DNA from: Ruegeria arenilitoris
GTDB lineage: Bacteria > Pseudomonadota > Alphaproteobacteria > Rhodobacterales > Rhodobacteraceae
Direction of reading: 5' to 3'
DNA length: 64,000 bases
Assembly (NCBI RefSeq): GCF_013030985.1
Contig: NZ_WPYP01000011.1
Span: 1 to 64,000, forward strand
Part shown: positions 1 through 64,000 of the stretch, one piece after another
How the letters are laid out: every line of letters begins with the position of its first letter
Numbering within the stretch: position 1 is the first letter of the stretch
The notes under the pieces: model-generated
The model's database searches: none
Seen by the model: the letters and a program-made list of their open reading frames with translations, nothing else
Told to the model about the DNA's origin: nothing
Translations under genes and position numbers: made by a program

Positions 1-245
1 CGTCAGGCCGTCTCTCCGACCCGTCAGCACCGCCTCAGCAGCGCCGGTGAAGGGGGTTCTAAGTATAACCAGCACTAGCCGCAAGTGGAAAATTCGAGAA
101 ACCTGCAAAAAACCGCAGAAACGTATTTAAATTAACAAAAACAATAGGTTACATCATGTCGAATTGAGCCGACCACGCATTTCCGCGCTGACCTCACCTC
201 GAATCCCGGCTTTTGCACAGGGTTACCCACAGACTCGGTCGCGAG

Positions 246-860
246 TCAGGCGGAATCGGCTTCATGCGGCCGAGTCAGCAGACCCGCAAACGGAACACGC
301 AGCAGCAACAAGCCGACAATCAGGGACAAGTAGACCAGTGGCTCGATCTGAAAGCCCTTGGCCAGCATGACATAGTGCAACCCACCCAAGACCGCCGCTG
401 GGAAGACCAGTCGCTGCAGGCTGCGCCAACGAGGCCCCAACTTGCGCACAGACAGATTGTTCGATGTCACCGCCAGCGGCAGCATCAGGACAAACGCGGC
501 CATGCCGACCGTTATATAGGGGCGTTTGACGATATCGGCCCAGATCTGGCTGGGCACCTGCACGTCCAGAACAAGCCACACCAGCAGATGCAGACCGACA
601 TAGGTGAATGTCAGCACGCCAAGGGCTCGGCGGAACTTCAGCAGGTTCAGACCAAGGAACCGCCGCAGCGGAGAAATCGCCAGCACGGCAATCAATAGCT
701 GCAGCGCCAGTTCTCCGTACCGATGTTCCAGCGCCTCGATCGGCTCCACGCCCAAGCCACCGGTCAGCGCCTGATAGAACAGCCACGGGGCCGGAAGCAC
801 CCCCAGCAGATACACCGCCCAGACGGGGATACGGCGCAATATCTGATTCACCCACTGCAT
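246..860 (-). CDS. msrQ: MsrQ, haem-binding membrane subunit of the MsrPQ methionine sulfoxide reductase
   Basis: Inner-membrane b-type haem protein that passes electrons from the quinone pool or a flavin reductase to the periplasmic MsrP, which repairs oxidised methionines. The roughly 204-residue product is almost entirely hydrophobic with about six membrane spans and carries conserved histidines in the spans (in the YVGLHLL and GGLHYVML segments) that fit haem ligation, as known for the YedZ family. I start it at the ATG at 860, giving an MQWVNQILRR N-terminus. This lies 4 nt after the msrP stop, so the two genes are one operon. A longer frame to 926 would run into msrP and is unlikely. 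The assignment is strong because of the msrP partner. Confidence 0.9.
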   Translation of the reverse strand: MQWVNQILRRIPVWAVYLLGVLPAPWLFYQALTGGLGVEPIEALEHRYGELALQLLIAVLAISPLRRFLGLNLLKFRRALGVLTFTYVGLHLLVWLVLDVQVPSQIWADIVKRPYITVGMAAFVLMLPLAVTSNNLSVRKLGPRWRSLQRLVFPAAVLGGLHYVMLAKGFQIEPLVYLSLIVGLLLLRVPFAGLLTRPHEADSA

Positions 861-864
861 AGGC

Positions 865-1767
865 TTAATAGTATTCCGCCAGATCCATGCCCTCGTACAG
901 GCCTGCGACTTCTTTCTCGTAACCATTGTACATCAGGGTCGGGATGCGCTTGGCAAAAAGACCGCCGCCGATTTGACGTTCCGAGGCCTGCGACCAGCGC
1001 GGATGATCCACGTTCGGGTTCACATTACTATAGAAGCCATACTCACGCGGGTTGGACATGTTCCAGCTGGTGGGTGGCTCGACATCCGTAAGGGTGATCC
1101 GCACGATCGACTTGATCGACTTGAAGCCATATTTCCACGGCACCACCAAACGCAGAGGCGCGCCGTTCTGGTTCGGGATCGGACGGCCATAGATACCGGT
1201 CGCCATGATCGTCAGCGGGTGCATCGCCTCATCCAGACGCAGGCCTTCGCGATAGGGCCAGTCCAGAATCGGATAGCGCACGCCCGGCATCTCATCGGGG
1301 ATCACGGCGGTCTCAAAGGCCACGTACTTGGCGCCGTCCTGCACACCTGCCATGTTCAGCAGATCGGCCAGTTCGAACCCGTTCCACGGAATCACCATCG
1401 ACCAGGCCTCGACACAGCGGAAGCGATAGATCCGCTCCTCGACCGTCATCTCGGACAGGATGGCCTTGAAGTCATACTCACCCGGATTGTCGACCAGTCC
1501 GTCGATCTTGACGCTCCACGGCTCGGTGGTCAGGGCGCCGGCATATTTGGCCGGATCGTCCTTACGGGTCCCGAACTCGTAGAAATTGTTGTATGAGGTG
1601 ATCTCTTCCCAGGTGTTCGGCTCCAGCGCCTCCTGCGCCGCGGCCCCCCGCGACATCCCTGCCAGTCCGACACCTGCCAGTCCGGCCATGACCTGCCGCC
1701 GGTTCAGAAACGCCGCCCGTGGGGTGACGTCAGCATGTGTCAGTGTATTGGTCCAGCGATGCGCCAT
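865..1767 (-). CDS. msrP: MsrP, Tat-exported molybdopterin methionine sulfoxide reductase catalytic subunit
   Basis: Periplasmic Mo enzyme that reduces protein methionine sulfoxide with electrons from MsrQ. The 300-residue product has a twin-arginine leader ([11 protein letters not shown] at about residues 22-32) ending in an AAAQ cleavage site near residue 45. It contains the sulfite-oxidase fold signature YRFRCVEAW, whose cysteine is the expected Mo ligand, followed by [11 protein letters not shown]. The length matches the YedY family (about 330). The start ATG at 1767 is preceded by CTGGAG with 7 nt spacing. First gene of the msrPQ operon. It needs the Mo cofactor, which is of interest because a second MoeA and another large Mo enzyme lie further right. 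Confidence 0.95.
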
Positions 1768-2013
1768 GTATGTCTCCAGTCGTCAAACATCCTCAGATAG
1801 TGAGGTAATCCGCTGATAGCACAGAGCCAAGGAAACAGGCGTCACGATTGAGAGACGAGATTGTAACGTATCGGGCCCATCGGCCGGTCACTGCGATTCC
1901 AAAATGACACATTGCCGCCCTGCATTTGACAATCCCTTCTGAAAAGAACTGGCGCAGCCTGTTCCGGTTGGATACGCCGACAGTTAAACGAATACCGATA
2001 AGAGATTACTACA

Positions 2014-2976
2014 GTGCTGTTTGCCAAAGCGTTCCCTTTGTCCCTGTCCATTTGCTGGCGCCTGGCCGTTGTCTTGCCGGTCATGTTTATTGCCCTGGCC
2101 CTTTATAACCTGTTCGGAGCCCTGGTCGGATTTTTGCTGGGCCTCATCTTCCCGCCATTTGCCTTCATCGTGACGTTCCTGATCATGGCCTCTTCCAGCG
2201 TCGTTCCGACCCTGCTTGGGACAAGGATGGGGCTGCAGGTCAAAGGCGTGAAGCCCAGCACTGGCATCAAGGGTCTGTTCACCCCGGCTGTTATCTATGG
2301 TGCCGTCGAGGGCGTAAGTGTGACGCTTATCATTGGCGTGATCGTTGCGGCCTCAATTTTCGTGATTTCACCGGACATCCTGCAACAGAGTGAAATCGCC
2401 GACCTGGCGCTTGAATATGTCGACCCGTCCTGGGTAACTCCGGGGCTGCTGGGGCTGCTTGCGGTCTTTCTGTCGGTGTGCTCGATCCGGGCCAGCCTGC
2501 TTGTGCCGATCACATCCGCCTCGATCGGGCGGGACCCGGATGGTATGCACTATACACCTTTTCGGCATTTTCGGGCCTCGTTCGGCCCTCTGTTTGCGCT
2601 GACCATCTTCAGCTATGTCGGGATGTTCGTCCTGCACGCACTTCTGATCGCGCTGATGATCGCCATGGACTATTTCGGTTCGTTGCAGGCTGACCTGCAG
2701 GAATTTGAAGACATGACCAAGGGCATGGCCTCCATCCGGCCCCTCTGGTCGCTGCTTGGCCTGTTCGTCGTCTACATGCTGATCGGGACTTGGGCTTTCA
2801 GCCTGCAATGCGCAGGCGGGGTACTGGGGTATCTGAGGTTGCGCGAGACGGCACCGAAACTGTCCGAGGTGATCGAGGCCAATCAAAAGTCCAAGCAGGA
2901 CACCGAGGACACCCCACGGATGAGCGCGGAAGACCTGCGCGCCCTGCGCAAAAGCCGCCAGACAGGCAACTACTAA
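2014..2976 (+). CDS. Hypothetical multi-pass membrane protein
   Basis: A 320-residue protein with about six hydrophobic segments (roughly residues 15-40, 40-62, 90-115, 140-160, 190-215 and 245-265) and a charged C-terminal tail of about 45 residues (TPRMSAEDLRALRKSRQ). I do not recognise the family; no catalytic motif is visible. The start is a GTG at 2014 with only a weak AGAG upstream. It stands alone, divergent from msrP across about 245 bases that must hold both promoters. Codon usage looks native. The sense of the gene is well supported by hydrophobicity and length; its function is not. Confidence 0.7.
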   Translation: MLFAKAFPLSLSICWRLAVVLPVMFIALALYNLFGALVGFLLGLIFPPFAFIVTFLIMASSSVVPTLLGTRMGLQVKGVKPSTGIKGLFTPAVIYGAVEGVSVTLIIGVIVAASIFVISPDILQQSEIADLALEYVDPSWVTPGLLGLLAVFLSVCSIRASLLVPITSASIGRDPDGMHYTPFRHFRASFGPLFALTIFSYVGMFVLHALLIALMIAMDYFGSLQADLQEFEDMTKGMASIRPLWSLLGLFVVYMLIGTWAFSLQCAGGVLGYLRLRETAPKLSEVIEANQKSKQDTEDTPRMSAEDLRALRKSRQTGNY

Positions 2977-3142
2977 ACCCGGCTAGCGTCCACATTTGCG
3001 GGCGCGGCCGTGGCGGCGCCTACACCCTTCCCGGGTTTACAAGGCTTGCGGCAAAAATGCAGGCTGATCCCCAGGTACTGAAGACGAAAAGCGGATGGCC
3101 TGCCCGTCCCAACAGCTGAAGAACCTCAGAGGGAGAAGACGA

Positions 3143-3958
3143 ATGTGTGACATTTGCGTAATGAACGCCGTCAAGGACCGTATGCTGTCGCGACGCGGGT
3201 TTTTCAAAGCCGCCGCTGCCTCCGGCGTGGCCGCTGCCGCAACCGGAGTTGCCGCGCCCGCAGCGCTGGCTGCTGGTCACGGCGGGGTCGAAGACATGAC
3301 CCACGCGATCAGCCCCGATTTCCCGACCTATTTCGGAGAGCCGGGATACGCGTCCGAACAGGTTTTCAACTTCGCAGAACATGGCTTCAACGTTCAACGC
3401 ATGGTGGTGAACGAACACACCGGCACGCATATTGATGCCCCTTTGCATTTCTCGGCAGACGGGGCCTCGGTGGATGAAATCCCGGTCTCGGATCTGGTCG
3501 CACCGCTCTGTGTCGTAGACATCGCGGCCCGCGCGGCCGAGGACGCGGACACGCTGCTGACCCCGGACGACCTGAGGGCGTGGGTTTCGGCCAACGGCGA
3601 TATACCGGACGGTGCGTGCGTTGCGCTTTATTCCGGCTGGGCCGCCAAGGCCGACAGCGATGCCTATCGCGGATTTGACGGTGAGGCACAGCATTACCCC
3701 GGTTTCCACGTCGAAGCCGCGCAGATGCTGTTGGAAGAAACCGGCGCGCGGTCGATCGCATCGGACACGTTGTCGTTGGACCACGGCATTTCAACGGATT
3801 TCGCCACGCATTATGCATGGCTGCCGACCGGCCGTTTCGGGATCGAAAACATGGCCGGTCTGGACCGGGTGCCGGCCGCCGGTGCCACGCTGGTTATCGG
3901 CGCACCCAAACATGTCGGCGGCACGGGCGGTCCGGCACGGATATTTGCACTGATATAA
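3143..3958 (+). CDS. Tat-exported cyclase-family (kynurenine formamidase-like) metal hydrolase
   Basis: Member of the cyclase/KynB family of Mn/Zn amide and lactone hydrolases. The diagnostic metal-binding motif HTGTHIDAPLHF sits near residue 96. A second histidine-containing stretch (SLDHG, around residue 205) and GxPKHVGGTGGP near the end also fit. The N-terminus carries a twin-arginine leader (SRRGFFKAAAASG) and an alanine-rich segment, so the enzyme should be periplasmic, unlike classical cytoplasmic KynB. I start at ATG 3143 because AGAGGGAGAAG lies 4-12 nt upstream; a longer frame from 3095 has no ribosome site. The substrate is unknown; the esterase gene next downstream may act on a related compound. 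Confidence 0.8.
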   Translation: MCDICVMNAVKDRMLSRRGFFKAAAASGVAAAATGVAAPAALAAGHGGVEDMTHAISPDFPTYFGEPGYASEQVFNFAEHGFNVQRMVVNEHTGTHIDAPLHFSADGASVDEIPVSDLVAPLCVVDIAARAAEDADTLLTPDDLRAWVSANGDIPDGACVALYSGWAAKADSDAYRGFDGEAQHYPGFHVEAAQMLLEETGARSIASDTLSLDHGISTDFATHYAWLPTGRFGIENMAGLDRVPAAGATLVIGAPKHVGGTGGPARIFALI

Positions 3959-3967
3959 AGCCGTTTC

Positions 3968-3991
3968 AGACCCGCCTGCGCAGGCGGGTCT
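3968..3991. terminator. Perfect 24-nt palindrome between cyclase and esterase genes
   Basis: AGACCCGCCTGC and its exact reverse complement meet without a loop, 10 nt after the cyclase stop. No strong T-run follows, so it may be a weak terminator or an mRNA-stabilising hairpin. Its stem shares AGACCCGCC with the strong terminator at 4938-4969. Confidence 0.5.
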
Positions 3992-4015
3992 ATTGCCCCC
4001 TCTCAAGAAACCACC

Positions 4016-4939
4016 ATGACCAAAAATCATCCCTCCCCCACCTTTGCCCTGATCAGCCCCGAGGCCGAGGCATTTGCCGCCGATGCCCCGAAACGCGATC
4101 TAAGCCAGCCTGTCGACGACATTCGGGCCATGTCGCGAAAGGAAAGCGAACAGGGATGCGCGTTTATGATTGAAAAGACCCGCGTCTCCTTGTCAGAACA
4201 AACTATCGCAGGCGTGCAATGCACGGTCATCGCGCCGCCTGAACCGCGCGGGGGCCGCAAACTTGTCTACCTGTTCGGTGGTGGTTTCACTTTAGGCAGC
4301 CCGTTCGAGGACCTGCCGATTTCTGCCTCGCTTGCAGCAAAAACTGGCGCGGTTGTGATCGCGCCGCATTACCCTCTGGCCCCCGAACATCCTTACCCGG
4401 CGGCACTTGACGCCTGTACCGCAGTAATCTCTTCCGTTCTGGCCGAAACGCCCGGCGCTTGCCTGTGCGGAGAATCTGCTGGCGGTAACCTGGCGCTGGC
4501 AGCACTTCACCGGCTGCGTGCGACTCGTGGACCGCAACCAAAGGCGCTGGCCATGCTGTCGCCATTTGTCGATCTGCTCAATCCCGGTGACAGCGGCCGG
4601 GCGGGTCAGGACCCGTTCCTCAACCAGCCCGAGATTGAGTTTTTCCGGTCCTGTTATTTGCCTCAGGACACCGACCTGACACAGTCCGGCATCTCACCAA
4701 TCTACGGCCCTTTCGACGCCGATTTTCCGCCCGTCTTCCTGACCAGCGGAACCCGCGATCACCTGCTGAGCGGTTGCGTGCGACTGGATCACCTCCTGCG
4801 TAGGGCGGGCGCGGACAGCACCCTGCGCATTTGGGAGGGCATGTGGCACGTGTTCGAGTTCTACCCGAATATTCCCGAAGCGGACGCGTCTCTGACGGAA
4901 ATCGCCGGTTTTCTGAACCGGCATTTTGCCAGGGCATAA
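4016..4939 (+). CDS. Alpha/beta-hydrolase of the hormone-sensitive-lipase type
   Basis: A 307-residue esterase-like protein. The oxyanion-hole block reads FGGGFTLGS (about residue 85), the GGG version typical of the HSL family, and the nucleophile elbow is GESAGGN (about residue 158). The catalytic aspartate and histidine are likely in TSGTRDHLL and MWHVFEFY near the C-terminus. No signal peptide is visible, so it should be cytoplasmic. It follows the cyclase-family gene by 57 nt in the same direction, possibly one transcript. HSL-type enzymes hydrolyse short esters or lactones; the natural substrate cannot be read from sequence. Confidence 0.85.
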   Translation: MTKNHPSPTFALISPEAEAFAADAPKRDLSQPVDDIRAMSRKESEQGCAFMIEKTRVSLSEQTIAGVQCTVIAPPEPRGGRKLVYLFGGGFTLGSPFEDLPISASLAAKTGAVVIAPHYPLAPEHPYPAALDACTAVISSVLAETPGACLCGESAGGNLALAALHRLRATRGPQPKALAMLSPFVDLLNPGDSGRAGQDPFLNQPEIEFFRSCYLPQDTDLTQSGISPIYGPFDADFPPVFLTSGTRDHLLSGCVRLDHLLRRAGADSTLRIWEGMWHVFEFYPNIPEADASLTEIAGFLNRHFARA

Positions 4940-4969
4940 AAAAGACCCGCCGAAATGGCGGGTCTTTTT
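4938..4969. terminator. Bidirectional Rho-independent terminator between the esterase gene and clpB
   Basis: Stem AAAAAGACCCGCC / GGCGGGTCTTTTT with a GAAAT loop, overlapping the esterase stop codon and ending 16 nt before the clpB stop. A- and T-runs on either side allow use from both strands. Confidence 0.9.
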
Positions 4970-4985
4970 CGTTCTCAGATGTTCG

Positions 4986-7604
4986 TCAGTGCACGACAGC
5001 ATCATCCGGGCGGGGCCGCTCTGACGTGCCAAGGCGGTCACCGATGATCAGGCCATCGGCACCGGCAGTCACGGGAACGGTTTCGCCGTCCTTGATCTCA
5101 CCGGCCAGCAAGGCTTCGGCCAGAGGGTTCTGCAAGGCGCGCTGGATCACGCGCTTCAGCGGACGGGCACCGAAAACCGGGTCATAGCCTTCATTGGCCA
5201 GCCATTCCTTGGCGCCATCGTCCAGAACCAGCTCGATCTTGCGGGCGGCCAGACGTTTCTGCAGACGCGCCATCTGAATATCGACGATGCCATCCATATC
5301 GGCCCGCTTGAGGCGGTCAAAGATGATCGTTTCATCCAGACGGTTGAGGAATTCCGGCCGGAAATGCGCCCGGACCGCATCCATCACGTCCCGCCGTGCC
5401 TGCGCGCTGTCCGCGCCTTCGGGCAATTGGCTCAGCGCCTGAGATCCAAGGTTCGACGTCAGAATGATCAGCGTCTGCTTGAAGTCCACGGTGCGGCCCT
5501 GACCATCTGTCAAAACACCATCATCCAGAACCTGCAACAGCACGTTGAACACATCCGGGTGCGCCTTTTCGACCTCATCGAACAGCACGACCTGATAGGG
5601 CCGGCGCCGCACGGCCTCGGTCAGCACGCCGCCTTCGTCGTAGCCGACATAACCCGGAGGGGCACCGATCAGACGGGCGACCGCGTGTTTTTCCATGAAC
5701 TCGGACATATCAATACGCACCATCGCGTTGTCGTCATCGAACAGGAAATTCGCCACGGCCTTGGTCAGCTCGGTCTTACCCACGCCGGTCGGCCCGAGGA
5801 ACAGGAACGAACCCAGCGGGCGGCCTTCGTCATTCAGGCCCGCACGCGCACGGCGCACGGCGTTGGCCACGGCGGTGACCGCTGCATCCTGACCGATCAC
5901 GCGGGAATGCAGATCGTCTTCCATCCGCAGCAGCTTCTCACGCTCGCCTTCCAGCATTTTCGAGGTCGGGATACCCGTCCAGCGCTCCACGACAGAGGCG
6001 ATCTGTTCCGGACGCACCGTTTCCTCGGCCATCATGGCGTTGCTTTCGGCGTTCTCAGCCTCGGTCAACTTTTTCTCAAGCTCGGGGATGACGCCATAGG
6101 ACAGCTCACCCGCCTTGGCCAGGTTACCTTCGCGCTTTGCGATCTCCAGATCGGCCCGCGCTTTATCGAGCTGTTCCTTCAGATCGCGCGCACCTGCCAG
6201 CTTGTCACGTTCGGCCTGCCACTGAGCGGTCATCTCGGCGGATTTCTCCTGCAGATCGGCCAGATCCTTTTGCAAGGTCTCCAGACGGTCCTTGGAGGCC
6301 GCGTCATCTTCCAGCTTCAGCGCCTCTTCCTCGATCTGCATCTGCAGGATCTGGCGATCCAGCTGATCCAGCTCTTCGGGCTTGGAATCCACCTCCATCC
6401 GCAGGCGCGACGCGGCTTCATCGACAAGGTCGATGGCTTTGTCGGGCAGGAAGCGGTCGGTGATATAGCGATGCGAGAGCGTCGCCGCCGATACCAGCGC
6501 CGAGTCGGAAATCCGCACGCCGTGGTGCAGCTCGTACTTTTCCTTGATGCCACGCAGGATGCTGATTGTGTCCTCGACGGTCGGTTCGGTGACCATCACG
6601 GGCTGGAACCGGCGCGCAAGGGCCGCGTCTTTTTCCACGTATTTGCGATACTCATCCAGCGTGGTCGCACCGATACAATGCAGCTCACCCCGCGCAAGCG
6701 CGGGCTTGATCAGGTTGGCCGCATCCATCGCACCGTCGGATTTCCCGGCACCGACCAGCGTGTGCATCTCGTCGATGAACAGGATGATCTCACCGGCGGC
6801 CTCGGTAACTTCGGTCAGAACGGCCTTGAGGCGTTCTTCGAACTCGCCGCGATATTTCGCACCGGCGATCAGCGCGCCCATATCAAGCGCGAGCAGTTTC
6901 TTGTCCTTCAGCGATTCCGGCACGTCACCGTTGACGATGCGCAGGGCCATGCCCTCGGCGATCGCGGTTTTCCCGACACCGGGCTCACCGATCAGAACCG
7001 GGTTATTCTTGGTGCGGCGCGACAGAACCTGCATCGAGCGGCGGATTTCCTCGTCGCGTCCGATGATCGGGTCGATCTTGCCTTCGGCTGCAGCCTCGGT
7101 CAGGTCGCGCGCGTATTTCTTGAGCGCGTCATACCCTTCTTCGGCCGACGCGCTGTCGGCGGTGCGACCCTTGCGGATGTCATTGATCGCCTCATTCAGT
7201 TTCTGCGCGGATACGGCACCAGCCTCCAAAGCCTCTTTGGCTTTGGATTTCACCATGCACAGCGCCATCAGAACGCGCTCGACCGGCACGAAACTGTCGC
7301 CCGCCTGGGTGGCGATCTTCTGCGCCTCGTCCAGAACCTTGGCGGTCTGGCCGTCCATGTAAATCTGGCTTGCGTCCCCGCTGACCTTCGGGATTTTCCC
7401 CATGGCCACGTCCAACGCCTCGACCACGCGGTTCGGCGCACCGCCCGCGCGTGTGATCAGGTTGCTGGCCAACCCCTGATCGTCATCCATCAATGCTTTC
7501 AGTATATGTGTGGGCTCCAGCCTCTGGTGCCCCTCGCGCAGTGCAATTGTCTGCGCCGCCTGCACGAACCCCCGTGCCCGCTCGGTGAACTTGTTTAAGT
7601 CCAT
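4986..7604 (-). CDS. clpB: ClpB ATP-dependent disaggregase
   Basis: Hexameric AAA+ chaperone that extracts polypeptides from aggregates together with DnaK. The 872-residue product has the usual layout: N domain (residues 1-150); first AAA+ module with [13 protein letters not shown] near 206 and [13 protein letters not shown]; a long coiled-coil middle domain (about 400-530); and a second AAA+ module with [13 protein letters not shown] near 605, then FDEVEKAH. Length matches the family (about 860). The ATG at 7604 is preceded by AAAAAGGAG. A heat-shock-type promoter lies about 80 nt upstream. Monocistronic, ending at a shared terminator. Confidence 0.98.
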
Positions 7605-7681
7605 AGCAATCTCCTTTTTCTAAGCGCCCTGAATATGATGCGCCCGCTTGGCGGCACGCATCGGTCTGGGCCTCGCATTCA

Positions 7682-7709
7682 ATCTGGTGAATTTCTAAAG
7701 GCTTTCAAG
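7682..7709 (-). promoter_or_regulatory. Candidate RpoH (sigma-32) promoter of clpB
   Basis: On the minus strand CTTGAAA (7703-7709) is followed after 15 nt by CCAGAT (7682-7687), close to the sigma-32 pattern CTTGAAA - 13 to 17 nt - CCATNT, and it faces clpB with a leader of about 70 nt. Heat-shock control of clpB is general knowledge; the site itself is a visual match only. Confidence 0.5.
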
Positions 7710-7889
7710 ACATAGTATACGCAAATAGCTCTGAGTCTTCCTCTGGTTCCGCGTGTAATGCGCCGATTGTTGACAACGACCTAACGAAACACCCTGCTAC
7801 GCCGAAAGGACGGCACCTAACCGAAACCTTTGGTCTTGCCCGGAGATTCACGCTCAATTAGTTTCGCGTCACCGACAGGAGAATTCGAG

Positions 7890-8747
7890 TTGAAAGTTTG
7901 CGCCGTCACCATGGTCTAAAAGGATCATTGGTACTTATCGAAATGGATCGAGTATTACGGCCAGCTGCTCGGCACGCAAAACCTGTACATTATCGGTCAT
8001 GGCAACGACAACGTTCATGCTGAACTGGCGAAGGATTGCAACCTGATCAGAATCCCGCGCAATCAGTTGCCTGAGGATTTTGATGAACAGCGCTGGTGGA
8101 TGCTCACCGATATCTGCGCCGTTCTTCTCAACGCGCATGACTGGGTGCTGTGCGGAGATGTGGATGAAATCGTCCTGCCAACACAGACCGACCAGACCCT
8201 TCTTCAGATTTTGGAAAACCAAAAGTCGCAAAGTGTCGTGGGCGCCGTGGGGTTCGAGGTCGAGCCGCTGACGGACGACAGGTTGCAGCTCAGGTTTTCG
8301 GCACGCTATTCGAAACCCTTTGCCCTGAGCGAACCGATCACGTTTTCTCTGGGCGCACACGGGGCCTTCCATACCTGGGCGCATGCACCCGGACTTGCGC
8401 TGATCCACTATCCACTGGCCAACAGGGCCTCCATGAAACACCGCTCCGACGCGCTGGAGGCTGATTTCGAGACATTGCGCAACGCACCGGTGCAGGACCG
8501 CAGTTTCCGCCACATCGCTTTGATCAAGTGGGGGGACGTGCAACGCCGCAAAGCCAACGTCACGGCGGAAGTGCACGACAGTGACAACCCCGTTCCCCTG
8601 CGCGAAGCCGCGTTGCAGGCCGTGCCGCATCTGACCAGTTCGATGAGAGTTGTTGAGGGCAAAGAATATCGCGTGGCACCACGCAGGCTGCGCAACATCA
8701 GTATCCTGGCGGAGATGGATGACAGGCTGACCAAGCTTTTTTCCTAG
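7890..8747 (+). pseudogene. Glycosyltransferase-like (family 2 related) gene interrupted by TAA at codon 10
   Basis: One continuous frame runs from a TTG at 7890, with AGGAG 8 nt upstream, to 8747. It reads LKVCAVTMV, then TAA (7917-7919), then KDHWYLSKWIEYYG. The AVTMVY-KDHWYLSKW type opening, and DVDEIVLP (a DxD-like motif) about 75 codons later, are typical of small family-2-related glycosyltransferases that act on surface polysaccharide. The only defect seen is the stop, which replaces what is usually tyrosine (TAC or TAT). The next in-frame ATG is at 8067, inside the nucleotide-binding half, so a restart would give a truncated 226-residue product. Sequencing error, recent nonsense mutation or phase-variable allele are all possible. 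Confidence 0.7.
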
Positions 8748-8768
8748 GCACTGCTACGCCCGGGCGGC

Positions 8769-9089
8769 CTATCGCCGTGGAACAGTATACACCGAGTAGC
8801 CCCCGGTTTTCGCCACCTGCCGCGCCCCGTACATATCGACCAGAGACTGCGCCGCATCGCTGCCTGTCGGGCAGGACACAAGATCCGCTGCGTCATCCAG
8901 AAAATCGATGGTAAAAGCCGTTTCCCCGGTCAGTTGGCAATCGTCATCGGTGGACCGATATCCGCGCACAAGACGCAGATCATCATTTGTCGGCGACACG
9001 ATGAATGTATCCGCCGCCTCCGTCTCCAAAGGCATGTCCTGACAGGCCGCCAATACCAGACCGAGTCCAAACCCAAACCGCGCTTTCAT
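8769..9089 (-). CDS. Small putative lipoprotein
   Basis: A 106-residue product with a short signal peptide ending in a lipobox (LVLAACQ, cysteine near residue 19), so it should be lipid-anchored in the periplasm. The rest holds cysteine pairs (DDDCQL and VSCPTG) that could form a disulfide, and ends in YSVYTVPRR. I choose the ATG at 9089 because GATGGGGGGAAT precedes it; the open frame further upstream lacks a ribosome site. The family is not recognised. It is convergent with the broken glycosyltransferase gene and divergent from pyrF. Confidence 0.7.
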   Translation of the reverse strand: MKARFGFGLGLVLAACQDMPLETEAADTFIVSPTNDDLRLVRGYRSTDDDCQLTGETAFTIDFLDDAADLVSCPTGSDAAQSLVDMYGARQVAKTGGYSVYTVPRR

Positions 9090-9238
9090 ATTCCCCCCAT
9101 CAGAATTGCTCGCTTGTTCGACCGTCACCATAGCACAACCCGGTTTCTGCGACTTGATCAATATCTCTCCGGCGCTGCATGGACAGAAGCGCCCGAACCC
9201 GCTAGGACGCAGACGTTTGCCAAAAAGGAGCTTGCCCC

Positions 9239-9943
9239 ATGTCTGATGACCGCTTGATCGTTGCCCTAGATGTCCCGAACGCCCTGCAGGGGCTGGCCAT
9301 GGCCGAGCGGCTGGGCGACGCCGTGTCCTTTTACAAGATCGGCTTGGGGATGCTGACAGGTGGCGGGCTGGCCCTGGCCAATGAGCTGAAACAGGACCAC
9401 GGCAAACGCATCTTTCTGGACATGAAGCTGTTCGATATCGGCAACACGGTCGAAAACGCCGTGCGGGGGCTGGCGCAGTTCGATCTGGATTTCCTGACCG
9501 TGCATGGCGACCCGCACGTGGTGCGCGCGGCGAAAGAGGGCGCATCGGGCAAGGACCTGAAGATTCTCGCCGTGACCATTCTGACCTCGCTGAACCGCGA
9601 CGATCTGGATGCCAGCCTGCTGAAACAGGGCGACGTGCAGGATCTGGTGGTCGAACGCGCCGCCCGCGCGCTTGAGGCCGGGGCCGATGGCGTCATCGCC
9701 AGCCCGCAGGAGGCCGCCCTGATCCGCGCCCTGCCCCAGGCCGAAGGCCGCCTGATCGTGACCCCCGGCGTCCGCCCGGCAGGGGCTGCCTTGGGCGATC
9801 AGAAACGCGTCGCCACCCCGGCCAGCGCCATTGGCGACGGAGCCGACCATATCGTTGTCGGCCGTCCGATCTATCAGGCAAAGGACCCGAAAGCGGCCGC
9901 AGAGGCAGTTCTTGCCGAGTTAAATTCCTTGACACGGCACTGA
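9239..9943 (+). CDS. pyrF: Orotidine 5'-phosphate decarboxylase
   Basis: Last step of de novo UMP synthesis: decarboxylation of OMP in the cytosol. The 234-residue TIM barrel shows the catalytic DMKLFDIGNTV block (Asp-Lys...Asp) near residue 60, TVHGDPHVVRAA, and the phosphate-binding VTPGVRP and VVGRPI segments. Length is standard. The start ATG at 9239 has AAGGAG 7-12 nt upstream. It stands alone. Confidence 0.97.
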   Translation: MSDDRLIVALDVPNALQGLAMAERLGDAVSFYKIGLGMLTGGGLALANELKQDHGKRIFLDMKLFDIGNTVENAVRGLAQFDLDFLTVHGDPHVVRAAKEGASGKDLKILAVTILTSLNRDDLDASLLKQGDVQDLVVERAARALEAGADGVIASPQEAALIRALPQAEGRLIVTPGVRPAGAALGDQKRVATPASAIGDGADHIVVGRPIYQAKDPKAAAEAVLAELNSLTRH

Positions 9944-10302
9944 CGCACCCCGCCAAATCGGCGGATTTCCGCGCCAAAAAGCGCCGCCAACCGGTTGACC
10001 TTGCGTCACTTTCCCGCCGATCCGCGCCAAATCGTCCCTGTGCCCCAAAACACACATGAAAAACCCGAGTTTTTCTTCTGTGTCCTGGGTCCTATCGAAA
10101 CCCGTGAATTTAAGCGATTCTGGGGCCGTGATACTCCCCGCGGACCGTCTCTTCCTGAGGTCCGTCACCTCCCCCCGCCACTTCGCGGGGGGTCTTCTTC
10201 TGGACATCGCTGTGACCTTTGCATCTGCCCGCACTTTGCGCAGCAGCCAGGGCTGGTATAAGTAAGCGGCTGATTGGATCGCACGGAAGGCGGGAAAACT
10301 TC
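9944..10302. other. Non-coding stretch between pyrF and dinB
   Basis: 359 bases without a convincing gene. It holds one GC-rich hairpin (annotated separately) and, in the last 100 bases, presumably the dinB promoter. I searched for a LexA-type box (GTTC-N7-GTTC) next to dinB and saw none that is convincing. Confidence 0.6.
10171..10199 (+). terminator. Probable terminator hairpin between pyrF and dinB
   Basis: CCCCCCGC, six-base loop, GCGGGGGG, then TCTTCTT. The stem is perfect but the T-tract is interrupted, and it lies about 230 nt past pyrF, so its strength is uncertain. Confidence 0.5.
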
Positions 10303-11556
10303 ATGCCCGGTCTCTGCCGAGATTGCCTGACCACATTGACCACTGAAGGGCGCTGCCCTGCCTGCGGCAGCCCGCGGATCAAGACACATCCCGAACTGTT
10401 TGATCTGTCCATCGCCCACATGGATTGTGACGCCTTTTATGCCTCGGTCGAGAAACGCGACAACCCGGAGCTGGCCGACAAGCCGGTGATCATCGGCGGC
10501 GGTAAGCGGGGGGTGGTGTCCACGGCCTGCTACGTCGCCCGCATTCGCGGGGTGCGCTCAGCCATGCCGATGTTCAAGGCGCTTCAACTCTGCCCCGAGG
10601 CGGTGGTGATCAAGCCACGCATGTCGGTCTATGCCGAAGTGTCCCGTGAGATCCGCAAGATGATGGATGAGCTGACCCCGGTGGTCGAACCGCTGTCACT
10701 GGACGAGGCCTTCATGGACCTGTCCGGCACCGAACGCCTGCACGGCGCGCCACCTGCAGTGATGCTGGCACGACTGGTGAAGCGGATGAAGGATGAGCTG
10801 GGTGTGACCGGCTCGATCGGGTTGTCGCACAACAAGTTTCTGGCCAAGGTGGCCTCGGACCTCGACAAGCCGCGCGGGTTTTCGGTGATCGGTCAGGCTG
10901 AAACGGCGGAATTTCTGTATGACAAACCGGTACGGCTGATCTGGGGCATTGGGCCGGCCGCGCAGGAATCGCTGGACCGCGCCGGTATCCGCAGCTTTTC
11001 CGACCTGCTGCGCTGGGATCAGGAGGCGCTGACTGCGCGGTTCGGCTCCATGGGCTATCGGCTGTGGCATCTGGCCCGCGGGCAGGACAAGCGGCGCGTT
11101 TCGGCGCACGAACCGATGAAGTCGATCAGCAACGAGACCACATTTTTCGAAGACACCGCCAACCTGGACATTCTGGACGGTCACCTGTGGCGCATGTCGG
11201 AAAAGGTCGCCGACCGCGCCAAGGCCAAAGCTCTGGCCGGGCGGGTCGTCACGCTGAAGCTGAAACGCGCCAATCACAAGATCATCACCCGCCGCCTGTC
11301 CCTGCGGGACGCGACGCAGATCGCCGACCGGATTTATCACACCGCACGGGGGTTGTTCGATCAGGTCGGGGATCAGGGGCCCTATCGCCTGCTGGGCGTT
11401 GGCCTGTCCGATCTGTGCGCTGAATCGCAAGCGGACATTTCCGGCGACCTGCTGGACCCCGGTGCCACCCAGAGGTCACAGGCCGAACGCGCAACCGACG
11501 AAATCCGGCGCCGCTTTGGCAGCGATGCGATTGTGAAAGGCCGCGCCCTGCGCTGA
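10303..11556 (+). CDS. dinB: DNA polymerase IV (Y family) with an N-terminal zinc-ribbon-like extension
   Basis: Error-prone translesion polymerase. The palm domain shows AHMDCDAFYASVE (metal-binding Asp41 and Asp43) and SLDEAFMDL (Asp134, Glu135), followed by LAKVASDLDKPRG and the helix-hairpin-helix thumb (IWGIGPAAQESL). The 417-residue length is longer than E. coli DinB (351). The extra N-terminus carries Cys5, Cys8, Cys18 and Cys21 (CRDC...CPAC), a four-cysteine zinc-ribbon pattern. I start at ATG 10303, following GGCGGGAAAACTTC; the 28 codons further upstream look non-coding. It is convergent with the next gene, 2 nt apart. Confidence 0.93.
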   Translation: MPGLCRDCLTTLTTEGRCPACGSPRIKTHPELFDLSIAHMDCDAFYASVEKRDNPELADKPVIIGGGKRGVVSTACYVARIRGVRSAMPMFKALQLCPEAVVIKPRMSVYAEVSREIRKMMDELTPVVEPLSLDEAFMDLSGTERLHGAPPAVMLARLVKRMKDELGVTGSIGLSHNKFLAKVASDLDKPRGFSVIGQAETAEFLYDKPVRLIWGIGPAAQESLDRAGIRSFSDLLRWDQEALTARFGSMGYRLWHLARGQDKRRVSAHEPMKSISNETTFFEDTANLDILDGHLWRMSEKVADRAKAKALAGRVVTLKLKRANHKIITRRLSLRDATQIADRIYHTARGLFDQVGDQGPYRLLGVGLSDLCAESQADISGDLLDPGATQRSQAERATDEIRRRFGSDAIVKGRALR

Positions 11557-11558
11557 GA

Positions 11559-12419
11559 TCACTCGGCGGCCAGAGGCAGGGATTCCTCGCCGATACCGGC
11601 AATGTCCCGGATGACCTCGCGCAGAATCTTCTGAAACTCAGCGAAATTCTCATTCGGCTCGATTCGGGCTTCGTCCATGTATAGCGCCCGATCGATCTCG
11701 ATCTGCACGGCGTGCTGATCACGAGTCGGGCGACCATAAGTCTGGGTCACGTAAGCCCCGGCAAAGGGCGTGTTACGCGCCACGTTCAGCCCGGCCGCGA
11801 CAAAAGCCGCCTCGATCCGGTCCACCACATCAACCGAAGCCGACGCCCCGAACCTGTCACCCAGCACCACATCCGGCCGTCGGGCTCTTGGGTTGCTGAC
11901 CATGGCAACGGCCTCATGCGGCATCGAATGGCAATCGACCAGAATCGCCTGCCCGAACGCATCGTGCGAGTCGGCAAGCAGGGATTTGATCCGGGCGTGA
12001 TAGGGCCGCCAACAGGTGTCGATACGAAGACGGGCCTCATCCATCGTCAGCTTGCCGCGATAAATCGCACGTCCATTGGCCACCACGCGGGGAATCACCC
12101 CCAGCCCCGAGGCCACACGCGGATTGTGCCCATGTCGGCGCGCGCCCTGAATCAGCGCAGGGTCCAGCTCCTCGGCGCTGCGGTTCAGGTCCAGATACGC
12201 GCGCGGCATCACCGCCGAGATCAACGGCGCGCCAAAGTCAGCCGCAGCGCGGAACAACTGATCCACAAAGGCATCTTCCGAGGATCGAATCACATTTTCG
12301 CCCAGAACCGTGCGGCTGAGCATGGTTTCAGGGTAGTTCCGGCCACTATGCGGAGAAGAAAACACAACGCAGGACGTGCGGCTGGTGGGCATATCCAGTA
12401 CATAGGGCGTGTTCTGCAT
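11559..12419 (-). CDS. N-formylglutamate amidohydrolase family protein
   Basis: A 286-residue metal-dependent deformylase-like protein of the HutG/FGase fold. Recognisable blocks are SSPHSGRNYP near residue 22, AYLDLNRSAEELD, VDCHSMPHEA near residue 160 and VQIEIDRALYMDE, which together supply the His and Asp/Glu residues expected for zinc binding. The ATG at 12419 follows CAAGGAGTCACC. No other histidine-utilisation gene is near, so a role in histidine breakdown is not supported by context; it may act on another N-formyl or N-acyl amino acid. Confidence 0.85.
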   Translation of the reverse strand: MQNTPYVLDMPTSRTSCVVFSSPHSGRNYPETMLSRTVLGENVIRSSEDAFVDQLFRAAADFGAPLISAVMPRAYLDLNRSAEELDPALIQGARRHGHNPRVASGLGVIPRVVANGRAIYRGKLTMDEARLRIDTCWRPYHARIKSLLADSHDAFGQAILVDCHSMPHEAVAMVSNPRARRPDVVLGDRFGASASVDVVDRIEAAFVAAGLNVARNTPFAGAYVTQTYGRPTRDQHAVQIEIDRALYMDEARIEPNENFAEFQKILREVIRDIAGIGEESLPLAAE

Positions 12420-12569
12420 GGTGACTCCTTGTTCGGTTTCAGCATAGACCGGAAAATAGTTCCACCAAACCCCTTGAACCCCTCTGCGACTCCTTTTATA
12501 GACCCCGCTACCGGCGCGGGGTTCCGCGCCCCATTTCGTTATGGGGCAGGACAACGCAAAGGTTTAAGT

Positions 12570-12644
12570 GGGCGGTTAGCTCAGCGGTAGAGCACTTCGT
12601 TGACATCGAAGGGGTCACAAGTTCGATCCTTGTACCGCCCACCA
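12570..12644 (+). tRNA. tRNA-Val (GAC)
   Basis: 75 nt including an encoded CCA end. The acceptor stem GGGCGGT/ACCGCCC is perfect, the D arm contains AGCTCAGCGGTAGAGC, the anticodon loop is TTGACAT (GAC, valine), and the T arm contains GTTCGATCC. It follows a short leader and precedes rpmJ by 90 nt. Confidence 0.97.
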
Positions 12645-12734
12645 TCGTTTCACTGTTCCGGAATACCGGGGCACCCGCTAACCCAGGCGCTGGCCACGTC
12701 TTTGATGAAGGCGCCGCAGATTGGAGACAGACCC

Positions 12735-12860
12735 ATGAAGGTCAAGAACTCGCTCCGCTCGCTCAAGAACCGGCACCGCGACTGCCGGGTTGTGCGTCGC
12801 AAAGGCCGCGTCTACGTGATCAACAAGACGCAGCGCAAGTTCAAAGCTCGCCAGGGCTAA
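12735..12860 (+). CDS. rpmJ: 50S ribosomal protein bL36
   Basis: A 41-residue very basic protein beginning [17 protein letters not shown]. It is the zinc-free C-minus type: only one cysteine remains, where the C-plus form has three plus a histidine. This alphaproteobacterial form is known to tolerate zinc shortage. The ATG at 12735 lies after TGGAGACAGACCC. It ends at a strong terminator. Confidence 0.95.
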
Positions 12861-12883
12861 GAACTACGCATAACCGTTTAAAG

Positions 12884-12911
12884 AAACCGCGCCTTCGGGT
12901 GCGGTTTTTTT
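12884..12911 (+). terminator. Rho-independent terminator of rpmJ
   Basis: AAACCGC, ten-base loop containing CTTCGG, GCGGTTT, then a run of Ts; 24 nt after the rpmJ stop. Confidence 0.92.
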
Positions 12912-13182
12912 GTGGCTAAGTCTGTCTTGCGGTCATGACGGGCGCAGCCACAGCGTGCCGCTCCGGTAGCTGGCTCACTTATCGCGCCAAAGATCGGGGT
13001 ACTTCGTTCGGGAAGGCCGAGTCGATATTGTCAACATTATGGGGACAATAAAGGCCGTCATGGAATATTGATTTCGTTTCGCGGCAAGAATCGGCCCAAC
13101 AGTCACCTTATGCCGCAACTCACTATACAGCCAAAACTCTGCTCTTAAGCTTGGTGGGGTAAGTTAAAGAATTAATGTAGAC

Positions 13183-13851
13183 ATGTTTCACATACCCTTT
13201 TTGCCAACTCCTAACCGATACTTGATTTATTCAGCCGCAGTTATTCTTCCAACTGCGGCGCTGGCGGCTCTTGCTCAGGTTGTATCGAACACCGACAGCG
13301 AATTTGGGCGGCTTGCTTTCGAGATCTTTTGGGTCGGTGAAGAAGCAAACGTGCCAACATTTGTGAACTTCACGCTCCTCGTTGTTTCGAGCATCTTTAT
13401 TTTTCTGGCGGCTGCTCAGGCTTTTGCTGTCAAGGACCGGTGGCGCTGGCATTGGCTTGCCTTTGCGGCCATCATATTCTTCGCGGCGTTTGACGACGCA
13501 GCCCAGGTACACGAACCAGTTGGCGCGTATTTCACCAGGAATTTTGACGGCACCGGATTCTTTGCGTGGGAATGGGTTGTCTACGGTATTGCAGTTGTCT
13601 TTATACTTATGCTGCTCGGTTTTCGCTTTGTGGTCTACGGTATGAAGCCTGCGCCACGACGGTATTTTATCCTTGCAGTAGTGGTTTATCTGGGAGGCGC
13701 ACTCGGGCTCGAGATGACTGCCGCCTTTATGTTTTTTCATGAAATGGAAAATGGGCGTTACGTTACGCTCGCCGAAGAAACCTGTGAAATGTTCGGTTCC
13801 GCCCTTTTCGGAGCCTGCGGCCTGAGACAGATTATTCTGATGGCCGATTGA
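13183..13851 (+). CDS. Hypothetical six-span membrane protein with acidic/His motifs
   Basis: A 222-residue integral membrane protein, about six spans (residues 15-33, 62-82, 88-106, 126-150, 162-185 and 195-215 approximately). Conserved-looking polar residues occur inside or next to spans: FAAFDDAAQVHEPVG (near 107) and LAEETCEMFGSALFG (near 198). Similar D-D/E...H-E and E-E patterns are known from unassigned bacterial membrane proteins and could bind a metal or mark an active site, but I cannot name the family. Local GC is lower than in neighbours. The start ATG has only a weak upstream purine stretch. It stands alone between rpmJ and the iron-transport gene. Confidence 0.7.
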   Translation: MFHIPFLPTPNRYLIYSAAVILPTAALAALAQVVSNTDSEFGRLAFEIFWVGEEANVPTFVNFTLLVVSSIFIFLAAAQAFAVKDRWRWHWLAFAAIIFFAAFDDAAQVHEPVGAYFTRNFDGTGFFAWEWVVYGIAVVFILMLLGFRFVVYGMKPAPRRYFILAVVVYLGGALGLEMTAAFMFFHEMENGRYVTLAEETCEMFGSALFGACGLRQIILMAD

Positions 13852-14012
13852 TCAGCTCCACCTGAGTGATCCAATCTGATAGCCGGTACATGACGTGGCT
13901 TTCAGCAAAACGGGCAGTGGATTCGGTGGTCCGCCGCGGACGTTTTCACGTGCGACCATTTTCCCAACTAAATTTGTCGGATTTACTTGCATCCCCACAA
14001 GAATTGTTTCAT

Positions 14013-14027
14013 TGACCTTTTCAGTCA
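14013..14027 (+). promoter_or_regulatory. RirA-type iron box upstream of the iron-binding protein gene
   Basis: TGA, nine bases, TCA (TGACCTTTTCAGTCA), the inverted-repeat pattern known for RirA operators in alphaproteobacteria. It lies about 40 nt before the start of an iron substrate-binding protein gene, the expected place for iron-repressed control. The match is exact for the half-sites; regulation is inferred. Confidence 0.6.
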
Positions 14028-14065
14028 GAAATAAACCACCACAGCTTTCAAAGTTGGGAAACATG

Positions 14066-15082
14066 ATGCTGAAATCCTCTACCTGCGTTGCCGCCGCCCT
14101 GACGGCCCTGATTGCAACCTCTGCCGCTGCCGAGGGAGAGCTGAACCTCTACTCCTCGCGCCACTACGACACCGACGAAAACCTGTACGGTGAATTCGAA
14201 GAGGCAACCGGCATCACCATCAACCGCATCGAGGGCAAGGCCGATGAGCTGATCGCCCGGATGGAAGCCGAAGGGGCGAACTCGCCTGCCGATATCCTGC
14301 TGACCGTCGATACTTCGCGTCTGGCGCGGGCCAAGAATGCAGGCGTTCTTCAATCCATCGACAGCGCCGTTCTGGAAGAGCGCATCCCCTCCAACCTACA
14401 GGACACCGACAACGAGTGGTTCGGCTTTTCCCAGCGCGGCCGCATCATCTTTTTCGACAAGGAAAACGTAGCCAACCCGCCGGCCACCTATGCCGATCTG
14501 GCCAAGCCGGAATACAAGGGCCTGATCTGCATCCGGTCGTCCAGCAACACCTATAACCAGACCCTGCTGGCTTCGATCATCACCCATGAGGGCCCCGAGG
14601 CAGCCAAAGCCTGGGCCGAAGGCATCGTCGCCAACATGGCGCGCGATCCGCAGGGCGGCGACACCGATCAGCTGCGCGGCATCGTTTCGGGCGAGTGCGA
14701 CATCGCAGTATCGAACACCTACTACTTTGCCCGCGCCATCCGCAAAGACGTCAAAGGCGTGTCCGCTGATATCGACTCGATCGGCTGGGTCTTCCCCAAC
14801 CAGGACAGCACCGGCGCGCATATGAACCTGTCCGGCGCCGGTGTGGCAGCAAACGCACCGAACAAGGAAAACGCGGTGCTGTTCCTGGAATACCTGGCCA
14901 GCGACTCGGCCCAGAAATACTTCTCGGCGGGCAATGACGAATTCCCGGCGGTGGAAGGGGTCGAACTTGTGGACTCGGTCAAGGCACTGGGTGAGTTCAA
15001 GGCTGATGAGGTGAACCTGTCCGAGGTCGCCAAGAACCTGCCCGAGGCGCAGAAAATCTTCAACGAGGTTGGCTGGAACTGA
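14066..15082 (+). CDS. Periplasmic Fe(III) ABC-transporter substrate-binding protein (FutA/AfuA family)
   Basis: Binds ferric iron in the periplasm for an ABC importer. It has a Sec signal peptide (residues 1-22, ending TSAAA) and mature EGELNLYSSRHYDTD, the hallmark start of this family. A later VSNTYYFARAI block supplies tyrosines expected to coordinate Fe. Length about 338 residues is normal. Two ATGs are adjacent (14063 and 14066); the second is better spaced from GGGA at 14056. No permease or ATPase gene follows, so the rest of the importer must lie elsewhere. An upstream TGA-N9-TCA box suggests iron control, and a strong terminator follows. Confidence 0.92.
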   Translation: MLKSSTCVAAALTALIATSAAAEGELNLYSSRHYDTDENLYGEFEEATGITINRIEGKADELIARMEAEGANSPADILLTVDTSRLARAKNAGVLQSIDSAVLEERIPSNLQDTDNEWFGFSQRGRIIFFDKENVANPPATYADLAKPEYKGLICIRSSSNTYNQTLLASIITHEGPEAAKAWAEGIVANMARDPQGGDTDQLRGIVSGECDIAVSNTYYFARAIRKDVKGVSADIDSIGWVFPNQDSTGAHMNLSGAGVAANAPNKENAVLFLEYLASDSAQKYFSAGNDEFPAVEGVELVDSVKALGEFKADEVNLSEVAKNLPEAQKIFNEVGWN

Positions 15083-15109
15083 TCCAGACAAAAACCCGAG
15101 CAGTAAAAG

Positions 15110-15137
15110 AGGGCGCAGATTTTTCTGCGCCCTTTCT
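15110..15137 (+). terminator. Terminator of the iron-binding protein gene
   Basis: AGGGCGCAG, ATTTTT loop, CTGCGCCCT, then TTCTTGTT; 28 nt after the stop codon. Confidence 0.88.
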
Positions 15138-15201
15138 TGTTGCGCTGCAAATATTTTTGGACAATAATCCCGAATACGAACGCAATTCCCGTATATGAAC
15201 C

Positions 15202-15756
15202 ATGCTGGATAACCTCTCAGACCGACTTGCCAACCACCTGAACGAGCTGCGCCGGGGCCACGGATGGTCACTGGACCAATTGGCCGAGCGCAGCGGCGTC
15301 AGCCGCGCCACCCTCTCGCGAATGGAGAAAGGGGATGTCAGCCCCACCGCGGACACGCTGGGGCGGTTGTGTGCCGCGTATGGCCTGCCGATGTCACGCC
15401 TGCTGATGATGGTCGAGGACAGTTTCGACCCGCGCGTACCTTTTGAGCGGCAGCCGGAATGGCGCGATCCGGAAACCGGGTTCACGCGCCGGTCGGTGTC
15501 TCCGCCTGCCACGGGCCTCAGCGCCGAGGTTCTGGAAGGCCATCTGCCGCCCGGAACGGTGATCACCTATGACACCCCGCCAAAGCCCGGACAGGAGCAT
15601 CACCTGATCATGCTGGACGGCGCCTTGACCCTGACGGTGGACGGGGTCGCGCATGATCTGAATGGCGGCGATTGCCTGCGCTATCACCTGTCCGGTCCGA
15701 CCCGGTTCGAAACACCACCCGCCCGCGGGGCGCGATACTTGCTGGTGCTGATATGA
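15202..15756 (+). CDS. XRE-family regulator with C-terminal cupin domain
   Basis: A 184-residue DNA-binding protein: helix-turn-helix at residues 8-60 (LDQLAERSGVSRATLSRMEKG) and a cupin sensor domain at about 105-184. Regulators of this layout usually sense a small metabolite and control an adjacent catabolic or transport gene. It overlaps the following acetyltransferase gene by 4 nt (ATGA), so the two are co-expressed. The upstream region contains AATTCCCGTAT, also present upstream of kbl, which could be an autoregulatory site. The ligand is unknown. Confidence 0.88.
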   Translation: MLDNLSDRLANHLNELRRGHGWSLDQLAERSGVSRATLSRMEKGDVSPTADTLGRLCAAYGLPMSRLLMMVEDSFDPRVPFERQPEWRDPETGFTRRSVSPPATGLSAEVLEGHLPPGTVITYDTPPKPGQEHHLIMLDGALTLTVDGVAHDLNGGDCLRYHLSGPTRFETPPARGARYLLVLI

Positions 15757-16271
15757 TCTCGCGTCAGGACGACAGCGGCTTTGACGATGCGTTGGAGGAT
15801 TTGACGGATATCCTGCACGCCTGCGTGCAGGATGGCGCCAGCATCGGGTTCGTCCTGCCGTTTACTCCGGATCAAGCCCGCGCCTATTGGCAAAACCGCG
15901 TGAGACCGGATGTGCAGACCGGTGCGCTGGATCTTTTCGTGGCCCGCGACAACGGTCGTATTCTAGGCACGGTGCAATTGATTCCGGCAGCGATGCCCAA
16001 CCAACCGCATCGCGCCGATGTGGGCAAATTGCTGGTCCACCCTGCGGCCCGACGGCGGGGGCTTGGGCGTGCTTTGATGGCCGCGCTTCAGGATCGGGCG
16101 ACCCAACTGAATCGAACCCTACTGGTGCTGGATACGCGCAGCACTGACCCGTCGCGCATCCTGTACCAAAGCATGGGGTTTCAGATCGCCGGAGAGATTC
16201 CGAACTATTGCCGCAACCCGTTCGAAGACCGGCTGGAGCCCACAACCTATATGTTCAAAGACCTGAGCTAG
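15753..16271 (+). CDS. GNAT-family N-acetyltransferase
   Basis: A 172-residue acetyl-CoA-dependent acyltransferase. The GNAT core is clear: GTVQLIP (beta4), then VGKLLVHPAARRRGLGRALM with the acetyl-CoA pyrophosphate-binding R/Q-x-x-G-x-G/A loop near residue 105, and LYQSMGFQIAGEIPNY at the C-terminus. The start ATG at 15753 overlaps the regulator stop (ATGA), giving translational coupling. The substrate is not predictable. It is convergent with the response-regulator gene, overlapping it by 4 nt. Confidence 0.9.
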   Translation: MISRQDDSGFDDALEDLTDILHACVQDGASIGFVLPFTPDQARAYWQNRVRPDVQTGALDLFVARDNGRILGTVQLIPAAMPNQPHRADVGKLLVHPAARRRGLGRALMAALQDRATQLNRTLLVLDTRSTDPSRILYQSMGFQIAGEIPNYCRNPFEDRLEPTTYMFKDLS

Positions 16272-16993
16272 GCCGAGCTTTTGCGCACATTAGCGGCAAA
16301 GCAATAGCCGATGCCGTGCACCGTCTTGATAAAGGTCGGCGCGGCGGGGTCGGGCTCGATCTTCTTGCGCAGCCGCGCCACATGCACGTCGATAGTCCGG
16401 TCACCGACAATGGTCTCGCGCCCACGGGCCTTGTCCAGCAGCTGATCGCGTGAGAACACCATGTGGGGGTTTGTCACAAAGGCCAGCAGCACATCAAATT
16501 CGGTGGTTGTCAAAGGCGTTGCCCCGGATGCACCAGCGGCGGTCAGGGTGCGCTCATTCACATTCAGCACCCAGTCACCAAATTGGACCTGAGGCATCTC
16601 GGTTTCGTTCGTTCCCTTCTCTTCGGGCCGAGCCCGGCGCAGAACGGTACGGATGCGGGCCAGAACCTCGCGCGCCTCAAACGGTTTGGTGATGTAGTCA
16701 TCGGCCCCGAACTCCAACCCGACAACCCGGTCAAAGATCTCATCCCGGCCCGAAAGAACGATGATCGGAATGTTGGAGTTGACCCGCAACTCGCGCGTGA
16801 TGTCGAACCCGTTGCGACCGGGCAGACCGATATCCAGCAGGATCAGATCGATCTTGGAGGAGTCCAGAACAGCGTCCATCGCATTGCCGTCTGCGGCACA
16901 GCTGACCCGGCAACCCTGCTTTTCAAGGTAGCGCTGCAGAAAGGACGTGACCTGCGGGTCATCATCGACGACAAGGATATGTTCTTTAACCAT
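16268..16993 (-). CDS. OmpR/TorR-type response regulator at the end of the Idr-like cluster
   Basis: A 241-residue two-component regulator: receiver domain (acidic pocket Asp10/Asp11, phosphoacceptor Asp54 in LLDIGLPG, Lys103 in YITKPF) and a winged-helix DNA-binding domain ending RTIDVHVARLRKKIE...IKTVHGIGYCF. Start at ATG 16993 (MVKEHILVVDDD); a longer frame to 17062 lacks receiver homology. It lies 95 nt downstream of moeA on the same strand. A hybrid sensor kinase gene sits at the other end of the cluster (26868-29120), so the two plausibly bracket and control the Mo-enzyme genes, as TorS/TorR do for TMAO reductase. The pairing is inference from position. Confidence 0.92.
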   Translation of the reverse strand: MVKEHILVVDDDPQVTSFLQRYLEKQGCRVSCAADGNAMDAVLDSSKIDLILLDIGLPGRNGFDITRELRVNSNIPIIVLSGRDEIFDRVVGLEFGADDYITKPFEAREVLARIRTVLRRARPEEKGTNETEMPQVQFGDWVLNVNERTLTAAGASGATPLTTTEFDVLLAFVTNPHMVFSRDQLLDKARGRETIVGDRTIDVHVARLRKKIEPDPAAPTFIKTVHGIGYCFAANVRKSSA

Positions 16994-17088
16994 AATCGAG
17001 TCCAGGCGGGCGTGTTGAGCTGGCGCGGAACAGTTGTAGCTGCTTCTGACCGCTTCATACAAGAACGTGGCTGACCTGTTCAGCAGCG

Positions 17089-18333
17089 TCAGAAACGCAG
17101 GAACTGCAACCCGTGGCCTTGCGGCAGCGTCTCGGTTTCGGCCGGAATGATGGCCAGACCATCCGCCTGCGCCAGCAACGCGACCCGACCGCTATAGGAT
17201 GCTGCCATCAGACGCAGCTGCGGGGTGCCGTCGGGCGAGGTGCCCTCGATCGTGACGGGGCGGTATTCCTGACGCCCTGCGCGACGCTCCAGCGGTTCGG
17301 CCAGAACCGCCTGTTCCGGCGTGTGCGGGGCGTGGTGCAGACCGGCCCTGCGTGCCATCATGTGCGATCCGATGATCTGCCAGGTCACATAGGCCGAGAC
17401 CGGATTGCCCGGCAGCCCGACATAGAGCGCATCGCCACGGCGGCCAAACATGATCGGTTTACCCGGCTTCATCGCCACTTTCATCACATCGGTCTGGCCG
17501 CCTATTTCGGCAAACAGGCGCGGCATGTGGTCTTCGTCGCCCACCGACACGCCCCCCGTGGTGACGATCAGATCGGAGGTATCGCAGGCCTCACGCAGCA
17601 CTTGCCCTAGCAGTTCTGGATCATCCTCAACCGGGCCTTTGTCGGTCAGGTCGATCCACGGCTTGTCCAGCAGCGCCCGCAGCATGTAACGGTTCGAGTT
17701 GTAAATCTGGCCGGGGCCCAATGCCTCACCGGGTTGGCGCAGCTCGCTGCCGGTTGAAAATATCGTGACCCTCAGCTTGCGATACACCTTGACCTCACCA
17801 TACCCGGCCGAGGCCAGCGCGGCGGCCTCGCGTGCGGTGATCTCGCATCCACGCCGCAGGATCGGGGCACCGGCCTTCAGGTCCTCGCCTGCGCGGCGGA
17901 TATGCTGGCCGGGCCTGGGACGGCGGGTAAAGCGGATGCCGTCGGCGGTGATCTCGCAATCTTCCTGCATCAGAACGGCATCGAAATCCGCTGGCACCAG
18001 AGCGCCGGTGAATATCCGCAACGCTGCACCTGCGGGCGCATCATGGGCACCGCTGTCCCCGGCGGCCACACGCCCGGCGACGGGTATGTCAAAGGTCGGA
18101 CCATCACCCAGTTCCGCCGTCCGAACCGCATAGCCGTCCATGGCCGAGTTATCGAAGGCCGGCATGTCCACCTTGCTGGTGCAGTCCTCGGCCAGCACTC
18201 GGCCGATGGCGTCGATCAGCGGCAACGCCTCGGTCCCGGCAACCGGATCGGCCACGGCCAGCCCCCGGGTCAGAGCTTCGGACACCGTCAAATACATTTG
18301 AGCGTGCCGGTCGCAGGCGCATCCATCAGCCAT
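17089..18333 (-). CDS. moeA: MoeA, molybdopterin molybdenumtransferase
   Basis: Inserts molybdenum into adenylylated molybdopterin. The 414-residue protein shows the MoeA blocks: FDNSAMDGYAVR near residue 62, GQHIRRAGEDLKAG, FSTGSELRQPGE, TTGGVSVGDEDH near 250, MKPGKPIMFG and GLPGNPVSAYV. A cysteine-rich N-terminus (MADGCACDRHAQ) precedes the family core. It overlaps the cupredoxin gene by 8 nt, so it belongs to the operon of the large Mo enzyme and is likely a dedicated cofactor supplier. Presence of MsrP elsewhere implies the genome has other Mo-cofactor genes. Confidence 0.95.
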   Translation of the reverse strand: MADGCACDRHAQMYLTVSEALTRGLAVADPVAGTEALPLIDAIGRVLAEDCTSKVDMPAFDNSAMDGYAVRTAELGDGPTFDIPVAGRVAAGDSGAHDAPAGAALRIFTGALVPADFDAVLMQEDCEITADGIRFTRRPRPGQHIRRAGEDLKAGAPILRRGCEITAREAAALASAGYGEVKVYRKLRVTIFSTGSELRQPGEALGPGQIYNSNRYMLRALLDKPWIDLTDKGPVEDDPELLGQVLREACDTSDLIVTTGGVSVGDEDHMPRLFAEIGGQTDVMKVAMKPGKPIMFGRRGDALYVGLPGNPVSAYVTWQIIGSHMMARRAGLHHAPHTPEQAVLAEPLERRAGRQEYRPVTIEGTSPDGTPQLRLMAASYSGRVALLAQADGLAIIPAETETLPQGHGLQFLRF

Positions 18334-18811
18334 TTTGATCCTCCAATTGTTCGAACAGCTCTTCAAACCCGGCCCGTTCGGCCTCACCCAATTTCGGCAG
18401 ATAGGCGCGCGCCTCTTCCAGGTTCGAGCTGGGGTCGCCCACAATCAGCAACATCACCATTCCATGTCGCCCATGCACGCGGCAACGGATGCCGTAGACG
18501 CCTTCCTTGTCGAAGGTCAGATCCATTTCGGGCTGGCCGCGGATCTCGAACGCGCGTGCACCCACCGGGATCATGCGGATGATCGAGGTCACCGTATGCC
18601 GCCCGGTCGAGCCCTTGAAACGGACGGTCGATCCGGCCGGGACCTGCAGCAGCTTCGGCTCGAACCGAAAGGCATGGGCCGGGGTGTCGGCATTCAGGTC
18701 TATGATCTGGTGCACCACGGCAACTTCGGGAATATCCTCGGCCTGTGCGGCGGGGGCAAAGGCCATCACCCCCGCAATGATCGCTGCACTCAGTTTCAGC
18801 GAAATTTTCAT
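18326..18811 (-). CDS. Pseudoazurin-like periplasmic cupredoxin
   Basis: Small blue-copper electron carrier, 161 residues with a Sec signal peptide (residues 1-24, AAQA cleavage). The type-1 copper ligands are visible: His72 in STGRHTVTS and Cys110-x2-His113-x4-Met118 in IRCRVHGRHGM, the pseudoazurin spacing. A C-terminal helical tail of about 35 acidic residues is unusual for plain pseudoazurin. It lies between the HEAT-repeat gene and moeA, overlapping moeA by 8 nt, so it may shuttle electrons to or from the Mo enzyme or the di-haem peroxidases of the same operon. That role is inference. Confidence 0.85.
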   Translation of the reverse strand: MKISLKLSAAIIAGVMAFAPAAQAEDIPEVAVVHQIIDLNADTPAHAFRFEPKLLQVPAGSTVRFKGSTGRHTVTSIIRMIPVGARAFEIRGQPEMDLTFDKEGVYGIRCRVHGRHGMVMLLIVGDPSSNLEEARAYLPKLGEAERAGFEELFEQLEDQNG

Positions 18812-18825
18812 CTGTCCCTCCGGGT

Positions 18826-21027
18826 TCAGGCCACCCGCGAGGGATTCCCCAGCAGATCGGCCAGCGCGCTGATCATCACTGGCCACTGGGCGCGGCGGTC
18901 TTCGTCGCGCAGCCCGGTCAGCAATTCCCGCCCAATTGTCACGACCGCGGGGGCGCTGTCATTGACATAGGTCACGATCCGCTGCTCGGGATTGGCCAGC
19001 AGGAAGGGCACGATGGTCGCCCCGGCCTGATCCGGCGCAGTTTCCGACAGCAGCCGCATCGCCGACTGACGCACCGGGGCCGAGACGTCATCCAGCAGGC
19101 TGCGCGCCACATCCGGGGTGCCATCCCATCTGGTCAGAATGTGCATGGCGTCGATGCGGAACGGGGTATCCCCGGTTTTCACCATCGCCCGCAGCTTGCC
19201 GCGTAGCGCATCCTGCGGTGGCAGATCAGCCTGTTGCAGCAGTTTCAGAGCCTGCAGCGAGAGGGCAGAATCCGTGTGTGACAAGCCCTGGGTGATCAGA
19301 TCGACCAGTTGGCTTTCATCCAGCTCCGCACCGTGACGCGCCACCGCGACGCCCAGCGCAGCAAAAGCCTGCTGCGCGACTTCAGTCTCGGGGTCCTTGG
19401 CGATCTGCGCCAGCATGACCTGCATCCCCGCCACCTCACCCAGCAGACGGATGGCGGACATACGGGTTTCGCGTTCCAGCGCCTCGGCATCGTCATCCAA
19501 TGCAACGCGGCGGCGTTTGGGATGACGGGTCGCCTTGGCCAACAATGCCTGTTCGCGCGGGCTCAGGGGTTGGACTTCGTCCTCCTCGGCCTCCTGCGTC
19601 ATTTCGGCGGCAATGGCGTCATGGCCGAGGATCGCGCCGAGGCTGGAGGTCGGGCCATTCTCGCCGCCCTCGGATACATCCAGACCGGCCGCTTCCAGCG
19701 CGGCGATGTCGGTTTGCGGCGTCTCGATGGGTTCTTCTTCCGAATCGGTCATCGGGGCCAAAGCAAAGGACAGCAGCAATTCGCGACCCTGCTGCTGGTT
19801 CACATGCGGGCGGTCCGCATCGGTGACGATCATTGCCAGAGAAGCCACGGCCTTCAGCCGCACCGACCGGAAAGGCGAACGGCAGGCGCGCTGCAACCAC
19901 TCTGCTGCTTCGCGCAAAGGCGAGGTCGCCAGCGCATCGACAATGGCCCATTGGATGCGCTCGGCCTTGAGATCATCCGCATCGACTGAAAACAGCGCAT
20001 TCAGCCGGTCGGCCACCAGTTCCGGGGCCAGCGCGGCCAGCAAGCCAAGCGCCTGCGCGGACACTTCGGGCTGTTGGCCGGTGGCGAGGAAGTCCAGCAC
20101 CTGCCAGCGCAGATCTTCCTGATCCACGATTGGCTGACTACGGTCCAAACGCTGGATCAACGCCAATTGCACCTTGGCACCAGGGTCGCGCATCATGCGA
20201 TCCAGCAGTTCGGGCTCCGAAAAACCGGACAGGTTCAACGCCGCGATGCGGATATCTTCGACCGCATCGGTCAGGGCCTGATCGACAAGCGCAGCATCTT
20301 TCGGCATCAGCGCCTGATAGGCGATCAGACGCACGGCCCCGTCCTTGTCGGTGACGGCCTTGCGCAGGATGGCTTCGGCCTCGGTCCCGCCAATTGAGGC
20401 CAGCGTGCGCAGGGCGCGGTGGCGCAAGCGGCGGTTGGAGGATAGGGTGAACACGCCCAAAGTCGGCACCGAAGGTTCCCCGATCCGGCCCAGCGCCTCG
20501 CAAGCCACATCCCCCAGTTCCTGCCCGTCTTCATCCATCAAGGCCATGACGATGGGTTCAATCGCCTCAGCGTCGCCCATCTGACCCAGCGCCTTGATCG
20601 CGGCGATCTGGGTATCGAGCCAATCGTCCCATTCGTCCTGATGCAATTCGTCTTCGTCCCAGGTGATCTCGTCCCCGCGTCCGGTCACAAGCGTGCGCAA
20701 ATAGGGCGTGGCATCGTCGGATTTCAGTTCGGCCAAGGCCGTCACACAGGCCAGCTTCACCTCTCCGCAGGGATCGTGGATCAGGTTTTCCAGCAGTTGC
20801 GGCGCGGCCTCGTGCACGCCCAGCGCGCCCAGCGCTTGGGCCGCGTCCTGGCGCACATCTTCATCGTCATCCAACAGCGCCTCGACCAGCGCGGGGCTAT
20901 CACCTGCGCCAATGGCGGTCAGGGCCTGAATGGCGCGCAGGCGGATCACGTCATATTCGGATTTTGCGTATTCGGAAAACAGGCCGGTAGCCTCATCGCG
21001 CAAAGCGGTATCGGAATGCATGTTCAT
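18826..21027 (-). CDS. Large HEAT-repeat protein of the Idr-like cluster
   Basis: A 733-residue, acidic, all-helical protein without signal peptide, built of many HEAT/PBS-lyase-type repeats, for example EYDVIRLRAIQALTAIG, DVRQDAAQALGALG and EVKLACVTALAEL in the first 130 residues, and further repeats to the C-terminus. A charged low-complexity insert (about residues 440-520) splits the array. Such scaffolds bind partner proteins; here, between a molybdoenzyme and its probable electron carrier, an assembly, cofactor-loading or Tat-proofreading role is plausible but unproven. Start ATG 21027 (MNMHSD) has no strong ribosome site; 21021 is an alternative. A 165-nt gap with two hairpins separates it from the large subunit gene. 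Confidence 0.85.
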   Translation of the reverse strand: MNMHSDTALRDEATGLFSEYAKSEYDVIRLRAIQALTAIGAGDSPALVEALLDDDEDVRQDAAQALGALGVHEAAPQLLENLIHDPCGEVKLACVTALAELKSDDATPYLRTLVTGRGDEITWDEDELHQDEWDDWLDTQIAAIKALGQMGDAEAIEPIVMALMDEDGQELGDVACEALGRIGEPSVPTLGVFTLSSNRRLRHRALRTLASIGGTEAEAILRKAVTDKDGAVRLIAYQALMPKDAALVDQALTDAVEDIRIAALNLSGFSEPELLDRMMRDPGAKVQLALIQRLDRSQPIVDQEDLRWQVLDFLATGQQPEVSAQALGLLAALAPELVADRLNALFSVDADDLKAERIQWAIVDALATSPLREAAEWLQRACRSPFRSVRLKAVASLAMIVTDADRPHVNQQQGRELLLSFALAPMTDSEEEPIETPQTDIAALEAAGLDVSEGGENGPTSSLGAILGHDAIAAEMTQEAEEDEVQPLSPREQALLAKATRHPKRRRVALDDDAEALERETRMSAIRLLGEVAGMQVMLAQIAKDPETEVAQQAFAALGVAVARHGAELDESQLVDLITQGLSHTDSALSLQALKLLQQADLPPQDALRGKLRAMVKTGDTPFRIDAMHILTRWDGTPDVARSLLDDVSAPVRQSAMRLLSETAPDQAGATIVPFLLANPEQRIVTYVNDSAPAVVTIGRELLTGLRDEDRRAQWPVMISALADLLGNPSRVA

Positions 21028-21046
21028 ATCAAGCTGCCATGTCTGC

Positions 21047-21178
21047 GGTTGGGAAAGGTTGGGGAAAGTGGAAGACAGGTTTCCCAACCGAAACCTGCCT
21101 TCCAGGTGAACCGGGGGGCCGGTTCAAGGCCCCTTCTGCAGTGGGACCGAACCCGTGGGGCGGCATGGCGTCCGCCCC
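21047..21178 (-). promoter_or_regulatory. Two hairpins in the gap between the Mo-enzyme and HEAT genes
   Basis: GGTTGGGAAA (21047-21056) pairs with TTTCCCAACC (21080-21089), and GGGGCGG (21157-21163) pairs with CCGCCCC (21172-21178). The GC-rich one follows the large-subunit stop by about 15 nt and lacks a T-run, so it looks more like an mRNA-processing or partial-termination site than a full stop. This would lower expression of the downstream genes relative to the enzyme. Confidence 0.45.
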
Positions 21179-21192
21179 CCGGAAAGCTGTCA

Positions 21193-23874
21193 TCAGGCGA
21201 TGTCGCGCGGTGCAAAGGACATCGTGCGGAACGAGGTCTTGTAGGGGCTCGGACCCAGTTTCCGCAGTTTGGCAACGCCCATCTTGTAGTTGTAGTTGCC
21301 GCTGATCCAGTCGACGATCCGACCCTCAAGCGCGTTGGCCGGCTGCTGCATGTGCAGGAAGTCCATGTAAACAACGCTTTTCTTGATGGCGGGCGTGACC
21401 ATGGCCACGGCGGTGATTGCCGCTTTGGTCAGTTCGATATGCCCGTTCTCCATCAGTTTCGAGAACTGGAAGTCATCGCCTTCCACACCCAGCAGCGTAG
21501 TCTTGTTGCCCGGAACCCGTTCCGAATAGACCATCACATAGTCACCGCTTTCGATGCCACGCTCGGCCGCATCGTCGGGGTGAATCTCAACCCAGTTTTC
21601 CGGCCAGCGCTGCACGATATACGGGCGGCGGCGGTCGTCGAAGCCGGACTGCCAACGTTCGTTGATCCGGCCGGATGTGGCCCAAAGCTCGCCTTCTTCC
21701 TTGTTAGGTTTCAGCCATTCCCAATAGTCCGAGAACAGACCCCAGGGCGATTTCTGGATGTTGCACTTGCCGGTCTGGCTGTTGAAATGCGTCAGCTTCT
21801 TGTTGAACACATCCTTACCTGCGGCGCCGGTATCGGGCAGCGTACGGGTCGTGTCGTGCAGACGCTTGGTTTCAATCAGCGTGACCCCATCGGCGTCCAG
21901 CATGACCGGGCATTGCACACCGTCGGTGCCAAACTCACGGACCTTCTGGTGCAGGCCTTTACCTTCCATCTTGGCCAGACGATAGACCGCGTGGAAGTCC
22001 TTGCGCGACCCGCGGGTAAAGCGCACGGCCTCTTCGGCGACCTCGTTCGAATTCTGCCAGTCGAACCCGTCAAAACCCATCCTCTGCGCCAGTTGCGCGA
22101 TGATCCACCAGTCGGGTTTCGCCGCACCGGGGGCATCATAGAACTTCTGATACAGGCGCAGGCGACGTTCGCCATTGGCCCGCAAGAAGTCCTCTTCACC
22201 CCAGGTCGCTGCGGGGAACACGATGTCGGCGTAGCGGTTGCCGATCGGATCCTGCAGATAGATGTCCTGGTTGATCACCACCATACCGCCGCTGTCGGCG
22301 CGGGCCTTCAACGTGTCGATCATCTCTTGCTTGTCGAAAGAGGCGATCTGGTTCGGGTTGCGGACGGTGAGCTCCTCGAACTTGTCGGCCAGTTGCTGCG
22401 ATCCGCACATGGACTGGATCCATGTGGTGCCGATCACATGGGCCATGCGAGTATGACCTGCGATCAGATACCGGTCGGTATCCATGGCGCGGCGACGGCG
22501 ACCCGGCAGTTTCTCGGGCGATTTGTTGCGCGGGTATTTCCCGCCCTTCACACCGCCCCGCTGGTGACCACCGGCCCGGCCAATGACCTGACCCGGACGA
22601 CCGCCACAGCCACAGATGATGCCCAGCGCGGAAATCGCCTGTGTGTTGCCGGTGTTGTTGGACCAGTAGAACCCTTTCTCGATCATGATCGAGGTTTTCG
22701 GGCGCGAGCCGTCTTCCTTGGGTTTGGCAAGCCATTCGGCAGCGGTGTAGATCTTCTGCACATCGATCTCGGCCATGGCCGCAGCAGTTTCGGGCGCGAA
22801 TTCGTCCTGCGACAGCAGCCACTCTTTCCAGTCTTCAAACCCCTTGGTCTGGAACTTGCCCCAGGTCGTGCGCCACTGCCATGGCGTGTTCCTTGTGCCC
22901 TGACCGAAGCCGGATGAGCTTTCCCACTTGTTGTTGACCCATTTCTGAATCCAGTCGCTGTCTTCCCAGCCATTTTCCACGATGACGCGGGCGATGGCGT
23001 TGACGACCAGCAGGTCAGTGCCGGGCAGAACGTCGATATGCAGGCCGCCCATCTTTTCCGCATGGGCCACACCGGCGGACCGGCGCGGGATCAGATAGAT
23101 TTCCTTCTGACCGTTCTGCATCCCTTTCATCATCCACTGGGTATAGAGGATGGTCTTGGTCTCATACGGGTCGGTGCCGCAAACCAGAAGGGTTTCCGCA
23201 TCCCGCCAGTCCTCATACGACGGGCCGAAATTGTCGAAACCCGCATCCCGGAAACCGGGGGTCGAGGTCACGTCGGACGGCGTGTCATGGAAGGTGAAGT
23301 TCGCGGTGTTGATATGGCGCAGCGCGTATTTCGAGATCGCATAGGTGTTCTCGATATACTGATAGCTGAAGGTCTTCACGCCATAGGCATTGGTGCCGTG
23401 TTTGGCGATCACATGATTGCCCACCTCAGCCGCCACATCCAGCGCCAGATCCCACGGGACCGGCATCAAGGTGCCATAGATCCGCATCAGCGGCGTCTTC
23501 AGTCGGTCGCGTGTCGGTGTCTGCGGGTTATAGCATTTCTGCGCGATACACCCGCCCCGCAAGGAACTGTCGCCGTCGGTGTTGACGTATTGCGTGTCCT
23601 TGTCGGGGATGATCACTACATGGTGCGGCTGGCCCTTGTGCAGAACGATATTGTGCTGGTTCGGCGCGACCCAGGCACCCAGCGGTGCAACGGGGAAATC
23701 CTCGCCAAATGCGTTTTCGTCCGCGGAGGGGCCACCGGATTTGGCCGTCACGGGCCAGCGATAGACTTTGTAACCACAGGCCACGATGCAGTAATCGCAG
23801 GCAGTCGAAATGACCTCGGCGCCTTTGGGCGGCAGCGGGACGTTGGTTTCGGGTACGTAATACGGGGTTGCCAT
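21193..23874 (-). CDS. Arsenite-oxidase-family molybdopterin oxidoreductase large subunit, IdrA-like (probable iodate reductase)
   Basis: An 893-residue DMSO-reductase-superfamily enzyme of the AioA/IdrA branch. Cys26-x2-Cys29-x3-Cys33 (CDYCIVACGYKVYRW) plus GDSSLRGG (Ser103/Ser104 where most relatives have a fourth Cys) indicates a [3Fe-4S] cluster, as in AioA. Later blocks AGGHQRGGVKGG, FPAATWGEEDFLRANGERR and the C-terminal NYNYKMGVAKLRKLGPSPYK also fit. No signal peptide: export would be by hitch-hiking with the Tat-exported Rieske subunit encoded 14 nt upstream. Two di-haem peroxidase genes and no arsenic genes accompany it, as known for iodate reductase. The AioA substrate residues are only partly kept: the GGHQ stretch is present, but the SECHATREMG/GE region is replaced (PGFRDAGFDN). 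Substrate is unproven. Confidence 0.85.
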   Translation of the reverse strand: MATPYYVPETNVPLPPKGAEVISTACDYCIVACGYKVYRWPVTAKSGGPSADENAFGEDFPVAPLGAWVAPNQHNIVLHKGQPHHVVIIPDKDTQYVNTDGDSSLRGGCIAQKCYNPQTPTRDRLKTPLMRIYGTLMPVPWDLALDVAAEVGNHVIAKHGTNAYGVKTFSYQYIENTYAISKYALRHINTANFTFHDTPSDVTSTPGFRDAGFDNFGPSYEDWRDAETLLVCGTDPYETKTILYTQWMMKGMQNGQKEIYLIPRRSAGVAHAEKMGGLHIDVLPGTDLLVVNAIARVIVENGWEDSDWIQKWVNNKWESSSGFGQGTRNTPWQWRTTWGKFQTKGFEDWKEWLLSQDEFAPETAAAMAEIDVQKIYTAAEWLAKPKEDGSRPKTSIMIEKGFYWSNNTGNTQAISALGIICGCGGRPGQVIGRAGGHQRGGVKGGKYPRNKSPEKLPGRRRRAMDTDRYLIAGHTRMAHVIGTTWIQSMCGSQQLADKFEELTVRNPNQIASFDKQEMIDTLKARADSGGMVVINQDIYLQDPIGNRYADIVFPAATWGEEDFLRANGERRLRLYQKFYDAPGAAKPDWWIIAQLAQRMGFDGFDWQNSNEVAEEAVRFTRGSRKDFHAVYRLAKMEGKGLHQKVREFGTDGVQCPVMLDADGVTLIETKRLHDTTRTLPDTGAAGKDVFNKKLTHFNSQTGKCNIQKSPWGLFSDYWEWLKPNKEEGELWATSGRINERWQSGFDDRRRPYIVQRWPENWVEIHPDDAAERGIESGDYVMVYSERVPGNKTTLLGVEGDDFQFSKLMENGHIELTKAAITAVAMVTPAIKKSVVYMDFLHMQQPANALEGRIVDWISGNYNYKMGVAKLRKLGPSPYKTSFRTMSFAPRDIA

Positions 23875-23888
23875 GATACCGTTTCCCC

Positions 23889-24458
23889 TTATGCAATCAG
23901 GTTGTCGTAGCGGCCATAGATCAGGCCGAACATGCCAACGGCGTAGATGTCATCACCGTCCAGTTCCAAAAGGACCTGCGGCAGCGACTGGTAGGCCTGC
24001 CCCGAAACGAGGATGCCGTGCCGTGTCACGTCATAGGTGGACAGGTGCAGCGGGCATGGACCCAGCACCTTGTGATCCGCTTTGTAGGTGTCGTAGAGCG
24101 ATCCGCCCTGATGCGTACAGGTCAGGTTGAACGCCACCACATCCTTTTGCGGACCGATGCCGCCGCCGCTTTCCACGCCGGTCTTGACCAGGATCGAGTC
24201 CGAATAGTCGCCCTCATCCGGGTAATAGAACTCGACCGGGACATCCTGCTCCAGCTCGGACAGTTTGCCGATCAGCTTGCGCGGATAGGTGGACACGAGG
24301 GCGGGCACCTGTTCGGCCTGACCGTGGCGGGTGGGCATGGCCACCATCACGGCAAAGGTCGTGGCACCTGAGGCGAACAGGAACTGGCGGCGGTTCACGG
24401 TGCAGGCCTTCTTGGCCTCGCCCGAACAGCTGCATCCGGTTGCGTTATGATCTGTCAT
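23889..24458 (-). CDS. Rieske [2Fe-2S] small subunit, IdrB/AioB-like, Tat-exported
   Basis: A 189-residue Rieske protein with a twin-arginine leader (VNRRQFLFASG, residues 22-31) preceded by an unusual cysteine-bearing start (GCSCSGEAKKAC). Cluster ligands are Cys114/His116 (CTHQGG) and Cys135/His138 (CPLHLS). The cysteines that normally form the Rieske disulfide are Gly and Leu here, so a lowered redox potential is expected. The C-terminus GQAYQSLPQVLLEL...GLIYGR matches the AioB family closely. Partner of the large subunit: electrons would pass between its cluster and a periplasmic carrier. It lies 5 nt after the peroxidase gene and 14 nt before the large subunit gene. Confidence 0.92.
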   Translation of the reverse strand: MTDHNATGCSCSGEAKKACTVNRRQFLFASGATTFAVMVAMPTRHGQAEQVPALVSTYPRKLIGKLSELEQDVPVEFYYPDEGDYSDSILVKTGVESGGGIGPQKDVVAFNLTCTHQGGSLYDTYKADHKVLGPCPLHLSTYDVTRHGILVSGQAYQSLPQVLLELDGDDIYAVGMFGLIYGRYDNLIA

Positions 24459-24463
24459 GACGC

Positions 24464-25651
24464 TTACTCCTCTGTGGCAGCCGCAGGCAGCGGCTGGTAA
24501 TCCGGCAGGTCGGGTTCCTCGATCAGGATTTCCTCGCCGGACAGGGATTTCAGGAAGGCCACCAGATCCGATTTCTCCTGATCATTCAGACCAAGGGGTT
24601 GGATCAGCGGGGATTTGTTATCCGAGAACTCATTCTCACCGCCGCCCTGGTTGTAGAATTCAACCACATCCTCGAGCGTCGCCAACATGCCGTTATGCAT
24701 GTAGGGTTCGGTATAGAGGGTGTAACGCAGGGACGGTGTGCGGAACTTGCCCTTGTCGGCCTTTTCCTTGGTGCGGAAATAGAAGCCGGGGTCGTCCTTG
24801 GTGTGGCGATACATCTCTTCGGTCGAGCCTTTGGCATACAGCTCATACCGGAAGGTAACCTGCGCCAGACCGTCATCCTGCCAACCGTCATAGGCGGGCA
24901 CGCCGGTGTTGTAGTATTTCTCATCCGACAGCAGCGCGCCGTTGTGGCATTCGGAACATTGCGCCTTGCCGGTGAACAGTTCCAGCCCGCGTTTTTGTTC
25001 CTCGGTCAGCGCCGCATCATCTCCGCGCAGATAATTGTCGAAGGGGGTATCGGTCTGAACGATGGTCCGTTCAAACGCAGCGATGGCCCGCCATGCGTTA
25101 CTGACGCGCGGCCACTGATCGCCGAAGACGTCGTTGAAGCGTTCGACGTATTCGGGGACAAAGGCCAGACGGGCCTCCATCATGTCGGCCTCGCCGTTCC
25201 CGGCGACCGCACCGCCTGCGGCGGATTTGGCCTGGCTCTCAAGGCTCTTGGATGAGCCCGCCCAGAACAGTTTGCCGTAATAGGCCGAGTTCACGATGGT
25301 CTGGCTGTTGCGCCAGTGGGTCGTGCCGGGATAGCCGAATGAGATCGGTGCCTCGACATCCCACCCGATATAGGGGTTGTGACAGGCCGAACACGGGGTC
25401 GACGGGTTACCGCCCAGACGCGGATCGAAGAACAGCATCTTGCCCAGTTCGATCTTGGCATCGGTTTGGGGGTTGTCCAGCGGGATGGGCGGTTCGCCCA
25501 GCGCCACCAATGGCGCATCCGGATCGGGATCTGCCCCGCCGACACCGGCCTCAATCTCCATGCTGGTTTCTGCAAAGGCGTGCGAACCGAGGGCGGCAAC
25601 CAGAGCAGCGGTGGCGATTGTACCTGAAAGGTAAGACTTAAGGTCTTTCAT
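24464..25651 (-). CDS. Di-haem cytochrome c peroxidase / MauG-like protein (IdrP-like)
   Basis: A 395-residue periplasmic protein with a Sec signal peptide (residues 1-27, SHAFA) and two haem c sites: Cys87-x2-Cys90-His91 (CSACH) and Cys232-x2-Cys235-His236 (CSECH). Surrounding blocks KMLFFDPRLGG, FRTPSLRYTLYTEPYMHNG and LVAFLKSLSGEE are classic for bacterial di-haem peroxidases. Compared with its upstream paralogue it is longer and has an acidic ending. In iodate reducers two such proteins (IdrP1/IdrP2) are thought to remove H2O2 formed during reduction. The gene is 11 nt after its paralogue and 5 nt before the Rieske gene. Confidence 0.93.
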   Translation of the reverse strand: MKDLKSYLSGTIATAALVAALGSHAFAETSMEIEAGVGGADPDPDAPLVALGEPPIPLDNPQTDAKIELGKMLFFDPRLGGNPSTPCSACHNPYIGWDVEAPISFGYPGTTHWRNSQTIVNSAYYGKLFWAGSSKSLESQAKSAAGGAVAGNGEADMMEARLAFVPEYVERFNDVFGDQWPRVSNAWRAIAAFERTIVQTDTPFDNYLRGDDAALTEEQKRGLELFTGKAQCSECHNGALLSDEKYYNTGVPAYDGWQDDGLAQVTFRYELYAKGSTEEMYRHTKDDPGFYFRTKEKADKGKFRTPSLRYTLYTEPYMHNGMLATLEDVVEFYNQGGGENEFSDNKSPLIQPLGLNDQEKSDLVAFLKSLSGEEILIEEPDLPDYQPLPAAATEE

Positions 25652-25662
25652 GGGTCCACTCC

Positions 25663-26769
25663 TCAGTTTGTCGCGTCTTGCCAGTTCTCGATCGGCGCAT
25701 AGTCCGTATCGATACTCTCGGCGACGAATTCCGGGCCGGTCAGCGGCTCGCCGGACAGGGCCTTGAGGAAGGCCACCAGCTGCGCTTGCTCGGTCTCGGT
25801 GAGGCCAAGCGGCTTGATGCGCGGATCCTTGTTTTCATCGTCGCCGCCACCGGCGTTGTAGAAGGCCACCACATCCTCGAGCGTCGCCAGCGTGCCGTTG
25901 TGCATATACGGCGCGGTGTAGGTCAGCTCGCGCAGCGTGGGGGTCATGAAAGTGCCGAACGTGTCGGCGGTGTGGGTGCGGATATAAGCGCCCGGATCGG
26001 CGCGCAGGTTCATATAATTCGCAACGCCCAGGAATTTCATCATCGCCACAAAGGTGATGTGACGTTCCGGTGTCGCCCAGATATCGGGGTTGTCGCCGAC
26101 GCCAATATTGTGCGGCAGGTCATCGGTGAACCGTCTGCCAGCGTGGCAGGAGTTACAGCCGTTTGCCTGGAACAGCTCATAACCCGCCTTGGCCTCGTCC
26201 GACATCTCGCTGGTATCGAACGGAGCCCCGCGCGAGATCAGCGTTTTCAGATATTCGGGAATCGCGTTGCGGACGCCGCCATTCGAGGGCTCGCCAAATC
26301 CGGCAGCTTCAAACATCTCGACATAGACCGGGTCCTGCTTGATGCGTTCCTGCATCAGACGCATGTCCATGTTCATCGAATAGGTCTCGGTGATGCTTTC
26401 GCGGGTCACGTCATTCAGGTTGGTGCCGATGCGCCCGTCATGGAACCACGCGGCGCGTTTGGCGCTGTTGATCAGCGTTGGCACGTTGCGGAAGTGCAGG
26501 TTGCCCGCATAGGCATCCGACAGGGCCTGCCCGTCGGTGAAGCCGTTCTCCGGCTGGTGGCAGCTGGCGCAGGACAGCTCGGTATCGCCGGAAAGTCTTG
26601 GATCAAAAAACAAACGCTTGCCAAGAGCCGCCTTGGCTGGGTCGAACTCTATGGCTTCTACCGGGCCCGGCTCATCGGCCTGGGCCTGGTGTACCGGTAA
26701 CGCAGCGCAGATCGTCAGCAATGAAACTGTCGACAGCGCCGAGAACCATGTTCTGGCTTTGGTCATCAT
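25663..26769 (-). CDS. Second di-haem cytochrome c peroxidase / MauG-like protein (IdrP-like), first of the structural genes
   Basis: A 368-residue periplasmic protein, signal peptide at residues 1-31 (QAQA) and haem sites Cys67-x2-Cys70-His71 (CASCH) and Cys205-x2-Cys208-His209 (CNSCH). It has the same peroxidase blocks as the neighbour (KRLFFDPRLSGD; PTLRELTYTAPYMHNG; LVAFLKALSGEP). The two are paralogues in tandem rather than a split gene. Start ATG 26769 (a second ATG follows at 26766) lies behind AAAGGGG. It is 98 nt downstream of the kinase stop, the only gap in the operon roomy enough for a promoter upstream of the structural genes. Confidence 0.93.
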   Translation of the reverse strand: MMTKARTWFSALSTVSLLTICAALPVHQAQADEPGPVEAIEFDPAKAALGKRLFFDPRLSGDTELSCASCHQPENGFTDGQALSDAYAGNLHFRNVPTLINSAKRAAWFHDGRIGTNLNDVTRESITETYSMNMDMRLMQERIKQDPVYVEMFEAAGFGEPSNGGVRNAIPEYLKTLISRGAPFDTSEMSDEAKAGYELFQANGCNSCHAGRRFTDDLPHNIGVGDNPDIWATPERHITFVAMMKFLGVANYMNLRADPGAYIRTHTADTFGTFMTPTLRELTYTAPYMHNGTLATLEDVVAFYNAGGGDDENKDPRIKPLGLTETEQAQLVAFLKALSGEPLTGPEFVAESIDTDYAPIENWQDATN

Positions 26770-26867
26770 CTGAAAGCCCCTTTATCGCTATTCCGACCAC
26801 ACGGGTTGACCGAGGACCGGCTGAGCAAACCTTAAAGGGCAGATGTTTCGTGGTGATTTGATCCAGG

Positions 26868-29120
26868 TTAAGGTCTGTGAAGAGATGTTAAATTTTGTTT
26901 CGAAGCCTGGCTCAGTGACGTGCGGATAATGCGCGCAAGACTTTGGACATCAACGGGTTTCTGAACGCGCACGGTCGAGTCTCCGTCATCGGGCGTTTCC
27001 GCATCGTCAAAGTAGCTGCTGACCAAAATAGTCGGGATATCGGGCCGCAGGGTCCGCGCCGCACTGATCAGATCGGTGCCGGTCAGCCCCGGCATCATCA
27101 GGTCGGTCAAAATGACATCATAGCTATCGGGTGCCGTACGGAATGCCTCCAGCGCCCGTTGCGGATCGGAGTAGGCCTCGACCCGATAGCCATAGCGGGT
27201 CAGCAACCGGCGCGTGACATACAGAACGTTTTCATCGTCATCGACCAGCAGAACGTGTTCATCCCCGGCCACCGCGCGCAGTTCGGCCTGCTGTTCGGGG
27301 CTGAGTGCGGGCATCATCGGGTAGAACAGGCTGAACCGGGTGCCCTTGCCGGGTTCCGAGTGCAACTCGACCCGACCATGAGATTCCTCGACACTGTTAT
27401 GCACGATGGTCAACCCCAGGCCGGTGCCCTTACCCACCGGTTTGGTCGAGAAGAACGGCTCGAACACCTTTTGCTGTACCTCGTCGCTCATCCCCGGCCC
27501 GGTGTCGGTGACATCCAGACGGATCACGCCGATCGCCTCGTCCGGCAAGTCATCGAGCGCATTGTCATCCGCCCGGCTGATCCGCAGCACCACCTCGCCG
27601 GGCTGGTCGCCCATCGCCTCGAACGCATTGTGGCACAGGTTCAGCAGGGTCTGGAAAAACAGGGTGGTGTCAAAATCGGAAAACGCCGCGTCAATCTCAA
27701 CATCAAAGCGGGTCTCAATGCTGGGCGGGGCCGAGACCCTGATCAACTCCAGCGCCTCTTGCGTGGCTTTCACCAGATCACCGCGCTGCGGGTTGCGGGG
27801 GCGCTGGCGGGCAAAGGTCAGCATCTTGCGCACCAGTGCCTGCGCGCGCCGCGCCGCAATCCGGATATGGCTGACCGAGGTCTGGACGTCCTCATTCCCG
27901 TCCGCGTCCAGTTCGATCAGATCGGCGTTGCCGATCACGCTCATCAGCACATTGTTGAAATCATGCGCAACCGAGCCGGCCAGAATGCTGACGGCCTCCA
28001 TCTTCTGCACCTGGGCGAATTGTTCGCGGGTGCGACGGGTTTCGGTAATGTCTTCGCCGATACCAATGTAATGCGTGACCGAGCCGTTCTGATCCACCAG
28101 CGGGAAAATCGCCGTCGAAACCCAGTAATGCGCGCCATCCTTGCGCAGGTTCCGGAACACGCCATACCAGCTTTGACCCTGTTTCAGCCGCCCCATCAGG
28201 TCCTTGTAGACCGCCTGCCCGGAATACCCCGACTGCAGCATTTTGGGCGTATGGCCATAGACCTCGTCCGCCGTATACCCGCTGAGGTCAAAGAATTTGC
28301 GATTGGCGTATTCGATATTCAGATCGGTATCGGTGATCAGGATCGAGGTCGGGCTTTGTTCCACCGCGCGGGCCAGTTTGCGTTCGGCCAGTTCAACCTG
28401 CTCGCGCAAGGTCAGCTCGGCCTTCAGACGTCTGTTGGTGCGCAGGATGTTGGCGATCAGCAAGGTGGTCAGAATGGCGACCACACCGACAAGAACGATC
28501 AGCCCGACCAGCAGGACCGAGAAGTTACGCACCAGCCGCTCGCCATCCGAAAACGCCCGCACCATGCCCGAGAGGCTACGATCCCGCTCTTCGACCCACA
28601 GGTTTTCAAGCGCCGCCAAAGCCGCCAGCGCGCCACTGTCATCGACCCGGACACGGGTGTCGATCTGTTCGGCGGTCTGGCCTGCGGCAATACCCTCCTC
28701 AATCAGGGGGATGTTGCCGGTATATTCCAGGGCAACGTCTTCGATCTGCCGCAGGGCGTCCAGTTCCACCTGCGACGGGCCCGAGTTACGATAGGCCTGA
28801 ATCGTCCCCAGTAAGCGGGCAGATTGCTGGCGCAGAATCGGGCCATAATTCGGGTCCTGCCGCAGCACGTAGTTCTTGAAGTTGTGAATCAGACCGCCAT
28901 AGCCGAAATCCGCACGGATGTCGGATATCCAATAGCCGCGCGGCGTGGTTTCCACTGAATAGCTGTGCCAGGCCTGTCGCATCTCGCCAATGCGATTCCC
29001 GGTTTCGCGCGACATATACAGGAACACCGACAGGATGATCACCAGCGCGATGCCGATTGCAAAGGCCACGGCAAGCGACCGTCTTGGATAACCCTCGACT
29101 ACTTCGGGGACGTCTTTCAT
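26868..29120 (-). CDS. Hybrid sensor histidine kinase (membrane sensor-PAS-HK-REC) heading the Idr-like cluster
   Basis: A 750-residue membrane kinase: span 1 (residues 15-37), a helical periplasmic sensor region of about 160 residues with FGYGGLIHNFKNYVLR near 72-87, span 2 (200-225), a PAS domain (about 250-360), the phosphoacceptor His386 (GSVAHDFNN), ATPase N/G boxes (NLCHNAFEAMG; DTGPGMS; GKGTGLGL), and a C-terminal receiver domain with Asp673 (LTDLMMPG). No Hpt domain is visible. Start ATG 29120 follows TCAGGG; the frame extends upstream without kinase features. It lies 85 nt after nadC and 98 nt before the first peroxidase gene, on the same strand. Probable partner: the OmpR-type regulator at 16268-16993. 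Confidence 0.92.
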   Translation of the reverse strand: MKDVPEVVEGYPRRSLAVAFAIGIALVIILSVFLYMSRETGNRIGEMRQAWHSYSVETTPRGYWISDIRADFGYGGLIHNFKNYVLRQDPNYGPILRQQSARLLGTIQAYRNSGPSQVELDALRQIEDVALEYTGNIPLIEEGIAAGQTAEQIDTRVRVDDSGALAALAALENLWVEERDRSLSGMVRAFSDGERLVRNFSVLLVGLIVLVGVVAILTTLLIANILRTNRRLKAELTLREQVELAERKLARAVEQSPTSILITDTDLNIEYANRKFFDLSGYTADEVYGHTPKMLQSGYSGQAVYKDLMGRLKQGQSWYGVFRNLRKDGAHYWVSTAIFPLVDQNGSVTHYIGIGEDITETRRTREQFAQVQKMEAVSILAGSVAHDFNNVLMSVIGNADLIELDADGNEDVQTSVSHIRIAARRAQALVRKMLTFARQRPRNPQRGDLVKATQEALELIRVSAPPSIETRFDVEIDAAFSDFDTTLFFQTLLNLCHNAFEAMGDQPGEVVLRISRADDNALDDLPDEAIGVIRLDVTDTGPGMSDEVQQKVFEPFFSTKPVGKGTGLGLTIVHNSVEESHGRVELHSEPGKGTRFSLFYPMMPALSPEQQAELRAVAGDEHVLLVDDDENVLYVTRRLLTRYGYRVEAYSDPQRALEAFRTAPDSYDVILTDLMMPGLTGTDLISAARTLRPDIPTILVSSYFDDAETPDDGDSTVRVQKPVDVQSLARIIRTSLSQASKQNLTSLHRP

Positions 29121-29205
29121 GCCTGCACCCTGACCTGAACATCTTTCAGGCCTAGGGTGTGTCACGTTTTGCAGACACGCGCCACTTTTGTTCAGGCTGA
29201 GGCGC

Positions 29206-30054
29206 TTAGAAGTCCAACCCGATATCAATGGTGCGATAGGAATGGGTCAGCGCCCCGGACGAGATGTAATCCACGCCGGTCGCCGCCACGGCCGCCACCG
29301 TGTCACGGCTGATATTGCCCGAGGCCTCGGTCACGATCCGGCCATCCACCAGCGCAACCGCCTGTTTCAGAACTTCGGGCGGCATGTTGTCCAGCAGCAC
29401 CACATCGGCGCCGCCGACTTCAAGCACTTCGGCCAGCTGATCCAGCGTGTCCACCTCAATCTCGACCTTCATCATGTGCGAGGCGCGCGCCTTGGTCGCT
29501 TCGAGCACCGCCCGTACGCCCCCGGCGGCGGCGATGTGGTTGTCCTTGATCAGGATCGCATCGGACAAAGAGAAACGGTGGTTGAAACCGCCGCCATGCA
29601 GCACCGCCTGTTTCTCGACAATGCGCAGGCCGGGCGTGGTCTTGCGGGTGCAGGTGATCCGCGCCTTGGTGCCTTCGGTTTCGGCCACCAGCGCCGCAGT
29701 TGCGGTCGCCACACCGGTCATGCGCCCGGCAAAGTTCAACGCCACCCGCTCACCCGACAGGATCGAAGCTGCGCTGCCTTTGATTTCCATCAGCGTATCG
29801 CCCCTGGCGCAGCGCTGGCCGTCAACCAAGTGAGTGGTGATCTGCAACGCCGGATCGACCAGCCGGAATGCAAGCGCGGCGATCTGCATCCCTGAAACCA
29901 CCGCATCCTCACGCGCGTTCAGCCGGGCGTTATAGGTAGCATCAGCCGGGATCACGGTCAGGGTGGTGATATCGCCATTGGCGCCCAGATCCTCCATCAA
30001 CGCCGCGCGCACTATGGGTTCCAGGATCATATCGGGCAAAGCCGGGTAATTCAT
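29206..30054 (-). CDS. nadC: Nicotinate-nucleotide pyrophosphorylase (carboxylating)
   Basis: Converts quinolinate and PRPP to nicotinate mononucleotide, CO2 and PPi; third step of de novo NAD synthesis. The 282-residue protein shows the family blocks EDLGANGDITT, LNFAGRMTGVAT, ARITCTRKTTPGLR, VLHGGGFNHRFSLSDAILIKDNH and MKVEIEVDTLDQ, which carry the Arg, His and Lys residues binding quinolinate. Its start overlaps the nadB stop by 4 nt (ATGA). Last gene of nadABC. Confidence 0.97.
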   Translation of the reverse strand: MNYPALPDMILEPIVRAALMEDLGANGDITTLTVIPADATYNARLNAREDAVVSGMQIAALAFRLVDPALQITTHLVDGQRCARGDTLMEIKGSAASILSGERVALNFAGRMTGVATATAALVAETEGTKARITCTRKTTPGLRIVEKQAVLHGGGFNHRFSLSDAILIKDNHIAAAGGVRAVLEATKARASHMMKVEIEVDTLDQLAEVLEVGGADVVLLDNMPPEVLKQAVALVDGRIVTEASGNISRDTVAAVAATGVDYISSGALTHSYRTIDIGLDF

Positions 30055-31616
30055 GCTGCATCCTTTGCAATGCGGTCCCGCAGGGCCAGTGCCTCGGTCA
30101 GGGTCAGGGCCGAGCGTTGGCCGGGGCCGGGAATAAGGTCAGGGAAGTCGGATCGGTAATGCGCACCGCGGCTTTCCTCGCGCAGCAAAGCGGCGGCGGC
30201 GATCAACGTGGCAGTGGCGGTCATGTTGTGGAAGACCTCGGACTCGGCGTGCTTGGCCTCAAGCGCGGCAATCTGCGTCAGGGCGCGGCGCAGACCCGTT
30301 TCGTCGCGCACCACGCCGACATGTTCCGTCATGGTGCGGCGCAGGGCAGCCACATCCTGATCCAACGCGGCTTCGTCGCCGGGGGTCAGTTGGACATCAA
30401 CCTCGGGCGCTTCCTGCGTGGTCACCACATCCGCAATGTCGCGCGCGCAGGAGCGGGCGAACACCAGCGCCTCAAGCAATCCGTTCGAGGCCAGACGGTT
30501 CGCCCCATGCAACCCGGTCGAGGCCGCCTCACCGCAAACCCAAAGCCCCGTCAGCGAACTGCGCCCTGCCAGATCAGTTTCAACCCCACCCATGTGATAA
30601 TGCGCCGAAGCGGTCACCGGAATGGCGTCGCGTACAGGATCGACACGATTGCGCAGACAGGCCTCGGTCACGGCGGGAAATTGCGCCTCGATCTCGGCCC
30701 CGATGGCTTGGCGCGTGTCCAAAGCGGGTCTCCTGCCCGCCTGCGCCTGCTGGTAGACGGCGCGCGCAACCGTGTCGCGCGGGGCCAGTTCGGCGTCGGG
30801 GTGGATGTCCGGCATGAACCGATGACCGTCACGGTCGATCAGAATAGCCCCTTCGCCACGCAGCGCCTCAGTCGCCAATGGTGTCGGGTCTTCACCCACA
30901 TCGATTGCAGTGGGGTGAAACTGCACAAATTCTGCATCGGCAATCCGCGCACCGGCACGGGCGGCCATGCCGATCCCCTGCCCGCGGATACGCGCCGGAT
31001 TGGTGGTCTGGGCATAGAGCCCCGACGACCCGCCGGTGGCCAGAACATGCGCCGCACCGCGCAACAGGACGGTTGGCGCTGCGGCCATATCAGCATTGGT
31101 CAGGTAAACGCCGGTGACCCGGGCCCCGTCGCTTTCCAATCCGACGGCCTGCGCGCCTTCAACCACCTGAATCCAAGGGGTCTGGCGCAGTTCCTCAATC
31201 AGCGCGCGCATGATTTCTGACCCGGCCTGATCACCTTTGACCCGCACCACCCGCGCTGCGGAATGCGCCGCCTCGCGGGACTGCACAAACCCACCGTCGG
31301 CGGTGCGGTCGAACCCGGTGCCAAGGTCGGACAAGTCATGGATATGTTCCGGTGCGGCCTGAGTTACGAACTCGGCCACCTCACGCAGAACCGACCCGGC
31401 GCCGGCACGCATGGTATCCTCGGCATGGGCTTCGGGGCTGTCCGTCCGGGCCATCGCCGCCGCGACACCACCCTGCGCCCAGGCCGAGCTTGCGCCGGAC
31501 CCCAACGGTTCGGGCGAGATCATCACGACCGGACACGGGGCCAGTTTCAGCGCGGTATAAACCGCCGCCAGCCCGGCCCCGATAATGACCACACGCGGCG
31601 TCTCAACGATCTGCAT
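30051..31616 (-). CDS. nadB: L-aspartate oxidase
   Basis: FAD enzyme making iminoaspartate from L-aspartate for quinolinate synthesis. The N-terminal FAD-binding fold (VVIIGAGLAAVYTALKL) is followed by GSGASSAWAQGGVAAAM, HSAARVVRVKGDQAG and the substrate-loop/active-site block TASAHYHMGGVETDLAGRSS, then LWVCGEAASTGLHGANRLASN. About 521 residues, normal. I use ATG 31616; a TTG at 31628 overlaps the nadA stop and is an alternative. Middle gene of nadABC. Confidence 0.96.
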   Translation of the reverse strand: MQIVETPRVVIIGAGLAAVYTALKLAPCPVVMISPEPLGSGASSAWAQGGVAAAMARTDSPEAHAEDTMRAGAGSVLREVAEFVTQAAPEHIHDLSDLGTGFDRTADGGFVQSREAAHSAARVVRVKGDQAGSEIMRALIEELRQTPWIQVVEGAQAVGLESDGARVTGVYLTNADMAAAPTVLLRGAAHVLATGGSSGLYAQTTNPARIRGQGIGMAARAGARIADAEFVQFHPTAIDVGEDPTPLATEALRGEGAILIDRDGHRFMPDIHPDAELAPRDTVARAVYQQAQAGRRPALDTRQAIGAEIEAQFPAVTEACLRNRVDPVRDAIPVTASAHYHMGGVETDLAGRSSLTGLWVCGEAASTGLHGANRLASNGLLEALVFARSCARDIADVVTTQEAPEVDVQLTPGDEAALDQDVAALRRTMTEHVGVVRDETGLRRALTQIAALEAKHAESEVFHNMTATATLIAAAALLREESRGAHYRSDFPDLIPGPGQRSALTLTEALALRDRIAKDAA

Positions 31617-31624
31617 GTCGCCGA

Positions 31625-32746
31625 TCAAATACCCAGTTTACGTGACAAATCGATCATGCGCTGCACCGACAAACGCGCCTTGTCGGCGACGTCCGCGTCC
31701 ACCTCGACCTGCCCGGTCATGGTGTCCAGCGCAAACAGCACCTTTTCCAGCGTGATCTTCTTCATGTAGGGGCACATGTTGCAAGGGCCGACAAACTCGA
31801 CCTCGGGCAGCTCGTCGGCAATATTGGACGCCATCGAACATTCGGTGATCAGCAGCGCCTTTTCCGGCTTTTCATTGGTAACGTATTTGATGATGCCACT
31901 GGTCGAACCCGAGAAATCGGCCTCGGCCACAACGTCTGGCGGGCATTCGGGATGTGCGATCAGGCGCGTACCCGGGTTCCATTCGCGGAAGTCACGCAGG
32001 TCGCGGGCCGAGTACTGTTCGTGCACGATGCACGACCCTTCCCACCACACGACATTCTTCTGCGGCACGTCGCGGGCGACATTCTGCGCCAGATACTGGT
32101 CCGGGGTCATGATAACCGTGTCACTGTCTTGCGCGGCAACAATCTGCGCTGCGTTGGACGATGTGCAGCAGATGTCGGAGGCCGCTTTGACCTCGGCCGT
32201 GGTGTTCACATAGGACACCACCGGCGCACCGGGATAGCGGCGGCGCATTTCCTCGATCCCCTCGGCGGTGATCGATTCCGCCAGCGAGCATCCTGCCTCC
32301 ATATCCGGCATCAGCACCGTTTTCTGGGGGCTGAGAATCTTGGACGTCTCGGCCATGAAATGCACACCGCATTGCACGATCACATCCGCCTCGACCTCGG
32401 TCGCCTTGATCGCCAGTTGCAGGCTGTCGCCGCCGAAATCGGAAATGCCGTGGTAAATCTCGGGCGTCATGTAGTTGTGGCCCAGAATGACGGCGTTGCG
32501 CTCGGCCTTCAGATCATTGATCGCCTTCACGTAGGGCGCATAGATCGCCCAATCCACGGGCGAAACCACGCGGGACATGCGGTCGTAGATATCGCTCATG
32601 CTTTCGGCAAGCTCGGGCGACGGGGCCAGGTCATACTTTTCGGAGAGATGCGCGCGCTGCGCGGGTAGGTCGAACACGGGACTGTTTTTCTGCCTGATGA
32701 ACTCGTGACGCTGTTCATATGGTGTTTGTGGCGAATTTACCACCAC
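31625..32746 (-). CDS. nadA: Quinolinate synthase (4Fe-4S)
   Basis: Condenses iminoaspartate with dihydroxyacetone phosphate to quinolinate; oxygen-sensitive cluster enzyme. The 373-residue protein has the conserved cysteines in VQCGVHFMAET, DICCTSSNA and GPCNMCPYMKKITLE, and the substrate blocks NAVILGHNYMTPEIY and HPECPPDVV. The start is the GTG at 32746; no better in-frame ATG exists before the conserved core. First gene of nadABC; a perfect 6-6-6 palindrome sits directly upstream. Confidence 0.96.
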   Translation of the reverse strand: MVVNSPQTPYEQRHEFIRQKNSPVFDLPAQRAHLSEKYDLAPSPELAESMSDIYDRMSRVVSPVDWAIYAPYVKAINDLKAERNAVILGHNYMTPEIYHGISDFGGDSLQLAIKATEVEADVIVQCGVHFMAETSKILSPQKTVLMPDMEAGCSLAESITAEGIEEMRRRYPGAPVVSYVNTTAEVKAASDICCTSSNAAQIVAAQDSDTVIMTPDQYLAQNVARDVPQKNVVWWEGSCIVHEQYSARDLRDFREWNPGTRLIAHPECPPDVVAEADFSGSTSGIIKYVTNEKPEKALLITECSMASNIADELPEVEFVGPCNMCPYMKKITLEKVLFALDTMTGQVEVDADVADKARLSVQRMIDLSRKLGI

Positions 32747-32748
32747 CC

Positions 32749-32766
32749 AGAACAGAAGAATGTTCT
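32749..32766. promoter_or_regulatory. Palindrome AGAACA-N6-TGTTCT at the nadA start, candidate operator
   Basis: Perfect inverted half-sites AGAACA (32749-32754) and TGTTCT (32761-32766), separated by six bases and ending 3 nt before the nadA start codon. Such a site would block initiation or the promoter of nadABC. Which regulator binds is not known to me from the sequence. Confidence 0.4.
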
Positions 32767-33053
32767 GATATCGCTAGCGTGGGCGGAATTTTCTTGCCGA
32801 AGCGTGTAATCCCAAGGCCTTACACGCTCAACCGGCAATGTCCACCGCGGTCGCGACGGCCACCTTGCCCGCCCGCTGCGGATCAGCGCCATCCCGATGG
32901 CGGGGCCGAATCCCAAACAGCAACCTGCATAGGGCGGTCCACTCGGCATTTCAGGGCACGACTTGCCAAGTGCATTCCAAAATTTCGATCCCTTAAAGAG
33001 CCGAATCCGCGCAGTTGTACGTTTTCTCAGAGTCCTAGTGGGGGAGATTATCA

Positions 33054-33413
33054 ATGTTGTTTTCCAAATTTATTGTACAAGCAATGGCACTTGGTGCAGG
33101 AATGTACGCGGCGTCTGCCAAGAGGTTGGCAGCCGAAAACCAAGGCCCTACTGAATGATCGAAAACCGAACCTTACCCCAACCAAACTGTATATTACCCT
33201 GGAACTGAAACTCCTGGTCCTGACAAAAACGGCGTTCAGGTCCGAACACTTCCAGCCATTCACGGTGAGCAGGCCGTGAGTTTTCTGCTGGAATGGAATG
33301 GCCTCAAGTTCGCATTTTCATCCGATACGCTTCTGACGCGATGGTGGAGAAAGGGCTCCAGACATTCGGTGGATCGAAGCTCTTTGCCATGTCGCGTGCC
33401 TTTCAAGTCCTGA
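33054..33413 (+). pseudogene. Remnant of a secreted MBL-fold (metallo-beta-lactamase-like) hydrolase gene
   Basis: A frame beginning at ATG 33054, with GGGGGAG upstream, encodes a signal-peptide-like start (MLFSKFIVQAMALGAGMYAAS), then hits TGA at 33156-33158. The same frame continues with YPNQTVYYPGTETPGPD, NGVQVRTLPAIHGEQAVSF and LLEWNGLKFAFSSDT, which look like the C-terminal half of secreted MBL-fold hydrolases, and stops at 33411. The HxHxDH metal-binding half is missing, so there is an internal deletion as well as the stop. No coding sense follows before the VOC gene. Family call is by eye and moderate. Confidence 0.5.
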
Positions 33414-33515
33414 GTTTCTGTTTGTTTGAACAGGCCCAGATGATCTGGGCAATCGAAATCCACCCAGGCATTCAAGGCCCAGAAACAATGAAGTGTGGCG
33501 CCTAGATTTCTTCAG

Positions 33516-33896
33516 CTATTCACTTTCCTCAAAGTCGATATGGATATGGTTACCGTCAGGATCAGCTAGATGGAATTGGATGACGCCGGTGCCCGGGACA
33601 TCCGTTTTTCTGAACGGAAAATTGTGTTCAACGAGCTTCTTCTCAAACGAACTCATTCCCTGTGCCGAGAATGCGAAGTGTTCGAGTTTCAGCTTCACCT
33701 CTGAGCCAACACTGGGTTGTCCTTCACGACCCACAAGGTGAACCAAAGCATGTTCACCTGCATACATCCATGCGCCAGGGAACGGAAAGTCGGGGCGTGG
33801 TCCAGATTTCAAACCGAGTATCTCTTCATACCACGCCACCAGTTCAGGCAGTCTGTTGGTCACTATGTTCACGTGATCGAGCCGTTTGATTTCCAT
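33516..33896 (-). CDS. VOC-family (glyoxalase/dioxygenase fold) protein
   Basis: A 126-residue vicinal-oxygen-chelate protein with the two beta-alpha-beta-beta-beta units: IKRLDHVNIVTNRLPELVAWYEEILGL at the start and FHLADPDGNHIHIDFEE at the end. Metal-ligand candidates are His8 in the first unit, His in LEHFAF and the final Glu. ATG 33896 follows AAGGA with 8 nt spacing; it begins 1 nt after the stop of the oxidoreductase gene, so the three genes at 33516-35228 form one operon. Reaction unknown (glyoxalase, thiol transferase or ring cleavage are all in the family). Confidence 0.85.
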   Translation of the reverse strand: MEIKRLDHVNIVTNRLPELVAWYEEILGLKSGPRPDFPFPGAWMYAGEHALVHLVGREGQPSVGSEVKLKLEHFAFSAQGMSSFEKKLVEHNFPFRKTDVPGTGVIQFHLADPDGNHIHIDFEESE

Positions 33897-33897
33897 T

Positions 33898-34911
33898 TCA
33901 AAATCCTTCAAGGACGAACTTGCCCTTTGCCTTGCCGCTTTCGAGGATTGTATGTGCTTTGATCAGGTTGGCAGCACAGATCGTACCAAGCGTCTCGGTC
34001 GCAGTAGACCTGATCTTTCCCTCGTCTATCAAACTGGCAACATTATTCAGAATTTTACTCTGTCGGTGCATATCACCAGTCGCAAATAGCGAGCGGGTGT
34101 ACATGAATTCCCAGTGTACTGAGATCGACTTGGGTTTGAACGGCATGATGTCAAAAACTTCGGGATCATCGATCAGACCAAAACGACCTTGGGGCGTCAT
34201 CACCTCCCCGGCCTGGGCCGTGTACAGGTGAGATTGATTGGTCGAGTAGATGAAATCCACGCTTTCGACACCCAGCGCTTCGAGTTGCGGACCCATCGGA
34301 TCTGCATGGTTGATGACATGGTGCGCTCCCAACTCCCGGACCCAGTCTTGTGTTTCGGGTCGCGATGCTGTGGCGATCACAGTGAGGTTGGTTAAGGCTC
34401 TCGCCAACTGAATGGTGATTGATCCCACGCCGCCAGCGCCCCCAATGACTAACAGAGTTTTGGTTCCGCCAGGCACGGGCTCGTTTACACGCAGGCGGTC
34501 GAACAGCATTTCATATGCTGTCAGTGTTGTAAGTGGCATCGCAGCTGCCGCAGAGGCTGGAATGGACTTTGGAGCAGCCCCCACGATGCACTCATCCACA
34601 AGATGGTATTCGGCATTGGTTCCGGGCCGATTGATCGCCCCGGCATACCAAACGGTGTCTCCCGGTTTGAAAGTCTCGACCTCTTCGCCAACAGCTTCGA
34701 CGATCCCTACGGCGTCCCACCCTAGAATGTCAGGTGCCGGACCCTCAGGAGCACGCCGTTGCCGAATTTTTGTGTCGACCGGGTTCACCGAAACGGCTTG
34801 CACTTTGACAAGCAAATCGTGACCAGACGGGGTGGGTTTGTCTGCTTCGAAATCGATCAATGCATCCGCCCGATCAATTGGTCCGGCCGTACGATATCCA
34901 ACAGCTTTCAT
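33898..34911 (-). CDS. Zinc-less MDR-type alcohol dehydrogenase / quinone oxidoreductase
   Basis: A 337-residue NAD(P)H-dependent medium-chain reductase. The N-terminal substrate domain contains VQAVSVNPVDTKIR and ILGWDAVGIVEAVGEEV, and the nucleotide fold contains VIGGAGGVGSITIQLAR. The zinc-binding cysteine cluster is absent, placing it with quinone oxidoreductase-like zinc-free enzymes. ATG 34911 follows GAGGAGCACGCC. Its neighbours, an ABM monooxygenase and a VOC protein under a divergent LysR gene, suggest a quinone or reactive-electrophile detoxification module. Confidence 0.9.
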   Translation of the reverse strand: MKAVGYRTAGPIDRADALIDFEADKPTPSGHDLLVKVQAVSVNPVDTKIRQRRAPEGPAPDILGWDAVGIVEAVGEEVETFKPGDTVWYAGAINRPGTNAEYHLVDECIVGAAPKSIPASAAAAMPLTTLTAYEMLFDRLRVNEPVPGGTKTLLVIGGAGGVGSITIQLARALTNLTVIATASRPETQDWVRELGAHHVINHADPMGPQLEALGVESVDFIYSTNQSHLYTAQAGEVMTPQGRFGLIDDPEVFDIMPFKPKSISVHWEFMYTRSLFATGDMHRQSKILNNVASLIDEGKIRSTATETLGTICAANLIKAHTILESGKAKGKFVLEGF

Positions 34912-34937
34912 GGCGTGCTCCTCGTTCTGGTTCAAAA

Positions 34938-35228
34938 TCAACCGATGACGGTCATCTCATTCAATGTGAATTCGGCGACCGCTCCGTCTGTCGCCGCCAT
35001 GTATGCAGCCAGATGCGGGGCCCCCATATGAGTCTGCCAGAGCTCACGGCTTTCCCAGTTTTCATAAAACACGAAATGAGCCGGGTTATCGTTGTCTTGG
35101 TGCAGGTCGTAGTTGATGCAACCTCTTTCAGACCGGGTGATGTCGATGAGCTTGGTGAGCTCTGCTTTGACAAGGTCGATCTTGTCGGGATTGGCTTTGA
35201 TGTTGGCGACAATGGTCAGCTTGGCCAT
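34938..35228 (-). CDS. Antibiotic-biosynthesis-monooxygenase (ABM/YgiN-like) domain protein
   Basis: A 96-residue single ferredoxin-like ABM domain: MAKLTIVANIKANPDK, LIDITRSERGCINYDLHQDNDNPAHFVFYENWES and the closing FTLNEMTVIG. Proteins of this size act as quinol monooxygenases (YgiN) or heme-like cofactor-free oxygenases. ATG 35228 follows AAAGGAACGACCTG. First gene of the ABM-oxidoreductase-VOC operon, divergent from the LysR gene with a 102-nt shared promoter region. Confidence 0.9.
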   Translation of the reverse strand: MAKLTIVANIKANPDKIDLVKAELTKLIDITRSERGCINYDLHQDNDNPAHFVFYENWESRELWQTHMGAPHLAAYMAATDGAVAEFTLNEMTVIG

Positions 35229-35330
35229 CAGGTCGTTCCTTTGCTGTTTCGTTGGTGTCGTAGATTTACGCCGCCGACAAAACGGGATAAATAGGCATTC
35301 ATCGGACACATAATCCGGAAATGCCGACCA

Positions 35331-36218
35331 ATGCTTCTCGACAACCTCCGCCTCTTCCTCACTATTGCTGAAAAAGGCAGTTTGGTTGCAGCCGCCCGAG
35401 AGGCAGGCTTGTCGAGCACAACTGTCTCCGAACGGCTCGCTGCGCTGGAAACACACTACGGTGTGGTATTGTTCAACCGAACGACACGCTCAATCAGTTT
35501 GACCGAAGAGGGCCGGGTTCTGGTCGATGGCGCCAAGAGCGTTCTCAGTGAAGTCACAGACCTCGACACCCGCATTCGCCTCGGCGCCGAAACCCTTTCT
35601 GGCCTGATCCGCGTCAGTGCGCCCATTGATTTAGGTCGTGGTGTTGTCTCTGACGTGATCGCTGAATTCACCGAAGAGAACCCGGCTGTTTCAATAGAAC
35701 TGTCGCTATCCGATGGCTATGTCGATCTCGTGGGCCAGGGTTTTGACCTGGCTGTTCGGTTTGGGGACATCACCGACAGCTCACTTCGAATACGTAACCT
35801 CGGAAGCTACCAGCGGTTCGTCTGCGCAGCACCCAGCTATCTGGCGAAGTACGGAGCACCAGAACGGCCCGAAGACCTCGCAAATCATAACTGCCTGATT
35901 ATGCGTTTCGGCGGTTCGCTCGACAACGTTTGGGAGTTTGGCTCAGGCCGAGAACGCCGACATGTCCCGGTCAAGGGAAACCGAATTGTAAATGATGGCT
36001 CGCTTATCCGCAGTTGGGCTCTGGCAGGTCACGGCATTGTGTTGAAGTCGGAGCTGGATGTTGGCGATGATGTCAAAACCGGAAAGCTGGTAGCCCTGTT
36101 AGGCGATTTCCTCCCGCCACCCAAGCCGCTACAAATGATGTTTCCACCCAGTCGAGCCCAACCTCGACGAGTGGCTGCGCTCGCACAGTACCTACACCGG
36201 AAAATGGGTGCGATCTAA
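35331..36218 (+). CDS. LysR-family transcriptional regulator
   Basis: A 295-residue regulator with an N-terminal winged helix (LFLTIAEKGSLVAAAREAGLSSTTVSERLAALE) and an effector-binding domain (IRVSAPIDLGRGVVSD onward). It is transcribed away from the ABM-oxidoreductase-VOC operon, the usual layout for a LysR protein controlling the divergent genes. The inducer is likely a quinone or aldehyde-type compound given those genes, but this is inference. Confidence 0.93.
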   Translation: MLLDNLRLFLTIAEKGSLVAAAREAGLSSTTVSERLAALETHYGVVLFNRTTRSISLTEEGRVLVDGAKSVLSEVTDLDTRIRLGAETLSGLIRVSAPIDLGRGVVSDVIAEFTEENPAVSIELSLSDGYVDLVGQGFDLAVRFGDITDSSLRIRNLGSYQRFVCAAPSYLAKYGAPERPEDLANHNCLIMRFGGSLDNVWEFGSGRERRHVPVKGNRIVNDGSLIRSWALAGHGIVLKSELDVGDDVKTGKLVALLGDFLPPPKPLQMMFPPSRAQPRRVAALAQYLHRKMGAI

Positions 36219-36265
36219 CCCAAACGGGAACAGGCAGCTGCGAACTGTTCCAAGAGGGCAATATT

Positions 36266-36778
36266 TCAGCGCTCAGTTTCAAGATCACTCAACGACCCAC
36301 CACCTTTTTGGAAGTCGCGCCAGACCCAGACCATTCGATCCACAAACCACATTTTACCACCTGAGATCATAACGATTCCAAGGCAGGTGAACCCGATATC
36401 GAACATCCACAGCCCATAAGCAAATGGTACGAAACCCAACCCGCTTCCAACAGCCAGTGCTTTTGCAACTCTCTTGTGGTGCGCTGCGACCTTGTCGCGG
36501 TGCCGCAGCCACACACGCTCACCTAGCACGCCTTGCGCCGACCAGCTGTCGAAGCTTTTGGGTTGTGGAAACACGCGTGGATTCAGCCAGATCCAAACCA
36601 GAACGATAGCAATGGCCACCCATGCCCAGCCTCCTACCCAAGCGCGGCTCCAGATCGCCACAGCCAAAAGCGGCAGTGGCGTCAACACACGGGTCCAGAC
36701 TGACAAAGGATTGGCATGTCGAAGCCAAACCTCGTCTTTCATCCCCATAAGACGCTCGGAGAACCGAACTATATCCAT
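36266..36778 (-). CDS. Small membrane protein, resembles DUF6653
   Basis: A 170-residue protein with two hydrophobic regions (about residues 30-65 and 110-145) and a characteristic tryptophan-rich core: DEVWLRHANPLSVWTRV, WIWLNPRVFPQPKSFDSW and GERVWLRHRDKV. I recall these blocks from the unassigned DUF6653 family. ATG 36778 gives MDIVRFSERLMGM. No ribosome site is clear. Function unknown; convergent with the LysR gene. Confidence 0.6.
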   Translation of the reverse strand: MDIVRFSERLMGMKDEVWLRHANPLSVWTRVLTPLPLLAVAIWSRAWVGGWAWVAIAIVLVWIWLNPRVFPQPKSFDSWSAQGVLGERVWLRHRDKVAAHHKRVAKALAVGSGLGFVPFAYGLWMFDIGFTCLGIVMISGGKMWFVDRMVWVWRDFQKGGGSLSDLETER

Positions 36779-37036
36779 GCGCTCATCTCCGAAAATCAAC
36801 ACGCTCGTCAGCGTGCTTGCACACTCAAAACTTATCTCGAACAATTCTCGCTACAGCCGTCGAGTTGTACCGGTTCTAATCCACAAAAGCTGAACTATCA
36901 CCTGGTAGTGACCGACGACACGCGTGGACCCACGGTGGTCAGCGGAAAAAAATGCGACCGAGGCGTAATCAACTCATCTCTCTCAGCATCGACTTTGCGC
37001 TTGAAAATGATCGTTGGCGGATCACCCGCAAGAATA
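36779..37036. other. Non-coding stretch of the decaying region
   Basis: 258 bases between the DUF6653-like gene and the DHFR-like pseudogene. Short open frames are present on both strands but none has a ribosome site, coding composition or a recognisable family. Confidence 0.5.
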
Positions 37037-37669
37037 TTATGACCCGCAATGAAGCCGTTGAGGTTTAATGCTCACACCAAAAAAACTGTCACGTTCGGGC
37101 CGATAGAACTGCATCGTTGCACCATTTCCGCAGTGCTCAAATCTGGTGAGCTTTAGTTGGCACGGCGGACTGCCGTTCTCGAAAAGACGCTTTCCACTGC
37201 CGACAACCACCGGAAAAATCCACAAGCGGAACTCGTCGATAAGGTTATGGGCTAGAAGCGTTTATATCAGTTGGGCGCTACCATGCACCTGCAAAAGAGG
37301 CCTATCCTGTGCCTTCAAACCCGAGATTTCTTCGGCAACTTCATTGTTGATCGCGAGTGAGTTTTCCCAGCGCAAACTGTCAGGCTGCGAAGTCATTACG
37401 TATTTCCTTGCGCCATTCATTCGGTCTGAATGAGCGGACTTTGGTGCGTTCGGCCAGTGACTCGCGAAGATGTCGTAGGTCTTGCGACCAAAAACCATGT
37501 CATATGGCTCGGACATGGCGTGACGCTCGACCTGATCCATCACGCCGTCCCAATATGGCGCGGCCCAGCCACCGTTTTCAAATCCTTCCGAAGGGCCTTC
37601 TTCTGGCATACTCGGGGATTGCATCACGCCATCGAGCGTCACGAATGTCAGAATGGCAAGCTGTCGCGT
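37037..37669 (-). pseudogene. Broken dihydrofolate-reductase/RibD-C family gene
   Basis: The minus-strand frame encodes a DHFR-fold protein of the YyaP/RibD-C type (LTFVTLDGVMQSPSMPEEG, MVFGRKTYDIFASHWP, LWIFPVVVGSGKRLFENG). Two lesions occur: the expected start codon position, with AGGA upstream, reads ACG (37667-37669) in ACG-CGA-CAG where family members have Met-Arg, and a TAA at 37262-37264 stands where a Gln codon (CAA) is expected (QLI-stop-TLLAHNLIDEF). The frame is otherwise intact on both sides, so the damage is recent. A GTG at 37642 could start a partial product. Confidence 0.75.
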
Positions 37670-37681
37670 GTGTCCTACCTG

Positions 37682-37816
37682 TCAGCTAACTTCTCTTGCA
37701 GAAAGACACTCGGCGAGCTTGTCAACGGCCTGATTCCAGCCACCGGCACCTGCCGTGCCCGCTTCAACACCGATGTGGACCATGGTCATTAAAGTTTTGC
37801 CATTCACTTCACAGGA
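37682..37816 (-). pseudogene. 3' remnant of an SRPBCC/AHSA1-family gene abutting gyrB
   Basis: Directly after the gyrB stop, the minus strand encodes EVNGKTLMTMVHIGVEAGT and GWNQAVDKLAECLSAREVS before a stop at 37682-37684. This reads like the last ~40 residues of an SRPBCC (AHSA1-like) protein. The first two-thirds are absent, so the gene was truncated, apparently at a junction immediately behind gyrB. It ends 13 nt upstream of the DHFR-like pseudogene; such gene pairs are common in intact form. Confidence 0.6.
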
Positions 37817-40336
<2,520 letters not shown>

Positions 40337-40909
40337 TCAAAGCCGATCGAGGTCCGCCGCGATATCCTCGGCGATTTCCACCGCGTTCACGTCATCGCGC
40401 TCGGCGGACAACCGCAGCCCCAGAAGGTCAGATTGATACCGCGCGGCAAGGCGGTCCGGGTCGCGGTCCAAGGCGATCTCTCCGACCTGTTGCGCGCGGC
40501 GAAACAGGTCTGCAAAGCAGGTCTTCATCGCGACCATATGGGCGCGGGCCTGACCAGCCAGATCATGATCCTTGGCCTGTAGCTCGGCATAGGTCTTGGC
40601 CAACATACAGGCTTTGGTCGGCAGTCCCGACGCCTCGACCACGCGACGCGGCTGCGCCTTGAGCGCACCGAGCGGCCCCAGTTCCTCCGCCAGTGCCATC
40701 ATGTTTGCGACCCCGTCCTGCGCATAGCGCTCCAGCGCCAAGGCATAGAGCGCATCTTTCGACCCGAACGCGGCATAAAAGCTGCCCGGCTTCAGCTTCA
40801 ACTCCCGCTCCAGATCCTTCAGCGACGTCCCGGCCCAACCATGACGCCAGAAAATGTCACGGGCCTGCGCGATCAGCGCGTCTCGGTCATAGGAAGGTTT
40901 GCGGGGCAT
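40337..40909 (-). CDS. TetR-family repressor, divergent from the AhpD-like gene
   Basis: A 190-residue regulator with an N-terminal helix-turn-helix (DALIAQARDIFWRHGWAGTSLKDLERELKLKPGSFYAAF) and a ligand-binding C-terminal domain. Start at ATG 40909 (MPRKPSYD). Two matching palindromes between it and the divergent carboxymuconolactone-decarboxylase-family gene are likely its operators, giving joint autorepression and control of the enzyme. The inducer is unknown. Confidence 0.92.
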   Translation of the reverse strand: MPRKPSYDRDALIAQARDIFWRHGWAGTSLKDLERELKLKPGSFYAAFGSKDALYALALERYAQDGVANMMALAEELGPLGALKAQPRRVVEASGLPTKACMLAKTYAELQAKDHDLAGQARAHMVAMKTCFADLFRRAQQVGEIALDRDPDRLAARYQSDLLGLRLSAERDDVNAVEIAEDIAADLDRL

Positions 40910-40923
40910 CGTCTTCACCAATT

Positions 40924-40965
40924 CTTGAACGTTCGCTCAAATATATACTTGAGCGACCGCTCAAG
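40924..40965. promoter_or_regulatory. Tandem TetR-type operators
   Basis: Two related inverted repeats, CTTGAACGTTCGCTCAA (40924-40940) and CTTGAGCGACCGCTCAAG (40948-40965), flank ATATATACT, which looks like the -10 of a promoter for the divergent genes. Half-site TTGAGCG. Typical arrangement for dimeric TetR repressors. Confidence 0.65.
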
Positions 40966-41009
40966 AAACCCTATTTCTGTCTCATCACGCCAGAAACAGG
41001 AGTTCCGAC

Positions 41010-41576
41010 ATGGCCAATTTCCCGTCTCATGATCTCGAAACCGCGCCCGAAGGGTCCAAACTGCTGCTCGAGAAATCTCAGGCCGCATTCGGTCGTCTGC
41101 CCGGCCTGCACAAGGTAATGGCGGAAAGCCCACAGCATCTGGAAGGCTATCAGGTTCTGCACGGCCTGTTCCTGCAGACCGATTTCGACAATGACGAGAA
41201 AACCGTCGTCTGGCAGACCATCAACGTGGAAAACGAATGTCACTACTGCGTGCCTGCCCACACCGGCATCGCCAAAATGATGAAGGTCTCGGACGAGATC
41301 ACCGAAGCCCTGCGCAACGAAACACCGCTGCCGTCGGCCAAGCTGGAAGCTCTCCGCACCTTCACCTTGCAAGTGATGGAAACCCGCGGCAACCCGACCG
41401 AGGCGCAACTGCAGGCGTTCTTTGACGCCGGCTACTCGCACCGCGCAGTTCTGGACGTGGTGCTGGGCTTGGCGCAAAAAACCATGTCGAACTACATCAA
41501 CCACATGGCGCAAACGCCAGTAGACGAAGTTTTCCACCCCCTGCTTTGGGAACGCAAAGTCAACGAACCGGCTTAA
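41010..41576 (+). CDS. Carboxymuconolactone-decarboxylase / AhpD-like protein
   Basis: A 188-residue all-helical protein of the AhpD/CMD fold. The redox and proton-relay motif Glu74-x2-Cys77-x2-Cys80-x3-His84 (ENECHYCVPAHTG) is complete, so a peroxidase or disulfide-reductase activity of the AhpD type is more likely than decarboxylation. ATG 41010 follows CAGGAGTTCCGAC. Probably repressed by the divergent TetR protein. Confidence 0.9.
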   Translation: MANFPSHDLETAPEGSKLLLEKSQAAFGRLPGLHKVMAESPQHLEGYQVLHGLFLQTDFDNDEKTVVWQTINVENECHYCVPAHTGIAKMMKVSDEITEALRNETPLPSAKLEALRTFTLQVMETRGNPTEAQLQAFFDAGYSHRAVLDVVLGLAQKTMSNYINHMAQTPVDEVFHPLLWERKVNEPA

Positions 41577-41662
41577 AAGGTCAGGACCGAGCCCTCAGCG
41601 GCATCTCATGTCTGGGCTCGGTCGCTCAGCCGTCAGCATTGGTGGTGAAACAGCGCTATGGT

Positions 41663-42436
41663 TCAGGCACCGCTGAGGCGCAGATGTAACTTGCTCGCAC
41701 TGTCCCAAAGGTCTTGACGTGCTCTTTGTGCAGGCGTGCTCAACCAATCTTGGGCCGCTTGTTCTTCTGCATCAATCAAACTGTCCAAAAGCGGATCTGT
41801 GTTTGGAATTTCAGCGCGTTCTTTCGCCGAGATTTTCTGTTCCACAAGGCGGTCAATCGCGGCCCGGGTAGCGTCGTTCAGATCGCACCCCAGCATTAGA
41901 CCGGCCATATGCATCGGCGGCAGAGCCTGTTGTTGCAATCTCATCCAGCGCAACGCCAGAGCCGGTCGCAGAACATAGAAGTACCGCTTGATCCGCGGAT
42001 GCCCGCCCGGACCGATCAGACGGCTGCGCTGACGCGACATTAACCTCAGGTAGTGCCACGTGACCGACCTGCGATCAAGCGCCTGCGCGCAAAACCCGGT
42101 CAATAGGTCAACAGCTTCAGGGTCACCCAAGTAACGGATCGGAGATTGCAGCCATTCACCGATGACCGCATTCGACCCCACGGCCAGCTTCAGTGCCTTG
42201 CCCAACTCCCATCCGGACAGGTCAAGTTCATCGTCGATGGGCCGCTCTACTACGTCCCGAACCTGATCCAGCCGGTAGTGCCACTGCACCGGCCTCGCAT
42301 ACACAAACCGTACGTCGTAATTGCTATCCGGAGAATGAAATCCCCAGGCGCGCGACCCCGATTCAACAGCAAACAGAATGCGAATATCCTCATCGCGCTC
42401 GATTTCTTTCAGCTTTCGTATGATCCTGTCGCGCAT
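41663..42436 (-). CDS. Predicted nucleotidyltransferase (COG3541-type, polymerase-beta fold)
   Basis: A 257-residue cytoplasmic protein. The nucleotidyltransferase signature ESGSRAWGFHSPDSNYDVRFVY (residues 19-40, given here as two parts: the GSRAWG loop and the DSNYDVR metal site) is visible, with Asn in the place where many relatives have the first Asp of SDYD, so catalysis may be altered. The remainder is the helical COG3541 extension. I prefer ATG 42436 because GGAG lies 5 nt upstream; an ATG at 42460 overlaps the recF stop but has no ribosome site. It follows recF on the same strand. Target unknown. Confidence 0.8.
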   Translation of the reverse strand: MRDRIIRKLKEIERDEDIRILFAVESGSRAWGFHSPDSNYDVRFVYARPVQWHYRLDQVRDVVERPIDDELDLSGWELGKALKLAVGSNAVIGEWLQSPIRYLGDPEAVDLLTGFCAQALDRRSVTWHYLRLMSRQRSRLIGPGGHPRIKRYFYVLRPALALRWMRLQQQALPPMHMAGLMLGCDLNDATRAAIDRLVEQKISAKERAEIPNTDPLLDSLIDAEEQAAQDWLSTPAQRARQDLWDSASKLHLRLSGA

Positions 42437-42452
42437 GGCCGCTCCGACAGCT

Positions 42453-43559
42453 TCAGGCATCGCAGATATGAACATTTGACTGCCCATCCCGTTCATCAAC
42501 AGTAACGTTCTGCGCCCGCCCACCCAGTTCCGCGAACAGTTCGGGCCCGGTGCCCGTCATCCAGGCCTGAGCCCCCAGCGCGCAAATCTCATCATAAAGC
42601 GCCGCCCGCCGCCCGGCATCCAGATGCGCGGCCACCTCATCCAGCAACACGATCGGAGGCGCACCCACCATTCCGGCCAGCGCCCGCGCATTCGACAAGA
42701 TCAGCGAAACAAGCAACGCCTTCTGCTCTCCGGTCGAGCAATCCTTGGCCGGGACCCCCTTGGCCGTGAACACACCGTACAGATCTGAGCGATGCGGCCC
42801 GACGAGCGTGCGTCCCGCCGCCAAATCGCGGAACCGGCTTTCGTTCAGCGCCTCGCGCAGATCCTCGGCCGTTTCGGGCATTGCCCCTTCGGTTTGCACC
42901 AGTTCCAGATCAGCCGATGGGAAAGCGGTTTCCGCCTGCTCCTGCGCCGCGCGCAGGTGGTTCAACGCTGCCAAGCGCGCGGCATGAATGCGATGACCGG
43001 TCTCGGCCATCTGCCCCTCAAGCGCGGCGTACCAATGCGCGTCGCGCACCTGCTCTTTCAGCAGGCGGTTCCGTTCGCGCATGGATTTTTCATAGGTCAG
43101 GGACGCCTCGGCATGGGATGGGTCGAAACTCAACGCGATACGGTCCAGAAATCGCCGCCGCCCCTCGGCACCCTCGATCCACAACCGGTCCATGGACGGG
43201 ATAAGCCAAACAACGCGCGCCAGCTTACCCAAATCAATCTGACTGGACGCTTTGCCATCAATCCGGACCTGACGCGCTGCGCCGCCCTCTGACCATGTTT
43301 CGATCTCGTAGTTCTGCCCCTGTGCGTTCAGCAGACCGGACAGTTTCCAGCCCAGCGCCTCGGGGCGGCGGGTCATCTCGGCAGCGCTCGCCCGTCGCAT
43401 CCCGCGACCGGGTGAGAACAAGGACACAGCTTCCAGAATGTTGGTCTTACCAGCCCCGTTCGGCCCATGGATCGCCACCGGCCGCCCATCCAAAGACAAC
43501 CGCGCCAGCTTATGGGACCGGAAATGCGAGACCGTAAGTTCGGTCAGGGCCAAAGTCAT
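42453..43559 (-). CDS. recF: RecF, gap-repair recombination mediator ATPase
   Basis: Loads RecA at gapped DNA with RecO and RecR. The 368-residue SMC-like ATPase has Walker A IHGPNGAGKTNILEAVSLFSPG near residue 34, CSTGEQKALLVSLIL (ABC signature) and Walker B PIVLLDEVAAHLD near residue 305. Usual length. It follows dnaN by 39 nt on the same strand. Confidence 0.96.
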   Translation of the reverse strand: MTLALTELTVSHFRSHKLARLSLDGRPVAIHGPNGAGKTNILEAVSLFSPGRGMRRASAAEMTRRPEALGWKLSGLLNAQGQNYEIETWSEGGAARQVRIDGKASSQIDLGKLARVVWLIPSMDRLWIEGAEGRRRFLDRIALSFDPSHAEASLTYEKSMRERNRLLKEQVRDAHWYAALEGQMAETGHRIHAARLAALNHLRAAQEQAETAFPSADLELVQTEGAMPETAEDLREALNESRFRDLAAGRTLVGPHRSDLYGVFTAKGVPAKDCSTGEQKALLVSLILSNARALAGMVGAPPIVLLDEVAAHLDAGRRAALYDEICALGAQAWMTGTGPELFAELGGRAQNVTVDERDGQSNVHICDA

Positions 43560-43598
43560 GACCCCTCCCTTCTGTTAAGGATCACCCCGAAGGGTCGA

Positions 43599-44720
43599 TC
43601 AGACGCGCATCGGCATGACAACGTAAACCGCGCTTTGATCATTGCCTTCGCGCATCAATGTCGGATCACCGGCCGAATTGAACAGGAACACAGCGTTCTC
43701 ACGGTCCACCTGCGAGGCAATCTCGAGCAGGTACTTCGCATTGAAGCCGATCTCCAGCCGCTCATCGCCATAGGCCACGGCCAGTTCTTCCTCGGCGGCG
43801 CCGCTGTCCGGTGCATTGACCGACAAAACCAGCTTGTCCGCGTCCAATTGCAGCTTGACCGCGCGCGAGCGCTCGGACGAAACGGTGGCAACCCGGTCAA
43901 CAGCCTGCGCGAATTCGGCGGCGTCCACTTCCAGCTGGCGGGTGTTGCCCTGCGGAATCACCCGGGTGTAGTCGGGGAACGTGCCGTCGATCACCTTGGA
44001 CGTCAGCGTGATGTCGGGTGTCGCGAAACGGATTTTGGTTTCGCTGACCGAAACGGCGATGTCCATCTCGTCATCGTCCAACAGTTTGCGCAACTCGCCC
44101 ACGGTTTTGCGCGGCACGATCACGCCGGGCATGTCCGCCGCACCATCCGGCAGGTCGGCGTCGATGCGGGCCAGACGGTGGCCATCGGTGGCCACGCAGC
44201 GCAGCACCTTGCCGCCTTCGGACCCGTCGGCCACATGCATGTAGACGCCGTTCAGGTAATACCGGGTCTCTTCTGTCGAGATGGCGAATTTCGACTTGTC
44301 GAACAGCCGCCGCAGCAGCGCGGCCGAGGCAGAAAAGTTCGACTGATATTCCGAGGACGCCATCACCGGGAAATCCTCTTTCGGCAGCGTCGCCAACGAG
44401 AAGTTCGACCGCCCCGCTTCAACCGTCAAACGACCTGCGGCACTGTCGGCGGTCAGGGTCACCAGCGCGCCGTCCGGCAGCTTGCGCACGATCTCATGCA
44501 GGGTCGTTGCGGCCACGGTTGTGGCGCCCGCCTTTTCCACCTGCGCCGGGGCCTTGTCGACCACTTCGATATCCAGATCGGTGGCGCGGAACATGGCCTG
44601 ATCGCCTTCGGCCTCGATCAGTACGTTGGCAAGTATGGGAATGGTGTTGCGACGTTCGACAACAGATTGGGCCTGGGAAACGGCCTTGAGAAGGGTGCCG
44701 CGTTCGATGCTGATCTTCAT
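43599..44720 (-). CDS. dnaN: DNA polymerase III beta subunit (sliding clamp)
   Basis: Ring-shaped processivity clamp of the replicase. The 373-residue protein begins MKISIERGTLLKAVSQAQSVVERRNTIPILANVL and ends AVYVVMPMRV, both diagnostic. Three clamp domains of about 120 residues are expected from the length. It lies between dnaA (225 nt upstream, after a terminator) and recF. Confidence 0.98.
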   Translation of the reverse strand: MKISIERGTLLKAVSQAQSVVERRNTIPILANVLIEAEGDQAMFRATDLDIEVVDKAPAQVEKAGATTVAATTLHEIVRKLPDGALVTLTADSAAGRLTVEAGRSNFSLATLPKEDFPVMASSEYQSNFSASAALLRRLFDKSKFAISTEETRYYLNGVYMHVADGSEGGKVLRCVATDGHRLARIDADLPDGAADMPGVIVPRKTVGELRKLLDDDEMDIAVSVSETKIRFATPDITLTSKVIDGTFPDYTRVIPQGNTRQLEVDAAEFAQAVDRVATVSSERSRAVKLQLDADKLVLSVNAPDSGAAEEELAVAYGDERLEIGFNAKYLLEIASQVDRENAVFLFNSAGDPTLMREGNDQSAVYVVMPMRV

Positions 44721-44890
44721 ACCCTCAATTCCTCTGACTTGCGTGCCAACATGGGCGGGACTGGCACGTTAGCGGTTCCACCCTGAGGCACAAGGATTTT
44801 TTATGGTTTTCTGGGTCGGAACGCCCAATGCGTCAAGGGCCGCGTGGCCCCGCGGGCACAGTTCCTGGGCAACCGTGGATTAAAGCGCAC

Positions 44891-44920
44891 AAAAAAGCCC
44901 CGGGCGCGAAGGTCCGGGGC
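44891..44920 (-). terminator. Terminator of dnaA
   Basis: On the minus strand GCCCCGG, ten-base loop with CTTCG, CCGGGGC, then TTTTTT, 26 nt after the dnaA stop. It separates dnaA from the dnaN-recF transcript. Confidence 0.9.
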
Positions 44921-44945
44921 ATTCCTGAGAGGCTTGAGGTAAGTC

Positions 44946-46343
44946 TCAGGCTTCCAGCGCGCGGCGCAGCATTTCCACGTCTTCGGCAATCTGGCCGTCG
45001 GTGGTTTTAAGTTCTTCGATGCGTTTGACACCATGCATCACCGTGGTGTGGTCACGCCCGCCAAAGCGGCGGCCGATCTCGGGCAGCGAGCGGCTGGTCA
45101 ATTGCTTGCAAAGATACATCGCCACCTGACGCGGGCGGGCATAGGACCGCAGGCGCTTGGGTCCGATGATGTCGGACAGGCGGATGTTGTAGTAATCCGA
45201 GACTTTGCGCTGGATCTCTTCGACGGTGATCTTGCGCTCGGATGCGCGCAGCACGTCGGCCAGACAGTCCTGCGTCAGCTCCATGTCGATCTCGCGCCCC
45301 ACCAGCGAGGCAAAGGCGAACAGACGGGTCAGGGCGCCTTCGAGCACGCGGACGTTGGTCGAGATGCGATGGGCGAGGAACTCAAGCACACCATCGGCAA
45401 TGGTCAGGTCTGGGTAAGTATTGCTGTATTGCTGCACCTTGTTCTGCAGGATGCCCAGACGCAGTTCGTAATCGGTCGGGTGCAGGTCGACGACCAGACC
45501 GCATTGCAGGCGTGATTTCACGCGGTCTTCCAGATCCTTGATCTCGCCCGGGGCGCGGTCGGCCGAGATGATGATCTGTTTGTTCTGGTCCACCAGCGCG
45601 TTGAAGGTGTGGAAGAACTCTTCCTGAGTCGAGTCCTTGCCCGCGATGAACTGCACGTCATCCACCATCAGTACATCGACCGAACGGAACAGGTGTTTGA
45701 AATCCATCATCCGGCGTTCGCGCAGAGCACGCACAAAGCGGTACATGAACTGTTCTGCGGACAGGTACAGCACATTCAGTTCGGGCCGCTTGGTTTTCAG
45801 CTCCCATGCAATGGCGTGCATCAGGTGGGTTTTACCCAGACCGACGCCACCATAGAGGACCAGCGGGTTGAAAGTGACCGGACCACCTTCCGCGACACGG
45901 CGCGCGGCGGCATGCGCCAGCTCGTTGGGCTTGCCGACCACGAAGCTGTCAAAGGTGAAACGCGCGTCCAATGGTGCGGCCTGAAGCGATTCCAGTGCAT
46001 CACCTGACGCCTCGGCCTGCTGTGACAGAGACTGGGATTGCGGCGCAGCCTGCGCGACAGCGGGCGCGGATACGAGTTCGTTGGACGGGCGCACCGGCGA
46101 ATTGGCGGCAACGCGAAATGCCAGGCGCTGCACCGACTCCCCTGCGGTATTCATCTCGTACAGGATGAGATCCGCAAAGTTCTGGCTTACATAATTGCCC
46201 ATGAAATTCGTCGGCACCGAAAAAACGGCTACGCCATCCTGCAGCTCTTGGAATTCAAGAGGTTCGATCCAGGTGGTATAGTTGTTCTTGCCGACTGCCT
46301 TGAGCAATTTGTTACGTAGTTGTCCCCATTTCTCTTGTGTCAT
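44946..46343 (-). CDS. dnaA: Chromosomal replication initiator DnaA
   Basis: Binds DnaA boxes and opens oriC. The 465-residue protein shows domain I (WGQLRNKLLKAVG...YTTWIEPLEF), the AAA+ domain III with LYGGVGLGKTHLMHAI and VDVLMVDDVQFIAGK, and the domain IV DNA-binding signature GGRDHTTVMHGVKRIEEL near the C-terminus. Start at ATG 46343 (MTQEKWGQ); the ATG at 46364 adds seven non-conserved residues. Confidence 0.98.
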   Translation of the reverse strand: MTQEKWGQLRNKLLKAVGKNNYTTWIEPLEFQELQDGVAVFSVPTNFMGNYVSQNFADLILYEMNTAGESVQRLAFRVAANSPVRPSNELVSAPAVAQAAPQSQSLSQQAEASGDALESLQAAPLDARFTFDSFVVGKPNELAHAAARRVAEGGPVTFNPLVLYGGVGLGKTHLMHAIAWELKTKRPELNVLYLSAEQFMYRFVRALRERRMMDFKHLFRSVDVLMVDDVQFIAGKDSTQEEFFHTFNALVDQNKQIIISADRAPGEIKDLEDRVKSRLQCGLVVDLHPTDYELRLGILQNKVQQYSNTYPDLTIADGVLEFLAHRISTNVRVLEGALTRLFAFASLVGREIDMELTQDCLADVLRASERKITVEEIQRKVSDYYNIRLSDIIGPKRLRSYARPRQVAMYLCKQLTSRSLPEIGRRFGGRDHTTVMHGVKRIEELKTTDGQIAEDVEMLRRALEA

Positions 46344-46902
46344 CAAGCGCCTCACGCATCCCATTCTTTATTGGCCTGTCGGCCTTATTACCCAGTTCCG
46401 GTTACCCGGTTATTTTGCATTCACTCGCAATAGGATACCCACACGCCAAACCACATTGGTCCGGCGGGACTGTCCCTTAAACTCAGCACAGCCTGACAAG
46501 CGGACACCCGAAAAGAGGGCGCCCCATAAGCCGGGTTGCGCGTCGCAAACATATTTTTTTAGACAGGGCTCAGATCTTTGGTGACCCAAAAACCTTTAGC
46601 AGATCAACAAACGGGCAGTGTCCGTTTGCCAACATTCGTTTCGCGACCATCCTGATGCCCGTCAGTTTGATCAATGAAACAGCCTGTCCCCCCAAGCGAG
46701 TGAATCGCTGACTTAGTGGTAACAAGAGGCCAAGGCGTACGGCAACGAAACTCTGATGTTGACTCGGGTCTTTGACCGAAAGAATCTCTCGTCTTCGTGA
46801 AGACGCGGCTTTCCGGCAACAGCATAAAAAAAGCGCCACAAATTGTGACGCTTTTGTAAACAATTCATCCGTGAGTTGTTGACCTTAGGTCAACCCGCGA
46901 GT
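46344..46902. other. 559-nt gene-free stretch between dnaA and rpsT
   Basis: Holds the dnaA promoter and, at its right end, the rpsT terminator. It is the natural place to look for an origin, but I see no cluster of TTATCCACA-type boxes: the best is TGTGGGTAT on the minus strand (46434-46442), two mismatches. A perfect GTTGACC-TTA-GGTCAAC hairpin lies at 46878-46894 just after rpsT. No gene is seen. Confidence 0.5.
46826..46855 (-). terminator. Terminator of rpsT
   Basis: On the minus strand AAAAGCGTCACAA pairs with TTGTGGCGCTTTT (one mismatch) and runs into TTTTTTT, 48 nt after the rpsT stop. Confidence 0.85.
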
Positions 46903-47166
46903 TTAGCCCAGCGCTTTGACCCGGGCCGACAGGCGCGACATCTTGCGCGAGGCGGTGTTTTTGTGGAAGACGCCTTTGGTGACGCCGCGCATCAGTTCGG
47001 GCTGAGCGGCACGCAGAGCTGCGGTCGCTGCGTCCTTGTCGCCGGATGCGATCGCTTCTTCGACTTTGCGCAGGTAGGTGCGGATGCGCGAGCGGCGTGC
47101 TTTGTTGATTGCGAAGCGCTTGTCGTTCTGACGCGCGCGTTTCTTAGCCTGGGGCGAATTTGCCAT
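46903..47166 (-). CDS. rpsT: 30S ribosomal protein bS20
   Basis: An 87-residue highly basic helical protein binding 16S r[42 protein letters not shown] at the end. Standard length. Monocistronic with its own terminator; it sits upstream-adjacent to the dnaA promoter region. Confidence 0.97.
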
Positions 47167-47348
47167 GTGATTCTGACCTTCGTTCGGTACGGTTATATTC
47201 GGTTACGCGTCACGGATTATCCGCACCGGATCAGAAATCACGAGTGTGAGTCGGGCCAAGCGGGCCGCACGCGCATGTATAGCGGCGCTAGTTATCCAAG
47301 ATTGCGCGCTTTGCCAAGCCGATTCTTTCACTGTGCATGGCAGATATG

Positions 47349-47370
47349 AAAAAGGCGGGCCAAGCCCGCC
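47349..47370 (-). terminator. Terminator of the enoyl-CoA hydratase gene
   Basis: On the minus strand GGCGGGC, TTG loop, GCCCGCC then TTTTT, 25 nt after the stop codon. Confidence 0.88.
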
Positions 47371-47394
47371 TGATTTCGATCCAATACACGCGCC

Positions 47395-48171
47395 TTACTT
47401 GTCGCGGAACTGGGCGGCGCGTTTTTCTTGGAACGCGGCCATGCCTTCTTTCTGATCTTCGGTCGCGAACATGGAATGAAAGACGCGGCGTTCGAACAGC
47501 AGGCCTTCGCTGAGCGTGACCTCATAACTGCGGTTGACGGCCTCTTTGGCGGCCATCGTGCTCAGCAGGGATTTCTCGGCGATCTTTTGGGCCGCGCCAA
47601 TCGCTTCTTCCATCAGCTTCTTGGCCGGAACGACCCGGCTGACCAGCCCGGCGCGTTCCGCTTCTTCGGCATCCATGAAGCGCCCGGTCAAATTCATGTC
47701 CATTGCCTTGGACTTGCCGACGAATCGGGTCAGGCGCTGCGTGCCCCCCAGCCCGGCAATGACGCCCAGATTGATCTCGGGTTGACCGAACTTGGCGGTG
47801 TCGGCGGCAATGATGAAATCGCACAGCATGGCCAGTTCGCACCCGCCGCCCAGCGCATAGCCGGAAACGGCGGCAATGATCGGTTTGCGGATCGCACTGA
47901 CCCGGTCATTGACGTCACCGAACAGATTCGCGTTGAACACATCAACAAAGCTCATCTCGGACATCTCTTTGATATCTGCGCCGGCCGCAAAGGCCTTGTC
48001 CGAGCCGGTGATGATGATGCAGCGCACCTTGTCGTTCTGGTCCGCATCTTCCAGCGCCGAGCAGAGCTCTTGCGTGAGTTGGGCGTTCAGCGCGTTCAGC
48101 GCATCGGGTCTGTCGAGCTTGATAAGTGCGACGTGGTCTTCGATTTCGACGATGATCGTCTCAAAAGCCAT
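47395..48171 (-). CDS. Enoyl-CoA hydratase
   Basis: A 258-residue crotonase-fold enzyme hydrating 2-enoyl-CoA in fatty-acid and amino-acid breakdown. Key blocks are [12 protein letters not shown] (first oxyanion strand), [23 protein letters not shown] (with the catalytic Glu) and [20 protein letters not shown] (second Glu). All catalytic positions of short-chain hydratases are present, so hydratase rather than isomerase activity is likely. Single gene with its own terminator. Confidence 0.93.
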
Positions 48172-48237
48172 GAGGTGTAAGCTTCCGGTTGTTCCGTTCA
48201 GTTACGATTCCTTATCACGCGAGGAAGCTGGATCAAG

Positions 48238-49089
48238 CTATCTTTGGCATTGCGCGCAATAGAAGGATGACCGACCGGACTGAGTGATTCTTTTCACGAC
48301 CGCATCGCAACCCTCGGTGCGGCAGGGTTCGCCTTCGCGGCCGTAGACGTCAAAGCTGTGCTGAAAATATCCAAGCTCTCCATCGGCTTGGCGGAAATCG
48401 CGCAGGGACGATCCGCCTGCCTCGATGGCGTCCTGCAGCACCTGCCGGATGATCGGGACCAGTGCCGCGACACGGGCCACAGAAATCTGTCCGGCTTTGC
48501 GACGTGGCGACACGCCTGCGCGATAAAGCGCCTCACAGACGTAGATATTGCCCAATCCGGCAACGATTCCCTGATCCAGCAACGCCGATTTGACCGGGGT
48601 GTTCTTGCCATGGAACGCCTTGATCAGATGTTGTTCGTGGAAATCGTTGCCCAATGGCTCGGGCCCCAGAACCGACAACAGCTTATGCGCTTCGGCGGTG
48701 GCTGTCGGCAGCAGGTCCATCGCGCCAAACCGACGCGGGTCGTTGAAGGTCACACGCGCGCCATTGGCCATGTGGAACACAACGTGGTCATGTTTTTCAG
48801 GCATCGGGTGTTCGTGTACGAATTGTCCCAGCGGATCGCCTGACACTGTCATCCTCCCGGACATGCCCAGATGGATCAGCAAGGTCTCACCACTGCTGAG
48901 ATCGGCCAGAATGTATTTCGAGCGCCGCCGCAGCCGGTCGACCCGCTGCCCGGTCAGTCGTTCCGCCATGCGGTCGGGAAAGGGCCAGCGCAGATCTGGG
49001 CGGTTCACATCCGCCCGTTCGATCACCACCCCTTCCATCGCAGGCGTCAGCCCGCGGCGGACCGTTTCGACTTCGGGAAGCTCCGGCAT
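48238..49089 (-). CDS. mutM: Formamidopyrimidine-DNA glycosylase
   Basis: Removes 8-oxoguanine and FaPy and nicks the abasic site. The N-terminal catalytic Pro-Glu ([14 protein letters not shown]), the H2TH region ([18 protein letters not shown]) and a C-terminal zinc finger ([10 protein letters not shown]...FYCAQCQR) are complete in 283 residues. The start is fixed by the catalytic proline at position 2. It overlaps the upstream membrane-protein gene by 43 nt, so both are probably translated from one message. Confidence 0.97.
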
Positions 49090-49733
49090 GTGCTCTCCTG
49101 ATTTGCCGCAAGTGCGCTTTCGAACGCCTGCACCATTTCATCATGTCCGGTTACATATTTCAGAATCCGCGCCGTCTTCCCATCCGAAAAACGCAGAACA
49201 TATCTCCCATCATTCCTGAGGCTGATCCTGGTGAGCTTTTTAAGGTCATAATATCGCCGCTGAAACAGAGGCCCCGTCGTCACCAATTCCGACCCGTCGA
49301 TCGAGATGGAATTGGCCAGATGAAAAATCAGCGTGTAAATCCCCAACGCCATGACGCCCAGCTTGATCAAAACCACCGTCTCTGCATCCAAAGACGGAAA
49401 AAGCTCATCTGTCCGCGCCAGTTCCGGTTGGACAAAGCTGATGTAAAACAACCCAACCAGCAACAACACAGTCAGGATGATGACGCCCGGCGTCGCGCGA
49501 AAGGTCAGCCGCGTCAGGGATTGCTGCGCAGGCTGTTCGCTGCCTGCCCGCGACATTGAAGAGGTAAGGAAGTCGTTCGGGATATGCCCGACGGCCGCGT
49601 CCAGTTTGTCGCCCAGCCCTCTGGCCTGCCGGACCTCCTGGATCGTGCGAATAACGGCCCTGATCCGCCATGCAATGAAGACAAGCGCCAGGACCAATGC
49701 GACCAAAACTGCAAGAATGGAAAAATATGGCAT
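49047..49733 (-). CDS. Hypothetical membrane protein with PH-like cytoplasmic region
   Basis: A 228-residue protein with an N-terminal span (residues 4-24), a polar segment, and two further spans (about 83-102 and 122-142), followed by a beta-rich stretch ([48 protein letters not shown]) resembling bacterial PH-type domains. I do not recognise a named family. Its last 14 codons overlap mutM, which is unusual but the frame has coding character throughout. It is divergent from ubiE. Confidence 0.65.
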
Positions 49734-49888
49734 GTCTGAAAGAGTGCTGAATGAAGTTTACTGGGTGTCTTACCCAGAGACTGAGGAATTTCTGTGGCGC
49801 GACACGGCCCCTGCTACCTTTTCGCGCGATTGTCTTCCCGGCGCGGGGGCCTATAAGGATGAGCAACACAGGCAAAGGCGTCCTTTCA

Positions 49889-50641
49889 ATGTCCGACAGC
49901 AACGACAAGACAACACATTTCGGGTTCGAAACCGTACGCGAGGCCGACAAGGCCGGGCGCGTACAGGGCGTGTTCAACTCGGTCGCTTCGAAATACGACG
50001 TGATGAACGATGTCATGTCTATGGGCATCCACCGGGTCTGGAAAGACGCGATGATGGATTGGCTGGCCCCGCGCCCGGGTCAACGGCTGCTGGACGTGGC
50101 CGGCGGTACAGGCGACATCTCGTTCCGGTTCCTCAAACGCGCGGGCTATGGCCACGCCACCGTGCTGGACCTGACCGAGCCAATGCTGGTCGAAGGTCGC
50201 CAACGAGCCGAAGCCGACCAGATGGCCGACAGCCTGAACTGGGTGGTCGGCGACGCGATGTCCCTGCCCTTCGAGGACAACACCTTTGACGTCTACACCA
50301 TCTCTTTCGGCATCCGGAACGTCACCCGCCCGCAAGAAGCGCTGAACGAGGCCTTCCGTGTACTTAAACCCGGTGGCCGCCTGATGGTGCTGGAATTCAG
50401 CCAGTTGCCGAATGACGGGCTGCAGAAGCTCTATGATCTGTACAGTTTCAACGTCATCCCGCGCATGGGCAAGCTGATCGCCAACGATTACGACAGCTAT
50501 CAGTACCTTGTGGAATCGATCCGCAAATTCCCCGACCAGGAGACCTTCCTGAACATGGTTCGCACCGCCGGGTTCGAAAACGCCAAGTACCGCAACCTCA
50601 GCATGGGTATCGCTGCGCTACACTCCGGCTGGAAGATCTGA
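49889..50641 (+). CDS. ubiE: UbiE, demethylmenaquinone/2-polyprenyl-benzoquinol C-methyltransferase
   Basis: SAM-dependent C-methyltransferase of ubiquinone synthesis. The 250-residue protein begins [16 protein letters not shown], followed by [17 protein letters not shown] and the SAM motif [15 protein letters not shown], then [26 protein letters not shown] choose ATG 49889 because family members begin at this point; ATG 49859 adds ten residues and is the alternative. It is followed by ubiB after 3 nt. Confidence 0.96.
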
Positions 50642-50644
50642 TCC

Positions 50645-52174
50645 ATGCGCGGTCCTCACAATATCATCCGCCTGATCCGCACAGGCGCCACGCTCGAACG
50701 CACAGGCGCCATGAACGTGGTGCTGGACGCTTTCGAAGCCCCACGTCCATTGCGTTTTATTGCTCACGCTTTGGGAAAACCGTTCCAATGGCTGGGCTAC
50801 AAGGGCGATCCCGAAATGCCGCCCGCCACCCGGGCGCTGACGGCGCTGGGTCCGGCCTATATCAAGTTCGGTCAGGTGCTCTCGACCCGCCCGGACGTGG
50901 TGGGCAATGATCTGGCCGCCCAGTTGCGCGTGCTGCAGGACAAGCTGCCGCCCTTTTCACGCGCCGAGGCAATGGCCGAGGTCGAAAAGGAACTCGGTCA
51001 GTCGGTGGATGAGGTGTTCTCGGAGTTCAGCGAACCCATCGCCGCGGCCTCAATCGCACAGGTCCACAAGGCCAAGCTGACCAGCACGGGTGAGGATGTC
51101 GCCGTCAAGGTACTGCGCCCCGGCATCGAACGCGCGTTCCGCAAGGACGTGGACGCGTTCTATTTCGCCGCACGTATCGTCCAGCTGTTCGCCCCTGGCG
51201 CGCGCCGCCTGCGCCCCATGGACGTGATCGAACATTTCGACGGCGTCGTGCGGGGCGAGCTGGACCTGCGTCTGGAAAGCGCCGCCGCCTCGGAATACGC
51301 CGCCAATACCAAGGATGACGAAGGCTTCTGGCTGCCGCCCGTGGTGTGGTCCCTGTCTGCCCGCCGGGTCATGACACTCAGCTGGGCCGACGGTATTCCG
51401 CTGGGCGAAAACGAAGCGCTTGATGCCGCAGGCCACAATCGCCGCGATCTGGCCGAACGGGTCCTGCGCCTGTTCCTGCTGCACGCGCTGCGCGACGGCT
51501 ATTTCCACGCCGACATGCACCAGGGCAACCTGAAGGTCGCCGCCAATGGCGATATCATCGCCTATGACTACGGCATCATGGGCCATATCGACGAATACAC
51601 CCGCCGGGTCTATGCCGAGATCCTCTTTGGCTTCATCCGCCGCGACTACAAACGCGTGGCCGAGGTGCACTTCGAGGCCGGCTATGTCCCCGCCAACCAG
51701 GATGTCGATGAATTCGCCCGCGCCCTGCGCGCAGTGGGTGAGCCGATCTTCGGAATGGACGCTTCGAATATCTCAATGGGACGCCTGCTGAACTATCTGT
51801 TCGAGGTCACCGAACGCTTTGGCATGGAAACCCGGACCGAGCTGATCCTGCTGCAACGCACCATGGTGGTTGTCGAAGGCGTCGCGCGATCACTGGACCC
51901 GCACACGAACATCTGGGAGGTCGCGCGCCCCGTGGTCGAGGATTACATCAAGCAATCCATCGGTCCTCGTGCCGCCTTGCGCGATTTCAGCAAAACCGCG
52001 TGGGTTCTGGCCCGCTTCGGTCCCCGCCTGCCGAGATTGGTCGAGAACGCACTGATTGCTCAGACCCAGAAGGACGAGCCGCAGACATCACCTCTGTGGT
52101 CCGCGGCCCTGCCCGCCGGTATCGGCGCCGCAGCGGGTGCCGCGTTGGTTCTGCTGCTCAACGCGCTCAGCTAG
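50645..52174 (+). CDS. ubiB: UbiB, ubiquinone biosynthesis accessory ATPase
   Basis: Atypical ABC1/ADCK-family kinase-like ATPase that helps extract or present quinone intermediates. The 509-residue protein shows GPAYIKFGQVLSTRPDVVG (the KxGQ motif), PIAAASIAQVHKAKL (Ala-rich loop), VAVKVLRPGIE, and YFHADMHQGNLKV...IIAYDYGIMG (catalytic-loop equivalent), with a C-terminal membrane anchor (ALPAGIGAAAGAALVLLL). Co-transcribed with ubiE, 3 nt apart. Confidence 0.96.
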   Translation: MRGPHNIIRLIRTGATLERTGAMNVVLDAFEAPRPLRFIAHALGKPFQWLGYKGDPEMPPATRALTALGPAYIKFGQVLSTRPDVVGNDLAAQLRVLQDKLPPFSRAEAMAEVEKELGQSVDEVFSEFSEPIAAASIAQVHKAKLTSTGEDVAVKVLRPGIERAFRKDVDAFYFAARIVQLFAPGARRLRPMDVIEHFDGVVRGELDLRLESAAASEYAANTKDDEGFWLPPVVWSLSARRVMTLSWADGIPLGENEALDAAGHNRRDLAERVLRLFLLHALRDGYFHADMHQGNLKVAANGDIIAYDYGIMGHIDEYTRRVYAEILFGFIRRDYKRVAEVHFEAGYVPANQDVDEFARALRAVGEPIFGMDASNISMGRLLNYLFEVTERFGMETRTELILLQRTMVVVEGVARSLDPHTNIWEVARPVVEDYIKQSIGPRAALRDFSKTAWVLARFGPRLPRLVENALIAQTQKDEPQTSPLWSAALPAGIGAAAGAALVLLLNALS

Positions 52175-52236
52175 ACACCAGCCCGCCCGCTTCAGCTGGC
52201 CAGAAATACCTTCGGAGGGATTCGCGCCCGCGCGAT

Positions 52237-52256
52237 GGGGGGCAGACAGCCCCCCC
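52237..52256. terminator. GC-rich hairpin between the convergent ubiB and thiolase genes
   Basis: GGGGGGC, AGACA loop, GCCCCCC, midway between two converging stop codons. No T-run on either side, so its strength is uncertain. Confidence 0.4.
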
Positions 52257-52269
52257 GCCGGGCTTCGAC

Positions 52270-53445
52270 TCAGAGCCGCTCGATGGCGATGGCAATCCCC
52301 TGCCCGCCGCCGATGCACATGGTCACCAGCCCCTTGGACCCGCCCGTGCGCTCCAGCTCGTACAGTGTTTTAAGCGTAATGATTGCACCGGTCGCACCCA
52401 CCGGGTGACCCAGAGCAATCGCCCCACCGTTCGGGTTCACCTTCGACGCATCCAGCCCCAACTCCTGATTCACCGCCAGAGCCTGCGCCGCAAATGCCTC
52501 GTTGCTTTCGATCACATCGAAATCATCCACCGACAGACCAGTCTTTTCCATTAGGTTCCGCACTGCCGGAACGGGCCCGATGCCCATCACTTCGGGACGG
52601 ACCCCGGCATGGGCATAGCCCAGAATGCGCGCCTTGGGTTTCAGCCCGGCCTTTTCGGCGGCGTCCGCCGTTGCCAGAACCATCGCCGCCGCACCGTCAT
52701 TGATGCCCGAGGCATTGCCCGCCGTCACACGACCGTCCTTCTTGAACACCGGCCGCAGACCTGCCAGCGCCTCGACCGTGGTGGCCTTGGGGTGTTCGTC
52801 GACCTTGAAGTCCACCATGTCCCGTTTGACCTTGACCTGCACCGGCGCGATCTGGCTGTCGAAATACCCCGCCTCGATCGCCGCCGCCGCGCGGGTTTGG
52901 CTGGTCATAGCAAACTCGTCCATCTGCTCGCGGCTGATCTGATGCTCATCGGCGACATTCTCGGCTGTCACGCCCATATGACCGGTGCCGAAGGGACAAT
53001 TCAGCGCCCCCAGCATCATGTCCAGCGAAGTCACATCGCCCATCTTCGCCCCCCACCGTGCCTGCGGTACGATATACGGGCTGCGCGACATGCTTTCGGC
53101 CCCGCCCGCCACAGCAAAGTCGGCATCGCCCAGCATCAGGGACTGCACAGCCGAGACAATCGCCTGCGCACCCGATCCACACAGCCGGTTCACATTCATC
53201 GCAGGCGTCCCGTTCGGAATTCCCGCCTGCATCGCGGCAACGCGCGACAGGTACATGTCGCGCGGCTCGGTATTGATCACATGCCCGAACACCACATGCC
53301 CGATCTGCGCGCCCTCGACACCCGACCGCTCCAGCGCGGCCTCGGTGGTGACGGTCGCCAGGTCGATGGGCGCGGTCGATGCCAGCGCGCCACCAAAGGT
53401 TCCAATTGCGGTGCGGGCACCATCCAGCAATACGATATCGGTCAT
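52270..53445 (-). CDS. Acetyl-CoA acetyltransferase / beta-ketothiolase
   Basis: A 391-residue thiolase. The acyl-accepting cysteine is in MNVNRLCGSGAQAIVSAVQ (near residue 89), the His and second Cys in NPNGGAIALGHPVGATGA and LVTMCIGGGQGIAIAIE, and VIESNEAFAAQ supplies the remaining active-site loop. All three catalytic residues are intact. Start at ATG 53445 (MTDIVLLDGARTAIG) behind GGAGGAGACTG. Whether it is biosynthetic (PHB) or degradative cannot be read; no phaB is nearby. Divergent from a cupin-type XRE regulator. Confidence 0.94.
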   Translation of the reverse strand: MTDIVLLDGARTAIGTFGGALASTAPIDLATVTTEAALERSGVEGAQIGHVVFGHVINTEPRDMYLSRVAAMQAGIPNGTPAMNVNRLCGSGAQAIVSAVQSLMLGDADFAVAGGAESMSRSPYIVPQARWGAKMGDVTSLDMMLGALNCPFGTGHMGVTAENVADEHQISREQMDEFAMTSQTRAAAAIEAGYFDSQIAPVQVKVKRDMVDFKVDEHPKATTVEALAGLRPVFKKDGRVTAGNASGINDGAAAMVLATADAAEKAGLKPKARILGYAHAGVRPEVMGIGPVPAVRNLMEKTGLSVDDFDVIESNEAFAAQALAVNQELGLDASKVNPNGGAIALGHPVGATGAIITLKTLYELERTGGSKGLVTMCIGGGQGIAIAIERL

Positions 53446-53562
53446 GTCAGTCTCCTCCGGGATTCGCAGGCAGTATGCACTTGCAGCATAGACATGTCCT
53501 ATGGGACGTCCCGTCACGGTTGGAATTGACAACCACGCCCGCAAGGCGCATGAAATTCCGTC

Positions 53563-54126
53563 ATGACGGAAAACACAGACGATATCCTGACACGCCTGCC
53601 CGCCCGCCTGAAAGAAGCGCGCCGGGCCAAGGGCCTGTCGCTGGAAGCCGTGGCCAATCTCAGCGGCGTGTCCCGCTCGATGGTCAGCCAGATCGAACGG
53701 GGCGAAAGCAGCCCCACCATCTCGACCCTGTGGAACCTGACCCGCGCCCTGCAGGTCGATTTCGCGGGCCTGCTGGAAGAGGCCAACACCACCGATCAGA
53801 TCGAAGTGCTGCGCAAGGCCGAGGTGCCCAGCATCGACAATATGGGCCAGAACTGCCGCATCCGAATCCTCTCCCCGCCCGAAGAGGCCGGCGGGCACGA
53901 GGTCTATGATATCGAGTTCGACGCGGGCGGCGCGTTGACCAGCCAGCCCCATGCACGGGGTGCCCGCGAACAACTGACGGTGCTGGAAGGGTCGGTCCGC
54001 GTGACTTCGGGCGCGGCTTCGAACGATCTGCAACAGGGTGACACAGCGCGCTATGCCGCTGACGCAGCCCATTCAATCACGGCTGACAGCCCCGCGCGCG
54101 TGTTCCTGATCGTCAAGAACGCCTGA
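53563..54126 (+). CDS. XRE-family regulator with C-terminal cupin domain
   Basis: A 187-residue regulator: HTH at about 10-65 (GLSLEAVANLSGVSRSMVSQIERGESSPTISTLWNLTRAL read in parts) and a cupin domain from about 110. It is the same architecture as the protein at 15202-15756 but a different sequence. It is divergent from the thiolase gene and lies about 800 nt upstream of kbl, so either could be the target; a cluster of ATTCCSG repeats before kbl makes that operon a candidate. Confidence 0.88.
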   Translation: MTENTDDILTRLPARLKEARRAKGLSLEAVANLSGVSRSMVSQIERGESSPTISTLWNLTRALQVDFAGLLEEANTTDQIEVLRKAEVPSIDNMGQNCRIRILSPPEEAGGHEVYDIEFDAGGALTSQPHARGAREQLTVLEGSVRVTSGAASNDLQQGDTARYAADAAHSITADSPARVFLIVKNA

Positions 54127-54203
54127 CGGTTTCCGCCCCGAAATTGGGAAAATCTCTGATTCTGTGATAGCTTGGAGCTTTCTCAACCATTGGGGGCATC
54201 CGG

Positions 54204-54836
54204 ATGGGGCTTGAAGTTATTGGGGCCGGTTTTGGCCGCACGGGAACAAATTCATTAAAAATCGCTTTGGAACGACTGGGTTTTGGCCCCTGTCATCACA
54301 TGTTCGAAGTTCGGGACAATCCCGACCAATTGCCCGCGTGGGAAGCCGCCGCGCAAGGTAAGCCTTCGGACTGGGATGCCATGTTCCAAGGGTATCGCGC
54401 ACAGGTCGACTGGCCCGGCGCAGCCTATTGGCAGCAACTGGCCGCACACTATCCCGACGCCAAAGTCATCCTGAGCGTCCGCGACCCTGACGCTTGGTTT
54501 GACAGCGTGCAGGCCACCATTGGCCCGTTCATGACAACAATGCGGGGCAAACACGATCAACCGCATTTGAATGCTATTGCCGAAATGTGCAGCAAGTTCA
54601 TTGCGCAGGATATCTTTGGTGGCCAATTGAATGACCGCGACCACGCAACGCGCGTGTTCAAGGCACATGCCGACACCGTCCGCCAGACAATTCCGGCAGA
54701 CCGGCTGCTGATCTATGAAACCGGGAGTGGTTGGGACCCGCTGTGCGCATTCCTTGGGGTCGACACCCCTGACGAGCCCTATCCTCTGACCAATTCCAGC
54801 AAAGAGTTTCAGAAAGAGATCAACGACACAAAGTAG
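54204..54836 (+). CDS. Sulfotransferase-family protein (P-loop, Sulfotransfer_4 type)
   Basis: A 210-residue PAPS-dependent sulfotransferase-like protein. The N-terminal 5'-phosphosulfate loop is [20 protein letters not shown], and the 3'-phosphate-binding region is [16 protein letters not shown]. The catalytic base is likely in the intervening segment. Length is typical for the bacterial group, whose substrates (lipids, glycans, small metabolites) are mostly unknown. No PAPS-synthesis gene is nearby. It stands alone between the XRE regulator and kbl. Confidence 0.88.
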
Positions 54837-54875
54837 TTAGGCGCATCCAGCGGGGTGCACCCTTGTATTTCCAAT

Positions 54876-54930
54876 ATTTCGGATTTTATTCCGCAATACA
54901 GAAATTCCCGTATTCCGGAATCTATTCCGC
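54876..54930. promoter_or_regulatory. Cluster of ATTYCSG repeats upstream of kbl
   Basis: ATTTCGG (54876), ATTCCGC (54888), ATTCCCG (54904), ATTCCGG (54912) and ATTCCGC (54924) run in the same orientation, spaced 12, 16, 8 and 12 nt, ending 35 nt before the kbl start. ATTCCGGAAT at 54912-54921 is also a perfect palindrome. Candidate multi-site operator for the kbl operon; AATTCCCGTAT here also occurs in the promoter of the XRE-cupin gene at 15202. Confidence 0.5.
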
Positions 54931-54964
54931 TATGATAGATAACGTCCTGCGCAAGGAGGATTCG

Positions 54965-56152
54965 ATGTCTCAACAGTTCCTGAACCACGTCACCGAAACG
55001 CTCGGCCAGATCCGGGCGGAAGGCCTGTACAAAAACGAACGAATGATCACCTCGCCTCAGGGCGGTGAGATTACGGTGGGCGACAAACAGGTGATCAACC
55101 TGTGCGCCAACAATTATCTGGGTCTGGCCGATCACCCGGCCCTGATCGACGCCGCCAAGGGCGCGATGGAGCCCAAGGGCTTCGGCATGGCCTCGGTCCG
55201 GTTCATCTGCGGCACGCAGGACATTCACCGCGAGCTGGAGCAGAAGCTGGCCAAATTCCTGAACAAGGACGATGCGATCCTGTTTGCCGCCTGTTTCGAC
55301 GCCAATGGTGGGCTGTTTGAGCCTTTGTTGGGGCCTGAAGACGCCATTATCTCGGACAGCCTGAACCATGCCTCGATCATCGACGGAGTTCGCTTATGCA
55401 AGGCCAAGCGCTATCGCTACATGAACAACGACATGAACGACCTCGAAGCCTGGCTGAAGCAGGCGCGCGAGGATGGCGCACGGCATATCATGATCGCCAC
55501 CGACGGCGTGTTCTCGATGGACGGCTATCTGGCCAACCTGCCGAAGATTCGCGAACTGGCCGACAAATACGATGCCATCGTCATGGTCGATGACTGCCAC
55601 GCCACCGGCTTCATGGGGCCGAACGGCGCAGGCACGCCGGATCATTTCGGCGTCGATGTGGACATTCTGACTGGAACTCTGGGCAAGGCACTTGGGGGGG
55701 CAATCGGCGGTTACATCGCCGGGCCGCAGCCAGTGATAGATCTGCTACGGCAGCGGGCGCGGCCCTATCTGTTCTCGAATTCGCTGCCGCCGTCCATCGT
55801 TGCTGCCGGACTGGAAGCAATCCGTCTGGTCGAAGAAGGCAGCATGCTGCGCGCCCAACTGTTCGGCAACGCCAAATATTGGCGCGCCGGGCTGGAAAAG
55901 CTGGGCTTTGACCTGCTGCCCGGTGAACACCCGATCATCCCGGTGATGCTGGGTGAGGCAACGCTGGCACAGGACATGGCCGCCAAACTGTTTGATGAGG
56001 GCGTCTATGTCTCGGGCTTTTTCTTCCCTGTCGTCCCGCGTGGACAGGCGCGGATCAGAACACAGATGAATGCGGCTCTGACCAAAGACGAGCTGGACCG
56101 GGCGCTGGCTGCCTTCGGCAAAGTTGGCAGAGAATTGGGAGTGATCTCGTGA
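54965..56152 (+). CDS. kbl: 2-amino-3-ketobutyrate CoA ligase (glycine C-acetyltransferase)
   Basis: PLP enzyme that cleaves 2-amino-3-ketobutyrate with CoA to glycine and acetyl-CoA, working with threonine dehydrogenase. The 395-residue alpha-oxoamine-synthase protein shows [47 protein letters not shown] and the PLP-binding lysine in [20 protein letters not shown] 54965 is preceded by AAGGAGGA. Its stop overlaps the next gene by 4 nt. Confidence 0.97.
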
Positions 56153-57099
56153 TTCTGCCCTCTGTGATCGACGCAATTGGTGACACGCCGCTCGTCGATC
56201 TGTCACGCGTTTGTCAGAAGCTTGATCTGGACGGTCGCATTCTGGCCAAACTGGATTACCTGCTGCCGGGATTTTCGAAAAAGGACCGGGCCGCGAAATC
56301 CATCGTCGAACTGGCGCGGGCCGATGGCACATTGGCTCCGGGGCAGACGGTTGTTGAACTGACCTCGGGCAATATGGGCACTGGTCTGGCGATTGTCTGC
56401 AGCATTCTGGGGCATCCCTTCGTCGCGGTCATGAGCGCCGGAAACTCGATCGAACGCGCGCGCATGATGCGGGCCTTGGGGGCCGAGGTCGTGATTGTCC
56501 CGCAAGCCGAAGGCAGCAAACCCGGAGAAGTCTCGGGGGCCGATCTGGCCATGGTGGATGAGGCCGCGCAGCGCATCACCGCAGAACGCAATGCGTTTCG
56601 CGCCGACCAATTCGGTCATTCGGGCAACCCCAAAGCCCATGCCACCGGCACGGGACCAGAAATCTGGAACCAGTCCGGCGGGTCCGTGACGGCGTTCTGC
56701 GATTTTGCGGGATCCGGTGGCACTCTGGCCGGGGCGGCAGAGTACCTGACCCCGCTGGGCGTGCGCTGCTTTGCGGTCGAACCCGAAGGCGCGCGGGCCA
56801 TCGCCGGAGAAGCCATCAGCAATCCCGATCACCCGATTCAGGGCGGCGGTTATGCCATGGGCGATCTGATCCACCTGAACGGAACAACCCTGGCCGGGCA
56901 TCTGTCGGTTTCGGGTGACGCAGCACGGGACAGCGCGCAATTGCTGGCCCGGACCGAAGGCATTTTCGCGGGCTTCTCGGCAGGAGCCAACCTCGCTGCG
57001 GCCATCGACCTGCTGCGCGGGCCGGAAAAAGGCGGCTGCGTTGCGATTGTGATGTGTGACAGCGGACTGAAATACCTGTCCACCGATTTGTGGGAGTAA
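56149..57099 (+). CDS. PLP-dependent cysteine-synthase-family protein between kbl and tdh
   Basis: A 316-residue fold-type-II PLP protein. The PLP-lysine region is [16 protein letters not shown] (where OASS proteins have PGGSVKDR), with [15 protein letters not shown] for the cofactor loop, [15 protein letters not shown] for phosphate binding and [18 protein letters not shown] at the end. It starts at a GTG overlapping the kbl stop and ends 4 nt before tdh, so it is locked into the threonine-degradation operon. It could make cysteine or related amino acids, or act on serine/threonine; the exact reaction is not known. Confidence 0.85.
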
Positions 57100-57103
57100 A
57101 CTC

Positions 57104-58147
57104 ATGCGACCCAACACCATGAAAGCACTTGAGAAATCCAAGCCCGAAGAGGGCCTCTGGATGGTACAGGCCCCGGTGCCCGAAATCGGCCCGGAAGAGG
57201 TATTGATCCGCGTCAACAAGACCGGCATCTGCGGCACCGATATCCATATCTGGAACTGGGATGAGTGGGCCGCCGCGACGGTGCCGGTTCCGATGATCAC
57301 CGGGCACGAGTTCGCCGGTGAAATCGTCGAACTCGGGCGCAATGTGACCGGGCTTGAGATTGGTCAGCGCTGTTCCGGCGAAGGCCACCTGATCACCACC
57401 GACAGCCGTCAAAGCCGCGCAGGCAAGTTCCATCTGGACCCCGGCACGCGCGGGATCGGCGTGAACGAACAGGGGGCTTTTGCGCAATACCTGAAACTGC
57501 CCGCCTTCAACGTCGTGCCTTTGCCCGATGATGTGCCGGATGAGATCGGCGCCATCCTCGACCCGCTGGGCAACGCCGTGCACACTGCGCTGAGTTTCGA
57601 TCTGCTGGGCGAGGATGTTTTGATCACCGGCGCTGGCCCCATCGGCATCATGGCCGCGGCTGTCGCGCGCCACGCAGGCGCACGGCACGTGGTGATCACC
57701 GATATCAACCCCGACCGCCTGAAACTTGCCGAACACGTTGTACCCACCGTGCGCACCGTCGATGTCTCTAAAGAAGAGTTGCAGGACGTCATCACCGAAC
57801 TGGGCATGAAAGAAGGCTTCGATGTGGGGCTGGAAATGTCGGGCTCACAAATTGCTCTGGATCAGATGGTCGAGGCACTGGTGATGGGTGGCAAGATCGC
57901 CCTGCTGGGTATTCCGCCGGGGAAATCTCCGGTCGACTGGTCGCGCATCGTGTTCAAGGCGATCACCATCAAAGGCGTCTATGGGCGCGAGATGTTCGAA
58001 ACCTGGTACAAGATGATTGCCATGTTGCAGAACGGTCTGGACGTCAGCCGGGTGATCACACACGAGATGAAGGTCGACGATTTCGCCGAAGGCTTTGCCG
58101 CAATGAAATCGGGCCGGTCGGGCAAGGTGGTGCTCGACTGGACCTAA
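57104..58147 (+). CDS. tdh: L-threonine 3-dehydrogenase
   Basis: Oxidises threonine to 2-amino-3-ketobutyrate with NAD, feeding Kbl. The 347-residue MDR protein has the catalytic zinc ligands in CGTDIHIW and [12 protein letters not shown], the Rossmann motif [20 protein letters not shown] and [10 protein letters not shown] at the end. The structural-zinc loop is degenerate: where E. coli Tdh has four cysteines, the segment reads [18 protein letters not shown] with none. ATG 57104 follows GGGAG with 7 nt spacing. Confidence 0.96.
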
Positions 58148-58210
58148 CGCTCTGGCACCGCGCGGGTTTTGATCCTAAACAGGGAAGAACCCGCGCGTTT
58201 GGAGGAGCAC

Positions 58211-59089
58211 ATGGGCGATAAAGACAGGTATCTGGAACGCGGGATCGAGGACTCGCTGGTCACGGATTTCGCGCAAACCCACCGCAAGAGCTATGGCGAT
58301 TTCCTGCAGCTCAAGACCTTGCTGAACCTGCAAAAGACCTTTCAGGACCCCGCCCAACCCGATGAGATGCTGTTTATCATCATCCATCAGGTCAGCGAGC
58401 TGTGGCTGAAACTGATGCACCACCAACTGGTCGAGACACGCCACTTCCTGCAACAGGATGCATTTGGCCCGGCGATGAAGAACCTTGACCGGGTGAAGGC
58501 GATCCAGCGGCAGTTGATCGCGGCATGGGAAACCCTGCTGACCATGACGCCCGCAGATTACATGACATTCCGTCAAGCTCTGGGGAGCTCTTCGGGGTTT
58601 CAAAGTTATGGCTATCGTCAGATCGAGTTCATTCTGGGCAACAAGGATGCCTCGACCCTGAAAGTGCATGAACATGACCCCGAGGTCATGGAGATACTGA
58701 ACGCAGCTTTGACCAAGCCGTCGCTTTATGACGAAGTGCTGTTCATGCTGGCGCGTCAGGGATTCGACGTGCCGCAGGACCTGCTGGATCGTGACTATGC
58801 GCAGCCCTATTCTGGCGACGCGCGTGTTGTGAAAATCTGGGTACAGGTCTATCGCGACACCGACCGGTTTTGGGACCTCTATGCGCTGGCGGAAAAGCTG
58901 ATGGATGTGGAATCTCTGTTTCAGCGCTGGCGCTTCGATCACGTCACAGCGGTCGAACGGGTGATCGGCAACCAGCCCGGTACGGGTGGGTCCAGCGGCG
59001 TATCCTTCCTGCGCAAGGCCTTGGATTTGCGGTTCTTCCATGATCTTTACGATATGCGGACCGAACTGATGTATACCGAGCAGGAGTAA
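58211..59089 (+). CDS. kynA: Tryptophan 2,3-dioxygenase
   Basis: Haem dioxygenase opening the indole ring of tryptophan to N-formylkynurenine. The 292-residue helical protein shows SYGDFLQLKTLLNLQKTFQ, MLFIIIHQVSELWLKLMHHQL (substrate pocket), GSSSGFQSYGYRQIEFILGNK and QRWRFDHVTAVERVIGNQPGTGGSSG, where the haem-ligating His and substrate-carboxylate Arg lie. ATG 58211 follows GGAGGAG; a longer frame from 58169 has no such site. Three nt separate it from the formamidase gene. Confidence 0.97.
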   Translation: MGDKDRYLERGIEDSLVTDFAQTHRKSYGDFLQLKTLLNLQKTFQDPAQPDEMLFIIIHQVSELWLKLMHHQLVETRHFLQQDAFGPAMKNLDRVKAIQRQLIAAWETLLTMTPADYMTFRQALGSSSGFQSYGYRQIEFILGNKDASTLKVHEHDPEVMEILNAALTKPSLYDEVLFMLARQGFDVPQDLLDRDYAQPYSGDARVVKIWVQVYRDTDRFWDLYALAEKLMDVESLFQRWRFDHVTAVERVIGNQPGTGGSSGVSFLRKALDLRFFHDLYDMRTELMYTEQE

Positions 59090-59092
59090 GCG

Positions 59093-59917
59093 ATGCTGTA
59101 CCGGGGTTTCACTCAGGAGGAGCTGGATCAGGAATATTCGCCCCGGTCGATGATCGGCGGTGATCTCACCCCTTATATCGACAGCTATGCCGCGCTCAGC
59201 GCGCAGCACCGGGCGCAGATGAAGGTGAAAGAGAACCTGGCCTATGGCGACAGCCCGGCGCAGGTTCTGGATTTCTTTCCTGCCAAAGGCGCAGGCGCGC
59301 CGCTGCATGTGTTTATCCACGGCGGCTATTGGCAGGCGCTCAGCCAGCGCGAGTCGGCGATGATGGCCCCGGCACTGGTCGAGGCCGAGCAGTCCTTTGC
59401 CACCCTCAATTACACGCTCGCCCCGGATGCGCGTATCGGGGACATGATCGAGGAATGCCGCAACGCACTGCTCTGGCTGGCGGAGAATGCGTTCAACCTG
59501 GGGTTCGATCCATCCCGCGTCACCCTGTCCGGCCACAGTGCTGGTGCGCATCTGGTCAGCATGGTCATGGCGGAGTCGGCCAATGCGCTGGCCCGCGCCG
59601 GGATGCGGGTGCGCGATGTGATCCTGATCAGCGGCGTCTACGATCTGGAGCCGATCAGCCTGACGCCTGTCAACGATCCGCTGCAACTGACCCCGGTCGA
59701 GGTACACGACCTGTCCCCCATCCTGCACCTCCCCGCCCCCGGCCCGCGCTATCACGTGACCGTGGCGGAACGGGACACACCCGAATTCATCCGTCAGAGC
59801 CGCGACTATGCCGAATTGCTGCGCAAAGGCGGCCATTCAGTCAGTTTCGACCTGCAAAAGGGGATGCAGCATTTCGATATCATCATGCACCCGGGGACGT
59901 TTTTGGCAACGTGTTGA
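59093..59917 (+). CDS. Alpha/beta-hydrolase arylformamidase (N-formylkynurenine formamidase)
   Basis: A 274-residue alpha/beta hydrolase hydrolysing N-formylkynurenine, next step after KynA. Oxyanion motif HGGYWQALS near residue 80, nucleophile elbow SGHSAGAH near residue 145, and the closing KGMQHFDIIMHPG supplying the catalytic His. It is of the eukaryote-like hydrolase type rather than the metal-dependent KynB; a KynB/cyclase relative is at 3143-3958. Start is ATG 59093, 3 nt after kynA. No kynureninase gene follows. Confidence 0.9.
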   Translation: MLYRGFTQEELDQEYSPRSMIGGDLTPYIDSYAALSAQHRAQMKVKENLAYGDSPAQVLDFFPAKGAGAPLHVFIHGGYWQALSQRESAMMAPALVEAEQSFATLNYTLAPDARIGDMIEECRNALLWLAENAFNLGFDPSRVTLSGHSAGAHLVSMVMAESANALARAGMRVRDVILISGVYDLEPISLTPVNDPLQLTPVEVHDLSPILHLPAPGPRYHVTVAERDTPEFIRQSRDYAELLRKGGHSVSFDLQKGMQHFDIIMHPGTFLATC

Positions 59918-60218
59918 TAATAAAGGGTATTGAGCGTTAAACAGATTTGGTCTTTGCCTCAAAGAGCCAACACAACCAATACAAACCGTACTTTTTTGAC
60001 CGAGCCTCGAATGTCCGGTTCGAGCCCGTAGCCGACCTTTGAGTAGAGGGGTGAAACTGGTTATTTAGCGCACCAAGCTAGGAGACAATAGCAGTGCTGT
60101 GATACAAAAGGACTGAACACTCGGTACAAGGCTCCCTGCGCTCATTGTGTCAAATCGGTCTAAGGTCTCAGTACCGAGCTGGTTCAATACGCTTTATTAG
60201 GCAAGAAAATGTCTCAGT
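59918..60218. other. Non-coding stretch before the nucleotide cyclase gene
   Basis: 301 bases, lower GC than the left side. Contains CTCGGTAC (60120-60127) and its inverted copy GTACCGAG (60171-60178) about 43 nt apart, and a TCCGGTTCGAGCCCG stretch (about 60012-60028) like a tRNA T-arm with no tRNA around it. No gene seen. Confidence 0.5.
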
Positions 60219-61490
60219 ATGATTGAGTTCAGCAGGTCTCCACTTTTAGATAGCGTTGCTGCTTGGCTGATGGGGTGCGGTCTTCGCGATACTAAGGCCG
60301 AGGATGTAGTGCAAGGCTTTGGCAACCGTCTGGTTTCCGCTGGTGTCCCTGTAGCTCGGATCAACGTCGGGGGCATGGTCCTGCACCCAATTTTTGGCGC
60401 CTTGAATGTGCTTTGGACGGTCCGCGACGACCAAGCCAAGGTCGAACTAACGCCCAGAGACCAGCTTGCGACACCTGGATTCCGCAATACACCTTTTTTC
60501 GATTTGGCGCATAACGGCGGTTCCTATAGGCGTTACAAGTTGGAGGATGGGTCGGTCGAGACCAGTTTTCCGATCCTGGAAGACCTTCGTTCAGATGGTG
60601 CAACGGATTACCTGGTTCAATTTGAAAGCTATCATCGCGACGACGCTAGCCGCTGGTCGGATTTTCCGCCCGGAATGGAGGGCGTTATGATGTCGGTTTC
60701 TACACGACGTATAGGCGGATTTAGCGACTCTGAAATCAACTATATCCGAGCACTCATGCCTGCCCTTGCGCTGGTTATAAAAAACGCTCAATCGCGCATT
60801 CTTGCGCAAGGTCTCATGGATGCCTATCTAGGAAGCTACTCTGGAAACCGTGTCCTTGAAGGCGTAATCGAGCGCGGCGATGGAGGGGCAATCGACTGTA
60901 TTTTGTTTTATTGCGACCTTAGAAACTCCAGTCGGATGGCAGAAGACATGCCATTGAATAGATATCTTGCGTTAATTAACGACTATTTCGATTGCACGGC
61001 CGGAGCAGTAGAAGATCACGGCGGTGAAATCCTTAAATTTATCGGCGACGCGGTTATGGCAATCTTCCCAGTGGACGAAAAGTCGAGGCCGGCAGTCGAC
61101 ATGAGCCGCGCTGCATTGTCTTCAGTGTTGGAGAGCTTAGCTCGCGCGAGGGAAAAAAACATCACCTGGCAAAAGCACGGCGGCAGAATTGAATTTGGAA
61201 TTGCCTTACATCGGGGTTCCGTAATGTATGGAAACGTCGGCACGGAACGTAGGCTGGATTTCACCACGATTGGCCCGGCGGTAAACCAAGTCAATCGGCT
61301 TGAGGGACTGTGTAAGTCTCTAAAAACACCTTTGGTAATGTCCTCGGAATTCGCAGCGGATGTTGCAACGCGGCTTGAGCCCTTGGGACAACACCAGTTA
61401 GCAGGTATGTCACAAACAACACAGGTCTTTACGCTTCCAGAGTTCGCACCACCGGTCGATAAAAGTAGCTCAATCAATCGATCCAAATGA
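60219..61490 (+). CDS. Class III adenylate/guanylate cyclase
   Basis: A 423-residue soluble signalling enzyme. The C-terminal catalytic domain (about residues 225-390) has FYCDLRNSSRMAEDM (first metal Asp), LKFIGDAVMAIFPVD (second metal Asp) and RRLDFTTIGPAVNQVNRLE (transition-state Asn/Arg region). The N-terminal 200 residues are an unassigned sensor domain (WTVRDDQAKVEL, GSYRRYKLEDGSVETSFPIL). Lower GC and AT-rich codons than neighbours suggest acquisition. Start at ATG 60219 has no good ribosome site. Confidence 0.88.
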   Translation: MIEFSRSPLLDSVAAWLMGCGLRDTKAEDVVQGFGNRLVSAGVPVARINVGGMVLHPIFGALNVLWTVRDDQAKVELTPRDQLATPGFRNTPFFDLAHNGGSYRRYKLEDGSVETSFPILEDLRSDGATDYLVQFESYHRDDASRWSDFPPGMEGVMMSVSTRRIGGFSDSEINYIRALMPALALVIKNAQSRILAQGLMDAYLGSYSGNRVLEGVIERGDGGAIDCILFYCDLRNSSRMAEDMPLNRYLALINDYFDCTAGAVEDHGGEILKFIGDAVMAIFPVDEKSRPAVDMSRAALSSVLESLARAREKNITWQKHGGRIEFGIALHRGSVMYGNVGTERRLDFTTIGPAVNQVNRLEGLCKSLKTPLVMSSEFAADVATRLEPLGQHQLAGMSQTTQVFTLPEFAPPVDKSSSINRSK

Positions 61491-61673
61491 ACGATTTGTT
61501 TGATCTTAAGTTAGTCATTTCGGTTTTCTGCAACAAATAATGAACGACTGCTTTGTCCGCACAGCCGACGTTTAGCCAGCTTCACCCGTAATCAGGACAG
61601 GATTGTAAGACGCGCGGCACCGACTGATTTCAGAAGATCCTGAACACACGATCGAAAACTCGCGACTTTCCAC

Positions 61674-61701
61674 AAAAAAACAGCGGCCCGAGGGGGCCGC
61701 T
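61674..61701 (-). terminator. Terminator of infB
   Basis: CAGCGGCCC, short loop, GGGCCGCTG with TTTTTTT on the minus strand and TTTTCTGTTT on the plus strand, 27 nt after the infB stop. It may also serve the converging cyclase gene. Confidence 0.88.
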
Positions 61702-61727
61702 GTTTTCTGTTTCTATACCGTACCGGA

Positions 61728-64000
61728 TCAGTCCAGCGTGCGGGTGACTTCTTCGCGCTCGAAGATTTCGATCACGTCGCCTGCGCGGATATCGTCGTAG
61801 TTTTCGAACGCCATACCGCATTCCTGACCCGACTGAACCTCGGCCACTTCGTCCTTGAAACGCTTCAGCGTCTTCAGCGTGCCTTCGTGGATCACCACGT
61901 TGTCGCGCAGCAGGCGGACACCTGCGGAACGGCGGGCAACGCCTTCGGTGACCAGACAGCCGGCAACCTTGCCAACACCGGTAACCTTGAAGACTTCGCG
62001 GATCTCGGCGTAACCGATGAACTTCTCACGGATCTCAGCGCTCAGCAGGCCAGAGGCGGCGGCTTTCACGTCGTCCACAAGGTCATAGATTACCGAGTAA
62101 TAGCGGATCTCCACACCCTTCTGGTTCGCGGTGTTCCGTGCCGATGCGTTGGCACGGACGTTAAAGCCCATGATCGGTGCGCCGGACGCTTCGGCCAGAC
62201 CGACATCCGTCTCGGTGATCGCACCCACGCCCGAGTGCAGCACACGCACGCGCACTTCGTCGTTGCCAATCTTTTCCATCGCCTGAACGATGGCCTCGGC
62301 GGAACCCTGTACGTCAGCTTTGACGAGGATCGGCAGCTCGGCCACGTTCTCGTCTTCCTTGGCCTTCTGCATCAGCTGCTCAAGGGTGGTCGCGGCACCG
62401 GCGGCGGCGCGTTTGTCCTTGGCGGCCTGCTCACGATAAGCGGCGATCTCACGGGCCTGCGCTTCAGTCTCGGTCACGTTCAGAACGTCACCGGCCTCGG
62501 GCGTGCCGTTGAGACCCAGAACCTCGACCGGAACCGAGGGGCCAGCTTCCTGGACGCGTTCGCCCTTGTCGTTGATCAGCGCACGGACCTTACCGTATTG
62601 CTCACCCACAACGAAGATATCGCCCTGACGCAACGTGCCGTTCTGAACCAGAACGGTGGCCACGGGACCGCGGCCCACGTCCAGCTGCGCCTCGATCACG
62701 GCACCTTGGGCGGCGCGGTCGGGGTTGGCTTTCAGCTCCAGAATCTCGGCCTGCAGCGCGATGGCTTCCAGCAGCTCGTCCAGACCCTGACCGGTGACGG
62801 CGGAGACTTCGACGTCCTGAACCTCGCCCGACATTTTCTCGACGATCACTTCATGCTGCAGCAGATCGGTGCGGACCTTGTCCGGGTTTGCGTCCGGCTT
62901 GTCGACTTTGTTGATCGCCACGATCATCGGCACTTCGGCCGCCTTGGCGTGGTTGATCGCCTCGATCGTCTGCGGCATCACCGCGTCATCCGCAGCAACA
63001 ACCAGAACAACGATGTCCGTGACCTGAGCCCCGCGCGAACGCATCGAGGTAAAGGCCGCGTGACCCGGCGTATCCAGGAAGGTCAGCGTGGTGCCGCCAT
63101 CGGTTTTCACCTGATAGGCGCCGATATGCTGAGTGATGCCACCGGCCTCACCTGCCACAACGCGTGCGTCGCGGATCGCATCCAGCAGCGAGGTCTTACC
63201 GTGGTCAACGTGACCCATGATGGTAATGACCGGCGGACGCGGCTGCAGATCTTCCTCGCTGTCTTCGACCTCTTTGATGACGTCTTCAACATCCGAATCG
63301 GATACGCGGGTGACCTTGTGGCCAAATTCTTCGATGATCAGCTCGGCGGTGTCAGCATCGATGGTCTGGTTCTGCGTCACCATCATGCCCATCTGCATCA
63401 GCGCCTTGACGACATCAGCCACACGCTCGGCCATACGGTTGGCCAGTTCCGAGACCATGATCGCCTCGGGCAGCTGAACGTCGCGGATGACCTTTTCCCG
63501 CTCGACCGGGCCGCCCATGGCTTTCTGACGCGCACGCTCCTGCTTGCGTTTCATCGACGCCATCGAGCGTTGACGGTTGCCTTCGCCACCGGTGGCCTGA
63601 CCCAATGTCAGCTTGCCCGAGCGGCGGTTGTCGTCACGACCCTTGCCACGGCCACGCTGTTCGCGTTCGCGATCCTGCTTGCGCGGAGCGGCGGCGGGCG
63701 CCGGCTTGCTGGCCGGTGCACGGGCGGCTTTGGGTTCTTCGGGGGCCGGGGCGGCAGCAGCGCGTTTGGCGGCTTCTTCTGCCTCTTTGCGCTTGCGTTC
63801 TTCCTCTTCGGCCTTCTGACGTGCGCGTTCTTCAGCCTCACGCTGTTCGCGTTCCTTGGCTTCCTGCTCGGCACGGCGACGGGCGCGTTCTTCTTCACGC
63901 GCCTTTTCGGCAGCCTCGCGGGCGGCGGCCTCTTCGGCCTCGCGCGCTTTGGCGGCCTGCAGCGCCTTCATCCGGCGGGCCATTTCCGCGTCGGAAATCC
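61728..64000 (-). CDS. infB: Translation initiation factor IF-2, 3' part (runs off the window)
   Basis: GTPase that places initiator tRNA on the ribosome. About 757 codons are visible; the reading frame is open through position 64000 (in-frame [10 protein letters not shown] at the edge), so the start lies outside. Visible parts: a Glu/Arg/Ala-rich N-terminal spacer (63600-64000), then the G domain with [22 protein letters not shown] and [12 protein letters not shown], and domains II-IV with the conserved ending REEVTRTLD. Ends at a strong terminator. Confidence 0.97.

Follow-up and report, generated by a model that had tools for sequence, protein, structure and literature searches.

Gene content and organization of the locus

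The window analysed here, a 64,000-nt stretch of Ruegeria arenilitoris DNA (NZ_WPYP01000011.1), was shown to contain nine ORFs between positions 16268 and 29120, all on the minus strand (Table 1). This agrees with an earlier note on this DNA, which had listed nine same-strand genes and whose gene labels are each backed by Pfam or NCBIfam matches. In transcription order, from the kinase to the regulator gene, the junctions measure 98, 11, 5, 14, 165, 14, -8 (overlap) and 98 nt, and the description of most genes as overlapping or separated by 5-14 nt holds for five of the eight junctions.

Table 1. Features of the idr locus in the window
Feature	Coordinates	Strand	Basis of assignment
Hybrid sensor kinase, 750 aa	26868..29120	-	Periplasmic sensor domain, PAS, HisKA, HATPase, REC (Pfam)
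Di-haem peroxidase-like protein, 368 aa, IdrP2 by position	25663..26769	-	CCP_MauG, two CXXCH
Di-haem peroxidase-like protein, 395 aa, IdrP1 by position	24464..25651	-	CCP_MauG, two CXXCH
IdrB, Rieske protein, twin-arginine motif NRRQFL	23889..24458	-	CXHX18CX2H; TIGR02694; AioB relatives in PDB
IdrA type II, large molybdenum subunit, 893 aa, 100.4 kDa	21193..23874	-	Rieske_3 and Molybdopterin domains; C26/C29/C33/S104; tree
Structured idrA-HEAT spacer	21028..21192	-	Folding energy, Ruegeria alignment
HEAT-repeat protein, 733 aa, pI 4.48	18826..21027	-	HEAT repeats (Pfam); counted as the fifth core gene in type II idr operons of Alphaproteobacteria
Exported pseudoazurin-like cupredoxin	18326..18811	-	Cys110, His113, Met118, His72; export signal by eye
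MoeA, the genome's third paralogue	17089..18333	-	Pfam
OmpR-family response regulator, 240 aa, GTG start	16268..16990	-	Pfam

The three nearest genes on each side of the cluster comprise NAD-synthesis genes and genes for GNAT, HTH and solute-binding proteins. A pattern scan for promoters and terminators returned 3 and 9 candidates, respectively, versus 3.5 and 10.4 in shuffled sequences. Of the 52 related loci with sufficient flanking sequence, 11, all titled Ruegeria, have the complete nine-gene set, and this recurrence indicates that the arrangement is not due to chance. In one of these Ruegeria loci (L068), the kinase gene is split over several ORFs. The notion that the cluster represents a recently arrived island was not supported: the cluster-less nadC-moeA sites of three relatives retain 3'-end remnants of the HEAT-repeat and cupredoxin genes, and these sites are therefore interpreted as deletions.

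Assignment of the core to the iodate reductase family

Gene order, sequence motifs and phylogeny support the assignment of the idrP2-P1-B-A core to the iodate reductase (Idr) family rather than to arsenite oxidase, which upholds the Idr-type system proposed in the earlier note. This order is described as the conserved Idr gene order (PMC10989891), and among related loci idrB was found upstream of idrA in 77/77 and the di-haem gene pair in 67/67 evaluable cases. IdrA carries the CX2CX3CX70S motif (C26, C29, C33 and S104), described as its [3Fe-4S] motif (PMC10149662), and no signal peptide was recognized by eye at its N-terminus. IdrB combines a Rieske spacing of 18 (CXHX18CX2H) with a Tat motif, while IdrP1 and IdrP2 share 37% identity, the former with MbnH/MauG-type NCBIfam matches below cut-off.

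An arsenite oxidase (AioBA) accompanied by extra genes is suggested by the NCBIfam arsenite oxidase models, named 'arsenate reductase (azurin)', which score above cut-off (TIGR02693, 403.1 versus 359.05 bits; TIGR02694, 109.3 versus 95.65), and by AioA and AioB being the nearest solved structures to IdrA and IdrB. However, these two models cannot separate Aio from Idr, because an annotated Azonexus Idr locus carries the same names. In the large-subunit tree that the earlier note had suggested, the window IdrA did not group inside AioA and stood apart from the five AioA sequences. The Rieske spacing of 18 contrasts with 13-15 in four AioB proteins, and the window has two CCP_MauG genes, whereas the annotation of the four AioA plasmid loci examined shows no di-haem peroxidase gene. 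The arsenite oxidase substrate site, which we take to comprise His195, Glu203, Arg419 and His423 of A. faecalis, keeps its His/Arg/His positions in the window IdrA, with Ser204 at the Glu position and the Asn of AioA likewise replaced. The flanking genes named above also speak against an AioBA locus. Tree, Rieske spacing and site residues thus led to the rejection of arsenite oxidase despite the NCBIfam name, and we regard this reading as extremely improbable.

Two sister branches of IdrA and a common sensor domain

As a new finding, and judged from the sequences compared here, IdrA splits into two sister branches, designated type I and type II. The window IdrA belongs to type II, whose members are mostly Alphaproteobacteria, and is placed in the sister branch to type I, for which plasmid copies from Azonexus and Thiothrix stood in for proven IdrA. 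In a quick tree of 44 of the 105 sequences, built without bootstrap, the AioA (5), type I (8) and type II (31) sequences each fall on one side of a branch, with SH-aLRT support of 100 for AioA versus Idr and 99 for type II; the tree tool gave a long-branch warning for AioA-type I and for two long type II sequences (L054 and L141). The AlphaFold model of the window IdrA reached a mean pLDDT of 50.7 and was left unused.

The two types share only ~50% identity. At the substrate-site position, Glu was found in 5/5 AioA, Asp in 8/8 type I and Ser in 91/92 type II sequences, this position being one of 62 near-fixed differences between the types. The Asp-to-Ser exchange could mean a different substrate for type II, and these differences together are what would be brought forward for a type II Idr that reduces (or oxidizes) bromate, chlorate or another oxyanion rather than iodate, with the serine and the HEAT-repeat gene marking a functional split from type I. 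Against such a split, His196, Asp197, Arg433 and His437 are identical in both types, the P2-P1-B-A operon is the same at the evaluable loci counted above, and one sensor domain accompanies both type II and alphaproteobacterial type I enzymes; a non-iodate substrate is given a low probability.

This sensor domain of the kinase, with a GYGGxIHNFKNYVLR-type motif, was detected in all six idr genomes of a 61-genome sample, covering both IdrA types, and weakly in two of the other 55. Its sharing by alphaproteobacterial type I and type II clusters argues for a single signal, presumably iodate. The system's own sensor, as put forward in the earlier note, is supported, its sensor domain being one that alphaproteobacterial type I clusters also have. 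Other sensor domains (14-20%) were found at one type II locus (L109) and at the type I loci of Azonexus and Thiothrix, and no kinase gene lies nearby in 29 of the 52 evaluable loci. A homologue of the OmpR-type regulator (39-46%), in divergent orientation, adjoins the kinase gene in most non-Ruegeria clusters having one.

A HEAT-repeat protein tied to type II IdrA

Of the 80 related type II loci, 79 have the HEAT-repeat gene after idrA, and the remaining one was not evaluable. Within an order-level sample of 390 genomes, the protein was found in exactly the 16 with type II IdrA and in 0/374 others, and within a class-level sample of 289 genomes in 10 of the 11 with type II IdrA and in no other; the single HEAT-less type II genome of the latter sample has its idrA cut by a contig end. 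In two genomes, the gene lies 13.5 kb from idrA (G1061) or on another contig (G1056). It was absent from type I (8/8 sequences) and from two non-alphaproteobacterial type II loci, the Vibrio locus giving a 10.4-bit sub-threshold match on the other strand. By these comparisons, the HEAT-repeat protein is the one constant extra of alphaproteobacterial type II clusters wherever the DNA is readable. As clusters with no kinase, cupredoxin or MoeA gene in the vicinity have it too, the protein is tied to the enzyme. The earlier note had listed the protein, the constancy of which is not visible from a single sequence.

Outside Ruegeria, the protein shows 21-40% identity, versus 76-91% for IdrA, indicative of fast evolution. 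No signal peptide was recognized by eye. Its AlphaFold model (mean pLDDT 89.3) retrieved only generic HEAT scaffolds (PP2A-A, CAND1 and karyopherins) and no functional lead in a fold search, and weak NblB/bilin-lyase-type profile matches remained below cut-off. TorD/NarJ-type Pfam families had no match among the nine cluster proteins, and no description of the gene was found in the literature searched.

We infer that the HEAT-repeat protein is a putative assembly factor that acts in the cytoplasm and is dedicated to IdrA(B). Redox enzyme maturation proteins are of the NarJ/TorD/DmsD type; the candidate would resemble them in checking a molybdenum enzyme in the cytoplasm ahead of Tat export, but differs in being an acidic 733-aa protein with a HEAT-repeat fold. 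We know of no dedicated chaperone for Idr or Aio. Perchlorate-reductase clusters contain a dedicated chaperone (PMC10746228), a precedent for the proposed role, though not for the fold. Residues D55, D57, R59, W123, W133, W136 and Q140 form an invariant patch, a candidate contact site between the HEAT-repeat protein and IdrA.

The many roles of HEAT proteins, the sub-cut-off NblB/bilin-lyase-type matches and the resemblance to generic scaffolds only would also suit a structural partner, a regulator or a protein that helps in the haem/cytochrome maturation of IdrP1/IdrP2, and we give such other roles a substantial chance, albeit short of even. They are countered by the presence of the HEAT-repeat gene at loci with no kinase nearby, by type I clusters that own the same di-haem proteins yet no HEAT-repeat gene, and by the lack of a recognizable signal peptide. 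A further-reaching reading, which we consider rather unlikely, makes the protein the founder of a new class of dedicated chaperones for the maturation of bis-MGD molybdoenzymes, bound to a single lineage of enzyme. The active site of that lineage (type II Idr, with Ser204) would be re-tuned, giving it an oxyanion range or an oxygen tolerance of its own in the surface ocean.

The 165-nt idrA-HEAT spacer is predicted to be strongly structured (MFE -74.2 kcal/mol, z -2.49, 1/200 shuffles as good), with three hairpins in the Ruegeria alignment and a ~15-bp hairpin in the window. Hairpins of -15 kcal/mol or lower occur within this gap at 72 of 78 loci, and at 46 of 75 loci none of 20 shuffles was as good. 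Such a structured RNA 3' of idrA probably holds HEAT output under IdrA output, which would fit an assembly factor rather than a structural subunit.

Cupredoxin and MoeA

The cupredoxin was shown to possess the type-1 copper ligands (CRVHGRHGM at 110-118, i.e. Cys-X2-His-X4-Met, and His72) and to match PDB pseudoazurins at an E value of about 1e-15, with a score under the TIGR02375 cut-off (69.1 versus 109.85). The system's own copper carrier, as previously suggested, is therefore pseudoazurin-like, found in line across the Ruegeria set and at 3 of 38 other evaluable loci, and is likely an electron donor. The companion suggestion, MoeA as the system's own assembly protein, was right in part only: relatives keep this third moeA paralogue at their nadC-GNAT site even where idr is lacking. 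As moeA lies downstream in 2 of 38 evaluable non-Ruegeria loci and survives idr deletion, MoeA as an obligatory idr part is weakened.

Proposed function and comparison with known systems

The cluster probably represents an inducible periplasmic iodate-reductase operon of the alphaproteobacterial type II branch, for which iodate activity is predicted. In the proposed mechanism, family-level steps are taken from the Idr literature and the others are our own inference. The periplasmic sensor kinase would detect iodate or its stress products, and the OmpR-type regulator would turn the operon on. In the cytoplasm, bis-MGD and the [3Fe-4S] cluster would be inserted into IdrA, with molybdenum cofactor supplied by MoeA, and the HEAT-repeat protein may aid the checking of IdrA and its pairing with IdrB. 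Folded IdrAB would then enter the periplasm via the Tat signal of IdrB. The pseudoazurin-like cupredoxin may carry electrons of the quinol/bc1 pool to IdrAB, which would convert iodate to hypoiodous acid/iodide, and IdrP1/IdrP2 would clear hydrogen peroxide, as proposed for the family.

The cluster resembles the idrABP1P2 systems of Denitromonas IR-12, Pseudomonas SCT, Azoarcus DN11 and Aromatoleum TC-10 in its P2-P1-B-A order, [3Fe-4S] and Rieske motifs, a Tat signal that only IdrB carries, a pair of di-haem peroxidases (~37% mutual identity) and a two-component system close by. It differs in the type II IdrA (~50% identical to the type I sequences at hand), in Ser for Asp at the substrate site and in the HEAT-repeat gene after idrA. 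Compared with the Azonexus and Thiothrix plasmid type I clusters, it has a cupredoxin instead of a c-type cytochrome, MoeA instead of MoaA and an OmpR-type instead of a sigma-54 regulator. Arsenite oxidase AioBA shares fold family, cofactors and reliance on an azurin or cytochrome c partner, but differs in lacking peroxidases in the loci examined, in active-site residues and Rieske spacing, and in forming a separate clade.

Type II clusters are spread across marine Alphaproteobacteria. Iodate-to-iodide reduction sets ocean iodide, which removes sea-surface ozone (PMC11445184). In the same ecological group, three aerobic marine alphaproteobacteria that carry idrABP1P2 as putative clusters reduce iodate at low oxygen (PMC11445184). 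By analogy, the role in aerobic Ruegeria is likely that of an electron sink at low oxygen, not growth-supporting respiration (PMC11445184). The main text of that paper makes no mention of HEAT, cupredoxin, azurin, moeA, chaperone or histidine kinase, and the published parts list idrABP1P2 is without the HEAT-repeat gene, although none of these bacteria lacks it where the DNA is readable. If an assembly factor, the protein would supply the dedicated chaperone otherwise not known for Idr, be a testable new part of the ocean iodine cycle, serve as a marker for separating Idr branches in metagenomes and be required when the enzyme is produced in a heterologous host. Substrate choice in the AioA/IdrA family can be tested directly through the Glu/Asp/Ser series found at a single position of the active site.

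In static culture of Roseovarius azorensis (IdrA WP_093034476.1), iodate lifts idr transcripts 59-102-fold (PMC11445184). Its published masses (IdrA 99.4, IF-2 89.1 and SecA 99.9 kDa) found no fit among 15 genomes, with IF-2 obtained for 11/15 and SecA for 14/15. The IdrA mass is closer to those of five Rhodobacterales type I sequences (98.9-99.8 kDa) than to those of 17 type II sequences (99.6-101.7 kDa). A search of 21 genomes of one genus yielded two complete idrA genes of type I and a single broken one of type II.

Cluster layout and assignment to the Idr family

All nine genes claimed in the earlier note were found on one strand, filling the interval listed in the table, and family searches upheld their labels. 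In transcription order, the intergenic distances are 98, 11, 5, 14, 165, 14, -8 and 98 nt; the tight spacing (overlaps or gaps of 5-14 nt) proposed for most of them holds at five of the eight junctions (11, 5, 14, 14 and -8 nt), the other three being 98, 165 and 98 nt.

Coordinates of the features analysed in the window
Feature	Position	Strand	Evidence or remark
Nine-gene cluster	16268-29120	minus	ORFs and family searches
idrA-HEAT spacer hairpins	21028-21192		Conserved across Ruegeria loci; no classic T-run

The host is a Ruegeria: among genome contigs, which may not include the window's own record, the large subunit matched best to R. arenilitoris HKCCD9148 at 100% and to R. atlantica HKCCD9103 at 99%. 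Residues C26, C29, C33 and S104 form a CX2CX3CX70S motif, as given for IdrA of Azoarcus DN11 in the accessible text of PMC10149662. The Rieske protein IdrB carries a twin-arginine motif and CXHX18CX2H, whose spacing of 18 is kept by all but two of 97 type II rows; six type I rows have 18 or 19, and four AioB sequences 13 or 15. The two di-haem proteins contain two CXXCH motifs apiece and share 37% identity, as does the pair of the iodate-reducing Aromatoleum TC-10 (PMC8801600, in the portion available), while the order P-P-B-A is the one termed characteristic of iodate reductases in the accessible part of PMC10989891.

The proposed check of the large subunit by phylogeny separated IdrA from AioA: a quick ML tree with 44 rows (picked at 90% identity out of 105, all eight type I rows retained), computed without bootstrap and with a tool warning of long branches, set each of the three groups (AioA, type I and type II) on one side of a branch. 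Gene order, the IdrA and IdrB motifs and this placement apart from AioA argue for the suggested Idr-type system. Against this reading, NCBIfam arsenite-oxidase models exceed their cut-offs on the window proteins. TIGR02693 and TIGR02694 pass on the Idr-type proteins P0005 and P0006, so annotation pipelines will name such proteins 'arsenate reductase (azurin)', a name met on the Idr locus of an Azonexus plasmid.

Two IdrA branches

IdrA was detected in 22 of 390 order-level genomes (16 at 76-100% identity, five at 50-52% and one fragment at 47%). The near branch, type II, to which the window's IdrA belongs, also takes in 67% copies from a Vibrio plasmid and from G403, a genome of the same phylum. 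Three alphaproteobacterial copies outside the tree (G857, G914 and G977; 57-62% identity) were counted as type II by identity, two of them also by their HEAT neighbour. The far branch, type I, includes Azonexus and Thiothrix plasmid copies accompanied by genes for a c-type cytochrome, MoaA and a sigma-54 regulator; as far as the available source texts go, the clade of strains proven to respire iodate is reported to have two-component, c551 and moaA genes (PMC8801600), and DN11 a sigma-54 regulator (PMC10149662). Three aerobic marine alphaproteobacteria, whose IdrA may be of either type, reduce iodate according to the accessible text of Kine et al. (PMC11445184).

Two histidines and an arginine of the substrate site are common to AioA, type I and type II. 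The position aligned to Glu207 of NT-26 AioA (Glu203 of A. faecalis, a substrate-site residue) is Glu in 5/5 AioA and Asp in 8/8 type I sequences. In type II IdrA it is Ser in 91 and Ala in one of 92 rows, which are all distinct but include close strains; the G914 copy, outside these rows, also aligned with Ser.

Within genus g12, type I idrA occurs in G012 and G051 and a broken type II idrA (75-76%) in G766, indicating that the branches swap between close relatives. The G766 gene (contig C56) is in two pieces with a stop, and of another broken idrA, at L050 (G155), just a C-terminal part of 444 aa is present. A Tepidamorphaceae MAG (L091) has a second IdrA-profile ORF, which lies upstream of its type II cluster and on the opposite strand.

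A HEAT-repeat protein associated with type II IdrA

Among the best 80 of 495 relatives, a HEAT-repeat gene follows idrA in 79 loci, the exception (L107) having only 348 nt of downstream sequence. An automatic count gave 76/78, with two loci not evaluable and both misses (L103 and L129) being start-coordinate artefacts; at L120, only the first 73 residues were seen. A profile of 57 HEAT sequences matched 16 of the 390 order-level genomes, precisely those 16 that have type II IdrA and always adjoining idrA, and ten of 289 class-level genomes, all within the 11 having type II IdrA; these two samples and the 80 loci overlap one another, and related genomes are not independent. In the eleventh, HEAT-less genome (G857), idrA is cut off by the contig end. 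HEAT lies 13.5 kb from idrA in G1061, with a cytochrome module between, and on a separate contig in G1056. No HEAT gene was found after idrA in eight type I loci or in the Vibrio and G403 loci, a 10.4-bit match at the Vibrio locus, on the strand opposite, being left uncounted.

With a pI of 4.48 the HEAT protein is acidic, and no signal peptide is visible by eye; its sequence diverges fast, with 21-40% identity outside Ruegeria. Ten of its 12 invariant residues, which include D55, D57, R59, W123, W133, W136 and Q140, fall within the first 140. The AlphaFold model is all-helical, with two confident halves and a low-confidence linker (mean pLDDT 89.3), and Foldseek retrieved generic HEAT scaffolds only. 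By eye, IdrA has no export signal of its own, and it is thought to leave the cytoplasm together with IdrB (PMC8692401, accessible part), and must therefore be finished in the cytoplasm. The HEAT protein, a helical scaffold of the cytoplasm whose occurrence goes with the enzyme rather than with MoeA, the copper carrier or the regulators, is best read as a putative IdrA assembly factor; the dedicated chaperone of the perchlorate-reductase cluster, described in the available text of PMC10746228, offers a precedent. In the literature searched, mostly as titles and text passages and with Ruegeria and Roseovarius included, no paper was found that describes a HEAT protein, cupredoxin or chaperone as an idr or iodate component; a published figure may still show a HEAT gene without naming it.

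A strong hairpin (-15 kcal/mol or lower over 60 nt) is present in the idrA-HEAT spacer of 72/78 loci, and for 46 of the 75 loci compared with 20 dinucleotide shuffles, no shuffle reached the observed folding value. The window's own spacer gave z -2.49. These hairpins suggest that less HEAT protein than IdrA may be made. The L079 spacer contains a terminator-like T-run.

Cupredoxin and other electron-transfer genes

The copper carrier previously suggested was borne out as a cupredoxin with pseudoazurin-type copper ligands and, by eye, an export signal. In the Ruegeria set (L061-L075, including one MAG), its gene stands in line in 14/14 loci that could be evaluated; it does so in 3/38 others, lies within the available flank of 9/38 evaluable non-Ruegeria loci, and also adjoins the Vibrio and G403 clusters. 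The cupredoxin is plausibly an electron donor replacing cytochrome c551.

Some type II clusters carry extra exported, membrane or cytochrome genes 3' of idrA/HEAT (e.g. L088:10877-17519 and L278:2832-15970). Of the 80 loci, 15 encode an exported protein of the carboxypeptidase-regulatory-like kind, 12 a membrane protein resembling cytochrome bd subunit I, and 11 c-type cytochromes that bear an ethylbenzene-dehydrogenase-type domain. These may form a quinol-linked electron module, which was found in none of the 15 loci of the Ruegeria set.

MoeA and traces of cluster loss

The window MoeA is one of three paralogues; non-idr genomes G120 and G135 have only the other two, and non-idr genomes G027 and G278 keep the third. 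In G278, G780 and G782, nadC is followed by moeA and a GNAT gene without idr, genome-wide absence of idrA having been searched for G278 only. Between nadC and moeA, all three (loci L225, L223 and L224, respectively) retain HEAT 3'-end remnants, with cupredoxin 3' sequence upstream of moeA and one more weak cupredoxin match in G782; their break points match, which suggests that a single deletion is common to them. A Ruegeria sp. AD91A replicon (L259:4001-5651) carries a HEAT 3' end, a cupredoxin remnant and an intact moeA at a different site, and gave no match in the IdrA search. Such scars beside an intact third moeA in L223, L224, L225 and L259 suggest that idr was once present and then lost, with moeA retained.

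Sensor kinase

The periplasmic domain of the window kinase shares 32-41% identity with that of all but one of 24 other type II kinases, and 33-42% with that of the five alphaproteobacterial type I kinases. Different sensor domains occur in L109 (14%), Azonexus (17%) and Thiothrix (20%). In a 61-genome sample, the domain was present in 6/6 idr genomes, with two weaker matches in non-idr genomes. Its presence in both type II and alphaproteobacterial type I kinases suggests that, in these bacteria, the two enzyme types answer to one signal. No kinase was found nearby in 29 of 52 evaluable loci. At L068 and L227 (G787), probably one and the same contig, the kinase is in pieces, in L227 together with the regulator, while idrP2P1BA and HEAT look whole.
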